From assembly GCA_900320955.1 (NCBI GenBank), contig ONUN01000013.1, forward strand, positions 1 to 38,970: 38,970 nt of DNA, given 5' to 3'. Below the pieces are notes generated by a model. It was not told where the DNA came from and did no database searches. It saw only the letters and a program-made list of their open reading frames with translations. This DNA is from an uncultured Methanobrevibacter sp. (GTDB taxonomy: Archaea; Methanobacteriota; Methanobacteria; Methanobacteriales; Methanobacteriaceae). This document shows, one piece after another, positions 1-38,970 of the stretch; within the stretch, counting starts at the first letter, position 1; the number at the start of each line of letters is the position of its first letter. The position numbers and the translations under genes are program-made.

Positions 1-924
1 GAACAACAAAGACAAATGATTGAACAAGAATTGAGAATAGCAAAAAATCTTGGTCAGATTAAACATAAAATAGTTGTAATGAGTGGAAAAGGAGGAGTTG
101 GAAAATCTACTGTTGCAGCTAATATCGCTGAGACTTTACAAAGCTTAGGATTTAAAACCGGTATTTTGGATGCCGATATTCACGGACCAAACATTCCAAA
201 AATGTTAGGTCTTGAATTATACGGAGAAGCATTCAGCCAAAATCAATTTGACACATTCAAAGAAATCACTGAAGCAAGACTTGCAGAAAGAGATTTCGAA
301 AGTGATGAGGAAAAATTGGCTTATATCGAATCCGTTAAAGAGGAATTCAATTCTACAATGTTTCCTGTAACATTGCCTAGCGGCTTAAAAGTAATGTCAA
401 TGGCATTTTTACTTGAAAGCATGGACACACCTATTATATGGAGAGGTCCTCAAAAAACCGGTGCAATCAAGCAATTGATTTCTGACTGTAATTGGGGTGA
501 ACTTGATTATTTAATTATCGATAACCCACCTGGAACCGGTGACGAACCTTTAACAGTATTGCAAACCATTCCTGACGCTGATGCAGTAATTATGGTAACA
601 ACACCTAATGTCGTATCTCAGGAAGACGTTTTGAAATGTGTTAAGATGGTTGGCATGATGAATATCAAAAAGATTGGTCTTGTTGAAAACATGGCTTATT
701 ACATGTGCCCTCATTGCGGTGAAAAATTGCATATCTTCGGTAAAGGCAATGGTGAGAAGTTTGCTGAAGAGATGGAAATTGAATATTTAGGTGATTTGCC
801 TATTGAAGAGGCTGTTTCAAATTCACCAAATGAAGATGCAACTATTTCAACATTAAATCCTGATGATGAAGTTTCAAAAAGATTTAAGGAAATAGTTTTA
901 GAAATAAATGAGAAATTTTGTTAA
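1..924 (+). CDS. Mrp/NBP35-family Fe-S cluster carrier ATPase (5' partial)
   Basis: Cytosolic P-loop ATPase of the Mrp/ApbC/NBP35 family, known to carry and transfer iron-sulfur clusters to apoproteins. Visible motifs are the deviant Walker A GKGGVGKST near the N-terminus, the DADIHGPNIP switch segment, IIDNPPGTGDEP, and a late CPHCG (CxxC) pair that would bind the bridging cluster in a dimer. The reading frame is open from the first base of the window, so the true start, and probably an N-terminal Cys-rich tail common in archaeal members, lies upstream; an internal ATG sits at 16. Its stop overlaps the stop of the convergent gene at 921 by a shared TTAA. Family assignment is secure; the cargo is not visible from sequence. 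Confidence 0.93.
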   Translation, partial: EQQRQMIEQELRIAKNLGQIKHKIVVMSGKGGVGKSTVAANIAETLQSLGFKTGILDADIHGPNIPKMLGLELYGEAFSQNQFDTFKEITEARLAERDFESDEEKLAYIESVKEEFNSTMFPVTLPSGLKVMSMAFLLESMDTPIIWRGPQKTGAIKQLISDCNWGELDYLIIDNPPGTGDEPLTVLQTIPDADAVIMVTTPNVVSQEDVLKCVKMVGMMNIKKIGLVENMAYYMCPHCGEKLHIFGKGNGEKFAEEMEIEYLGDLPIEEAVSNSPNEDATISTLNPDDEVSKRFKEIVLEINEKFC

Positions 925-1319
925 ATCAGTGTAATGTTGATTATATAACTTACACGAGCTATATTTACGATATATCCTAAGAAATTAGGATCTTCTTTTA
1001 ATTTTTTATTGTATTTTTCCAGTTTGTCGATGACGTATCCCTTGTTTTCGTCCATTACGTTTAATGAAAAGTATTGCATTCCATTTTTATATTCCAAAGC
1101 ATCCGTAAAAATAGGAACTAAATATTTGCCGTCATTTCCGTAGGGAATCTTGACCGGTTTGCCATCTTCAATGGAAATGATGAATTCCTTGTCTTTGATG
1201 TATTCCTTAATTTCTAACTCTGTTTTTTCAATAGCTTTCTGGTTTTCGTTTTCACCATGCATGTAAATCATGGTTATATGATTCTTTAACTCAGGATGTT
1301 TTATTTCTTCGATTTTCAT
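921..1319 (-). CDS. SseB-like small protein, downstream of msrAB
   Basis: A 132-residue soluble protein of unknown function. Its central part reads YLVPIFTDALEY followed some 45 residues later by FLGYIVN, a layout matching two other genes in this window (2698-3141, 3144-3629) and resembling the N-terminal domain of SseB-type proteins (P-[IV]-[FY]-T-D ... G-x-x-[IV]-N). It starts five bases after the msrAB stop on the same strand, so the two are almost certainly one transcript and it may have a stress-linked role. That link is inference. The last residues (ISYIINITLI-like) are hydrophobic and diverge from the paralogues. Confidence 0.75.
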   Translation of the reverse strand: MKIEEIKHPELKNHITMIYMHGENENQKAIEKTELEIKEYIKDKEFIISIEDGKPVKIPYGNDGKYLVPIFTDALEYKNGMQYFSLNVMDENKGYVIDKLEKYNKKLKEDPNFLGYIVNIARVSYIINITLI

Positions 1320-1324
1320 TGTAT

Positions 1325-2221
1325 CTATCTTTCATTTTCATTGTTTAAATAATCTTCAACTTTGTCTTTTGGTATGAATTTCAATGCAGCTGAGTTGATG
1401 CAGTATCTTGGAGACCCTCCGGGTCCGTCATGAAACAGATGGCCCAAATGAGAGTTTGATTTCGCACTTCTTACTTCAATGCGTGTTGTTCCATAGGAAA
1501 AGTCCCTATTTTTTGTTATCACATCTTCTGAAATTGGCTTTGAAAATGCAGGCCAGCCACATCCCGAATCGAACTTGTCTTCAGAAGAGAATAGAATTTC
1601 TCCATTTACCACATCCACATATACACCATCTTCAAAAAAGTTATCATATTTTCCACTAAATGGCGGTTCTGTCATGGAAAGCTGTGTTATTTCATATTCT
1701 TCACGGGTCAAGTGGTCGAATTCTTTATCATTTATTAAATTTAAATCAACATGACAATAGCCCTGCGGGTTTTTCTCCAGATATTTCTGATGATAATCTT
1801 CAGCAGGATAAAAGCTGTTAATGGGACCAACTTCAACCACGATTTTTTGAGGATCCTCATTTTGCTTATTTGCAAAAAATTTCAGGACACATTCCCTTTG
1901 TGAATCTTCCTGCCAGAAAACGCCACTTCTGTACTGTGTTCCAATATCATTTCCCTGGCGATTGATGCTGTGAGGGTCGATAATCATGTAAAACTTTTCC
2001 AAAATTTCCTCAAGGGCAATGATTTTCGGATTGTATGTTGCCTTGACGCATTCTGCATGACCTGTTTTTCCACTGCAAACCTTTTCATATGTTGGTGCAA
2101 GGTCATGGCCATTCGCATAGCCCACTTCTGTCTGGTTAACTCCTTTCAGGCGTGAAATAAATGCTTCAACACCCCAAAAACATCCTCCGGCCAAATAGAT
2201 GACCTGTAATTTTTCAAACAT
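1325..2221 (-). CDS. msrAB: bifunctional peptide methionine sulfoxide reductase MsrA/MsrB
   Basis: Repairs both stereoisomers of methionine sulfoxide in proteins. The N-terminal MsrA domain carries the catalytic GGCFWG motif right after the start; the C-terminal MsrB domain shows [19 protein letters not shown] and the catalytic RYCINSAAL. The two zinc CxxC pairs of some MsrB proteins are absent, as in the zinc-free form. The reading frame stays open to an ATG at 2275, but I chose the ATG at 2221 because a TATA-like TTTAAATATTT lies about 25 bases upstream of it, inside the longer version, and because MsrA proteins normally begin a few residues before GGCFWG. First gene of a two-gene unit with the SseB-like gene. 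Divergent from the small gene at 2329. Confidence 0.95.
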
Positions 2222-2328
2222 GTTAATTACTATATGTGTGAAATATTTAAACTTTGGCATTTCAAATTCCGGCAAAAATCTTTTTTATCATAACATTCAA
2301 AGTAATAATATAGATTGGAGGAAATCTA

Positions 2329-2481
2329 ATGTTTTACAGTACAATAATGAAAATTGATTCAATTGATAGACTAAGAGATATTAGGGATGCATTACTTGTA
2401 GAACAAGGTATAAATCCTACTCGTCAAGGAGAACAAGCTATTAAAGTAGTAGTTGAAAGAATCGATGAAATCTCGTCATAG
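2329..2481 (+). CDS. small 50-residue protein, possibly the 5' part of a frameshifted gene
   Basis: An ATG at 2329 follows a strong ribosome binding site (GGAGG at 2318-2322) and opens a 50-codon frame ending TAG at 2479-2481. The product is helical and charged (MFYSTIMKIDSIDRLRDIRD at its start) and I do not recognise it. The next reading frame (2453-2683) overlaps it in the +1 frame, has no convincing ribosome binding site of its own and could continue it: joined near 2470-2478 the pair would give a protein of about 118 residues. Either this is a complete micro-protein followed by an overlapping gene, or one gene broken by a single base change. Confidence 0.6.
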   Translation: MFYSTIMKIDSIDRLRDIRDALLVEQGINPTRQGEQAIKVVVERIDEISS

Positions 2482-2683
2482 AATTTCACTGTATTATCGT
2501 GAAAACAAAAATCAGGCCAAACCTCATCAGGAGGAGTATAAAAGTTCCCATGCTCCTGTTGCAAAACGTAAAAGAAGACCTAAAAGAGAGGTTATTGACG
2601 GCTTTAAAATGTCTTATAGATACAAATACTATAAGGATGATGTTGTCGAGGAAGATGAAATGGAAGAAGAGTTGGAGGATTAA
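2453..2683 (+). CDS. small basic-then-acidic protein, overlapping the preceding frame
   Basis: Frame opening at a TTG (2453) with an ATG at 2465, both inside the preceding 50-codon gene. The product has a basic middle (AKRKRRPKREV) and a strongly acidic tail (EEDEMEEELED). No family recognised. No clear ribosome binding site precedes either start, so expression would need coupling to the upstream gene or a frameshift. A T9 run begins eight bases after the stop, which fits a transcription end here and supports one transcript over both frames. Confidence 0.55.
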   Translation: MKESMKSRHRISLYYRENKNQAKPHQEEYKSSHAPVAKRKRRPKREVIDGFKMSYRYKYYKDDVVEEDEMEEELED

Positions 2684-2690
2684 TCTCTTC

Positions 2691-2699
2691 TTTTTTTTT
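2691..2699 (+). terminator. T9 run after the small gene pair
   Basis: Nine consecutive T directly after the stop of the frame ending at 2683, typical of archaeal intrinsic termination at T-runs. It overlaps the stop codon of the convergent gene at 2698. Confidence 0.5.
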
Positions 2700-3141
2700 A
2701 TAATTCTCCGTTTCTTCCCATATTGAAGTTTTGAGAATGAGGATTAATAACAAAACCCTGGAAATATTCATCCTCTTCAGCTATTTTTGAAATGTCTTCA
2801 GGGGTCAAGACTTTCATTTCAAGATTGTCTATAAACAATTTGGATATTTTTGAACTTCCCATTGCGTATTCTCTGATGTCAGTAAAAATAGGAATGATGT
2901 ATTCATGGCTTGTGTCGGTCAGGGTTAATTTTACAAATTCATTTTCTTCATCGATCAATGTAAAATATATCTCTTTTGGATATGCATCCCTGATGTTGTT
3001 TTTTATCGCATCAAGCTCTATTGAATTCTCATCTTTTAGTTTTTTCACCATGTCAGCATAAATTTGGATATAATCCTTAAGCTGACTTTTTGAAGCTTTC
3101 ACATTATTTTTCTGATAGTCTTCGTAATCTTTAGGAGTCAT
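2698..3141 (-). CDS. SseB-like small protein
   Basis: A 147-residue soluble protein. The segment YIIPIFTDIREY followed by YFQGFVINP matches the YLVPIFTD...GYIVN pattern of the gene at 921-1319 and the FVIPVYTD...GLAVNAP pattern of the next gene upstream; this is the core of SseB-type domains. Function unknown. Its ATG lies two bases after the stop of the gene at 3144-3629, so the two are co-transcribed paralogues. The N-terminal half is a charged helix-rich region. Three such proteins within 2.7 kb indicates local duplication. Confidence 0.72.
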   Translation of the reverse strand: MTPKDYEDYQKNNVKASKSQLKDYIQIYADMVKKLKDENSIELDAIKNNIRDAYPKEIYFTLIDEENEFVKLTLTDTSHEYIIPIFTDIREYAMGSSKISKLFIDNLEMKVLTPEDISKIAEEDEYFQGFVINPHSQNFNMGRNGEL

Positions 3142-3143
3142 AA

Positions 3144-3629
3144 TTATTCACAGCAATCGTGAACATCTTCGCTGCCAATAACAAAGTCCCATTGTGGTGC
3201 ATTAACTGCAAGACCAATGAAGCCTTCATCATCAGAGTAATCAGCTATAATTTCACTTCCAACTTTTTTATCACATTCAAATTCATTTTCGCCGAATTGT
3301 TCTTTAAAAACAGCAATTGCTTCTTCAGCTTCCTTTTCATCAGTATAAACAGGAATGACAAATTCTTCGTCTTCGTCTTCTTCACTGACAATTAATGCAA
3401 CTACTTCTTTTTCTTCACTCAAAGCATTAGAAACGATAATGAACTCTTCATTGAATACTTGGTGTTCAATTTCATGGTATATTTCACCAAGCTCTTCAAT
3501 TTGCTCTTTGTTGTCATCTTCAAAAGATTCCGGAAGTTCTTCTGAATTTTCCAATTCCTTTTCTATTTTTGCATTCAAATCATTATCAAGTTCTATAAAT
3601 TTTTCTACTAATTGTTTAAGTTCACTCAT
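3144..3629 (-). CDS. SseB-like acidic protein
   Basis: A 161-residue, strongly acidic soluble protein with an N-terminal helical region rich in Glu, then the SseB-like core FVIPVYTDEKEAEEA and DEGFIGLAVNAPQWD, ending in a cysteine-containing tail (DCCE). It is the first gene of a pair with 2698-3141 (two-base gap). An AGGTGA ribosome binding site sits six bases before the start, and an AT-rich stretch with TTTTTAAAG about 40 bases further up is a possible promoter. Function not known; the fold assignment rests on the pattern shared by the three local paralogues. Confidence 0.75.
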   Translation of the reverse strand: MSELKQLVEKFIELDNDLNAKIEKELENSEELPESFEDDNKEQIEELGEIYHEIEHQVFNEEFIIVSNALSEEKEVVALIVSEEDEDEEFVIPVYTDEKEAEEAIAVFKEQFGENEFECDKKVGSEIIADYSDDEGFIGLAVNAPQWDFVIGSEDVHDCCE

Positions 3630-3737
3630 AATTTCACCTAATTAATTAATAATCATTAAAAAAAGTCTTTAAAAACAAATGAACATTCTCTTCCTAAACA
3701 CCACTAAAGGAATACAAACGAATGCTCATTTCAACCA

Positions 3738-4652
3738 TCACCATTGTTCATATTTTGCTGAGACATCAACGTTATTTTTCTCACCAAGTTCAATTACTTT
3801 GCCGTTCAGCGAGTCAATTTCTGTTTTGATTTTTCTTTGAATGTCCTGATGGGTTGATGAAAAATGTTCATAGGTGTCAGGGACGAGTTTGGAGTAAAAT
3901 ATGTCCTTATACTCTTTAGAGCTATTCCATAGTGTTGAATATCCGGATACCTTAATGACTTCAAAGATTTCATCAATGATTCTGTCCATGATTTCTATTG
4001 AATATTCATTTTCAGTTAATTTTCCATAGTTTACATTTAATATTGTGCCTAAAGGATTTAGGGCGCAGTTGTAAATCATTTTAGCCCACAGGTACCTGTC
4101 AATTTCATTTGTAATATTGCAATTGATTCCTGATGCAGTAATCATATCTGCTATCTCTTTCAATGGTTTTGGATTTTCATGCTGAAGTGATCCAAGCAAA
4201 ATTGGTTCTGTATAAACGGTAACCTCGCTGATATGTCTTTCATGCCTTTGGAACCCTGTGATGACCCGTGCTGAGAAAACCTTATCTTTCGTAAAGTATT
4301 CAAGATATGCCTCGTCATTTCCAAATCCATTTTGAAAGATTATTATTTTTGTTGTGTCCTTAAGTATTTCCTTGTGGTTGTTTAAGTTTTTGGCAATTTC
4401 GCTGTTGGCTGTTGTTTTTGTTGCTATGAAAATATAGTCAAATGTATCTTTTGGAATTTCCGAGTATTTCTCATAGACTGGGATGTCCTTAATTTCATAA
4501 TGTGTGAACAATCCGCATCTTTTGATTCCATTTTCCCTGATTGCAATGGCAGTTTCGCCCCGTGCAAAGATTGAAACTTCCGCTCCCTGTGATGCGACTG
4601 AAGCTGCAAGGCCTATGCCCACTCCTCCAGCGCCAATTAATAAGATCTTCAT
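3738..4652 (-). CDS. ketopantoate reductase-like dehydrogenase (ApbA/PanE family)
   Basis: NAD(P)-dependent dehydrogenase of the 2-dehydropantoate 2-reductase family; in CoA synthesis this family reduces ketopantoate to pantoate, but paralogues act on other 2-oxo acids. The N-terminus is a Rossmann nucleotide site (KILLIGAGGVGIGLA), followed by FIATKTTAN, and the C-terminal helical domain carries WAKMIYNCALNPLGTI, which holds the conserved lysine and the NPLG signature. I take the ATG at 4652, directly before the Rossmann strand; the frame extends to an ATG at 4676 that is also possible. A palindromic site (4687-4702) lies between a TATA-like element (4713-4721) and the start, so it may be repressed by a specific regulator. 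It stands alone, with no other CoA gene nearby, so substrate is unproven. Confidence 0.85.
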   Translation of the reverse strand: MKILLIGAGGVGIGLAASVASQGAEVSIFARGETAIAIRENGIKRCGLFTHYEIKDIPVYEKYSEIPKDTFDYIFIATKTTANSEIAKNLNNHKEILKDTTKIIIFQNGFGNDEAYLEYFTKDKVFSARVITGFQRHERHISEVTVYTEPILLGSLQHENPKPLKEIADMITASGINCNITNEIDRYLWAKMIYNCALNPLGTILNVNYGKLTENEYSIEIMDRIIDEIFEVIKVSGYSTLWNSSKEYKDIFYSKLVPDTYEHFSSTHQDIQRKIKTEIDSLNGKVIELGEKNNVDVSAKYEQW

Positions 4653-4686
4653 AATATCTGATTTGCTTTTCATCATTGAAATACTT

Positions 4687-4702
4687 TTTAGGCAAATCTA
4701 AA
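4687..4702. promoter_or_regulatory. TTTAGG-N4-tCTAAA operator-like site before the PanE-like gene
   Basis: TTTAGGCAAATCTAAA, an inverted repeat with one mismatch, matches the consensus of sites at 19040-19055 and 33561-33576. It lies between the probable TATA element (4713-4721, minus strand) and the start of the PanE-like gene, the usual place for an archaeal repressor site. The half-site TTAGG recalls DtxR/IdeR-type operators; that is resemblance only. Confidence 0.5.
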
Positions 4703-4793
4703 TTGAAAGAGCATTTAAAATTCTTGATTTTGGATAAACTAAATAATTATTATTTTATTAACCTAAAAATTACACAAAAACAGATTAATTTAA

Positions 4794-4813
4794 ATATAAT
4801 GAATTCATTATAT
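4794..4813. promoter_or_regulatory. 20-bp perfect palindrome in the promoter of the GNAT/zinc-ribbon gene
   Basis: ATATAATGAATTCATTATAT is a perfect 20-base palindrome. It overlaps the 3' edge of a TATA-like element (TTTAAATATA around 4790-4799) and lies 26 bases before the start at 4839. Its position at the promoter core suggests an operator, possibly autoregulatory. Confidence 0.5.
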
Positions 4814-4838
4814 ATCTATTAATTTAAGGGGCATACTC

Positions 4839-6275
4839 ATGAATTATTTGAATCGTGAAAACAATACTCAAAAGGTATATCTGACAGAAAACACTTTGGA
4901 TGTTTCTGAAATATTGGATGAAAACTATGATTATATTGTCGAGTCCATGAAAAACGAAGGATTTTCAATTAAAAATCCAACATGCAGCCTGTTCAAGGAA
5001 CTGGTTTTCGAAAACAAGGTGGTAGGTTTCTGCACATATGACTATTCAAGACAATTTATGACTTCTGCCCTTAACAACATTTATGTCATTCCCCAATTCA
5101 GGGGAAATGGGCTTTTTTTGGAAGAACTTGAAAAGACCATGAAAGAGCAGAACAAGCCAAGCATTGTTGAGCCTACAAGACTTGTCGTTGAGCTATTGAT
5201 TAAATATGGATTTGCAAAAAAGATAACTGATAATATTGCTGCAAGTTCCATTGAATTTATCGTGCCTGGAGCACATGTCCTGTCAAATATAGACTATGAT
5301 TCCTCAGAGGAGCTGGCTACCCATTTTTATGATTTAAATATATGTGCAAGCATTCATTTTCTTGACTTGAACAAGTCATACATTGCCTACAGCAGTCCTC
5401 TAAATTATGATATCCTTCATTATGACTGTTTGGAAAAGAGAAACAAAATGGATGGCGGATATTTTGAAAATACTCGCGAACTGTTCCTGAAACATGATGA
5501 TGACTTTATAGATGCAGTCATTGAACTTGAGGAAAATCTTAACCTGAAGACATACACATTGGATGAAATCATAGGCAAGGGAGATGAGTTTTCACACTAT
5601 ATAGAATCATTGATTGATGATGCTCATGTAACTCGCCAAAAGGCTTTGGAAATCAAAAATCAAATAAAAGAGGAATATGAAGCAGGAATGATATTGAATG
5701 AATCGCTACTGATAAGACTGGCCTATCTGTTTGAAAAACCATCGGAAGCGACTATAAAATCACACTTGGATACATGCCCATACTGCGACATGCCAATTGA
5801 TGATCATGACAAGTTCTGTCATTTCTGTGGGATAAATCTGAATTATGACTGTGAAGATATGTTTGATAGCCTGATGGATACAATAAAAACCAATGATGAT
5901 GATTTTAAAGAGGACATCCGATATGTTGCATACAAGTTCCTGAAATTGATTGATGATGGAATCGATTTTGAATATGCTGTAAGAACAATTGAAAATACAT
6001 ACAGCATAGAATGGGATAAACTTGAAGGATATTTGGAAATGAACAATTATTTCAATGGAAAAATCACTGACGAAGGATATGAATTTATGATGAACCATCC
6101 CCTCAATTACTATGAAGAATTTGACATGAGTTGCATTGATTACACTGATTTTGAAAGGTATTTCTACAAAAATTCCGATTTAAGTGGAATCGAGATATGT
6201 CTGAATTATTTAAATCAATTTAGTGATGATGAAGATGTTCAGGAAATAATTTCCGAGATAAAAAGCTACATTTAA
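4839..6275 (+). CDS. GNAT-like acetyltransferase fused to a zinc ribbon and helical C-terminus
   Basis: A 478-residue protein. Residues roughly 15-135 look like a GNAT acetyltransferase domain: NNIYVIPQFRGNGLFLEELE is the acetyl-CoA binding R/Q-x-x-G-x-G/A-type strand-loop-helix, followed by a conserved YGF. A middle region (about 140-300) is unassigned. A zinc ribbon follows near residues 311-330 (CPYC...CHFC), then an acidic helical C-terminal domain of about 145 residues. The substrate is unknown; the zinc ribbon suggests a protein or nucleic acid partner. The upstream region has a TATA element and a perfect 20-bp palindrome, with an AGGGG weak ribosome site before the ATG. Its stop overlaps the stop of the convergent nuclease gene by four bases. 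Confidence 0.7.
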   Translation: MNYLNRENNTQKVYLTENTLDVSEILDENYDYIVESMKNEGFSIKNPTCSLFKELVFENKVVGFCTYDYSRQFMTSALNNIYVIPQFRGNGLFLEELEKTMKEQNKPSIVEPTRLVVELLIKYGFAKKITDNIAASSIEFIVPGAHVLSNIDYDSSEELATHFYDLNICASIHFLDLNKSYIAYSSPLNYDILHYDCLEKRNKMDGGYFENTRELFLKHDDDFIDAVIELEENLNLKTYTLDEIIGKGDEFSHYIESLIDDAHVTRQKALEIKNQIKEEYEAGMILNESLLIRLAYLFEKPSEATIKSHLDTCPYCDMPIDDHDKFCHFCGINLNYDCEDMFDSLMDTIKTNDDDFKEDIRYVAYKFLKLIDDGIDFEYAVRTIENTYSIEWDKLEGYLEMNNYFNGKITDEGYEFMMNHPLNYYEEFDMSCIDYTDFERYFYKNSDLSGIEICLNYLNQFSDDEDVQEIISEIKSYI

Positions 6276-6979
6276 TATTCGTCGCATAGTTTCCTGTATG
6301 TGCAGTATTTGCAAAGAAACTGTCTTCTTGCCGGAAATTCTCCGTCATTTATTTTTTCTCTAACTTCATGCAGGGTATCAATAGCATGGTTGATTTCTCT
6401 TTGATTTAGATATTTGCGTTTGTTGTCTTCATCGCAAACATCCAGAAGCCTCAATTTTCCATTTTTTGTAAAAAATACGCCTACGCTTGAAACATTTCTG
6501 CCGTAGACATTTTCAACAAGCAGCTTATAGTAGCATAGCTCCAGGCGGTACTTTGAAAATGAACTTGATTTGGATGTTTTATAATCGATTACAACAAGAC
6601 CTCCATTTTCATCCTCTAAAATGATATCGCAAATTCCTGAAAACCTGTTTTTTTCATCAAGCAGATATTCTTCATTTGAATATAGCTTATAATTGTTTTT
6701 AACAAAGACTTCATTGAAAAACAGGCCAAGGTTATCAATATGCTCACTTAAGTCATATCCGATTTCCAAATCATAGGCAATCTTTAAAAGTTCGTTTCTT
6801 ATGTCTATATCGTTTATCTCATCGCCGAACTTTTCTGTGAACTTTTCGGCTATTAGATGAACATCACTTCCAAGCGCCATATATTTGTTTTGAGGCATTT
6901 CAATTTCATCTATATATTGAAATTTAAACTCCAAAGGACACTTAAGATAAGAATTAACTTTTGATTTAGACAATTTCAT
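6272..6979 (-). CDS. PD-(D/E)XK nuclease with Fe-S cysteines, RecB/Cas4-like
   Basis: A 235-residue protein of the PD-(D/E)XK nuclease superfamily, RecB C-terminal/Cas4 group. Visible parts are the N-terminal helix with KCPLEFKFQY (first cysteine, C14), LGSDVHLIAEKF with the motif I histidine, GICDII (catalytic Asp), VVIDYKTSKS (D-x-K), and a C-terminal cysteine cluster C-x2-C-x5-C (about C223, C226, C232). The four cysteines are spaced as in 4Fe-4S Cas4/AddB-type nucleases. No CRISPR array or other cas gene is present here, so this is an orphan DNA repair or processing nuclease by inference. It is followed on the minus strand by the convergent GNAT gene; upstream lies the terminator of the gene at 7036. 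Confidence 0.85.
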   Translation of the reverse strand: MKLSKSKVNSYLKCPLEFKFQYIDEIEMPQNKYMALGSDVHLIAEKFTEKFGDEINDIDIRNELLKIAYDLEIGYDLSEHIDNLGLFFNEVFVKNNYKLYSNEEYLLDEKNRFSGICDIILEDENGGLVVIDYKTSKSSSFSKYRLELCYYKLLVENVYGRNVSSVGVFFTKNGKLRLLDVCDEDNKRKYLNQREINHAIDTLHEVREKINDGEFPARRQFLCKYCTYRKLCDEY

Positions 6980-6989
6980 AGTTACACTT

Positions 6990-7023
6990 AAAAAAAAAGT
7001 TTTTTGAGAGTAAAAAAACTCTC
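6990..7023 (-). terminator. hairpin plus T-run after the surface protein gene
   Basis: On the minus strand GAGAGT (7018-7023) pairs with ACTCTC (7006-7011) around a short T-rich loop, followed by a T9 run (A-run at 6990-6998 on the plus strand). It sits just after the gene ending at 7036. Confidence 0.6.
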
Positions 7024-7035
7024 TTAATTAAAATT

Positions 7036-7584
7036 TTACCATCTGTTAATTTTACCATCATTGCTTGAAGAGCCACCGACGGAATCTATAATGTTTTTAC
7101 AAGAATTAATGAAATATTCACTGTTGGAATAGGTAATGTTGGTTCCAGTAATCTTGTAGTTCTGATTGTTTTTAGCAAAATAGACATCAGCATTATAGCC
7201 TTCACCACTTTCTTTGTATAAGAAATATGCAGGCACTCCATTTTGGTTAATTTCCTGGCTGGAGCTGTATGATCCTTGACTAACTAGATTGTTGTAGGTA
7301 TTAGTTAAATTAAGTGAACTGTCGATTTGCTCAACTAAAATTTTCACTCCCGTACTATTATCAACTAATCTAACAGCAGTATCGTTAACTTTGGTATTTT
7401 TAAAGTTGCCTATTTTGGCAAAGTTACTATCACCAAGTTTAACTCCATTATTGCCAGCATTAACAGTAGTGGCAGTATTATCATTTGAATCAAGAATATT
7501 TAAACCATTGGCACCAAAATTAATGCCAACATAAATAACAATTAAAATGATAAGTAAAGCATAAAGTTTTTTCATACTATCCAT
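7036..7584 (-). CDS. small membrane-anchored or secreted surface protein
   Basis: A 182-residue protein with an N-terminal hydrophobic segment (KKLYALLIILIVIYVGINFG) that would act as a signal anchor. The rest is outside the membrane, rich in Asn and Ser, with no cysteine but for one near the C-terminus. No catalytic motif. Surface proteins with a similar compact domain are common in Methanobrevibacter; no function is assigned. Two starts are possible, MDSMKK at 7584 or MKK at 7575; a TATA-like TTATATATA about 25-30 bases upstream suits either, giving a nearly leaderless transcript. A hairpin-T-run terminator follows. Confidence 0.7.
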   Translation of the reverse strand: MDSMKKLYALLIILIVIYVGINFGANGLNILDSNDNTATTVNAGNNGVKLGDSNFAKIGNFKNTKVNDTAVRLVDNSTGVKILVEQIDSSLNLTNTYNNLVSQGSYSSSQEINQNGVPAYFLYKESGEGYNADVYFAKNNQNYKITGTNITYSNSEYFINSCKNIIDSVGGSSSNDGKINRW

Positions 7585-7792
7585 ACTAAATAATTTTGAT
7601 TTTTAACTATATATAATTAAGTTAAAACAAAGAGGTTTAACATAATGCTATTTTTCATCATTTTTAACTACTTGATATGTATGCATTGATGCAGTTAATT
7701 GGATATTGTCAAAACTATTTTTAATAAGTTTCAATAAATTTAGTTACAAGTGAGATGAATTTATCCACTTAAAAAAATCGGAGAGTAAAAAA
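7585..7792. other. divergent intergenic region
   Basis: Holds the promoter of the surface protein gene on the minus strand and that of the flavoprotein on the plus strand (TTTTTAATAAG near 7717, GGAGAG ribosome site at 7781). A weak inverted repeat AAGTG/CACTT (about 7749-7770) is present. No further gene seen. Confidence 0.4.
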
Positions 7793-8335
7793 ATGAAAAT
7801 TGTTGCACTTCAAGCAAGTCCACGTAAAGGTGGAAATTGTGATGTATTAATGGATGAAATGATTAAAGGTATTGAGGAAAACGGTGGAGAAGTAGTTAAA
7901 TATTACCTTGAAAAAGAGGAAATTGCAGCATGTAAAGCATGTATGTACTGCGCTGAAAATCCTGAATGCGTTCGCGCAGATGATGGTAACAAAATATTGG
8001 ATGAATTGGTCGCTGCCGACGGTGTAATCTTTGCAACTCCAATTTATTATGGTCAGATGTCTGCTCAAGGTAAACTAATCATTGACCGTTTCTACAGCAT
8101 TGGTCAAAATCCTGATAAAAGTTTATCCGGTAAGGCTGCATTGATTTTCACTGAAAATCAGCCTGAAGGAACCTATGCAGACTACATTGAACTTACAAAA
8201 TTCTCACCATTCACATTTATGGGATATGAAGTAATCGGCCATGTGGATGCAGGTAGTGCAGGTCCTGCTGGAATTGTAGCTACCGAACAGGAAGACAAAT
8301 TAAAAGAAGCTTATGAATTAGGTTTAAAATTTTAA
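7793..8335 (+). CDS. flavodoxin-like iron-sulfur flavoprotein / NADPH-dependent FMN reductase family
   Basis: A 180-residue redox protein with the flavodoxin fold. The N-terminus MKIVALQASPRKGGNCD is the FMN phosphate loop; CKACMYCAENPECVRADD is the compact cysteine cluster of archaeal iron-sulfur flavoproteins (C-x2-C-x2-C-x5-C), which bind a 4Fe-4S cluster; FATPIYYGQMSAQGK is the second flavin-binding segment. In methanogens these proteins shuttle electrons from ferredoxin to oxygen or other small acceptors. A GGAGAG ribosome site precedes the ATG. A perfect hairpin ends the transcript and a ferredoxin gene follows, a plausible electron donor. Confidence 0.9.
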   Translation: MKIVALQASPRKGGNCDVLMDEMIKGIEENGGEVVKYYLEKEEIAACKACMYCAENPECVRADDGNKILDELVAADGVIFATPIYYGQMSAQGKLIIDRFYSIGQNPDKSLSGKAALIFTENQPEGTYADYIELTKFSPFTFMGYEVIGHVDAGSAGPAGIVATEQEDKLKEAYELGLKF

Positions 8336-8346
8336 GTTAAAAAAAG

Positions 8347-8371
8347 TAGATTAGAATTGTTTTCTAATCTA
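8347..8371 (+). terminator. hairpin after the flavoprotein gene
   Basis: TAGATTAGAA (8347-8356) pairs perfectly with TTCTAATCTA (8362-8371) across a five-base loop and is followed shortly by a T6 run. Ten perfect pairs eleven bases after the stop indicate a terminator or RNA-stabilising hairpin. Confidence 0.65.
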
Positions 8372-8488
8372 TTATCACTATTTTTTGTATTTGCCATCCA
8401 CTTCTAATCTGAATTTCAAATTTTTGGAAAGAATATTTTTAAATTAGAAAATCTAAAAATAGTAATATAATAATTTCAGGTAGTTGAC

Positions 8489-8728
8489 ATGGGTTTAGGT
8501 TCACTTTTCAAGAGAAATAAAAAAGATAAAAAAGAAGAAAAAGTCGATAAATCACACATTGATATTGATGTTGGCAGTTGTGACGGCTGTGAGAAGTGTG
8601 TGATAGCTTGTTCTAACAATGTGTTTATGCTTGTCGAGGAAACATGCAGCGTTCGTGACCATCAGGTCTGTAGAAACTGTAAAGTTTGCATGGCCATATG
8701 CCCAAACGACTGCATTACAGTAAATTAA
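8489..8728 (+). CDS. 2[4Fe-4S] ferredoxin
   Basis: A 79-residue electron carrier. After a Lys-rich N-terminal extension of about 25 residues it has two cluster motifs: CDGCEKCVIAC and CRNCKVCMAICPND. The spacing is that of two 4Fe-4S clusters, with the final Pro normal for the second. The extension GLGSLFKRNKKDKKEE is unusual for a free ferredoxin and may contact membrane or RNA. A TATA-like TTTTTAAATTAG lies about 45 bases upstream, overlapped by a small inverted repeat TTAGAAAATCTAA. The Nudix gene follows after 19 bases. Confidence 0.9.
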   Translation: MGLGSLFKRNKKDKKEEKVDKSHIDIDVGSCDGCEKCVIACSNNVFMLVEETCSVRDHQVCRNCKVCMAICPNDCITVN

Positions 8729-8747
8729 ACTGTTTTAAATATGTATT

Positions 8748-9191
8748 TTGGATGTGGTTGCTGTGAAGGATATGTGGGGATTGACTGTAAGGGGAATATG
8801 TGAAGTCAATGGAAAAATTTTACTTTTGAAAGTCAGATCAAAATCAAGCCATGATGCAAACAGATGGGAAATTCCCGGCGGCAAAGTCAAAAAAGGAGAA
8901 TTTTTTGACGATGCATTAAGAAGAGAATATCTGGAGGAAACAGGACTTGAAATTACAATTTACTCTCTTTATAATACCATTCAAAATAACTATACTGCCT
9001 GCAAGACAAATGAGAAAATCAAATCAATTCAGCTAATCATGAAAGTAACTTCAAATAGCGATGATGTATCAATAAGTGAAGAGCATGATGAATACGGATG
9101 GTTTTCAAAAGATGAAGTATGCAAAATGATTAATGAAAATCTGCTGTCAAAAGCTGCAATGAATGCATTTAAAAAAAATAAGGAATTATAG
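8748..9191 (+). CDS. Nudix hydrolase
   Basis: Hydrolase of a nucleoside diphosphate linked to another moiety, by family. The Nudix box is complete: G-x5-E-x7-R-E-x2-E-E-x-G within GKVKKGEFFDDALRREYLEE followed by TG. Length (about 140-147 residues) fits a single-domain enzyme. Start is uncertain: the frame opens with TTG at 8748, with GTG at 8754 and 8763 and ATG at 8772 (MWGLTVRGIC). The ATG is attractive because a TATA-like TTTTAAATATG at 8733-8743 would place the transcript start just before it. Substrate cannot be told. Its end overlaps the convergent ABM gene by six bases. Confidence 0.88.
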   Translation: MDVVAVKDMWGLTVRGICEVNGKILLLKVRSKSSHDANRWEIPGGKVKKGEFFDDALRREYLEETGLEITIYSLYNTIQNNYTACKTNEKIKSIQLIMKVTSNSDDVSISEEHDEYGWFSKDEVCKMINENLLSKAAMNAFKKNKEL

Positions 9192-9482
9192 GTTAAGCTC
9201 TTCAGCGCCTATAACTTGAATATCTGTTTTTTCAACAAAATCTTTAGTTTCTTCATTAAATGATTGGAAATGTGGGGATGCCATATGTTTTTTTAGGTCA
9301 TCTAAAGTTTTCCATTTTTCAACAAAGGTCAATGTATTGTCATTTAAAGATATTAATAATTGGTAATCAATATTTCCATCTTCTTCATGAGTTTTTTCTA
9401 TTAACTCTTCTGAAATTTCAATAATACTGTCTTTACAACCATTTTTCGGATATACTTTAGCTAAAACAACAATGAAATCCAT
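9186..9482 (-). CDS. antibiotic biosynthesis monooxygenase (ABM) domain protein
   Basis: A 98-residue protein matching the dimeric alpha-beta barrel ABM/YgiN group: IVVLAKVYPKNGCKDS, the central DGNIDYQLLISLNDNTLTF and FVEKWKTLDDLKKHMASPHF are characteristic, the last covering the conserved helix and His. Members include quinol monooxygenases and many proteins of unknown role, so no reaction is assigned; in a strict anaerobe a redox or detoxifying role is more likely than oxygenation. An AAAGGAG ribosome site precedes the ATG and a TATA-like element lies within the 120-base divergent region shared with the peptidase gene. Confidence 0.85.
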   Translation of the reverse strand: MDFIVVLAKVYPKNGCKDSIIEISEELIEKTHEEDGNIDYQLLISLNDNTLTFVEKWKTLDDLKKHMASPHFQSFNEETKDFVEKTDIQVIGAEELNL

Positions 9483-9601
9483 TGTTACACGCTCCTTTTT
9501 TTGGTAGAATATAATTATAATTTCATATTACTTAAAAATTTTGAATTTATTCTATGAGTATGTTTATAAATTATAAAATAATTAAATAGATTGTGTGAAT
9601 T

Positions 9602-11458
9602 ATGAAATTGAAATCCAAATTAATTTTTATTTTAGTTTTTTTATTTATTTTCATTAATGTTGCATATGCTAGCGACAACAACATGACTGAATTAACAGCA
9701 GATGACGGAATCGGTGAGTCCAGTATCGATTCACTGATACTAAAGGAAAATTCATCAGTTGGTCAGGAAAATAGTTCAAATAAATCACAACCAGTAATTT
9801 CAATTGATTCAACTAAAGTAAAAAGTAAAGATACATTGAATATATATTTAAAAGATTATAACGGAAAATCATTGCCTTTTAAAAGCTTAAATGCATCAAT
9901 TAATAATAAAAACCATAAATTATCTACAAATTCAAAAGGCATTGTAGTATTGAACATTAATCTTCCTGCAGGCAAATATGATTTGAAAATTTCTGTTGGT
10001 GAGGATGACAATTTCACATCACTTTCTAAAACATTCAAGATAACTGTATCAAAATCATCTACAAGCATTAAAATGTACTCTAATTTCGTTTTAAATAACA
10101 ATTACTGTTACATATATTTGAAAGATGATAATGATAATGGGGTCGCATCAAAAAAGGTGACTGTCAAGTTAAATGGAAAAACGTTTTCAAGAAAAACAAA
10201 CAAAAATGGGCAGATTGGCATAAAGATTAAATCTTCATCAAAAATACTTACCTTAAGATACAAATTTGATGGTGACAGTTACTATAAGGCTTCGTCTAAA
10301 AAAATCAGTTTTTATGTAAATCAGCATACTTCAATTAAGATTGGCAATTCCAGACTGATTACCGGCGGTTTTGTAAGGGTATATCTAAAGGATGAATCAA
10401 TATCAAAAATTTGGAAAAAAACTATCAAAATCAAAATTGGAAATAAAAGATTTTCCAAAAAAACCAATTCCGAAGGCATTGTTGTCATTAAACCTAAAAT
10501 GAGCGTCGGCAAATATAAAATTACGGTTAGTGTTGGCAAGTATTATACATCTAAAATTATAAGATGTTTTAATGGAAATGTTAAAGACCCGTTAAAAGAG
10601 CCAATTCCATTGAGAAATGGGGTGCCTGATATTGATGTGATGCCGGTAAACTTTGTTTGGGCTGATGGAAGCGGATCATATACACTTACCAAGGCACAAT
10701 ATAGGGAAGTTTTAAAAAGGGATAGTTATTGTCTGTTTTTAAATAATAAATTAACCAAGTACACTTTCTTTAAAACAAAATCCTATCCGAATACAAATCA
10801 TTTAATCAAAAGAGAAAAATGGAATGTGATAGAAAAGGCAATTAATCAAAAACTTGTAGATGCAAATAAGCATGGTTACTGGCCAGGTTCCATTACTGTG
10901 TCTTTAAAAGGCAAATCCTTTTCATATCCTGAAATCAGAGACTGGCAGGATACATATTATACCTGCGGACCGACTTCATGCAGCATGTGCAGTCAGGTTT
11001 TAAAGAATTACTTGTGCGAATCATACCTTGCCAAACATTCAGGAACAACAAGAGCGGACGGAACTGCATGTTCTGGAATGGTTAAAGCTTTGGAAAAGAA
11101 AAATTTTGTTTGCACATATTTCTATAGGAATTCATTTTCAAAAGCATTGGAAGAACTTAAAAAAGGTGGATGTGCTGTAGTTTTTCATGCTAAAAATCAT
11201 TATGTGGCTATATTAGATATAAGTAATGATGGTAAGAAAGTTTTGGTCAGCAATTCATATGGTAGCTATGATGATATTCCTTCTAAATGGCTCACAGTAA
11301 AATATATGAAAACCAGATATTACAAGAATTACGATGACGGTTTAATCGTTAGGCTAAATTATAAATTAAGCAAAGGCGTTCAAAATCAAATCAATTCATA
11401 TTATTCGAGCATGGCATCTAATTGGGTAGCTCACAATATTCATGAAGTTGTAAGTTAA
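9602..11458 (+). CDS. secreted Ig-like repeat protein with C-terminal papain-like cysteine peptidase
   Basis: A 618-residue exported protein. A signal peptide (residues 1-23, ending VAYAS) is followed by a Ser/Asn-rich stretch and three Ig-like repeats of about 85-95 residues (roughly 62-150, 152-240, 241-325), each with the pattern [VI]YLKD...K...TN..G...[VI]. Next comes a segment with SYTLTKAQYREVLKRDSY that resembles a pseudomurein-binding repeat, then a peptidase domain: the catalytic Cys in CGPTSCSM, the His in KNHYVAIL and an Asn/Asp region VSNSYGSYDD. This is the layout of C39/C71-like cysteine peptidases, including pseudomurein endoisopeptidases, so a cell-wall remodelling role is likely. 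No C-terminal anchor is seen. Cell-wall target is inferred. Confidence 0.8.
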   Translation: MKLKSKLIFILVFLFIFINVAYASDNNMTELTADDGIGESSIDSLILKENSSVGQENSSNKSQPVISIDSTKVKSKDTLNIYLKDYNGKSLPFKSLNASINNKNHKLSTNSKGIVVLNINLPAGKYDLKISVGEDDNFTSLSKTFKITVSKSSTSIKMYSNFVLNNNYCYIYLKDDNDNGVASKKVTVKLNGKTFSRKTNKNGQIGIKIKSSSKILTLRYKFDGDSYYKASSKKISFYVNQHTSIKIGNSRLITGGFVRVYLKDESISKIWKKTIKIKIGNKRFSKKTNSEGIVVIKPKMSVGKYKITVSVGKYYTSKIIRCFNGNVKDPLKEPIPLRNGVPDIDVMPVNFVWADGSGSYTLTKAQYREVLKRDSYCLFLNNKLTKYTFFKTKSYPNTNHLIKREKWNVIEKAINQKLVDANKHGYWPGSITVSLKGKSFSYPEIRDWQDTYYTCGPTSCSMCSQVLKNYLCESYLAKHSGTTRADGTACSGMVKALEKKNFVCTYFYRNSFSKALEELKKGGCAVVFHAKNHYVAILDISNDGKKVLVSNSYGSYDDIPSKWLTVKYMKTRYYKNYDDGLIVRLNYKLSKGVQNQINSYYSSMASNWVAHNIHEVVS

Positions 11459-11623
11459 TGTAATGAATATTTTTCATTTTTTATTATATTTTTTTATTCG
11501 TGATTATTTTTTATTAAAATTTTATTAAATTTGTCTATTGTTTAACAATTTATTAAATATATGATAATATTCAAGATTATATTTCCAAATTTTTATATAA
11601 CTTGAAGAACAATAATATAACTT
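11459..11623. other. intergenic region before malate dehydrogenase
   Basis: T-rich stretch after the peptidase stop (runs such as TTTTTTATTCG) probably ends that transcript; a TATA-like TTTTTATATAACTTG at about 11590-11604 lies about 25-30 bases before the malate dehydrogenase start. Nothing else seen. Confidence 0.4.
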
Positions 11624-12580
11624 ATGGTAAAGGTAAGTATTTTAGGGTCAACTGGTGTAATAGGTAAAAATGTAGCATTTACCTTGGCAAGAGCCGATAC
11701 AGTTGATGAAATTGTTATGTTTGCAAGGCCTCAAAGTGTTGATAAGGCGAAAGGTGAAACATTTGATATGTATGATGCATTGGCTGCTGAAGATATTGAC
11801 TGTGAACTTATTCCTTCATGTGATTTTAAGGATATTGAGGGCTCAGCTATTGTGTTGATTACTGCAGGAATCCCAAGACAGGAAGGGATGAACAGACGTG
11901 ATTTGGCTATTCCAAATGCAAAAATTGTAAGAGATTATTCTAAGCAAATTGCTATTCATGCTCCTGATGCCATTATTTTAATTGCAACAAACCCTGTTGA
12001 TATAATGACTACTGTTGCTTTAAAATATTCTGGTTTTGACAGAAAAAAAGTTATTGGAATTGGAAATCACTTGGATTCCTTAAGATTGAAAGCATATTTC
12101 TCTCAATTCATAAATATTAACAGTTCAGAAGTACATACAAGGGTCATTGGTGAACATGGAGATCATATGGTTCCTCTTTTGAGTTCAACAACAATTGGGG
12201 GTATTCCTTTAAAGTATTTTATTAAATCTGTTGACATGGATGTCAAAAGACTGGTTAATCGTTTAAGAAATGCCGGAAATACAATTATCAGTAAAAAAGG
12301 CGCAACGGAATATGGTCCTTCATTTGCTATTTCAAATTTAATTTCAACAATCATTACTGACAGCCACAAAATATTGACTGTAAGCACATATCTTAAAGGT
12401 GAAATTGAAGAAGTCCATGATGTCTCTTTAGGAGTTCCTGTTGTTTTATCAAAAAAGGGAATAGCTATGGTTGTTCCGATTCATATGAGTGACTATGAAA
12501 AGAACAAGTTTCATGAAGCATGTCGGATAGTAAAGGAAACCACGGATGAAGTTATACAAGCTCTCGATGATGATTGGTGA
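11624..12580 (+). CDS. mdh: malate dehydrogenase (LDH/MDH family)
   Basis: Interconverts malate and oxaloacetate with NAD(P)H; in methanogens part of the incomplete reductive TCA path. The nucleotide site is VSILGSTGVIGKNVAF, followed by ITAGIPRQEGMNRRDLA with the substrate-binding arginines, IATNPVDIMTT, GIGNHLDSLRLK and the catalytic His motif GEHGDHMVPLLSS. Length 318 is normal for archaeal LDH-like malate dehydrogenases. The ATG is nearly leaderless to a TATA element at about 11590. The stop TGA overlaps the GTG start of the transporter gene, so the two are translationally coupled, hinting that the transporter supplies a dicarboxylate or amino acid that feeds the same pathway. Confidence 0.92.
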   Translation: MVKVSILGSTGVIGKNVAFTLARADTVDEIVMFARPQSVDKAKGETFDMYDALAAEDIDCELIPSCDFKDIEGSAIVLITAGIPRQEGMNRRDLAIPNAKIVRDYSKQIAIHAPDAIILIATNPVDIMTTVALKYSGFDRKKVIGIGNHLDSLRLKAYFSQFININSSEVHTRVIGEHGDHMVPLLSSTTIGGIPLKYFIKSVDMDVKRLVNRLRNAGNTIISKKGATEYGPSFAISNLISTIITDSHKILTVSTYLKGEIEEVHDVSLGVPVVLSKKGIAMVVPIHMSDYEKNKFHEACRIVKETTDEVIQALDDDW

Positions 12581-13830
12581 GTGATTTTTTGAAGAATTTC
12601 ATTCATAAGTGGACACACTCAAGCCTGATTTTAAAAATCATAATTGGATTAATAATTGGTGCCATTTTAGGTGTCGCATGTCCTAATGTTACGATTATTG
12701 GTCTTCCGGGAGAACTATTTGTAAGTGCTCTTAAGGCAATTGCTCCACTATTGGTTTTTGTTTTGGTTAGTTCGGCTATTTCAAAGGCAAGCAGTGGAAT
12801 CGGTTCAAGATTTAAAACAGTAATAATACTCTATTTGTTTTCCACATTTCTCGCAGCAATAATTGCAGTTACTGGAAGCTATTTGTATCCTGTGGATTTG
12901 CATCTTTCTTCAGTGAGCAATGCAACAGCACCGGGCGGACTTGAGGATATTGTATCAAACATGCTTTTGAATGTCTTTTCAAATCCTATAAAATCATTGT
13001 CTGAAGGTGAATATCTCGGAATATTGTTCTGGTCAATTGTATTTGGAATTGCACTTAAGTCAATTTCATCTGATACAACAATAACTGTCTTGACTGATTG
13101 TGCAAATGCAATCACAAAAATCGTTCGAGGAATAATACAATTTGCACCGATTGGAATAATGGGTTTGGTATTCACATCAGTTTCTGAAAGCGGTTTGGGA
13201 ATATTTACGCAGTATGGTCAATTGATTCTATTGCTGGTTTCATGCATGGCAGTAGTGGCTTTCATCACTGATCCGATTATTGCAGGAATTGCATTAAGAA
13301 GAAATCCTTATCCGTTGGTATTCACATGTTTGAAAGAAAGTGGAATAACTGCATTTTTCTCAAGAAGTTCTGCAGCTAATATTCCAGTCAATATGACACT
13401 TTGTGAAAGGTTAGGTCTTGATCCTGATTTTTATTCTATATCCATTCCTTTAGGGTCTGCAATTAATATGGAAGGTGCAGCAATAACAATTACAGTCATG
13501 ACATTGGCCGTTTGCCATACGGTGGGGATAAGTGTTTCACTTCCGACAACAATTGTATTGTGCATTATTTCAACTTTGGCGGCATATGGTTCTTCAGGTG
13601 TTGCCGGAGGTTCCCTATTGCTTATTCCGATGGCATGTTCATTATTTGGAATAACTCCTGATATTTCTATGCAGGCTGTGGCTGTAGGATTCATTATCGG
13701 AGTAATTAATGATTCATGTGAGACTGCCCTCAACTCTTCCGGAGATGCGCTTTTCTCAGCAACTGCCGAATATCATGACAGGCTTAAGCGCGGTGAAGAA
13801 ATGAATTTTTTAGGTGAATTTGCAAAATGA
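12577..13830 (+). CDS. sstT: SstT-type Na+/serine-threonine (dicarboxylate/amino acid:cation) symporter
   Basis: Integral membrane transporter of the DAACS family with about 8-9 hydrophobic segments and two re-entrant loops. FFSRSSAANIPVNMTLCERLGL closely resembles the signature segment of bacterial SstT; NMEGAAITITVMTLAV and SGVAGGSLLLIPMACSLFGI are the conserved transport motifs. By homology it imports serine and threonine with sodium. The frame opens with TTG (12574), but the GTG at 12577 overlaps the upstream stop as GTGA, the usual coupled start. Forms an operon with mdh. SstT is mainly bacterial, so lateral origin is possible. Confidence 0.88.
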   Translation: MSDFLKNFIHKWTHSSLILKIIIGLIIGAILGVACPNVTIIGLPGELFVSALKAIAPLLVFVLVSSAISKASSGIGSRFKTVIILYLFSTFLAAIIAVTGSYLYPVDLHLSSVSNATAPGGLEDIVSNMLLNVFSNPIKSLSEGEYLGILFWSIVFGIALKSISSDTTITVLTDCANAITKIVRGIIQFAPIGIMGLVFTSVSESGLGIFTQYGQLILLLVSCMAVVAFITDPIIAGIALRRNPYPLVFTCLKESGITAFFSRSSAANIPVNMTLCERLGLDPDFYSISIPLGSAINMEGAAITITVMTLAVCHTVGISVSLPTTIVLCIISTLAAYGSSGVAGGSLLLIPMACSLFGITPDISMQAVAVGFIIGVINDSCETALNSSGDALFSATAEYHDRLKRGEEMNFLGEFAK

Positions 13831-13936
13831 TTCATCTCCTCTTTTTTAATTATTTTAATATATTAACAACTTAAAAACAAATCTTTAAAAACATTGAAAT
13901 TTATATATTTTTATATAATGACTTTGGAGAAAAGAA

Positions 13937-14839
13937 ATGGCTAACGATAATTCCAAAACGGTTGAAATTAATAGATTGAAATCTCCTTTGAAATATGAAG
14001 ATTACAAGGTTTATGACAGTCATGGAAATGAGATAAAGGGCATTGAAACTTTTTCTAAGTTGCAATATGTCATTGAACCCAACAGCAATATTTTAAGTGA
14101 TGATGAAATCTTGGAATATGCTCCAAACTCAAAGGAAGCTGCTAAAGTCAGACTCAGAAAGGGGGTTGGAAACAACTCTGATGTGATGCTGATTTATGAT
14201 TCCCTTCCATGGATTTTAGGATTTTATTATACGATTTTAATTTGCATTGCAATACCTGTCATATATGGAGGAAATAAATCACTGATGTTTTTTGTTTTGA
14301 TTTTAGCCATACTGCCTTTGCTTTATCTTTACTATATATTTAATTTAAAGAAATATGTTGATAAAAGTTCCAAAAAACAAATAAACAAGTCCAGATTCGC
14401 CGGCATTGGCAGAACTTCACAAAAGCCTCAATCCGAAGGTTTGGAATCACTCAAAAAATATGCCGATGAAATCGAAGAGCTGAAAGCAACATATGATTCA
14501 AAAGAGATTGCTGTCAGGAAATTGATTGAACAACGCTTTGAACCTCCGCAAATAACTTATGAACGGTTCATGACAATCATTGATAAATCCCATGACTTGT
14601 TTTATCATGAAGCTGAAAGCGCACTTAATATAACTAGATTGGCTGTTGAAGATACTCCAAGAGTTGAAAATGAAATTCAAAATAAAATCAATACATTAAA
14701 ATCAATAATCGACCAGATTGAAGATTTAACCAATGAGCTTGTGATAAACATTAGTTCCGATGATAAATCCAACGAGGATGTCAAGAATTTGGTAGATGAC
14801 ATGGAAAACTTAATAGATTCTGTTAAAGATTACAAATAG
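13937..14839 (+). CDS. membrane protein with two TM segments and C-terminal coiled coil, TelA cluster
   Basis: A 300-residue protein of unknown function: soluble N-terminal 85 residues, two adjacent hydrophobic helices (about residues 91-108 and 115-134), then a long charged helical region predicted to form coiled coil. The arrangement (helical hairpin plus helical cytoplasmic domain) recalls XpaC-type partners found beside telA in bacteria, but I cannot show homology. A TATA element (TTTATATATTTTTATAT, about 13899-13916) and TTGGAGAA ribosome site precede the ATG. First gene of a run of four with gaps of 6-27 bases ending with a four-TM protein at 16882. Confidence 0.7.
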   Translation: MANDNSKTVEINRLKSPLKYEDYKVYDSHGNEIKGIETFSKLQYVIEPNSNILSDDEILEYAPNSKEAAKVRLRKGVGNNSDVMLIYDSLPWILGFYYTILICIAIPVIYGGNKSLMFFVLILAILPLLYLYYIFNLKKYVDKSSKKQINKSRFAGIGRTSQKPQSEGLESLKKYADEIEELKATYDSKEIAVRKLIEQRFEPPQITYERFMTIIDKSHDLFYHEAESALNITRLAVEDTPRVENEIQNKINTLKSIIDQIEDLTNELVINISSDDKSNEDVKNLVDDMENLIDSVKDYK

Positions 14840-14848
14840 TGGATTAAA

Positions 14849-15436
14849 ATGACAAAAAAATGTCCTAAATGTGGAAAAGAAGTGCCTGATGAATCTAATT
14901 TTTGTCTTGCATGCGGATGCCATTTGGATCATGATGGTGGTGGCAAAGAAGAATCAAAGGTATTTTCAAACGGCAAAATCTTTTTGGTTTTAATTTTTGT
15001 TGTACTTATTGCTGGAGGCATATTGATATTTTCAATGGGTGGAAATGGCAACAATAATAACGGCCAGGTCGTTGACAGCCAGATAGCCAAGGAAGCCAGT
15101 GAATTTTCACTAACGATAAGTGATGTAAACGGTTATTATAGTAAAGAAAATAAAAATTACCTCTTTTCGACAGAGGTGTTGTTCCAAAAGGTTCCATCAA
15201 ATCAAAAAGACTATATTGTAAAAGTTACATATCTTGATGAGAATAATACTGATATTGGTCATGAGATGGAAAGCTTAGCCAAAGTTTATTATAAAACTGA
15301 CCATGCAATAACTGTTGGTTACCACAATTCATACAAGTATATGAATGTCGATTCAGTTAAAGTAGAAATACTGAAAGAGGACAAAGTTATTAAGGAATGT
15401 TCGACAAAAGTTGATAAAAATAAATTTAATTTTTAA
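14849..15436 (+). CDS. zinc-ribbon membrane protein, TelA cluster
   Basis: A 195-residue protein beginning with a zinc ribbon (CPKCGKEVPDESNFCLACG; cysteines about 5, 8, 19, 22), then an acidic linker, one TM helix (about 43-65, IFLVLIFVVLIAGGILIF) and a 130-residue domain outside the membrane with no recognised motif. The zinc ribbon-TM-extracellular design is common in archaeal membrane proteins of unknown role. It lies nine bases after the previous gene and 27 before telA, so is probably part of a membrane complex with them. Confidence 0.75.
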   Translation: MTKKCPKCGKEVPDESNFCLACGCHLDHDGGGKEESKVFSNGKIFLVLIFVVLIAGGILIFSMGGNGNNNNGQVVDSQIAKEASEFSLTISDVNGYYSKENKNYLFSTEVLFQKVPSNQKDYIVKVTYLDENNTDIGHEMESLAKVYYKTDHAITVGYHNSYKYMNVDSVKVEILKEDKVIKECSTKVDKNKFNF

Positions 15437-15463
15437 GTTAATCAAACAAAATAAGGTGATAAA

Positions 15464-16456
15464 ATGGCGGAATTTTCACTTGATGTTGATGAAATTAAGA
15501 AAGGTATGGATGATATTTCCAAATCATCCCAAAGAAATGAACTTCTTGCTACAAGATTTGTAGATATTAATAAAGGCGGTCAGGATGCTGAAAATATAGG
15601 CGAAAAACTCTCAGAGCTGGACAGACAGATGAAAGATTTGGATCCAAGTAAAGTGGATTTCACAAAGAAAGGTGTTTTAGGAAATCTCATGAATCCTGTT
15701 CGCAAATACTTCGCCAAATATGAAAAGGCGGAAAATTCCATTTCAAACATTGTCGAATCACTTGACCACAGCAGTAAGGTATTGCAAAATGACAATGTAA
15801 CCATATTGAATGAGGAAAATAACCTAAGAGAAGTTACCAATAAATTATTGGCCGATATTGAACTAGGTAAAAAGATGGACGCATCCATTGAATTGCAAAT
15901 ACAACAGGCTGAACTTGATGGTGTAGACCCTGAGAAAATAGCATTTGTAAAAGAAGAAGTCCTGTTCCCATTAAGGCAAAGGATAATGGATATGCAACAG
16001 ATGATCGTTGTAAACCAACAGGGAATAGTGTCATTAAATGTAATTAGAAGAAACAATAAGGAATTAATTCGTGGAGTTAACAGGGCTAAAAACGTAACAG
16101 TGTCTGCTTTAAGAACTGGTGTTATGGTTGCACGTGCACTATATGATCAAAAAATAGTGATGGACAAGATTCAGATATTGAATGAAACTACCAGTGATAT
16201 CATTGAAACCACTTCACACATGCTAAGGCAGCAAGGAAGCGAAATCCAAAAGCAAAGTGCTGAGACAATGATTTCTCCGGAAGTATTGAAGGCAGCATTT
16301 TCTGAAGCAATTGCAGCTATTGAAGATGTTAGTGTTTATAAAGAACAGGCACTTCCAAAAATGAAAGAAACAATTGATTTGTTCAGTGACATGGCTAAAG
16401 ATGGTCAAAAAGTAGTCGAAAAAATCGAAACAAACAACAATAACCGTTTACAGTAG
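15464..16456 (+). CDS. TelA-family protein (toxic anion resistance)
   Basis: A 330-residue, almost entirely helical soluble protein matching the TelA/YaaN family. Typical segments are ADIELGKKMDASIELQIQQA, VLFPLRQRIMDMQQMIVVNQ, IRRNNKELIRGVNRAKNVTV and the hydrophobic ALRTGVMVARALYDQKIV. Members are linked to tellurite or cell-envelope stress resistance in bacteria; the molecular mechanism is not settled. Ribosome site AAGGTGA. It sits between a zinc-ribbon membrane protein and a small polytopic protein, so a membrane-associated stress complex is plausible. No terB/terC/terD gene is present in the window. Confidence 0.88.
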   Translation: MAEFSLDVDEIKKGMDDISKSSQRNELLATRFVDINKGGQDAENIGEKLSELDRQMKDLDPSKVDFTKKGVLGNLMNPVRKYFAKYEKAENSISNIVESLDHSSKVLQNDNVTILNEENNLREVTNKLLADIELGKKMDASIELQIQQAELDGVDPEKIAFVKEEVLFPLRQRIMDMQQMIVVNQQGIVSLNVIRRNNKELIRGVNRAKNVTVSALRTGVMVARALYDQKIVMDKIQILNETTSDIIETTSHMLRQQGSEIQKQSAETMISPEVLKAAFSEAIAAIEDVSVYKEQALPKMKETIDLFSDMAKDGQKVVEKIETNNNNRLQ

Positions 16457-16462
16457 ATTATT

Positions 16463-16882
16463 ATGAATGCTTTTGAAAAGATTAAAAAATCATGGTGGGT
16501 AATTTTCCCTTTCACATTCATTTTTCCGGGATTCGGTTTTATCTATATTGGGATGAAATTCAACAATAGGAACTGGATTTTGGAAGGCATTACCTATGAA
16601 TTGCCATGGTTTTTCTATTTAGTGGCCTCTGCAATATATTCATCTTATTCAATGATTATATATTATGGATGGATTTTGTTTTTGGCAGCATTCATAGCAT
16701 TAATCAGGTCAATAATGGTTGCCATAAAGCTAGTCGACATTTATGATATGGATGAAAATCCTGTTGTAACAAAGGTTACTTCCACTCCATTAGGGAAAGC
16801 CAAAGAGGATTCCAGCATAGGGGCTTGCTGTATTTGTGTTATTTTTATTTTTATAATCTTTGCATTCGTAGCAATACTTTAA
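16463..16882 (+). CDS. small polytopic membrane protein, TelA cluster
   Basis: A 139-residue protein with about four hydrophobic segments (residues ~12-30, 45-62, 65-88, 118-138). The first helical pair has the PGFGFIYIGMKFNNRNW pattern seen in small membrane proteins with a glycine-rich hairpin. The C-terminal helix begins with GACCIC. No function known. It begins six bases after the telA stop and ends twelve bases before dtd, so it and perhaps dtd belong to the same transcript. Confidence 0.65.
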   Translation: MNAFEKIKKSWWVIFPFTFIFPGFGFIYIGMKFNNRNWILEGITYELPWFFYLVASAIYSSYSMIIYYGWILFLAAFIALIRSIMVAIKLVDIYDMDENPVVTKVTSTPLGKAKEDSSIGACCICVIFIFIIFAFVAIL

Positions 16883-16894
16883 GGAGAAAATTTA

Positions 16895-17341
16895 ATGAAA
16901 CTGATTGTTCAAAGAGTCACCAACTCCAGTGTAGAAGTGGATGGTGATATTGTAGGTGAAATTGAAAAGGGCTTGATGGTTTTGGTAGGATTTGGCCAAA
17001 ACGACACTGTCAGAGAGGCAGACTATCTTGCCAAAAAACTGGTGAAATTAAGGATTTTTAAGGATGAAAACGGAAGAATGAACAAATCCGTTATGGATAT
17101 TGGGGGCAAACTGTTGCTTGTTCCTCAATTTACATTATATGCTTCTACAAAAAAGAACAGACCTTCATTTCATAAGGCATTAAATCCGGATAAGGCAACT
17201 GAACTGTTTGACTATTTCACTGAACAATGCAGGCAACATGTTGATGTTGAAACAGGTGTTTTCGGCGCATATATGAAAGTCGATTTGTTGAATGACGGTC
17301 CGGTAACAATATTACTTGAAAAGGAATTTGATGAGGATTAA
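16895..17341 (+). CDS. dtd: D-aminoacyl-tRNA deacylase, bacterial/eukaryotic DTD type
   Basis: Removes D-amino acids (and glycine mischarged on tRNA-Ala) from tRNA, a translation quality-control enzyme. The N-terminus MKLIVQRVTNSSVEVDG, the LVPQFTLYA segment (usually SQFTLYA; here Ser is replaced by Pro), the GVFGAYMKV stretch and the NDGPVTILLE active-site segment are all characteristic of DTD1. Length 148 is normal. Most archaea use the unrelated DTD2, so this copy suggests lateral gain in the lineage. An AAGGAG ribosome site precedes the ATG. The stop overlaps the apparent true end of the convergent hypothetical gene. Confidence 0.93.
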   Translation: MKLIVQRVTNSSVEVDGDIVGEIEKGLMVLVGFGQNDTVREADYLAKKLVKLRIFKDENGRMNKSVMDIGGKLLLVPQFTLYASTKKNRPSFHKALNPDKATELFDYFTEQCRQHVDVETGVFGAYMKVDLLNDGPVTILLEKEFDED

Positions 17342-17882
17342 TATAATTTTTCCCCAGTATATTCATTTTCTTCAGTGTAAATCCTGATTAATGTGTCAAC
17401 AGTATCATCATACGAGTGTAGATAAACAATACTCCTTCACCGTCCTTTGCTCCTTTTTTGAAGCTGTCGTCAGGGTCATAGATTTTGGTTGAGTGAAGCG
17501 CCAATCTTGAGAGGTTCTGCTTAGGATGTGTTCCTGTCTTTTTGAATAGGGTATTTAGCCAATTGTATGCATTGTCTTTAAGATTTACTTTTGCAATAGG
17601 GTCTGCTAATGCCTTTTTTATTTTATCCTGTCTTTTTTGAAGTGTATTTTCAATTCCAAGAATTTCTTCTACTTTGCTAACATCCTTTTCAAGGCATCTG
17701 TATCCTTCTGGTCTTCCGGTAACTTTGATAATTCCATCAACGAAATCTTTTCTTCTAAAGTCTCTCATGTAACATTTTACCTTTTCAAAGTCTTCATCTG
17801 GAATTCTCTGATTGAGACCATAAAGATAACCGTATTCATTAGCGTCATAACATTTTGTTTCCATTTTTAACTCTTCTGCCAT
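17338..17882 (-). pseudogene. hypothetical protein gene with a probable single-base frameshift near its 3' end
   Basis: The main frame runs from an ATG at 17882 (an in-frame ATG at 17891 is also possible) to a stop at 17388 and gives a charged, mostly helical protein of about 165 residues that I do not recognise. Its last residues after GVLFIYT are atypical (RMMILLTH). In the neighbouring frame, from about 17412 on, the minus strand reads SYDDTVDTLIRIYTEENEYT then GEKLY and stops at 17338, exactly overlapping the dtd stop as TTAA, as convergent genes here do elsewhere. A one-base loss near 17405-17415 would explain this. No slippery heptamer is seen, so programmed shifting is unlikely; a mutation or a sequence error fits better. 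Confidence 0.6.
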
Positions 17883-18035
17883 TCTAATCAACTCTACAAT
17901 ATGCTCTAATATGAAATATTATGGTTTAATGATTAATTTTCTTAACTTTTATTGTTTAAAAAAGTTTATATTAACTTATATTTTCACTAGCATATATTAA
18001 AAATCTTTTTAAATTAATAATCCAAATTAATTAAC

Positions 18036-18410
18036 ATGGCAGAAAATAACAAGAGCAATCGCGAATTCGGTTCTAATTTTGATAAGGATGAAGCCAATGA
18101 AATATTTGATAAATTAGATAAAATCAATTCTAACGATTCTAAGAATTTGGATAAAAATATGGTTTCTATTAAAGACGTTTCAGAATTATTGAAAGAAGCT
18201 AAAAATGTTGATGCTGGCAAAGCTATTGAATTATATAAAAGGGTTTTAGTTATAATGCCGGAAAATATTGAAGCGTATGAGGGATTGGCTGACATTTGTC
18301 GCAAACAAAAGGATAAGGAAAGTGAAAGGGATATCCTAAAGAAAGCTATTCAAAATGTTGACGGGTCCAGTAAAAATAATTTGATGAAAAGATTGAAGGA
18401 AATCAGTTAA
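18036..18410 (+). CDS. small TPR-like protein
   Basis: A 124-residue protein with a charged, Asn/Lys-rich N-terminus and a C-terminal helical part holding one and a half tetratricopeptide-like repeats: AGKAIELYKRVLVIMPENIEAYEGLADICRKQ. It would mediate protein contacts; no catalytic motif. A TATA-like TTTTTAAATTAATAATCC at about 18007-18024 gives a nearly leaderless transcript. The PPOX gene follows after 24 bases with its own ribosome site and may be co-transcribed. Confidence 0.7.
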   Translation: MAENNKSNREFGSNFDKDEANEIFDKLDKINSNDSKNLDKNMVSIKDVSELLKEAKNVDAGKAIELYKRVLVIMPENIEAYEGLADICRKQKDKESERDILKKAIQNVDGSSKNNLMKRLKEIS

Positions 18411-18434
18411 ATTGCATGTTTTAGAGGTAGAATC

Positions 18435-18905
18435 ATGTTTCGAAAAATGAGAAGACACAAGCAAGAGTTATCAGAAGAGGAGTGTATTGAAATATTGACC
18501 GATGAACCTAGAGGTGTTTTAGCGCTTTTGGGGGATAATGATTATCCTTATGCATTGCCTATGAGTCATGTCTTTGTTGATGGTAAAATCTATTTTCATG
18601 GAGCTATGGAAGGTCATAAGAATGATGCAATTAAAAAACATGACAAGGTATCCTATTGCGTGATGGATTCCGGCGTTAAAAAGGAGGATAGCTGGTGGTA
18701 TACCTTCAAAAGTGTCATAATCTTTGGAAAAATTAAAACCATTAAAGACAAAAATGAAAAAATCGATAAGTTGACTTATCTTGGAGACAAGTTTTTTCCG
18801 ACTCATGAAGAAACGGTACGTGAAATCGACAGACTACTTGATAAAACTGAAGTTTTTGAAATTACTATAGATCATATGTCTGGAAAAATTGTTCGGGAAA
18901 AATAG
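18435..18905 (+). CDS. PPOX/NimA-type flavin-binding protein
   Basis: A 156-residue protein of the pyridoxamine-5'-phosphate-oxidase-like split-barrel fold. EPRGVLALLGDNDYPYALPM, FVDGKIYFHGAMEGHKNDAI and DKVSYCVMD are the usual blocks of the NimA/nitroimidazole-resistance-like branch, which binds FMN or related flavin as a dimer. True pyridoxine oxidase motifs are absent. A likely role is a flavin- or F420-dependent reductase; substrate unknown. The AGAGGT ribosome site precedes the ATG. A highly structured non-coding region follows. Confidence 0.85.
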   Translation: MFRKMRRHKQELSEEECIEILTDEPRGVLALLGDNDYPYALPMSHVFVDGKIYFHGAMEGHKNDAIKKHDKVSYCVMDSGVKKEDSWWYTFKSVIIFGKIKTIKDKNEKIDKLTYLGDKFFPTHEETVREIDRLLDKTEVFEITIDHMSGKIVREK

Positions 18906-18922
18906 AATTGGTATTTTGGAGT

Positions 18923-18954
18923 GAAATTAAATATGGTGAGTCATATTTAATTTC
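18923..18954. repeat. perfect 13-bp hairpin
   Basis: GAAATTAAATATG and CATATTTAATTTC flank GTGAGT. It starts 18 bases after the PPOX gene but lacks a following T-run, so it may be a processing or protection hairpin, or a protein site, rather than a plain terminator. Confidence 0.6.
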
Positions 18955-18976
18955 AAGAGAGTAGTCATATGTTTTC

Positions 18977-19010
18977 ATTAAATTAGAAAAATATCTTAGC
19001 CTAATTTAAT
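18977..19010. repeat. 10-bp inverted repeat, 14-base spacer
   Basis: ATTAAATTAG (18977-18986) and CTAATTTAAT (19001-19010) are exact inverse copies. The spacing of about two helical turns centre to centre would suit a dimeric DNA-binding protein. Confidence 0.45.
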
Positions 19011-19039
19011 CAATCGGAGTAGTAATGAAAAAATAGATT

Positions 19040-19055
19040 TTTAGGTAAACCTAAA
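19040..19055. promoter_or_regulatory. TTTAGG-N4-CCTAAA operator-like site upstream of ung
   Basis: TTTAGGTAAACCTAAA, arms of seven bases with a two-base centre. It matches the sites at 33561-33576 and 4687-4702. Confidence 0.55.
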
Positions 19056-19097
19056 TTTTTTCACTATTAATAAATTATCAACTGTAGTATATAAATA

Positions 19098-19113
19098 TTT
19101 TGGTATGCCTAAA
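19098..19113. promoter_or_regulatory. second, weaker operator-like site at the ung promoter
   Basis: TTTTGGTATGCCTAAA differs from the better sites mainly in its left arm. It directly follows the TATA-like element, between it and the expected transcript start, the classical place for an archaeal repressor. Confidence 0.4.
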
Positions 19114-19150
19114 GAAAAAATAATATATTCCAAGCAATAAAATATCTCTT

Positions 19151-19810
19151 ATGATAGGCAACGATTGGGATTTGGCATTAAAGGAAGAATTTGAAAAGGA
19201 CTATTTTTTAAAAATTAATGATTTCATCAATAAAGAATATGAAACAAAGACAATATATCCTCCATATGATGAAATATTCAATGCATTTAAATTAACACCC
19301 TTAAACGAAGTTAAAGTTGTTATTTTAGGCCAGGACCCTTATCATGAAAAGGGACAGGCTCATGGACTAGCATTTTCAACACCTGCGGGCAGGCCAAAAC
19401 CAAGATCACTCAACAACATCTTTAAAGAAATCAATGCTGAATATGACTATCCAATTCCAGAATCAGGATGCTTGGAATCATGGGCAAATCAGGGCGTATT
19501 TTTACTCAATACAGTTTTGACAGTCGAAGAAGGTAACGCAAACTCCCACAGCAAATGCGGATGGCAAATCTTTACAGATAATGTGATAAAACTATTGGAC
19601 AATCAAACTCAACCTATAGTATTTTTGCTTTGGGGAAAACAGGCTGAAAAGAAAAAGGAATTGATAAAAAATCCAAATCATCTCGTATTGATAACATCTC
19701 ATCCTTCACCTTTTTCTGCAAGACGGGGATTTTTCGGTTCAAATCATTTTATAAAAGCCAATGAATTTTTAAAGAAGAATAATATAAAAGAAATAAATTG
19801 GAAATTATGA
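19151..19810 (+). CDS. ung: family 1 uracil-DNA glycosylase
   Basis: Removes uracil from DNA to start base excision repair. All family 1 motifs are present: GQDPYHEKGQAHGLAFS with catalytic Asp62, LLNTVLTVEEG, and HPSPFSARRGFFGSNHF with the catalytic His. Length 219 is standard. Family 1 enzymes are rare in archaea, most of which use families 4 or 5, so bacterial ancestry is likely. The promoter carries two operator-like sites, one between TATA and transcript start, suggesting specific repression. Its stop lies one base before the convergent secreted-protein gene's stop. Confidence 0.96.
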   Translation: MIGNDWDLALKEEFEKDYFLKINDFINKEYETKTIYPPYDEIFNAFKLTPLNEVKVVILGQDPYHEKGQAHGLAFSTPAGRPKPRSLNNIFKEINAEYDYPIPESGCLESWANQGVFLLNTVLTVEEGNANSHSKCGWQIFTDNVIKLLDNQTQPIVFLLWGKQAEKKKELIKNPNHLVLITSHPSPFSARRGFFGSNHFIKANEFLKKNNIKEINWKL

Positions 19811-19811
19811 T

Positions 19812-20414
19812 TCAGCTCATAACTCCAAAGTTGATGCCATTGCTTCCAACTGATACGAAGGAATGATGCCCCTTATCGTTTTGAGGGTAATCATATCTTT
19901 GGGATTCAATTGCATTTACAACCTTATAATTGTTATACTCATTATTGAGCAGAGAATAGAATTCTGTCTTGTTGTAATTTGACTTGTTTGCACTTTTCAC
20001 CACTTCTTTGATTGTTGGTGTTATGTCACTGCCTCTCCATGCGATATAATAGAAATCATCGCCTGCTGAAAACCATAGCTTGGAGTTGTTTGCTCCGTCA
20101 TGGCGGTCATATGTCATGAAATGAATTGCATCATGGCCTGCAACATTAACTTTTTTGATGTGACTGTTGTGCTCCAGGAAATAGCCATACAAATCCAGTA
20201 TTCTTGGATTAACGTATCTTATTGTAAAAACATCAATGTCCTCATCGAATTCATACATGTTGAAGTCGCTTGAATAGGGATTTTCGTATTCCGGAGGAAT
20301 CTTGAACTCCTCATAGCCCACAATAGCCTCAGTCCAATTGGAGCTATCAATAGCATTTACTGCATTAATTAAAAACATTATCATAAAAATTAAAATCATG
20401 ATTTTTTTAAGCAT
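19812..20414 (-). CDS. small secreted protein
   Basis: A 200-residue protein with a clear signal peptide (MLKKIMILIFMIMFLINAVNA, about residues 1-21) and a mature domain of mixed alpha/beta character that lacks cysteine and known catalytic motifs. Acidic segments (EFDEDIDVF) and a central HDAIHFMTYD stretch are visible. It shares a general plan, though not clear sequence, with the gene at 21144-21593. A TATA-like CTATTTAAATAATATC about 25 bases before the ATG suggests a leaderless transcript. Function unknown. Confidence 0.72.
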   Translation of the reverse strand: MLKKIMILIFMIMFLINAVNAIDSSNWTEAIVGYEEFKIPPEYENPYSSDFNMYEFDEDIDVFTIRYVNPRILDLYGYFLEHNSHIKKVNVAGHDAIHFMTYDRHDGANNSKLWFSAGDDFYYIAWRGSDITPTIKEVVKSANKSNYNKTEFYSLLNNEYNNYKVVNAIESQRYDYPQNDKGHHSFVSVGSNGINFGVMS

Positions 20415-20482
20415 GTTAAATACTGTGTTTGATATTATTTAAATAGAGTATGGAAATCATTGTTAAAATGCAATTTCATTTG

Positions 20483-21067
20483 TTAAATTATGATTTTATA
20501 TTTTGAAGTTCTTCTGTCCCTGTCTTTTGAGTCCATATCAACTAAATCATAAACTAATGGATTTGAAATAAGCATTTTCCAAATTTCATAGGTAACATTG
20601 ATAAAGTCATCATTGAGTTTTATATGGTCACGGATTATGGGGCATTCATATGGAAATTCAGTTTCATCTAAAACTAGATGGAATTCACCATTTTTAGATA
20701 TGTGAGGTACCAAAGGAAATGTTCTGCATTGAATCGGTCTGATTGACCTGTCGCATCTTGGCGGATTTTTGCATTTTACAAGGTATATATTGTCTTTCCA
20801 TGAATGGGGATATCTGATTTCAGATGAGTCCATGTAATATAGTTCAAAATCAGGGCTGTCTTCATACATTAACTCTTCACCCGGAAGTAAGTATAAGACA
20901 AGCTCTTCTGCGTGTGTTTCATCAGCATCGTAAACGCAACACACTTCACCGCATAATTTTCCACAATCAAAATCGACAGGAGTTACCTCATCAAGTCTTT
21001 GATAAATTCTTTGAATTGTTTTTTTCATTTCTTTTGCTGTAATTTCCATATTATCTAAATGATACAT
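20483..21067 (-). CDS. YkgJ-family cysteine cluster protein
   Basis: A 194-residue protein with the cysteine pattern of the YkgJ family: DCGKLCGEVCC near residue 35, then CKNPPRCDRSIRPIQCRTFPLVPH and a later ECP. These cysteines are proposed to bind zinc or an iron-sulfur cluster; the cellular role is unknown. The start may be the first ATG (21067) or MEITAKEMKK at 21049. Divergent from a small secreted protein gene; the shared 77-base region holds TATA-like elements for both. Confidence 0.82.
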   Translation of the reverse strand: MYHLDNMEITAKEMKKTIQRIYQRLDEVTPVDFDCGKLCGEVCCVYDADETHAEELVLYLLPGEELMYEDSPDFELYYMDSSEIRYPHSWKDNIYLVKCKNPPRCDRSIRPIQCRTFPLVPHISKNGEFHLVLDETEFPYECPIIRDHIKLNDDFINVTYEIWKMLISNPLVYDLVDMDSKDRDRRTSKYKIII

Positions 21068-21143
21068 TAAATTTGAAATTAATTAAATTTTTTGAAAAGT
21101 TATTTAATGTATGATGGGAATATATATTTTAAGGTGAATATTT

Positions 21144-21593
21144 ATGTTAAAAAAGTTATCCATTTTGATAATTCTAACTATCTTCATGATGGGCTTTGTA
21201 TCAGCTCAGGAAGTGTCCGATTTTAAATTTAATAGTGATTTTAAAGGTGTTGGCAATGGGGTTTATCATAAATATGGTTCAACACGAGAACCGGAACAAA
21301 GTTTAGCGATTGTTCCATTTTCCAAATCCAGTGGCGATGATTACTTTAAAAATGACACTAAATACAATTATACTGTAAATGAATCAATAAATAAAACTTA
21401 TAATTTCGTTGACAAACCTTTAAAAGAGCAAGGATCATGTGAAATAATCAAAGTAGACGGCAAGTATTTTATTGTAGAGTCATGGCAAAAAATTAACAGT
21501 AAAAGCTCTTTTAATGTTACATTTAAAAATCTCATGGAATTCAATAAGTTAAATAATGTTGATCCTGTTAATGTATCTGAAGTTGTCAAGTAA
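21144..21593 (+). CDS. small secreted protein
   Basis: A 149-residue protein with a signal peptide of about 21 residues (LSILIILTIFMMGFVSA) and an Asn/Lys-rich mature part with several potential N-glycosylation sites (NDT, NYT, NES, NKT, NVT). No known domain. It precedes the HTH-FHA gene by 83 bases, with an AT-rich stretch between that can hold a separate promoter, so co-transcription with the kinase locus is not assured. Confidence 0.68.
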   Translation: MLKKLSILIILTIFMMGFVSAQEVSDFKFNSDFKGVGNGVYHKYGSTREPEQSLAIVPFSKSSGDDYFKNDTKYNYTVNESINKTYNFVDKPLKEQGSCEIIKVDGKYFIVESWQKINSKSSFNVTFKNLMEFNKLNNVDPVNVSEVVK

Positions 21594-21676
21594 AGCATTT
21601 CCTTTATGTGATTTATTAAATATTTATCAGAATATAATATTGTAAAAAAATTAAATCGCCTCTTGGAGAGTTTTAC

Positions 21677-22444
21677 ATGAGTGATTCGGAGTTAACAAAT
21701 ACAGAATTAATAGACTCTTTTGACTGCAATATCATATCTAAGAAATTGGCATCCATAAACAATAATGTCAGATTCTCAATTTTGGAAATTTTAAGGGATT
21801 ACAGCAAAGAACCCTTATATTCTCGTGAAATAAATTCGATTCTTTTAAATAAGTATAACATTTCCATAACAGTTCAAATGCTTGGACAACACCTGAAGCA
21901 GCTTGTCGAATCTGAGCTGATTGAAGAGGGGGCTGTCAAAAAAGAAGTAGTAAATAAAGTTGGACAAAGAAATGTCAATGGATATTCATTGAAGGACAAT
22001 GCCTTTGAAGATTTGTTTTTGGAAATATCCTTCTTTTCCGATGAAATCTTAACATTCTTTGATTTGCACAAAATCCATCTTGCGTTGGAAGAGGGTTCTT
22101 GCATAATAACAATATTCAATGGGCCTGATAAGGGTAAAACATTCATGGTGCACAAAGATGAATGCATATTGATTGGTCGTAAAAGCAGTTTCACAGATGA
22201 AGACTTTGAATTTCCCGTGATTCTGTTGGACAATGAATATGAAACAGTTTCAAATGTTTCAAAACCTCATTTAAAGCTATTCAATAATCAAGACAAATGG
22301 TATGTTGTTGATGGCGGAAGTTCAAACGGAACCTTTATAAAAGATATTGAAATTCCAATAAACAAAGCTGTTGAAGTTAAAAATAACTCTTTTGTAAAAT
22401 TATCCAGGGGCAATGGCGGAGCCGTAATTCACGTTTCCTATTAG
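21677..22444 (+). CDS. winged-helix plus FHA domain protein
   Basis: A 255-residue two-domain protein. Residues about 25-110 form a winged-helix DNA-binding-like region (VRFSILEILRDYSKEPLYSR ... LGQHLKQLVESELIEEG). Residues about 140-255 are a forkhead-associated domain with every phosphothreonine-binding landmark: LIGRKS (GR 167-168), SKPH (S195, H198) and SSNGTF (N217). It should therefore read threonine phosphorylation and turn it into transcription control or scaffolding. It lies nine bases upstream of the giant kinase-Hsp70 gene, the obvious writer of the mark. GGAGAG ribosome site. The coupling is inference; the domains are clear. Confidence 0.88.
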   Translation: MSDSELTNTELIDSFDCNIISKKLASINNNVRFSILEILRDYSKEPLYSREINSILLNKYNISITVQMLGQHLKQLVESELIEEGAVKKEVVNKVGQRNVNGYSLKDNAFEDLFLEISFFSDEILTFFDLHKIHLALEEGSCIITIFNGPDKGKTFMVHKDECILIGRKSSFTDEDFEFPVILLDNEYETVSNVSKPHLKLFNNQDKWYVVDGGSSNGTFIKDIEIPINKAVEVKNNSFVKLSRGNGGAVIHVSY

Positions 22445-22453
22445 AATTTGGTG

Positions 22454-25400
22454 ATGTTGTTGGATTTGGATGATATTAAAACTTTGGTTGGCGAATTCTT
22501 CAATGGCCAATATGAAGTTAAAAAGTTTTTAGGCGAAGGATCGTTTGCCAAGGTTTATCTTGTAAAGCATAATTATCTTGAAGACCTTCGGGCAATGAAA
22601 ATCATCAAGGAGCCTGTAAGTCCTACAACCAACATCAAATCAGTATTCAAAGAAGTGATGCTTGCAACCAAATTGAGGCATGAAAATATCATAAGCATAT
22701 ATGATGCAGGAATCATGTCAACATTCAGGCAAAATAAAAAAGATTTGGCTTTTTTTGTAATGGAGTACGTACAGGGCGGAGATTTGGAACAATATCTGAA
22801 TTCCTTTATAAATTCAGATATTCTGATGCCTATCGATAAGGTGCTTACTTTAATAAAACAGATATTGATGGGATTGAACACACTTCACATGTCAAATCCT
22901 CCAATAATACACAGGGATTTAAAGCTTAACAATATCCTGCTTACTTTTGATAACTTTGGTGAAATTATCGTTAAAATTTCCGATTTTGGCTTTTCAAAGG
23001 AGGTTACAACAGGAATTTCAGACATTGACATAGTGGGCACAAGACCGTATATGGCTCCCGAATGCTTTAACAAAGAAATATCCACCATGACTGATATTTA
23101 TGCGGTAGGTGTTATTTTTTATCAGCTTTTGACAAATAACTTTCCATGTGACATTGGGGAGTTTTCCATGGAAGACCTGCTGGAATTGAATCCTTGGAAG
23201 ACACAATTCAAACCTCCAAGCCACTACAATAAAAATGTTTCAACAAATCTTGATGAAATTGTCATGAAGTGTCTGCAAACAAATCCGAAGGACAGATATC
23301 AAAATGCTTCCGAACTATTGTATGATGTTGAAATAGCCATCAATAAACTGGAACCTGCTGGTTATATGGATAACGCAAATGAGTCTATTGAGGTCTCTTG
23401 TGATTATCTTATCAATGATTCTCTTAAGTATGCCTTCAGGTTGGCTAAAAGGGAAAACGGATTGGATAGTGCTATTGAAATTTTGGAAAATGAATTGTTG
23501 AATGATTATGAAGTCCGCCAGCATTATGGTGAAACGTTAAAGATGTGGAAATCTCAAAATCCAGATGTAAAACTAATTTCAAAAGCGTTCACCGTTAATC
23601 TCGGTGGAAAAAATTATTATTTGGCAATCGATTTGGTGAAGGAGGCAATAGCTTACAATCCTTCAATAAAAAATAAATTCGGCCATTATATTGATTTGTG
23701 GAAAATTTTCATTGACCTGTCAAAAGATGTCAATCTGATTAAGGCAATCCTTTCGCTGGAAGAGCTTATGGAAAAAAATAAGCATGTCATGGAGATGTAT
23801 GCTCCAATTATCAACACCCTTAAAACTTATTCTGTTGAAGAGATTGTTGCACAGTCAAATCATTTGGTCAATTTGAACAATCTGGTTGATGCAGCCAATC
23901 TGATGGAATTTGCAGTCGTTTTTGATTCAAGTATCAGGGACGCTTATGAATATAGGTTATCTTTATGGAAACAGAATATGAATCATGAATTTAAGGTATC
24001 CAATAAGTTCAAGGACAATACCATTGACTATGCAATTGATTTGGGAACTACCGATTCCATTCTTTCATACTATAATGGTGGAAATCCTATTGTTATCAAA
24101 AATTATCTTACTGGTGATGATTTTACACCTTCAGCTGTTTTGATTGATGGGGATAACAATATTCATGTAGGCGAGGATGCTAAAAATGCCTTGTGGGCTG
24201 ATGATAGGAATGCAGTTTCCGAGTTCAAGCATGATATGGGATTATCGATTCCTTTCAGTTTTCAAAAATCTTCACGTATAATGCAGCCTGAAGAGCTATC
24301 TGCGGAAATTCTGAAAGATTTGAGAACTTCTGCATATGAGCAGCTTGGCGTAAATGTTGAGCATGCGGTCATTTGCGTTCCTGTAAATTCAAACTACATT
24401 AAAACCAAAGCGATAAATGATGCTGCAGACCTTGCCGGATTGAGATCACATAGTCTTTTGCTGGAACCGGTTGCAGTTTCAATAGCATATGATTTGAAGG
24501 AAAATAATTGGCTTATTTATGATTTGGGCGGTGGCACTTTCAGTCTTTCACTGATTAGGTATTCCTGTGGTGAAATTGATAGTTTGAACAGTATCAGACT
24601 GGATGATTTTGGAGGAAATGCTTTTGACTGGGCTATTGTCGATGAAATTTTTGTACCCAAGATAGCCAAACAGTTAAAACTGGAAGATTTCAGGCGAGAC
24701 AACAATGGATATAAGAGAATTTTTTCTAAGCTTAAGGTCGTTGCCGAAAATTCTAAAAAAGAATTGTCAAAAGGTAGCAGTGCAGATATATTTATTCATA
24801 ATCTTTTCATTGATTATGACTTCACCTATACTTTAACAAGAGATATCTTCTTGGAAATTATTGAACCTTTGATTAAACCTACATTTAATTTAGTACAAAA
24901 GTTATTAAATGATAACTCTCTTTCAAGCGATGATATTGATAAGGTCATTCTTGTAGGTGGGTCATGCACAAGTCCGATAGTTCAGGAGTTAATCAATGAA
25001 AATTTGAAAATGGACCTTGAACATAGCATAAACCCGCTTACCGTTGTTGCCAAAGGAGCGTCAATATATGCTGGCATGCTTAAAAAGCCTAATGTTGACA
25101 TTTCATCAAATCCATTTTCAATGATGTTAAATATCCAGAAAGATTATGTCAGCGGAAGGGTCTTTACGATAGATGACAAATATTCATTTCTGGGTTTTTA
25201 TATTGAATTCATCAACGACCAATACTCGACTGGAAAAGTTCCAATCAATCTAGACGGCACGTTTAATGTGCCAATATCATATGGAGATTATGAAATAGTA
25301 TTGTATGACCATAATAAAAAAGTCGAAATCGATGAAAAGTCCCCGATTTTAGTTAAAAACGATAAAATGTTCATCAAGTTTTTTGACAATGCATTTTCAT

Positions 25401-25993
25401 CAAATTGCACCGTCATGTCTGAAATGGATATCCTGGATAAATACGAGTATTTATTAAAATCAATCGATTATCTCAATGAGTATTCCCGTTCAATAAAGGG
25501 CATAGAAATCATAGATTATATAGATCGGTTGATTGAATTGGTTAAAATCGATAAAAGGGCAATGATGTTGGCTTCAATATATCTGGATTATCTTGAAGAC
25601 ATAATAAATCGGGAAACGTTCAAATTGAACTTTTCAATGATTTTGGAGAATGTGAAAAATAAGCTGAATATTGCCAATCAGGAAAACCTCTTTGAAACAG
25701 TTGATTTCAATAGGGATTTGGACATTGCAGTCAATACAAATGACTTTGGCAAATTAAATAAGATTTACAATAATTTGATTGGGGAATATGTCAAATTAAA
25801 CCGGGAGGAAGTTATTATTTCTAGCTTCTTCAATTTAAAAACCGAGGGTATTTACGATAAAAATAGGCAGTCATTTGAAGATTTATCCAAAAGAGCATCA
25901 GTTGCTTTAGATATGCACAATTATGATGATCTGGCGGTTATTGTTAAGGAGTTATATAAAATTGATGAAAGGTTTGCAGGTGATATTTCATGA
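22454..25993 (+). CDS. Ser/Thr protein kinase - helical repeat - Hsp70 ATPase fusion
   Basis: A cytosolic protein of about 1179 residues. The N-terminal eukaryotic-type kinase domain (about 15-295) is complete: glycine loop GEGSFAKVYLV, lysine in RAMKIIKE, HRDLKLNNIL, DFGFSKE, GTRPYMAPE. A middle region (about 310-515) holds repeated helices ending in YGETLKMWK, FGHYIDLWK and YRLSLWK, TPR-like. A Hsp70/DnaK nucleotide-binding domain follows (about 525-890): IDLGTTDS, IYDLGGGTFSLS near 690, VILVGGSCTSP near 833. The last 290 residues have a beta-rich part and a helical tail in place of a canonical substrate-binding domain. The ATG at 22454 is preferred over the TTG at 22448. Coupled to the FHA gene before it and the micro-ORF after it. 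No transmembrane segment. Confidence 0.93.
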   Translation: MLLDLDDIKTLVGEFFNGQYEVKKFLGEGSFAKVYLVKHNYLEDLRAMKIIKEPVSPTTNIKSVFKEVMLATKLRHENIISIYDAGIMSTFRQNKKDLAFFVMEYVQGGDLEQYLNSFINSDILMPIDKVLTLIKQILMGLNTLHMSNPPIIHRDLKLNNILLTFDNFGEIIVKISDFGFSKEVTTGISDIDIVGTRPYMAPECFNKEISTMTDIYAVGVIFYQLLTNNFPCDIGEFSMEDLLELNPWKTQFKPPSHYNKNVSTNLDEIVMKCLQTNPKDRYQNASELLYDVEIAINKLEPAGYMDNANESIEVSCDYLINDSLKYAFRLAKRENGLDSAIEILENELLNDYEVRQHYGETLKMWKSQNPDVKLISKAFTVNLGGKNYYLAIDLVKEAIAYNPSIKNKFGHYIDLWKIFIDLSKDVNLIKAILSLEELMEKNKHVMEMYAPIINTLKTYSVEEIVAQSNHLVNLNNLVDAANLMEFAVVFDSSIRDAYEYRLSLWKQNMNHEFKVSNKFKDNTIDYAIDLGTTDSILSYYNGGNPIVIKNYLTGDDFTPSAVLIDGDNNIHVGEDAKNALWADDRNAVSEFKHDMGLSIPFSFQKSSRIMQPEELSAEILKDLRTSAYEQLGVNVEHAVICVPVNSNYIKTKAINDAADLAGLRSHSLLLEPVAVSIAYDLKENNWLIYDLGGGTFSLSLIRYSCGEIDSLNSIRLDDFGGNAFDWAIVDEIFVPKIAKQLKLEDFRRDNNGYKRIFSKLKVVAENSKKELSKGSSADIFIHNLFIDYDFTYTLTRDIFLEIIEPLIKPTFNLVQKLLNDNSLSSDDIDKVILVGGSCTSPIVQELINENLKMDLEHSINPLTVVAKGASIYAGMLKKPNVDISSNPFSMMLNIQKDYVSGRVFTIDDKYSFLGFYIEFINDQYSTGKVPINLDGTFNVPISYGDYEIVLYDHNKKVEIDEKSPILVKNDKMFIKFFDNAFSSNCTVMSEMDILDKYEYLLKSIDYLNEYSRSIKGIEIIDYIDRLIELVKIDKRAMMLASIYLDYLEDIINRETFKLNFSMILENVKNKLNIANQENLFETVDFNRDLDIAVNTNDFGKLNKIYNNLIGEYVKLNREEVIISSFFNLKTEGIYDKNRQSFEDLSKRASVALDMHNYDDLAVIVKELYKIDERFAGDIS

Positions 25994-26118
25994 AAAACGA
26001 AAAGAATTCTATAAAGGCAACAATTGTTTTAAATAAAAGCAGCTCCGATGGATTTCTGGAGTATCCCTTTGATTTGAAACAGGTAATTGAATCATTGGAT
26101 GACATGTCCAAAGAATGA
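25990..26118 (+). CDS. 42-residue protein coupled to the kinase-Hsp70 gene
   Basis: The ATG overlaps the kinase-Hsp70 stop as ATGA. The 42-residue product (starts MKNEKNSIKATIVLNKSSSD, ends DDMSKE) is soluble, and a run of nine T follows the stop at once. The tight overlap and terminator position make it a real gene rather than chance. It could be a regulator or subunit of the fusion protein; several Ser residues could be kinase targets. No family recognised. Confidence 0.65.
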   Translation: MKNEKNSIKATIVLNKSSSDGFLEYPFDLKQVIESLDDMSKE

Positions 26119-26119
26119 C

Positions 26120-26128
26120 TTTTTTTTT
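26120..26128 (+). terminator. T9 run ending the FHA-kinase operon
   Basis: Nine T starting two bases after the micro-ORF stop, typical of an archaeal transcription end. Confidence 0.6.
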
Positions 26129-26222
26129 GATTTTATGTGAAGGCAGATAATATATGTGTGTAAAATATTTATAGTTTTATGGACTAATTATATCTTAATT
26201 AGCTTTTTGATGTGTTTTTTTT

Positions 26223-27248
26223 ATGGGTTACAAAAGGAATAAATTTAAAATAAACAATGTAAAAATAAATATTATTTTTACGCTGCTGTTTATTTCCAAT
26301 ATTATTCTATATTTGGCATTCATTAACAATTTCTATTCTGACAAAAATTTCCAGATTCCTTTTGGAACATTGAATAATATTATTACAATGGTTTCGGCAA
26401 TCATAATTCTAGGATTCATTTCGACAAGGCTTCCCCAATTTAGAAAACTGGGGGACAGTTCAATTTATGAAGTATGTTATTTGATTATCATTGGAATATT
26501 GAGCATGGTTGTTTCTTATTTTAATAAGTCATCAAATACTGAAGCCATCATTGCTCCATATATGGAAATGTTTAAGGTGCTGTCAGTAATGCTGATATTC
26601 ATGCTGATTACAACCAAGATAAAACCTTTTAAAAATATTATGAGAGGAAAGGTTACAAGGAAAAATCAGTTTCTGTGCCTTGTCATATTTTCCATTTTGG
26701 GATGCATTGCTTCATTATATCATGTATATGTCGGTGAAACTCCAGCAAATGTTAGGACTTTAATAATCATGATTGGCGGATTGTTTGGAGGGCCTTTTGT
26801 AGGTATACCTTCCGGAATAATTGCGGGAGTATTCAGATTTGCACAGGGCGGTGTGACTGCATTTCCATGTGCCATTGCAACTGTTTTATCTGGAGTTGTG
26901 GGTAGTCTGGTATACGTATGGAACGGTAAAAAAATTCTTAGGAGCCTACATTCAATATTGCTGATGTTCTATTTCATTGGATTTGAAATGCTTTTAATTG
27001 TAATTTTAACTCCAAACGAAATTTCTTTTCAATATGTGGAAGATATCTATCCTTTGATGTTGTTTGCATCAGTGATGGGAATGGCATTGTTTTTAATGAT
27101 TGTCAGGGAACAGACACGCCCTAAAAAAGAAATTTCCTATGAAGAATTGAGAATGAATGAAATGGAAAATACATTGGAAGAACACATTGACAGAATCGAA
27201 GAGCTTGAAGAGGAAATCCAAGAGCTAAAAAATAAAGATTCAGATTAG
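26223..27248 (+). CDS. LytS-type 5TM receptor protein without kinase domain
   Basis: A 341-residue membrane protein with about eight hydrophobic segments. Residues about 175-235 hold the signature of the 5TMR-LYT sensor domain of LytS-like histidine kinases: NVRTLIIMIGGLFGGPFVGI, SGIIAGVFRFAQGGVTAFPC and the Gly-rich helix after it. In place of histidine kinase or GGDEF output the protein ends in a charged coiled coil (about 305-338, MENTLEEHIDRIEELEEEIQ). It is therefore an orphan receptor or a scaffold, perhaps signalling by protein contact. It follows the kinase operon after a terminator, with a TATA-like element around 26165-26175, so it is a separate transcript. Ends by overlapping the convergent TPR-HIRAN gene. 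Confidence 0.82.
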   Translation: MGYKRNKFKINNVKINIIFTLLFISNIILYLAFINNFYSDKNFQIPFGTLNNIITMVSAIIILGFISTRLPQFRKLGDSSIYEVCYLIIIGILSMVVSYFNKSSNTEAIIAPYMEMFKVLSVMLIFMLITTKIKPFKNIMRGKVTRKNQFLCLVIFSILGCIASLYHVYVGETPANVRTLIIMIGGLFGGPFVGIPSGIIAGVFRFAQGGVTAFPCAIATVLSGVVGSLVYVWNGKKILRSLHSILLMFYFIGFEMLLIVILTPNEISFQYVEDIYPLMLFASVMGMALFLMIVREQTRPKKEISYEELRMNEMENTLEEHIDRIEELEEEIQELKNKDSD

Positions 27249-28073
27249 TTTTGCAATTGTATACTCTCCTATATAATCGAAGAGTATTTCCGCCTTCTGT
27301 TCGGAGTTCATTATGTTTTTGATGTCACTTGCACTTTTTACTTCTTCAATTAAAGTGTAATCGCTGTTTGCAACATAACCGACAATATCATTGTCTTTCA
27401 TGACTGCAACTGCATCGGGATCATGCTCATTTTCAATGTCCTTGACCAAATCGACGATGATTCCACTTTCTGGAGTAAAGTTATAAAAACTGCAGCCGGT
27501 AATGATTATTAAAATGTCTGATGTGTTGTTCAGATATTCGATTTGATTTTCCAGTTCGCTTAATCTATCAAATTCTTTATAGGCTATCAAATATGCTTTT
27601 TGAGCTTCAACAAGATCGTTTAAACCTTCCAATATTTCCGCTTTTAAAAAATAGAACTCGGATGGATCTTCACTTTCCGGAAGCACTTCCAATCCGTAAT
27701 CGATCAGTTCCAATGCTTTGTCATAATTGCCTTCAGGGAAAAATGAAAGTTTGGCCCAATTGTACAGTGAATTTGCTTTGTTAATCTTAATGTCTGCTGA
27801 TTCATTTATGAGCAATGCCTTATCAAAACATTCTACAGCCTTCTCATATTCTTTCAAGTTATCAAGAATGATTCCTTTCAGATTCCAATTTGTATATTCC
27901 TTGTCGCTTTGAAGTATCTCTTCGATTTTTTCCAGGGCTTCATCATACTTCTTCTGGTTGATTAAATGCTCTATTCTGGAAGTTTTTGATACTTTAAAGG
28001 TGGCCTGGTAAGTATTGTCATTTTGATTTTTCTTATCAATATTGGTATTGAGATAGTCTTTATTGTCCGTCAT
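27240..28073 (-). CDS. TPR protein with C-terminal HIRAN-like domain
   Basis: About 277 residues. The N-terminal two thirds hold tetratricopeptide repeats (KKYDEALEKIEEILQSD, KEYEKAVECFDKALLINESA, GNYDKALELIDYGLEVLPES, NDLVEAQKAYLIAYKEF). The C-terminal part reads GIIVDLVKDIENEHDPDAVA followed by VMKDNDIVGYVANSD, the core of HIRAN domains, which in SWI2/SNF2 proteins such as HLTF bind DNA ends or damaged DNA. A TPR-HIRAN pair without a helicase is uncommon. The frame opens earlier at a TTG (28088), but the ATG at 28073 is the natural start. Divergent from the nitroreductase; the short region between holds TATA-like elements for both. Confidence 0.78.
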   Translation of the reverse strand: MTDNKDYLNTNIDKKNQNDNTYQATFKVSKTSRIEHLINQKKYDEALEKIEEILQSDKEYTNWNLKGIILDNLKEYEKAVECFDKALLINESADIKINKANSLYNWAKLSFFPEGNYDKALELIDYGLEVLPESEDPSEFYFLKAEILEGLNDLVEAQKAYLIAYKEFDRLSELENQIEYLNNTSDILIIITGCSFYNFTPESGIIVDLVKDIENEHDPDAVAVMKDNDIVGYVANSDYTLIEEVKSASDIKNIMNSEQKAEILFDYIGEYTIAKLI

Positions 28074-28160
28074 TTTAATCAATTTCAATGCTATGATTAT
28101 CTATGGATTTTGATTGATATAATAGTTATATATTTAGTATATTAAATCCTATTTTTAATT

Positions 28161-28679
28161 ATGTCTTTAATTGATGTAATGTATAAAAGGAGAAGTACAA
28201 GAAAATTCAATGATGAAAACATATCCAAGGATGAACTTGATTTGATTCTTAAGGCTGCTCTTTTAGCGCCTACTTCAATGAACAGAAAACCATGCAACTT
28301 CATGGTTGTTGAAAGAACTGAAACATTAAAACAACTCGCTAAATCAAAAGACCATGGCGCTGATTTATTGGCTGGAGCAAATAAGGCTATTGTAGTTATT
28401 GCTGATTCAATGGTTGCAGATACATGGATTGAAGATTCATCTATTGCATTGACTCATATGCATCTGATGGCAACGGAACTGGATATTGGAAGTTGCTGGG
28501 TTCAAATTCACTTAAGAAGTAAAGACGGCAAGGATTCTGAAGAGATTGTGAGGGATATCCTGAAAATAGATAATAATTACAGGATTGTGGGCATTCTTGC
28601 TTTAGGTCACAGTGATAATATTCCAGAACCTCACGATGAAAGTGATTTGGATAAAAATAAGATACATTTTTTGGTATAG
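28161..28679 (+). CDS. nitroreductase family protein
   Basis: A 172-residue FMN enzyme. The N-terminal YKRRSTRKFNDENI and ALLAPTSMNRKPCNFMVVE blocks and the C-terminal IVGILALGHSD match the nitroreductase fold, which uses NAD(P)H to reduce nitro compounds, quinones or flavins. Length is at the short end of the family. It is 14 bases upstream of the disulfide-reductase-like gene and likely in one operon; the pair suggests a role in redox or xenobiotic detoxification. Natural substrate unknown. Confidence 0.92.
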   Translation: MSLIDVMYKRRSTRKFNDENISKDELDLILKAALLAPTSMNRKPCNFMVVERTETLKQLAKSKDHGADLLAGANKAIVVIADSMVADTWIEDSSIALTHMHLMATELDIGSCWVQIHLRSKDGKDSEEIVRDILKIDNNYRIVGILALGHSDNIPEPHDESDLDKNKIHFLV

Positions 28680-28693
28680 TTAGAGGTTAAAAT

Positions 28694-30148
28694 ATGGATT
28701 ATGATGTTATTTATATTGGAAGCGGAAATGCCGCATGGCAAGGGGGCCGTTTTTTAAGAAAAGCAGGCCTTAAAATATTGATTGTCGAAGAAAGCCTATA
28801 TGGGGGAACATGTGCAAACAGAGGATGCAACTCAAAAGCCCTTCTTGACGCCCCATATGAAATAAAGGCTTTGACAGATAATTTTGAAGGCGTTGGAAAA
28901 GCAGGTAACTTTGAAGTGGATTGGCCTGCATTAATGAAATTCAAAAGGAAAAGAATTGCAAACATGGCTCCGTTTCTGGACGGCAAATTCGAAGAGTACG
29001 ACCTTGATGTGGCTCATGGAAAGGGTATTATTGTAGATGAACACACAGTAAAGGTCGGTGATGAAACATTCACTACAGATAAAATCGTTATAGCTACTGG
29101 ATTAAAGCCGGTAATTCCAGATATCCCTGGAAAAGAGTATCTGCATGACAGTACTGATTATTTGGACATTGATGAGCTTCCAAAACATTCCATTATTATA
29201 GGTGCAGGATTTGTGGGCATGGAATTCGCATCTATCCTTGCTGAAGCAGGCCTGGAAGCCGATGTAATCATCAGGGGGGACATGGCATTAAAGTATTTCC
29301 ATCAGCCATACGTCCAAAGGGTAATTGAAATTCTTGAAGAAAAAAATATTCGCTTCCATTTTAATGAGCAGGTAAGCGAAATCATTAAGGATGAAAACGC
29401 AGTAATCGAAAACCCCGAAGCAAAGGTTTTAAACCTCGAAAAAGCTTTAAATACTGATGAAGAGTTGAGGGATCCTGAAGCCAAAATAGACAACAGGGCT
29501 TATGAAAATGCATTCACCGTCAAGTGTAAAAGCGGTCTTACTTTATGTGGGGACTATGTTGTTGCGGCTATTGGGCGTGAAGCCAATGTTGATGGAATAG
29601 GCCTTGAAAATGTGGGTCTTACAAGCACCAAACAGGGTATTAAGGTAAACGGACACCTGCAGACTGATGTTCCAAACATCTATGCTTCAGGAGATGTTGC
29701 TGATACTGGTGTTGCAAAACTTGTAACCGTTGCTATACATCACTCAAAATACCTTGCAAAGGAATTACTTGGTGAAGCTGGCGAAATTACATATCCTGTA
29801 GTTCCTGCTGTTGCCTACACCATTCCAAGAATTGCCACTGTCGGGGTTCCGGCATATGTTGCAGATGAAAGTGATGAATATGAGGTTCACACAATAAGAT
29901 ACGGCAATTCTTACTCCCTTGAACTTAAAAATGATGCCACTGCAGAGGCAAAGGTCATAGTTGATAAGGATTTGAACATTGTCGGTGCCGAAATATATGC
30001 TGCAGATGCTGAAAATGTAGCGAACATGTTTGCATTCATCATTAACAAGAAAATAACCCTTGAAGAACTCGATTATATGATTTATGCATTCCCATCAAGC
30101 AGTTCAGTGTGTCTTTATAAGCTGCACAATATTCACTATGACTTATAG
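28694..30148 (+). CDS. class I pyridine nucleotide-disulfide oxidoreductase (lipoamide/mercuric reductase-like)
   Basis: A 484-residue FAD/NAD(P)H enzyme. N-terminal FAD loop YIGSGNAAWQGG, redox disulfide GGTCANRGCNSKALL (C40, C45), second dinucleotide site IIGAGFVGMEFA, and YASGDVADTG for FAD. The C-terminal dimer-interface motif, normally HPT-x2-E with the catalytic His, is AFPSSSSV here: no His. Residues about 245-275 form an acidic insertion. So it is not a standard dihydrolipoamide dehydrogenase; no lipoyl or 2-oxo acid dehydrogenase gene is nearby. Mercuric reductase-like N-terminal HMA domain and C-terminal Cys pair are also missing. Substrate is open. Confidence 0.88.
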   Translation: MDYDVIYIGSGNAAWQGGRFLRKAGLKILIVEESLYGGTCANRGCNSKALLDAPYEIKALTDNFEGVGKAGNFEVDWPALMKFKRKRIANMAPFLDGKFEEYDLDVAHGKGIIVDEHTVKVGDETFTTDKIVIATGLKPVIPDIPGKEYLHDSTDYLDIDELPKHSIIIGAGFVGMEFASILAEAGLEADVIIRGDMALKYFHQPYVQRVIEILEEKNIRFHFNEQVSEIIKDENAVIENPEAKVLNLEKALNTDEELRDPEAKIDNRAYENAFTVKCKSGLTLCGDYVVAAIGREANVDGIGLENVGLTSTKQGIKVNGHLQTDVPNIYASGDVADTGVAKLVTVAIHHSKYLAKELLGEAGEITYPVVPAVAYTIPRIATVGVPAYVADESDEYEVHTIRYGNSYSLELKNDATAEAKVIVDKDLNIVGAEIYAADAENVANMFAFIINKKITLEELDYMIYAFPSSSSVCLYKLHNIHYDL

Positions 30149-30232
30149 AATGGGGTTTTTCCCATCTATATTTTTTAAAAAAGCGAAAACTTTTATATTA
30201 ACATATCTAAAAGAATATATTTAGGTGAAATT

Positions 30233-30562
30233 ATGAGTGAAGAAAAGATTACTTATGATGATGTTAAACAGTATGAAAAATTGTTCACATTAACTCCTTC
30301 ATTTTTACTTGAACGATGGGCCAAAAAGAATACGAATTTGGTTTCCAAGTTTGAATCCAGAGTAGAATCCTTTTTGAATCACATGGATGACAACAAAAGG
30401 AAAAAACTGCACACTGTCTTAAATAGTGATATAGATGAATTGCAGCTTATTATGAAAGAAGCACATGAAAGAACCAATAAAAAACAATATAAGATTTTAG
30501 CAAACCCAAAATATAAGCAATTCATCGAAGAAAATCTTAAAGAAATTGAAAAAATGGTTTAG
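30233..30562 (+). CDS. small helical protein of unknown function
   Basis: A 109-residue, Lys/Glu-rich helical protein (YDDVKQYEKLFTLTPSFLLE near its start). No known motif. AGGTGA ribosome site six bases before the ATG and a TATA-like TTATATTAACATATC about 40 bases upstream give good evidence for expression. Convergent with the flavin oxidoreductase, whose stop overlaps by four bases. Possibly a nucleic-acid binding protein by its charge, but this is a guess. Confidence 0.72.
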   Translation: MSEEKITYDDVKQYEKLFTLTPSFLLERWAKKNTNLVSKFESRVESFLNHMDDNKRKKLHTVLNSDIDELQLIMKEAHERTNKKQYKILANPKYKQFIEENLKEIEKMV

Positions 30563-31605
30563 TGGGATGAGATATCTGATTTTACATCCCATTTTGCGGA
30601 CCTATTAATAAAACATGTGGATGTTTTTTTCCAGTAACAGTTATTGCATGTTTTGCATTTGCTCTCACCATTACCTTCGATTTTCCATTCAACCAAAAAG
30701 CTAGGATCAGCTACAAAAGGTCTTTGCATTGAAATGTAATTGATATCGGTTGAATTCAAGATGTCATTAATCTGCTTTTGAGTAGTTGCGCCACCACCTA
30801 GAATAACTGGTATATCAACATTTTTGATTATTTTTTCGCTTGCTTCAATCAGAGGATTTTTCTCCCTGTTTTCCCGTGTGAAAAATTGCGGTGAACGTGG
30901 ACGAGTTATCTGAAGTGAATCAACACCATATTTTTCAAGAATTTTAGCAACTTCAATTGTCTCATCCAATGTCATTCCATTTGTTGTTCCATCAAATGCA
31001 TTTAAACGACAGTTTATATGAAGTTCTGTAGTCTCTTTAATCACTTTGATTATTTCCAAAACTATTTTCAAGCGGCTTAATGTACTTCCACCATATCTGT
31101 CGCTGCGGGAATTAAAATGAGGATTTATGAATCTGGATAGGAAATAGTAGTTTCCAAGACCTATTTGAATGCCGTCAAATCCTGCGTAATCGAACTTTTG
31201 GGCAGCAATAATCATGTCTGTCTGAATCTTTCGGATGTCCTCTATGGATATGTCGTCAATAGCTATATTTTGCTCGGTTTTCTTGTTGAATTGCACAAAA
31301 CCAAGCTGGGCAAAAATAGGAACGTCATAAACATGGACCAAATCTGTCAGGTCACGGGCTTCACGGACAAATTGGGTATAGTTGACGGTATTGGAATATT
31401 TTGAAAAAACATCTCTCGGATACAATGAGTATAGTTCAGTAATTATTAATCCAACGCCACTGGCTGCAATATTCTCGTATCGGTTATATATTTCAGGAGT
31501 TAGATTACCTGTTTTTTCTCTTTCAGACTCCCACAAGCCTGTTCTAACAATTCTGCTGTTAAGTTTCAAGTCTCCAAATTCACAATAATCAAATAAATCT
31601 TTCAT
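30559..31605 (-). CDS. NADH:flavin oxidoreductase / old yellow enzyme family with Fe-S site
   Basis: About 348 residues. TIM-barrel flavoenzyme: LKLNSRIVRTGLWESEREKT, GFDGIQIGLGNYYFLSRFINP with NSRSDRYGGS, HINCRLNAFD, and ILGGGATTQKQINDIL for FMN phosphate binding. The C-terminus has CKTCNNCYWKKTSTC, the 4Fe-4S ligand set of 2,4-dienoyl-CoA reductase/trimethylamine dehydrogenase enzymes, but the FAD/NAD(P) domain that follows in those enzymes is missing, so electrons must come from a partner such as ferredoxin. The ATG at 31605 directly before KDLFDYCEF is preferred over one at 31653 because a TATA-like CATATTTATATAATTT lies about 25 bases before it. Confidence 0.9.
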   Translation of the reverse strand: MKDLFDYCEFGDLKLNSRIVRTGLWESEREKTGNLTPEIYNRYENIAASGVGLIITELYSLYPRDVFSKYSNTVNYTQFVREARDLTDLVHVYDVPIFAQLGFVQFNKKTEQNIAIDDISIEDIRKIQTDMIIAAQKFDYAGFDGIQIGLGNYYFLSRFINPHFNSRSDRYGGSTLSRLKIVLEIIKVIKETTELHINCRLNAFDGTTNGMTLDETIEVAKILEKYGVDSLQITRPRSPQFFTRENREKNPLIEASEKIIKNVDIPVILGGGATTQKQINDILNSTDINYISMQRPFVADPSFLVEWKIEGNGESKCKTCNNCYWKKTSTCFINRSAKWDVKSDISSH

Positions 31606-31699
31606 GATAGTATTTAAGATAAAATTATATAAATATGATTCTAATGTAAACAATTATTCACGAAAACATTAATTTAGGAGTTTTTTTATAATTATTTTC

Positions 31700-32122
31700 A
31701 TGAATTATAAAATTATCGGTTTAGCTATCGTGATTTTAATGGTATTTATATCTGTATCTGCAGTCTGTAGTGCTGATTCACCAATTGTTGATGGTTTAAA
31801 CAGCACAACAAATCTCAATCAAGCATTAAATGATGCCGGAGATCAAAATAAAACTGTCTTATTGATTTTTGACCAGGATAGCTGTTATTATTGTGACCTG
31901 TTGAAAAAGGATGTTTTATCAAATGCTGAAGTTCAAAAGCAATTGGAAACTGGTTTCATTGTAGTGGACATTGATATTGCAAAACAGCCACAAATAGCCT
32001 CAAAATATAAAGTCATGGGAACCCCAACTTGTGTATTCTTAGATTCCAAAGGTAATGAAGTTCAAAGGATTGGAGGCTATGTTTCTGCTGGCGAATTTTT
32101 AAATTCAATTAAGGAGATTTAG
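31700..32122 (+). CDS. secreted thioredoxin-like protein
   Basis: A 140-residue exported protein: signal peptide or anchor (about 1-25, IIGLAIVILMVFISVSAVCS) and a thioredoxin-fold domain with active site SCYYCDLLKK (CxxC) and the cis-Pro loop VMGTPTCVFLDSKG. A Cys in the signal region (AVCSADS) might be a lipid attachment site, uncertain in archaea. It lies directly before a CcdA-like gene (no gap), which would pass electrons to it across the membrane. The pair keeps disulfides outside the cell reduced, or delivers electrons to a surface enzyme. Confidence 0.9.
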   Translation: MNYKIIGLAIVILMVFISVSAVCSADSPIVDGLNSTTNLNQALNDAGDQNKTVLLIFDQDSCYYCDLLKKDVLSNAEVQKQLETGFIVVDIDIAKQPQIASKYKVMGTPTCVFLDSKGNEVQRIGGYVSAGEFLNSIKEI

Positions 32123-32743
32123 ATGGAAGTTCTTCCCTTAATTTCATTTACTTCTGGAGTAATATCAATATTGTCTCCATGCATATTGCCTATATTGCCT
32201 ATTTTTGTAAGCGTTAGTCTGAAGTCTCGCTCTAAGCTGGATTTGATATCATTTGTCGGCGGACTGTTGACAATTTTTGTCATTATAATATTTTTGACAG
32301 GTTTTTTCACATCAATTTTATACTCATATATTGTTCCGATAAGGATTATTTCTTCAGTTATTTTACTCGTTATTGGTATATTGATGTTTTTTGATTATTC
32401 AATTGGATTTAAAGCTATTCCTCAAATAAATGGGGAGGGTTTATTTTCATCTTATCTTATGGGTGTTTTGACATCGGTTGCATGGGTGCCCTGCTATAGT
32501 GGATATCTGATTTCATTAATCTCACTGCTTATCAGTTCAAGCAGTCCTGCCTATGCCGTTTTAAACATAATAATCTATTGTATAGGTTTTGCTTTAACAT
32601 TATTCATATTAAGTCTTTTCATTTCAAAAATTAATTTGGAAAGGTTAATATTAAAAACAAAGTATATTCCTAAAATATTTGCTGTTCTGGTAATTTTTGG
32701 GGCGTTATACTTATTGTATGATGCAATTCAGGCAGTAATTTAA
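32123..32743 (+). CDS. ccdA: CcdA/DsbD-type transmembrane electron transfer protein
   Basis: A 206-residue membrane protein with six TM helices. The two conserved Cys-Pro motifs are present: SPCILPILPIF in the first helix and WVPCYSGYL in the fourth, the pair that shuttles electrons from cytosolic thioredoxin to an outside partner. Its ATG immediately follows the stop of the thioredoxin gene, with AAGGAGAT as ribosome site inside that gene. No cytochrome c synthesis genes are here, so general thiol-disulfide transfer is the likely role. Confidence 0.92.
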   Translation: MEVLPLISFTSGVISILSPCILPILPIFVSVSLKSRSKLDLISFVGGLLTIFVIIIFLTGFFTSILYSYIVPIRIISSVILLVIGILMFFDYSIGFKAIPQINGEGLFSSYLMGVLTSVAWVPCYSGYLISLISLLISSSSPAYAVLNIIIYCIGFALTLFILSLFISKINLERLILKTKYIPKIFAVLVIFGALYLLYDAIQAVI

Positions 32744-32795
32744 ATTCAATCAAAAATAGTCAACTTTAAATTATATACGGTCGATATTTATAATT

Positions 32796-33386
32796 ATGAG
32801 CGTTGAAAGTGGAAATACGGAAGAAAAAATCATTGCAGCTACATTTGGGTTAATTAAAAGGGAAGGTTTTGATAAGGTAACAACAAAAAAGATTGCAGCT
32901 GAAGCTGGAGTCAATGAAGTAACTATTTTTAGAAAGTTTCAAAACAAGCAAAACCTGCTGGATATTACCAAAGACCACTATATGGATTTATTTTTGAATA
33001 AAATGGAAAAAATCTTCAGCTTTGATGAAGATGAAAGTATCGAACAGTATTTAAAAGATAACTTTTTCGGACTTTTAAACCTTTCTGATGATGAATTTAG
33101 CGTGATTAAAGTGGCTATGGAAGAAGTGGGTGAAGTTTCAGATAAAAAACATTTAATTTCACAGATTACTGATGTAATTCTTGATAAGATTGAAGAATTT
33201 TTCAAATTGAAGATTCAAAAAGGTGAAATCAGGGATACTGATCCTAGGGTATTGTCAGTAATGTGTTTTAGTGTAACTTTTCAATCCATCGTTCTGTGGA
33301 AAATCTACGACAAAACCCCTGATGTGGAATCAGAACAATATTTTCAGGAATACATGAACATAATATTTAATGGAATTAAAGAATAA
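32796..33386 (+). CDS. TetR/AcrR family transcriptional regulator
   Basis: A 196-residue regulator. The N-terminal helix-turn-helix is typical of TetR (IIAATFGLIKREGFDKVTTK, then IAAEAGVNEVTIFRKFQNKQ); the C-terminal ligand domain is helical. Start is nearly leaderless: the sequence before it holds AATTATA and TATAATT as an inverted repeat (about 32771-32795) that could be an autoregulatory operator. The gene lies between ccdA and an LCM-type methyltransferase with an operator-like site in its promoter, so it may control either. Effector unknown. Confidence 0.9.
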   Translation: MSVESGNTEEKIIAATFGLIKREGFDKVTTKKIAAEAGVNEVTIFRKFQNKQNLLDITKDHYMDLFLNKMEKIFSFDEDESIEQYLKDNFFGLLNLSDDEFSVIKVAMEEVGEVSDKKHLISQITDVILDKIEEFFKLKIQKGEIRDTDPRVLSVMCFSVTFQSIVLWKIYDKTPDVESEQYFQEYMNIIFNGIKE

Positions 33387-33631
33387 TTGTCTAGGGGTTA
33401 TATTAATTTTATTCAGTAGATTTTTGAAAAAATGATGGAAATTGCTTTGTGTATTTATTTATATACCGTTTTCCTCTGATTGTAATTTCTTCTGTAAACT
33501 TTTTTTGTGGGATTAACTTTTTTTTAAAAAATTCATTATATTTAAATGTATAGTATAAAATTTAGGCACACCTAAAAATTTATATATTCATTCAACAATA
33601 TTAGAATATATAACAAAACGAGGTAAAATGA
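33387..33631. promoter_or_regulatory. intergenic region before the methyltransferase gene
   Basis: A T-rich stretch, two possible TATA elements (33549-33560 and 33578-33590), and the operator-like TTTAGG-N4-CCTAAA site (33561-33576) between them. Ribosome site AGGT at 33621-33624. No further gene seen. Confidence 0.5.
33561..33576. promoter_or_regulatory. TTTAGG-N4-CCTAAA operator-like site before the methyltransferase gene
   Basis: TTTAGGCACACCTAAA, an inverted repeat with perfect six-base arms next to a TATA element. Matches the ung site in all arm positions and the site at 4687-4702 in all but one. Confidence 0.55.
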
Positions 33632-34411
33632 ATGAATTTAGAAGGAGTTGAAAAAACAATGCTTTTGACAATCTACACAAAAGCAAAGCATTCCAGACAA
33701 AAGAATCATAAGTTCTATGATTCAAAAGCTATTGAGGTCATCTCACAAATAGATTATGACTTCACAATGGCCGATAAGGACAGAAAGATGCAATTGGGAG
33801 TAATTTCAAGAACAATTGTTCTGGATGATATGGTATCAGATTACATATCAAAGCATCCAAAATGCACAATAATCAATATAGCATCAGGAATGGATACAAG
33901 ATTCAACCGATTGGATAACGGTCAAATCAGATGGTACAATGTCGATTTGGAAAATTCCGCAAAATTCAGATTGAACTATATTGAAGATACAGATAGGGTA
34001 AAAACATTGGCCTACTCAGCAATGGATCCCGCTTGGGCAAGCGAAATTAATGCTGATGGAGATGTGCTGTTTATCATTGAAGGACTGACAATGTATCTGA
34101 ATCAGAATGATGTATCGGATATACTGAATATCATTGATGAAAACTTCAAGAATTGCACAATATTTGTTGAAATCATGCCGCCAACTTCCGTTGAAAACGT
34201 TAAGGAAATATCCGTTGAAGAAACAGACTCCAAATTTACATGGGGAGTTAAAAAAGGTATTGAACTGACAAAATTAAATTCAGATTTCAATTGGATAAAG
34301 GACGTGAATCTATTTGATGGAGCAGACATTTACAGGCCAATATATAGGTTATTCACATGGATTCCAAATCTAAGAAATAAGATGGACTACATTGCAGTCC
34401 TGGAAAAATAG
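33632..34411 (+). CDS. SAM-dependent methyltransferase, leucine carboxyl methyltransferase (LCM) type
   Basis: A 259-residue class I methyltransferase. TIINIASGMDTRFNRLDNGQ is the SAM-binding glycine loop with the D-T-R-x-x-R signature of the LCM/Ppm1 family, WYNVDLENSAKFR carries the acidic ribose-binding residue, and FIIEGLTMYLN the conserved EG-[VL]-x-x-Y. Bacterial and archaeal members methylate carboxyl or hydroxyl groups in small molecules; the target here is unknown. The promoter has a palindrome shared with ung and the PanE-like gene. A TetR gene lies upstream. Base composition is as in its neighbours. Confidence 0.88.
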   Translation: MNLEGVEKTMLLTIYTKAKHSRQKNHKFYDSKAIEVISQIDYDFTMADKDRKMQLGVISRTIVLDDMVSDYISKHPKCTIINIASGMDTRFNRLDNGQIRWYNVDLENSAKFRLNYIEDTDRVKTLAYSAMDPAWASEINADGDVLFIIEGLTMYLNQNDVSDILNIIDENFKNCTIFVEIMPPTSVENVKEISVEETDSKFTWGVKKGIELTKLNSDFNWIKDVNLFDGADIYRPIYRLFTWIPNLRNKMDYIAVLEK

Positions 34412-34414
34412 GTC

Positions 34415-34909
34415 TTACTCATGGTTTTTGGACCATTGGTAAGCTATTCTGGCAGATCCATCCGCAACATATATTGTTCCGCATTTCTGGAAATCATTTT
34501 TTTCAATCTGCCTTTGCATAACCAGATTGTTTGGATGGGTGTCGATTCGAATATTGTTTGAAATGTTCTTACAATATTCAATCAAAAAATTGAAAATTCC
34601 CTTAAGTTTACCATCACTTGCAATGCGATGTAATGTAATATATTCATCTTCATTCAGCCAGTTTCCATTTTCTATGTACTGGTAGGTTGGCTCAGCCCTG
34701 TTGAAAAGTGCAAATACTCCATGAGGAGTGTCATCATTGCATATCAAATAGCAGACCCTTTTACGGATATCATCTTCAACCAAATCTTGTGTTGGATATG
34801 AATGGCCCCATTGAGTTGGATTGCCGGTTTTAATCATGAATTCCTGCGCTGATTTGTATATGTCCATAATTGCAGACAGATCATCCATTTCAGCATTTCG
34901 AATATGCAT
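34415..34909 (-). CDS. GNAT family N-acetyltransferase
   Basis: A 164-residue single-domain GNAT enzyme: MHIRNAEMDDLSAIMDIYKS at the N-terminus, QWGHSYPTQDLVEDDI, a weak acetyl-CoA segment (LHRIASDGKLKGIFNFLIEY) and IRIDTHPNNLVMQRQIEKND with the conserved Asn and FQKCGTIY end. This branch is often annotated as small-molecule or antibiotic-type acetyltransferase; substrate unknown. It begins one base after the stop of the upstream cysteine-synthase-like gene, so the two are likely co-transcribed, as is serine or cysteine acetylation, though that link is only suggestive. Confidence 0.88.
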   Translation of the reverse strand: MHIRNAEMDDLSAIMDIYKSAQEFMIKTGNPTQWGHSYPTQDLVEDDIRKRVCYLICNDDTPHGVFALFNRAEPTYQYIENGNWLNEDEYITLHRIASDGKLKGIFNFLIEYCKNISNNIRIDTHPNNLVMQRQIEKNDFQKCGTIYVADGSARIAYQWSKNHE

Positions 34910-34910
34910 C

Positions 34911-35879
34911 TTAAATCACTTTAAAATCTAAAAGCTTGATATTATTGGAAATCAATTCGGGATTGTCATCGATTTTTTCGGATAGTCTTGTAGTTATGTA
35001 TTTCTTGTTGTCATCTGGAAAAACAGTAGCTATTTTTAAATTTTCATTGTCCATAATGACACTTGCAAGGAAATTTGCACCGCTGGAAATCCCAATTCCC
35101 AAACCGAATTCATTGGCTATTCTTTTTGACATGTTTATTGCATCACAGTCATGAATCAAAACAATGTCATCAATCAAATCCTGATTAACAATACTTGGAA
35201 TAAAGTCATCACCTATTCCTTCAATCATGTGGCTGCCTTCTTCCATTCCCATTTTAAGGATAGATAATGTTGACGGTTCGAGAGCAAAAACTTTGGAGTC
35301 GGAGTTGTTGTCTTTCAATCTTTTTCCAATACCCATCAATGTTCCGCCGGTTCCGATACCTGAAACGAAAGCGTTAACGTCAGGAACATCATCAAGAATT
35401 TCCTGGCCGGTTGTTTTATATTGGGCTTCAACATTTAATTCATTGTCAAACTGGAGAGGCCTGTATGCTCCGGTTTCATTTGCAAACTCTTCGGCTAGTT
35501 CAAGACCTCTTTTGAAACCGCCTTCCTCTTTAGAGATAAGATGGACGTGAGCGCCATACATTTCAATAAGTTTTCTTCTCTCAAGAGAAACCCAATCCGG
35601 CATGAAAATATGGACGTCATGACCATAGAGAGCGCCAATGGCACTGAATGCAATTCCAGTATTTCCGCTTGTAACTTCAACAATTGCCTGGCCGTCTTTC
35701 AGATTTCCGTTTTCTCTTTCTTTTTGAATGATATATAAAGCGATTCTATCTTTAATGCTTCCTGAATAATTGTAGAATTCAAGTTTAGTGTAAATGCTAC
35801 CTTTCTTTCCTTCATATTCATAATCAATTTGTATCATTGGGGTATTTCCAACTAATTTTCCAATATTCATAACTCTCAT
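34911..35879 (-). CDS. cysteine synthase family PLP enzyme
   Basis: A 322-residue fold-type II PLP enzyme. IGKLVGNTPMIQI, YSGSIKDRIALYI with the PLP lysine, TSGNTGIAFSAIGALYGHDV and GIGTGGTLMGIGKRL match cysteine synthase (CysK/CysM) family, whose reaction is O-acetylserine plus sulfide to cysteine. The usual LE-x-x-NP-x-GSVKDR is LEFYNYSGSIKDR, so this is a divergent branch and may act as a cystathionine beta-synthase-like or other beta-replacement enzyme. The start at 35879 sits about 25 bases from a TATA-like ATATATTATACT; the ATG three codons in is also possible. Adjacent GNAT gene could be an acetyl transferase partner. Confidence 0.9.
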   Translation of the reverse strand: MRVMNIGKLVGNTPMIQIDYEYEGKKGSIYTKLEFYNYSGSIKDRIALYIIQKERENGNLKDGQAIVEVTSGNTGIAFSAIGALYGHDVHIFMPDWVSLERRKLIEMYGAHVHLISKEEGGFKRGLELAEEFANETGAYRPLQFDNELNVEAQYKTTGQEILDDVPDVNAFVSGIGTGGTLMGIGKRLKDNNSDSKVFALEPSTLSILKMGMEEGSHMIEGIGDDFIPSIVNQDLIDDIVLIHDCDAINMSKRIANEFGLGIGISSGANFLASVIMDNENLKIATVFPDDNKKYITTRLSEKIDDNPELISNNIKLLDFKVI

Positions 35880-36073
35880 CCGATTTTATAATAGTATAAT
35901 ATATGTTTCTAATTCATTAAAAACTTTTTTTAGATATCGATAATTTTTGGAAATGTGTAATGCAATTGATGGATTTGGAAAATTCAAAAAGGTAGTTTAA
36001 CTAATTATCTGAAATAGGCAAAAAGTTGTCATGTGAGATAAAGGTATAATCTCACAAACAATTTCCATTAATC
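35880..36073. other. intergenic region between metal ATPase and cysteine synthase-like gene
   Basis: Holds the promoter of the cysteine-synthase-like gene near 35903-35915 and the hairpin terminator of the metal ATPase (36032-36056). Nothing else seen. Confidence 0.4.
36032..36056 (-). terminator. 8-bp hairpin after the metal ATPase gene
   Basis: TGTGAGAT and ATCTCACA (36032-36039 and 36049-36056) pair around nine bases. On the minus strand it is 18 bases after the ATPase stop and is followed by ACTTTTTGCC, so it can end that transcript. Confidence 0.55.
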
Positions 36074-37939
36074 TTAATTCATGACATTACTTGTTTTTTT
36101 ATAGAATACTACATTTTTAGATTTATTATAGTCTCTTTTTGAAATTCTGTATTTTGTCAGGGTTGATGAATAGATTATCACTGCTACAGATCCTATGTTG
36201 TGAATCAGGGCTCCTTCAATTGGATTTAAGATTCCAAACATTGCCAATGCCATTGCAATAATGTTTAAGGTTAGGGCAAATGCTATGCTTATATTGATGG
36301 TTCTGACAGTTTTTCTGGAAATGCCAATCAAATGAGGTATGTCTCCAATATTGTCATGTATTAATGTGATATTAGCTGCCTCGACACTAACATCACTGCC
36401 GATATTTCCCATAGCTATTCCAACATTGGCCTTTTTAAGTGAAGGAGCATCGTTTACTCCATCTCCAATCATTGCAACTTCATGTCCGAGAAGCTGCTCT
36501 TCCTTTATGTAATTTGTTTTGTCTTCCGGCAGACAGTTGAATTTAACATTTCTAACTTTAACCTCATTTGCAATGTATTTTGCAGTTTTTTCGTTGTCTC
36601 CTGTAAGCAATGTTGTTTTGATTTGAAGTTTCTTTAGATTTCTTATGGTTTCCTTTGAATTTTCCCGCAATGTGTCTGCAAGCAATACACTGCCTATGAG
36701 TTTTCCATTCTCTGAAACGAATATGGAAATATTATTGCTTTCAGTTTCAAAATCTTTCAAATCAATGTTTTCTGATTCCATTAGATATCTATTTCCTGCT
36801 ATTACTTTTGAACCGTTGACGATTCCGGTTACACCTTTACCGATATGCATTGTGAAATCTTCAACATCAAATAGCTCTTCCTCATTGTCATGATATTTTA
36901 CAATTGCCTTTGCTATGGGATGCTCTGATTTTGATTCAAGGGATGCAAGAATTCTCATCATTTTTTTAGGGTTATCAGAAACGATATCAACAACTTCAGG
37001 AGTTCCGTATGTTAATGTTCCTGTTTTATCGAATACCAATTCATCAGTTCTTGCCAATTCCTCTATTGATGCTCCGTCTTTAACTAGAATACCGTATTTT
37101 GTCAGGTTTCCGATTGCAGCCATAATTGCTGTTGGTGTGGCTAGAACAAGTGCACAGGGACAGAACACTACAAGAATTGTCACTGATCTTGCAATTTCAA
37201 ATGTAAACAGATATGTAAGAATTGCCGCTGCGAAAGCTATTGCAACAATAACTGTTGCCCATTTATCCGCTTGACGAACTACATTGGCATTTTCAGGGGA
37301 TGAAGATTCAACCAATCTGATTAATTTTTGAAGTGAACTGTCTTCGCTTACTTTTGTTGTTTCCATTGTAAATGAACCGTAAAGATTGATTGTTCCACTG
37401 TATACTTCATCATTAGCTTTTTTATCAACTGGCAGGGACTCTCCAGTTAATGTTGACTGGTCTATTGAAGTTTCACCGTTAATTATCCTGCCGTCTGTTG
37501 GAATGCTTTCGCCTGGAAGCACTTTTAGGATATCTCCAATTTGAACTTCTGAGGCGAGTATCCTTTCTTCTTTTCCATTTCTAATTCTTACTGCAACTTG
37601 AGGAGTCATATTTGCCAGTTCTTTGATTCTGCCTTGGGTTTTGGATACAGTATATTCTTCTAAAAATCCACCGATTGCCATGATTGTTGCTATTTCACCG
37701 GCAGCAAATATTTCTCCGATTATTATTGATGCAACAATAGCTATTGAAACCAGTAAATCTGCTTTAATATCAAATTCAGTAATAAGTCCTTCAGCACATT
37801 CCTTGAATATTGGAATTCCACATAAAATTACTGCAATCCAGGATAGATAGTCTATGGATAGGATGAAACTTGCTATTAAACTGATGGATGATATCATTAT
37901 TGCCAGCAAGTCTATTTTTTCATGTTTTGAGAATTTCAT
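36074..37939 (-). CDS. P1B-type heavy metal translocating ATPase
   Basis: A 621-residue membrane pump with no N-terminal metal-binding domain. Landmarks: TGES in the actuator domain (LTGESLPVDKKA), the CPC metal site (FCPCALVLATP, about 258-260), DKTGTLTYGTP with the phosphorylated Asp (about 304), SEHPIAKAI with the P1B His-Pro, and GDGVNDAPSLKKANVGIAMG. In the last membrane helices the sequence ALIHNIGSVAVI lacks the M-x-x-S-S of copper pumps, so zinc, cadmium, cobalt, iron or manganese are better candidates. A palindrome that resembles CsoR-type operators covers the promoter region 23-40 bases before the start. Divergent from the alpha/beta hydrolase. Confidence 0.92.
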   Translation of the reverse strand: MKFSKHEKIDLLAIMISSISLIASFILSIDYLSWIAVILCGIPIFKECAEGLITEFDIKADLLVSIAIVASIIIGEIFAAGEIATIMAIGGFLEEYTVSKTQGRIKELANMTPQVAVRIRNGKEERILASEVQIGDILKVLPGESIPTDGRIINGETSIDQSTLTGESLPVDKKANDEVYSGTINLYGSFTMETTKVSEDSSLQKLIRLVESSSPENANVVRQADKWATVIVAIAFAAAILTYLFTFEIARSVTILVVFCPCALVLATPTAIMAAIGNLTKYGILVKDGASIEELARTDELVFDKTGTLTYGTPEVVDIVSDNPKKMMRILASLESKSEHPIAKAIVKYHDNEEELFDVEDFTMHIGKGVTGIVNGSKVIAGNRYLMESENIDLKDFETESNNISIFVSENGKLIGSVLLADTLRENSKETIRNLKKLQIKTTLLTGDNEKTAKYIANEVKVRNVKFNCLPEDKTNYIKEEQLLGHEVAMIGDGVNDAPSLKKANVGIAMGNIGSDVSVEAANITLIHDNIGDIPHLIGISRKTVRTINISIAFALTLNIIAMALAMFGILNPIEGALIHNIGSVAVIIYSSTLTKYRISKRDYNKSKNVVFYKKTSNVMN

Positions 37940-37961
37940 TTTAAACAGCCCTACATATAGA

Positions 37962-37979
37962 TATACCCGATAGGGTATA
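37962..37979. promoter_or_regulatory. palindromic metal-operator-like site at the ATPase promoter
   Basis: TATACCCGATAGGGTATA, perfect seven-base arms with a GATA centre, 23 bases before the ATPase ATG. TACCC...GGGTA is the pattern of CsoR/RcnR-family sites; identification is by resemblance. Confidence 0.6.
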
Positions 37980-38134
37980 ATTTGAATTTTTAAAAAAAAT
38001 AAGATTTCAGCATATTAAAATTTATAACAAGTGTATAAGTTTTAAATTAGCTAAAACCTTATTTAATATTAATTCATAGATTTTTATTTTAATAGGCAAT
38101 GAAAAATTATATATAAATTAATTATTCTATTTCA

Positions 38135-38152
38135 TATACCTTATAGGGTATA
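38135..38152. promoter_or_regulatory. palindromic metal-operator-like site at the hydrolase promoter
   Basis: TATACCTTATAGGGTATA, 16 of 18 bases equal to the site at 37962-37979; eleven bases upstream of the TATA element of the hydrolase. Confidence 0.6.
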
Positions 38153-38234
38153 ATGTTATTTTGATATATAAATGTTTCGATGTAGTGTGTCATTGACAGA
38201 AAGTATTTTACCCTTAAGATTAAAATTGAATATT

Positions 38235-38970
38235 ATGAATTTGAATTATGTCGTTGAAGGAAAAGGAGAACCGTTAATATTTCTTCATTGGCTTTCTGAT
38301 GATTTGAAATTTTGGGAAGTTTTAACAAGCACTCTTAATGAAAAATATCAAGTTATCAGGATTGACTTAAGAGGCCATGGAGAATCTGAGTTGGGTGATG
38401 ATGAGATTAGTATTGCTACTTATGCAGATGATTTGAAAAACCTTTTGGATGACCTTCAAATAGATGCCGGAAATTTGGTCGGATTTTCATTGGGGGGGGG
38501 GAGTTGTTGCACTGGATTTTGCAATTAGATATCCGGATTACGTATCCTCGATTGTGTTGATGTCCACTTTTGCGAAATGCGATGAGAACATTATACTCAC
38601 TTTAAATGAATTTAAGAGTGAGCTTGATAAGGGCTATGATGAGTTCTATGATTACATGATTCCTAAAGTATTATGTCCAGACGTAATTGATAAAAACAGG
38701 GAAGAGTTGGAGATGTTGAAACAGATTTCATCACAAAATGCAAATGTGGATGCATATAAAAAGGCTGTGGATGCTTGTTTAAATTTCAATGTGGAAAATG
38801 AATTAGGTCAAATTGAAGTCCCGGCATTGGTTTTTGCCGGAAAGTATGATGAAATATTTTCTGTAAGTGTACAGGAAAACATTCACAGGCATATCAATAA
38901 GTCAAAATTCATTGTTTTGGATGATGTAAGGCATAATCTTCTTGTTGGTATAAATAATGCAAAAATTTCT
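38235..38970 (+). CDS. alpha/beta hydrolase, out of frame at a G10 run (3' partial)
   Basis: Alpha/beta hydrolase fold enzyme. LNYVVEGKGEPLIFLHW, IRIDLRGHGESELGDDE and the nucleophile elbow GFSLGG (Ser) are in the first frame; after the G10 run (38492-38501) that frame ends at a TAG at 38526. The next frame continues the family pattern without a stop to the window end: VVALDFAIRYPDYVSSIVLM, FAGKYDEIFSV with the catalytic Asp, and DVRHNLLVG with the catalytic His. Nine G would restore one frame. Start ATG 38235 is chosen because an ATG at 38172 overlaps the TATA element. Substrate unknown; it shares a metal-type operator with the ATPase. The gene runs past the window end. Confidence 0.75.
38492..38501 (+). 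repeat. G10 homopolymer inside the hydrolase nucleophile elbow
   Basis: Ten consecutive G in a strongly AT-rich genome, placed directly after the catalytic Ser codon region. The only run of this kind in the window. Confidence 0.9.

Follow-up and report, generated by a model that had tools for sequence, protein, structure and literature searches.

The locus described here raises the question of what a Ser/Thr kinase fused to an Hsp70-derived part does in an archaeon, when its gene stands between that of an FHA protein with a winged helix and a micro-ORF. It lies in the window, i.e. the whole 38,970-nt stretch analysed (contig ONUN01000013.1), which belongs to the genome of an uncultured Methanobrevibacter sp. 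(2.29 Mb, 84% complete), and the three genes treated below are on its forward strand. Three ORFs reported earlier from the letters of the window alone (hereafter the sequence-only reading) were recovered at the same coordinates. They encode a 255-aa winged-helix and FHA protein (HTH-FHA; 21677..22444), a kinase–alpha-solenoid–Hsp70-derived fusion (22448..25993) and a 42-aa micro-protein (25990..26118), whose ORF shares 4 nt (ATGA) with the end of the fusion ORF. Counted from the ATG at 22454, the fusion has 1179 aa, and from the TTG at 22448 it has 1181, either start being possible, and the three genes form a single operon. Our tentative answer, held with slightly less than even confidence, is that the module is a phosphothreonine switch controlling transcription, in which the N-terminal tail of the regulator and the micro-protein would serve as FHA ligands and the Hsp70-derived part as a slow scaffold. 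Few archaeal Ser/Thr signalling systems are known with kinase, reader and output gene together, and here these are adjacent and the candidate phosphosite is invariant. The organisms concerned are methanogens of the gut and rumen.

The gene order HTH-FHA, fusion, micro-protein was kept in 17/17 intact fusion loci, all from Methanobrevibacter-type genomes and including that of the window, to whose fusion the proteins were 52-66% identical. A search for kinase-Hsp70 fusions beside FHA genes placed the HTH-FHA gene immediately 5' of the kinase wherever the flank was covered, and the same was true of compact split and kinase-only versions. At the genome level, HTH-FHA proteins were present in 29/29 genomes of the family that carry the helical domain (solenoid) of the kinase, compared to 7/110 without it (Fisher 1e-23), although the genomes compared are kin and Fisher values of co-occurrence therefore overstate independence. 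Most genomes of the genus have RtcB-SIS genes 5' of the block and a PPP-type metallophosphatase and HD-RyR proteins 3' of it, and that so many genomes use the same site points to vertical inheritance. The window and L051, its nearest relative, have the three genes by themselves, at a different position in the genome. Presence is patchy, with broken copies at L035, L067 and L143. Among relatives that bear a name, the fusion or the helical domain was found in uncultured Methanobrevibacter, some of them sampled from the gut or rumen, and the split version in a Methanosphaera, from which the family was taken as Methanobacteriaceae. A pattern scan of the genome collection, restricted in its reach, matched only Methanobrevibacter and Methanosphaera, and the phylum search, with just 13 genomes from beyond the family, tells us little about wider spread. 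An origin from phages was dropped, with no relative among the viral contigs searched, as was one from plasmids, where the matches were to kinase and Hsp70 in general only.

The fusion begins with a Hanks-type Ser/Thr kinase domain (22511..23308; Pfam Pkinase 4e-51, residues 22-287). All the marks of this class that had been listed for the window (VAIK Lys, HRD, DFG, APE) are present, and K49, E67, HRD153-155, D177/G179 and APE201-203 are invariant in the 17 fusions except for one DFG variant (DLG in L060). Lack of a conserved neighbourhood and an inactive kinase had been named beforehand as grounds for refutation, and the module withstood both, as judged from gene order and catalytic residues. 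The TPR-like helices proposed to follow were borne out by AlphaFold, which within residues 300-520 gave an alpha-solenoid at 322-507 (23417..23974); it has no Pfam TPR match and aligns with the split kinases, to which it is common. The model continues with a nucleotide-binding domain (526-873), a beta domain (888-982) and a helical bundle (990-1170), while its kinase part is of low confidence, the alignment being shallow. PADLOC matches of the fusion (PD-T4-6, mad6) cover the kinase domain region, and membership in the known phage-defence kinases (PD-T4-6, MADS6) was rejected, the likeness being confined to that domain. A weaker MkoA match runs on into the solenoid, and no other component of the MkoA system was seen in the neighbourhood.

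The Hsp70 nucleotide-binding domain (24029..25072) was identified by Pfam (HSP70, E 4e-65, covering only profile positions 4-377 of 599, which correspond to this domain), by comparison with BiP/DnaK in the PDB (E down to 7e-48) and by Foldseek against the DnaK nucleotide-binding domain (TMt 0.84-0.87). The sequence-only reading took its key residues to be complete. The DLGTT, DLGGGT and GGS motifs are indeed there, but the catalytic Asp that corresponds to D206 of Hsc70 (GGGTF-D) is replaced by Ser in the window (24542..24544) and by N, S, T or H in 17/17 fusions, compared to D in 16/16 stand-alone relatives. The equivalents of Hsc70 D10, K71, E175, D199 and T204 are kept, with a single E175D, and the full catalytic set (D10, K71, E175, D199, T204, D206) is not complete in any of the 17 fusions. 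Hydrolysis by Hsc70 is slowed by substitutions of D206. A structure of the D206S mutant exists in the PDB (1qqn).

Beyond this domain, no recognisable substrate-binding domain or lid had been noted, a claim that could be upheld in part. In the AlphaFold model, the C-terminal part holds one beta domain and a helical bundle. The former (25115..25399) is an accessory domain, the homologue of the first of the beta domains in the stand-alone relatives, and SBD-beta (roughly 120 residues), which there comes after it, is absent in all fusions. A lid-like helical part is present, however, since the C-terminal bundle (25421..25963) aligns with the helical C-terminus (lid region) of the full-length stand-alone Hsp70s and is its homologue. 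Remodelling of unfolded clients is unlikely because SBD-beta is missing, and fast hydrolysis is unlikely because the D206 equivalent is missing. The earlier idea of an Hsp70 ATPase that times or remodels the complex can thus be narrowed to a possible slow nucleotide-state sensor, and the Hsp70 part is read here as a putative nucleotide-state scaffold, not a foldase.

The fusion arose once; in the Hsp70 tree all fusions formed one clade (SH-aLRT 99). Compared to the stand-alone relatives, they retain the nucleotide-binding domain, the accessory beta domain and the C-terminal helices and lose SBD-beta, and both this deletion and the loss of D206 are confined to them. Two split arrangements were found: a compact one, in which separate neighbouring genes encode FHA protein, kinase and Hsp70 (L034, L036, L070), and a larger operon encoding a ClpB-like ATPase, a kinase, two uncharacterised proteins, an Hsp70 and a phosphatase (L039 and others). 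At L039:2096-13803, the products are a ClpB-like ATPase, a kinase, a 592-aa protein with CarboxypepD_reg domains, a 267-aa protein, an Hsp70, a PPP-type phosphatase and a TPR-M78 protein, and loci resembling this operon were L033, L038, L040-L044, L068 and L069. We know of no description of a ClpB-kinase-Hsp70 operon of the L039 type. The company of a ClpB-like disaggregase and the SBD-beta retained by these stand-alone relatives would suit a protein quality-control sensor, whose Hsp70 part binds misfolded proteins through the beta domain and helical bundle and so activates the kinase. As all fusions have lost both SBD-beta and the D206-equivalent Asp, which speaks against such a role, we consider it highly improbable. 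What the fusions do represent is an Hsp70 that lost its client-binding domain and was put to new use within a kinase protein, with intact split relatives that allow comparison.

The HTH-FHA protein consists, according to AlphaFold and Pfam, of a disordered tail (residues 1-12), a winged helix (14-105), a helical linker and an FHA domain at about 144-252 (Pfam FHA, E 8e-8, residues 165-242). For the winged helix the sequence gave only a weak match (HTH_20, E 0.009, under the cut-off), but it was modelled as a helix-helix-wing fold with a pLDDT of about 80-92, the mean of the whole model being 80 and the tail lying below 50. Top Foldseek matches of the FHA domain were GarA (PknB complex), OdhI, DgcB-FHA with its own phospho-tail, and ArnA, while the protein scored under the NCBIfam OdhI cut-off (18.9 of 200 bits). 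The FHA residues pointed out earlier (GR, SxxH, NG) are all present in the window; across the family, R168, S192, K196, H198 and N217-G218 are invariant, but the Ser of SxxH (S195) varies (S/G/A/D/L).

Two features of the self-binding FHA switches of the GarA/OdhI/DgcB type are found in HTH-FHA, namely the fold with its phosphate-binding residues and a disordered N-terminal tail with a Thr and a hydrophobic residue at +3. In the window the tail motif is T9-E-L-I-D13 (21701..21715), and it is our candidate for a phospho-Thr site and FHA ligand (pT+3 hydrophobic); the general form, Thr-x-x-[ILV]-Asp, lies inside the disordered tail. The Thr is invariant in 20 aligned tails that are otherwise variable, with Asp at +4 in 19/20. 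Of the HTH-FHA proteins linked to a kinase, 27/27 have it, among them that of L070 with an identity of 38%, compared to 2/16 orphans. As statistical proof this association was dropped after phylogenetic correction, with few independent events left (three phylogenetic pairs, about two for and none against, not significant), and that the tail Thr goes with kinase linkage is suggestive only. L125 and L126 carry the motif yet have no adjoining kinase.

The 42-residue ORF at the fusion stop, also part of the sequence-only reading, is a real gene, because a homologue (32-57% identity) follows 17/17 intact fusions and because substitutions are concentrated at third codon positions (2753/1791/4012 at positions 1/2/3); a chance ORF was ruled out on the same grounds. 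T11, L14, N15, F22 and L23 are invariant in the 17 sequences. The most conserved block is T-[VIL]-[VIL]-L-N (T11-I-V-L-N in the window, 26020-26034), whose Thr-x-x-Leu-Asn matches the tail motif of the regulator. Scored with a PSSM of the FHA tails, it reached a mean of 6.8 bits, against 1.97 ± 0.64 for shuffled sequences (maximum 4.4 in 1000). Here, then, is a short protein whose conserved core matches a proposed FHA ligand. The micro-protein was found beside fusions only and not in the split systems, and is thus not needed for the core switch. The same restriction could mean that it binds the fusion rather than the FHA protein. It would then be a docking subunit or inhibitor of the kinase, with the FHA domain docking on the autophosphorylated activation loop VTTGISDIDIVGT (T-T-x-I), which does hold conserved Thr residues with a hydrophobic +3, and the tail Thr reduced to a secondary site. 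This would leave unexplained the likeness of the micro-protein and FHA-tail motifs as well as the invariant Thr in an otherwise variable tail, and we regard it as rather unlikely.

In the phosphothreonine switch that we prefer, the kinase would phosphorylate Thr-x-x-hydrophobic-Asp/Asn in the disordered tail of HTH-FHA and in the micro-protein, its alpha-solenoid probably serving as a guide in the way that the TPR domain serves PknG. The FHA domain would bind the phosphorylated tail, its own or that of a partner (as in GarA, OdhI and DgcB), or the phosphorylated micro-protein, which would be a competing or alternative ligand, and the oligomeric state of the regulator, as well as the binding of its winged helix to DNA, would depend on which ligand fills the FHA pocket. 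Without its peptide-binding domain and one catalytic Asp, the Hsp70-derived part may act as a slow nucleotide-gated scaffold coupling energy or stress state to kinase activity, and the linked PPP-type phosphatase, where present, would reset the switch. Phosphorylation, FHA binding and DNA binding are steps that we infer, as are DNA targets, a direction of effect and a signal. The proposal that the kinase marks, the FHA domain reads and transcription changes is strengthened by the candidate motifs in the tail and the micro-protein. A bolder version, which we find rather doubtful, makes the micro-protein a genetically encoded phospho-peptide messenger whose phospho-form displaces the regulator's own phospho-tail from the FHA pocket, and the weakened, SBD-less Hsp70 a nucleotide-gated timer of the kinase. 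No conserved palindrome that might be an operator was shared by the genomes 5' of the HTH-FHA gene, and AT-rich inverted repeats were seen in the window only.

PPP-type phosphatases were found in 22/29 genomes with the kinase solenoid, compared to 5/110 without, and directly 3' of the micro-protein in about 12 genomes; none was found in the window genome (84% complete). HD-RyR proteins showed a similar distribution (25/29 compared to 8/110). In the window genome, HD-RyR genes are on another contig, G000:C123 (L164:161-7291), beside membrane TIR-domain genes, and one of the two is broken into two frames. The HD-RyR co-occurrence and the vicinity of TIR-domain genes, together with the patchy presence and broken copies of the module, would fit a conflict or defence system in which HD-RyR proteins, kinase-Hsp70 and the FHA regulator would detect invasion or damage and respond by turning on effectors, and Hsp70, kinase, FHA and calcineurin-type domains do recur in predicted conflict systems (PMC7159879). 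The core operon, however, is without nuclease or toxin, the PADLOC matches concern the kinase domain, no related viral contig was found and the constant position in many genomes is a sign of vertical inheritance; such a role is in our view unlikely. RyR was not mentioned in the conflict-system papers compared.

Among known systems, the switch resembles PknG/PknB with GarA/OdhI of Actinobacteria, where a Ser/Thr kinase acts on an FHA protein whose N-terminal phospho-Thr is bound by its own FHA domain (PMC8546545, PMC6733907); the C-terminal TPR domain next to the PknG kinase has been proposed to couple a signal to FHA-substrate phosphorylation (PMC8546545). In contrast to the winged-helix protein of the module, GarA and OdhI have no DNA-binding domain, act on 2-oxoglutarate enzymes and have no Hsp70, and a micro-protein with the tail motif is not described for them (PMC8546545, PMC6733907). 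In DgcB of Bdellovibrio, the FHA domain reads its own phosphorylated N-terminal tail and switches the output domain, the +3 residue being key to recognition (PMC6733907); there the output is a GGDEF domain, here a winged helix. An archaeal FHA protein also controls transcription in ArnA-ArnB of Sulfolobales, with the kinases ArnC/ArnD and PP2A (PMC10470591, PMC5300886, PMC7472852, PMC6509490). ArnA pairs with a vWA protein there, and no vWA gene was found among the conserved neighbours of the kinase-Hsp70 module. To our knowledge, ArnA-ArnB lacks a kinase-Hsp70 fusion as well as any tail or micro-protein of this kind.

The coupling of kinase and Hsp70 recurs. A Kinase+HSP70 protein of Pirellula (gi 32474490), with a kinase and then an Hsp70-like domain in one protein, was reported from sequence only, its neighbourhood not being described in the consulted part of that paper (Krupa and Srinivasan 2005, PMC1262709). 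Halomicrobium WP_153555030.1 (plasmid pLC1Hm-01) likewise unites Hsp70 and kinase in one archaeal protein, but in reverse order, with GrpE between them and an Hsp70 match that reaches the substrate-binding part (574 of 599); it is 1160 aa long (L161:5593-9075) and annotated as GrpE only. On a Haliscomenobacter plasmid, an Hsp70 adjoins a kinase-AAA protein. The view that the module is not a characterised system holds for the whole combination, while the Pirellula and Halomicrobium proteins precede it as regards the joining of the two domains; linked HTH-FHA, shared Thr motif, micro-protein and decayed Hsp70 were not found combined in the literature searched.

HTH-FHA genes were also observed in other settings. 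A second HTH-FHA and kinase pair of the window genome (G000:C84; L045:4885-6865) keeps the tail Thr, and its kinase, without solenoid or Hsp70, is a divergent non-RD enzyme (HGD for HRD, AQE for APE) and perhaps weakly active. Orphan HTH-FHA genes are expanded in genomes G111 and G114, with several more copies per genome (L131-L133, L135-L137), some of which adjoin large putative surface proteins; the tail Thr motif is absent there. At L127:3443-7546, TIR-domain genes lie about 2 kb upstream of an orphan HTH-FHA gene. Many HTH-FHA genes, whether accompanied by a kinase or not, adjoin a gene for a TPR protein that has about 320 aa and is akin to L142:39-1019 (L125, L126, L131, L135, L141, L142, L144 and others). 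Directly downstream of the operon, the window encodes a 5TM-5TMR_LYT membrane protein (26223-27248), probably a mere neighbour, and an ORF of similar size also follows the operon in the nearest relative, L051.
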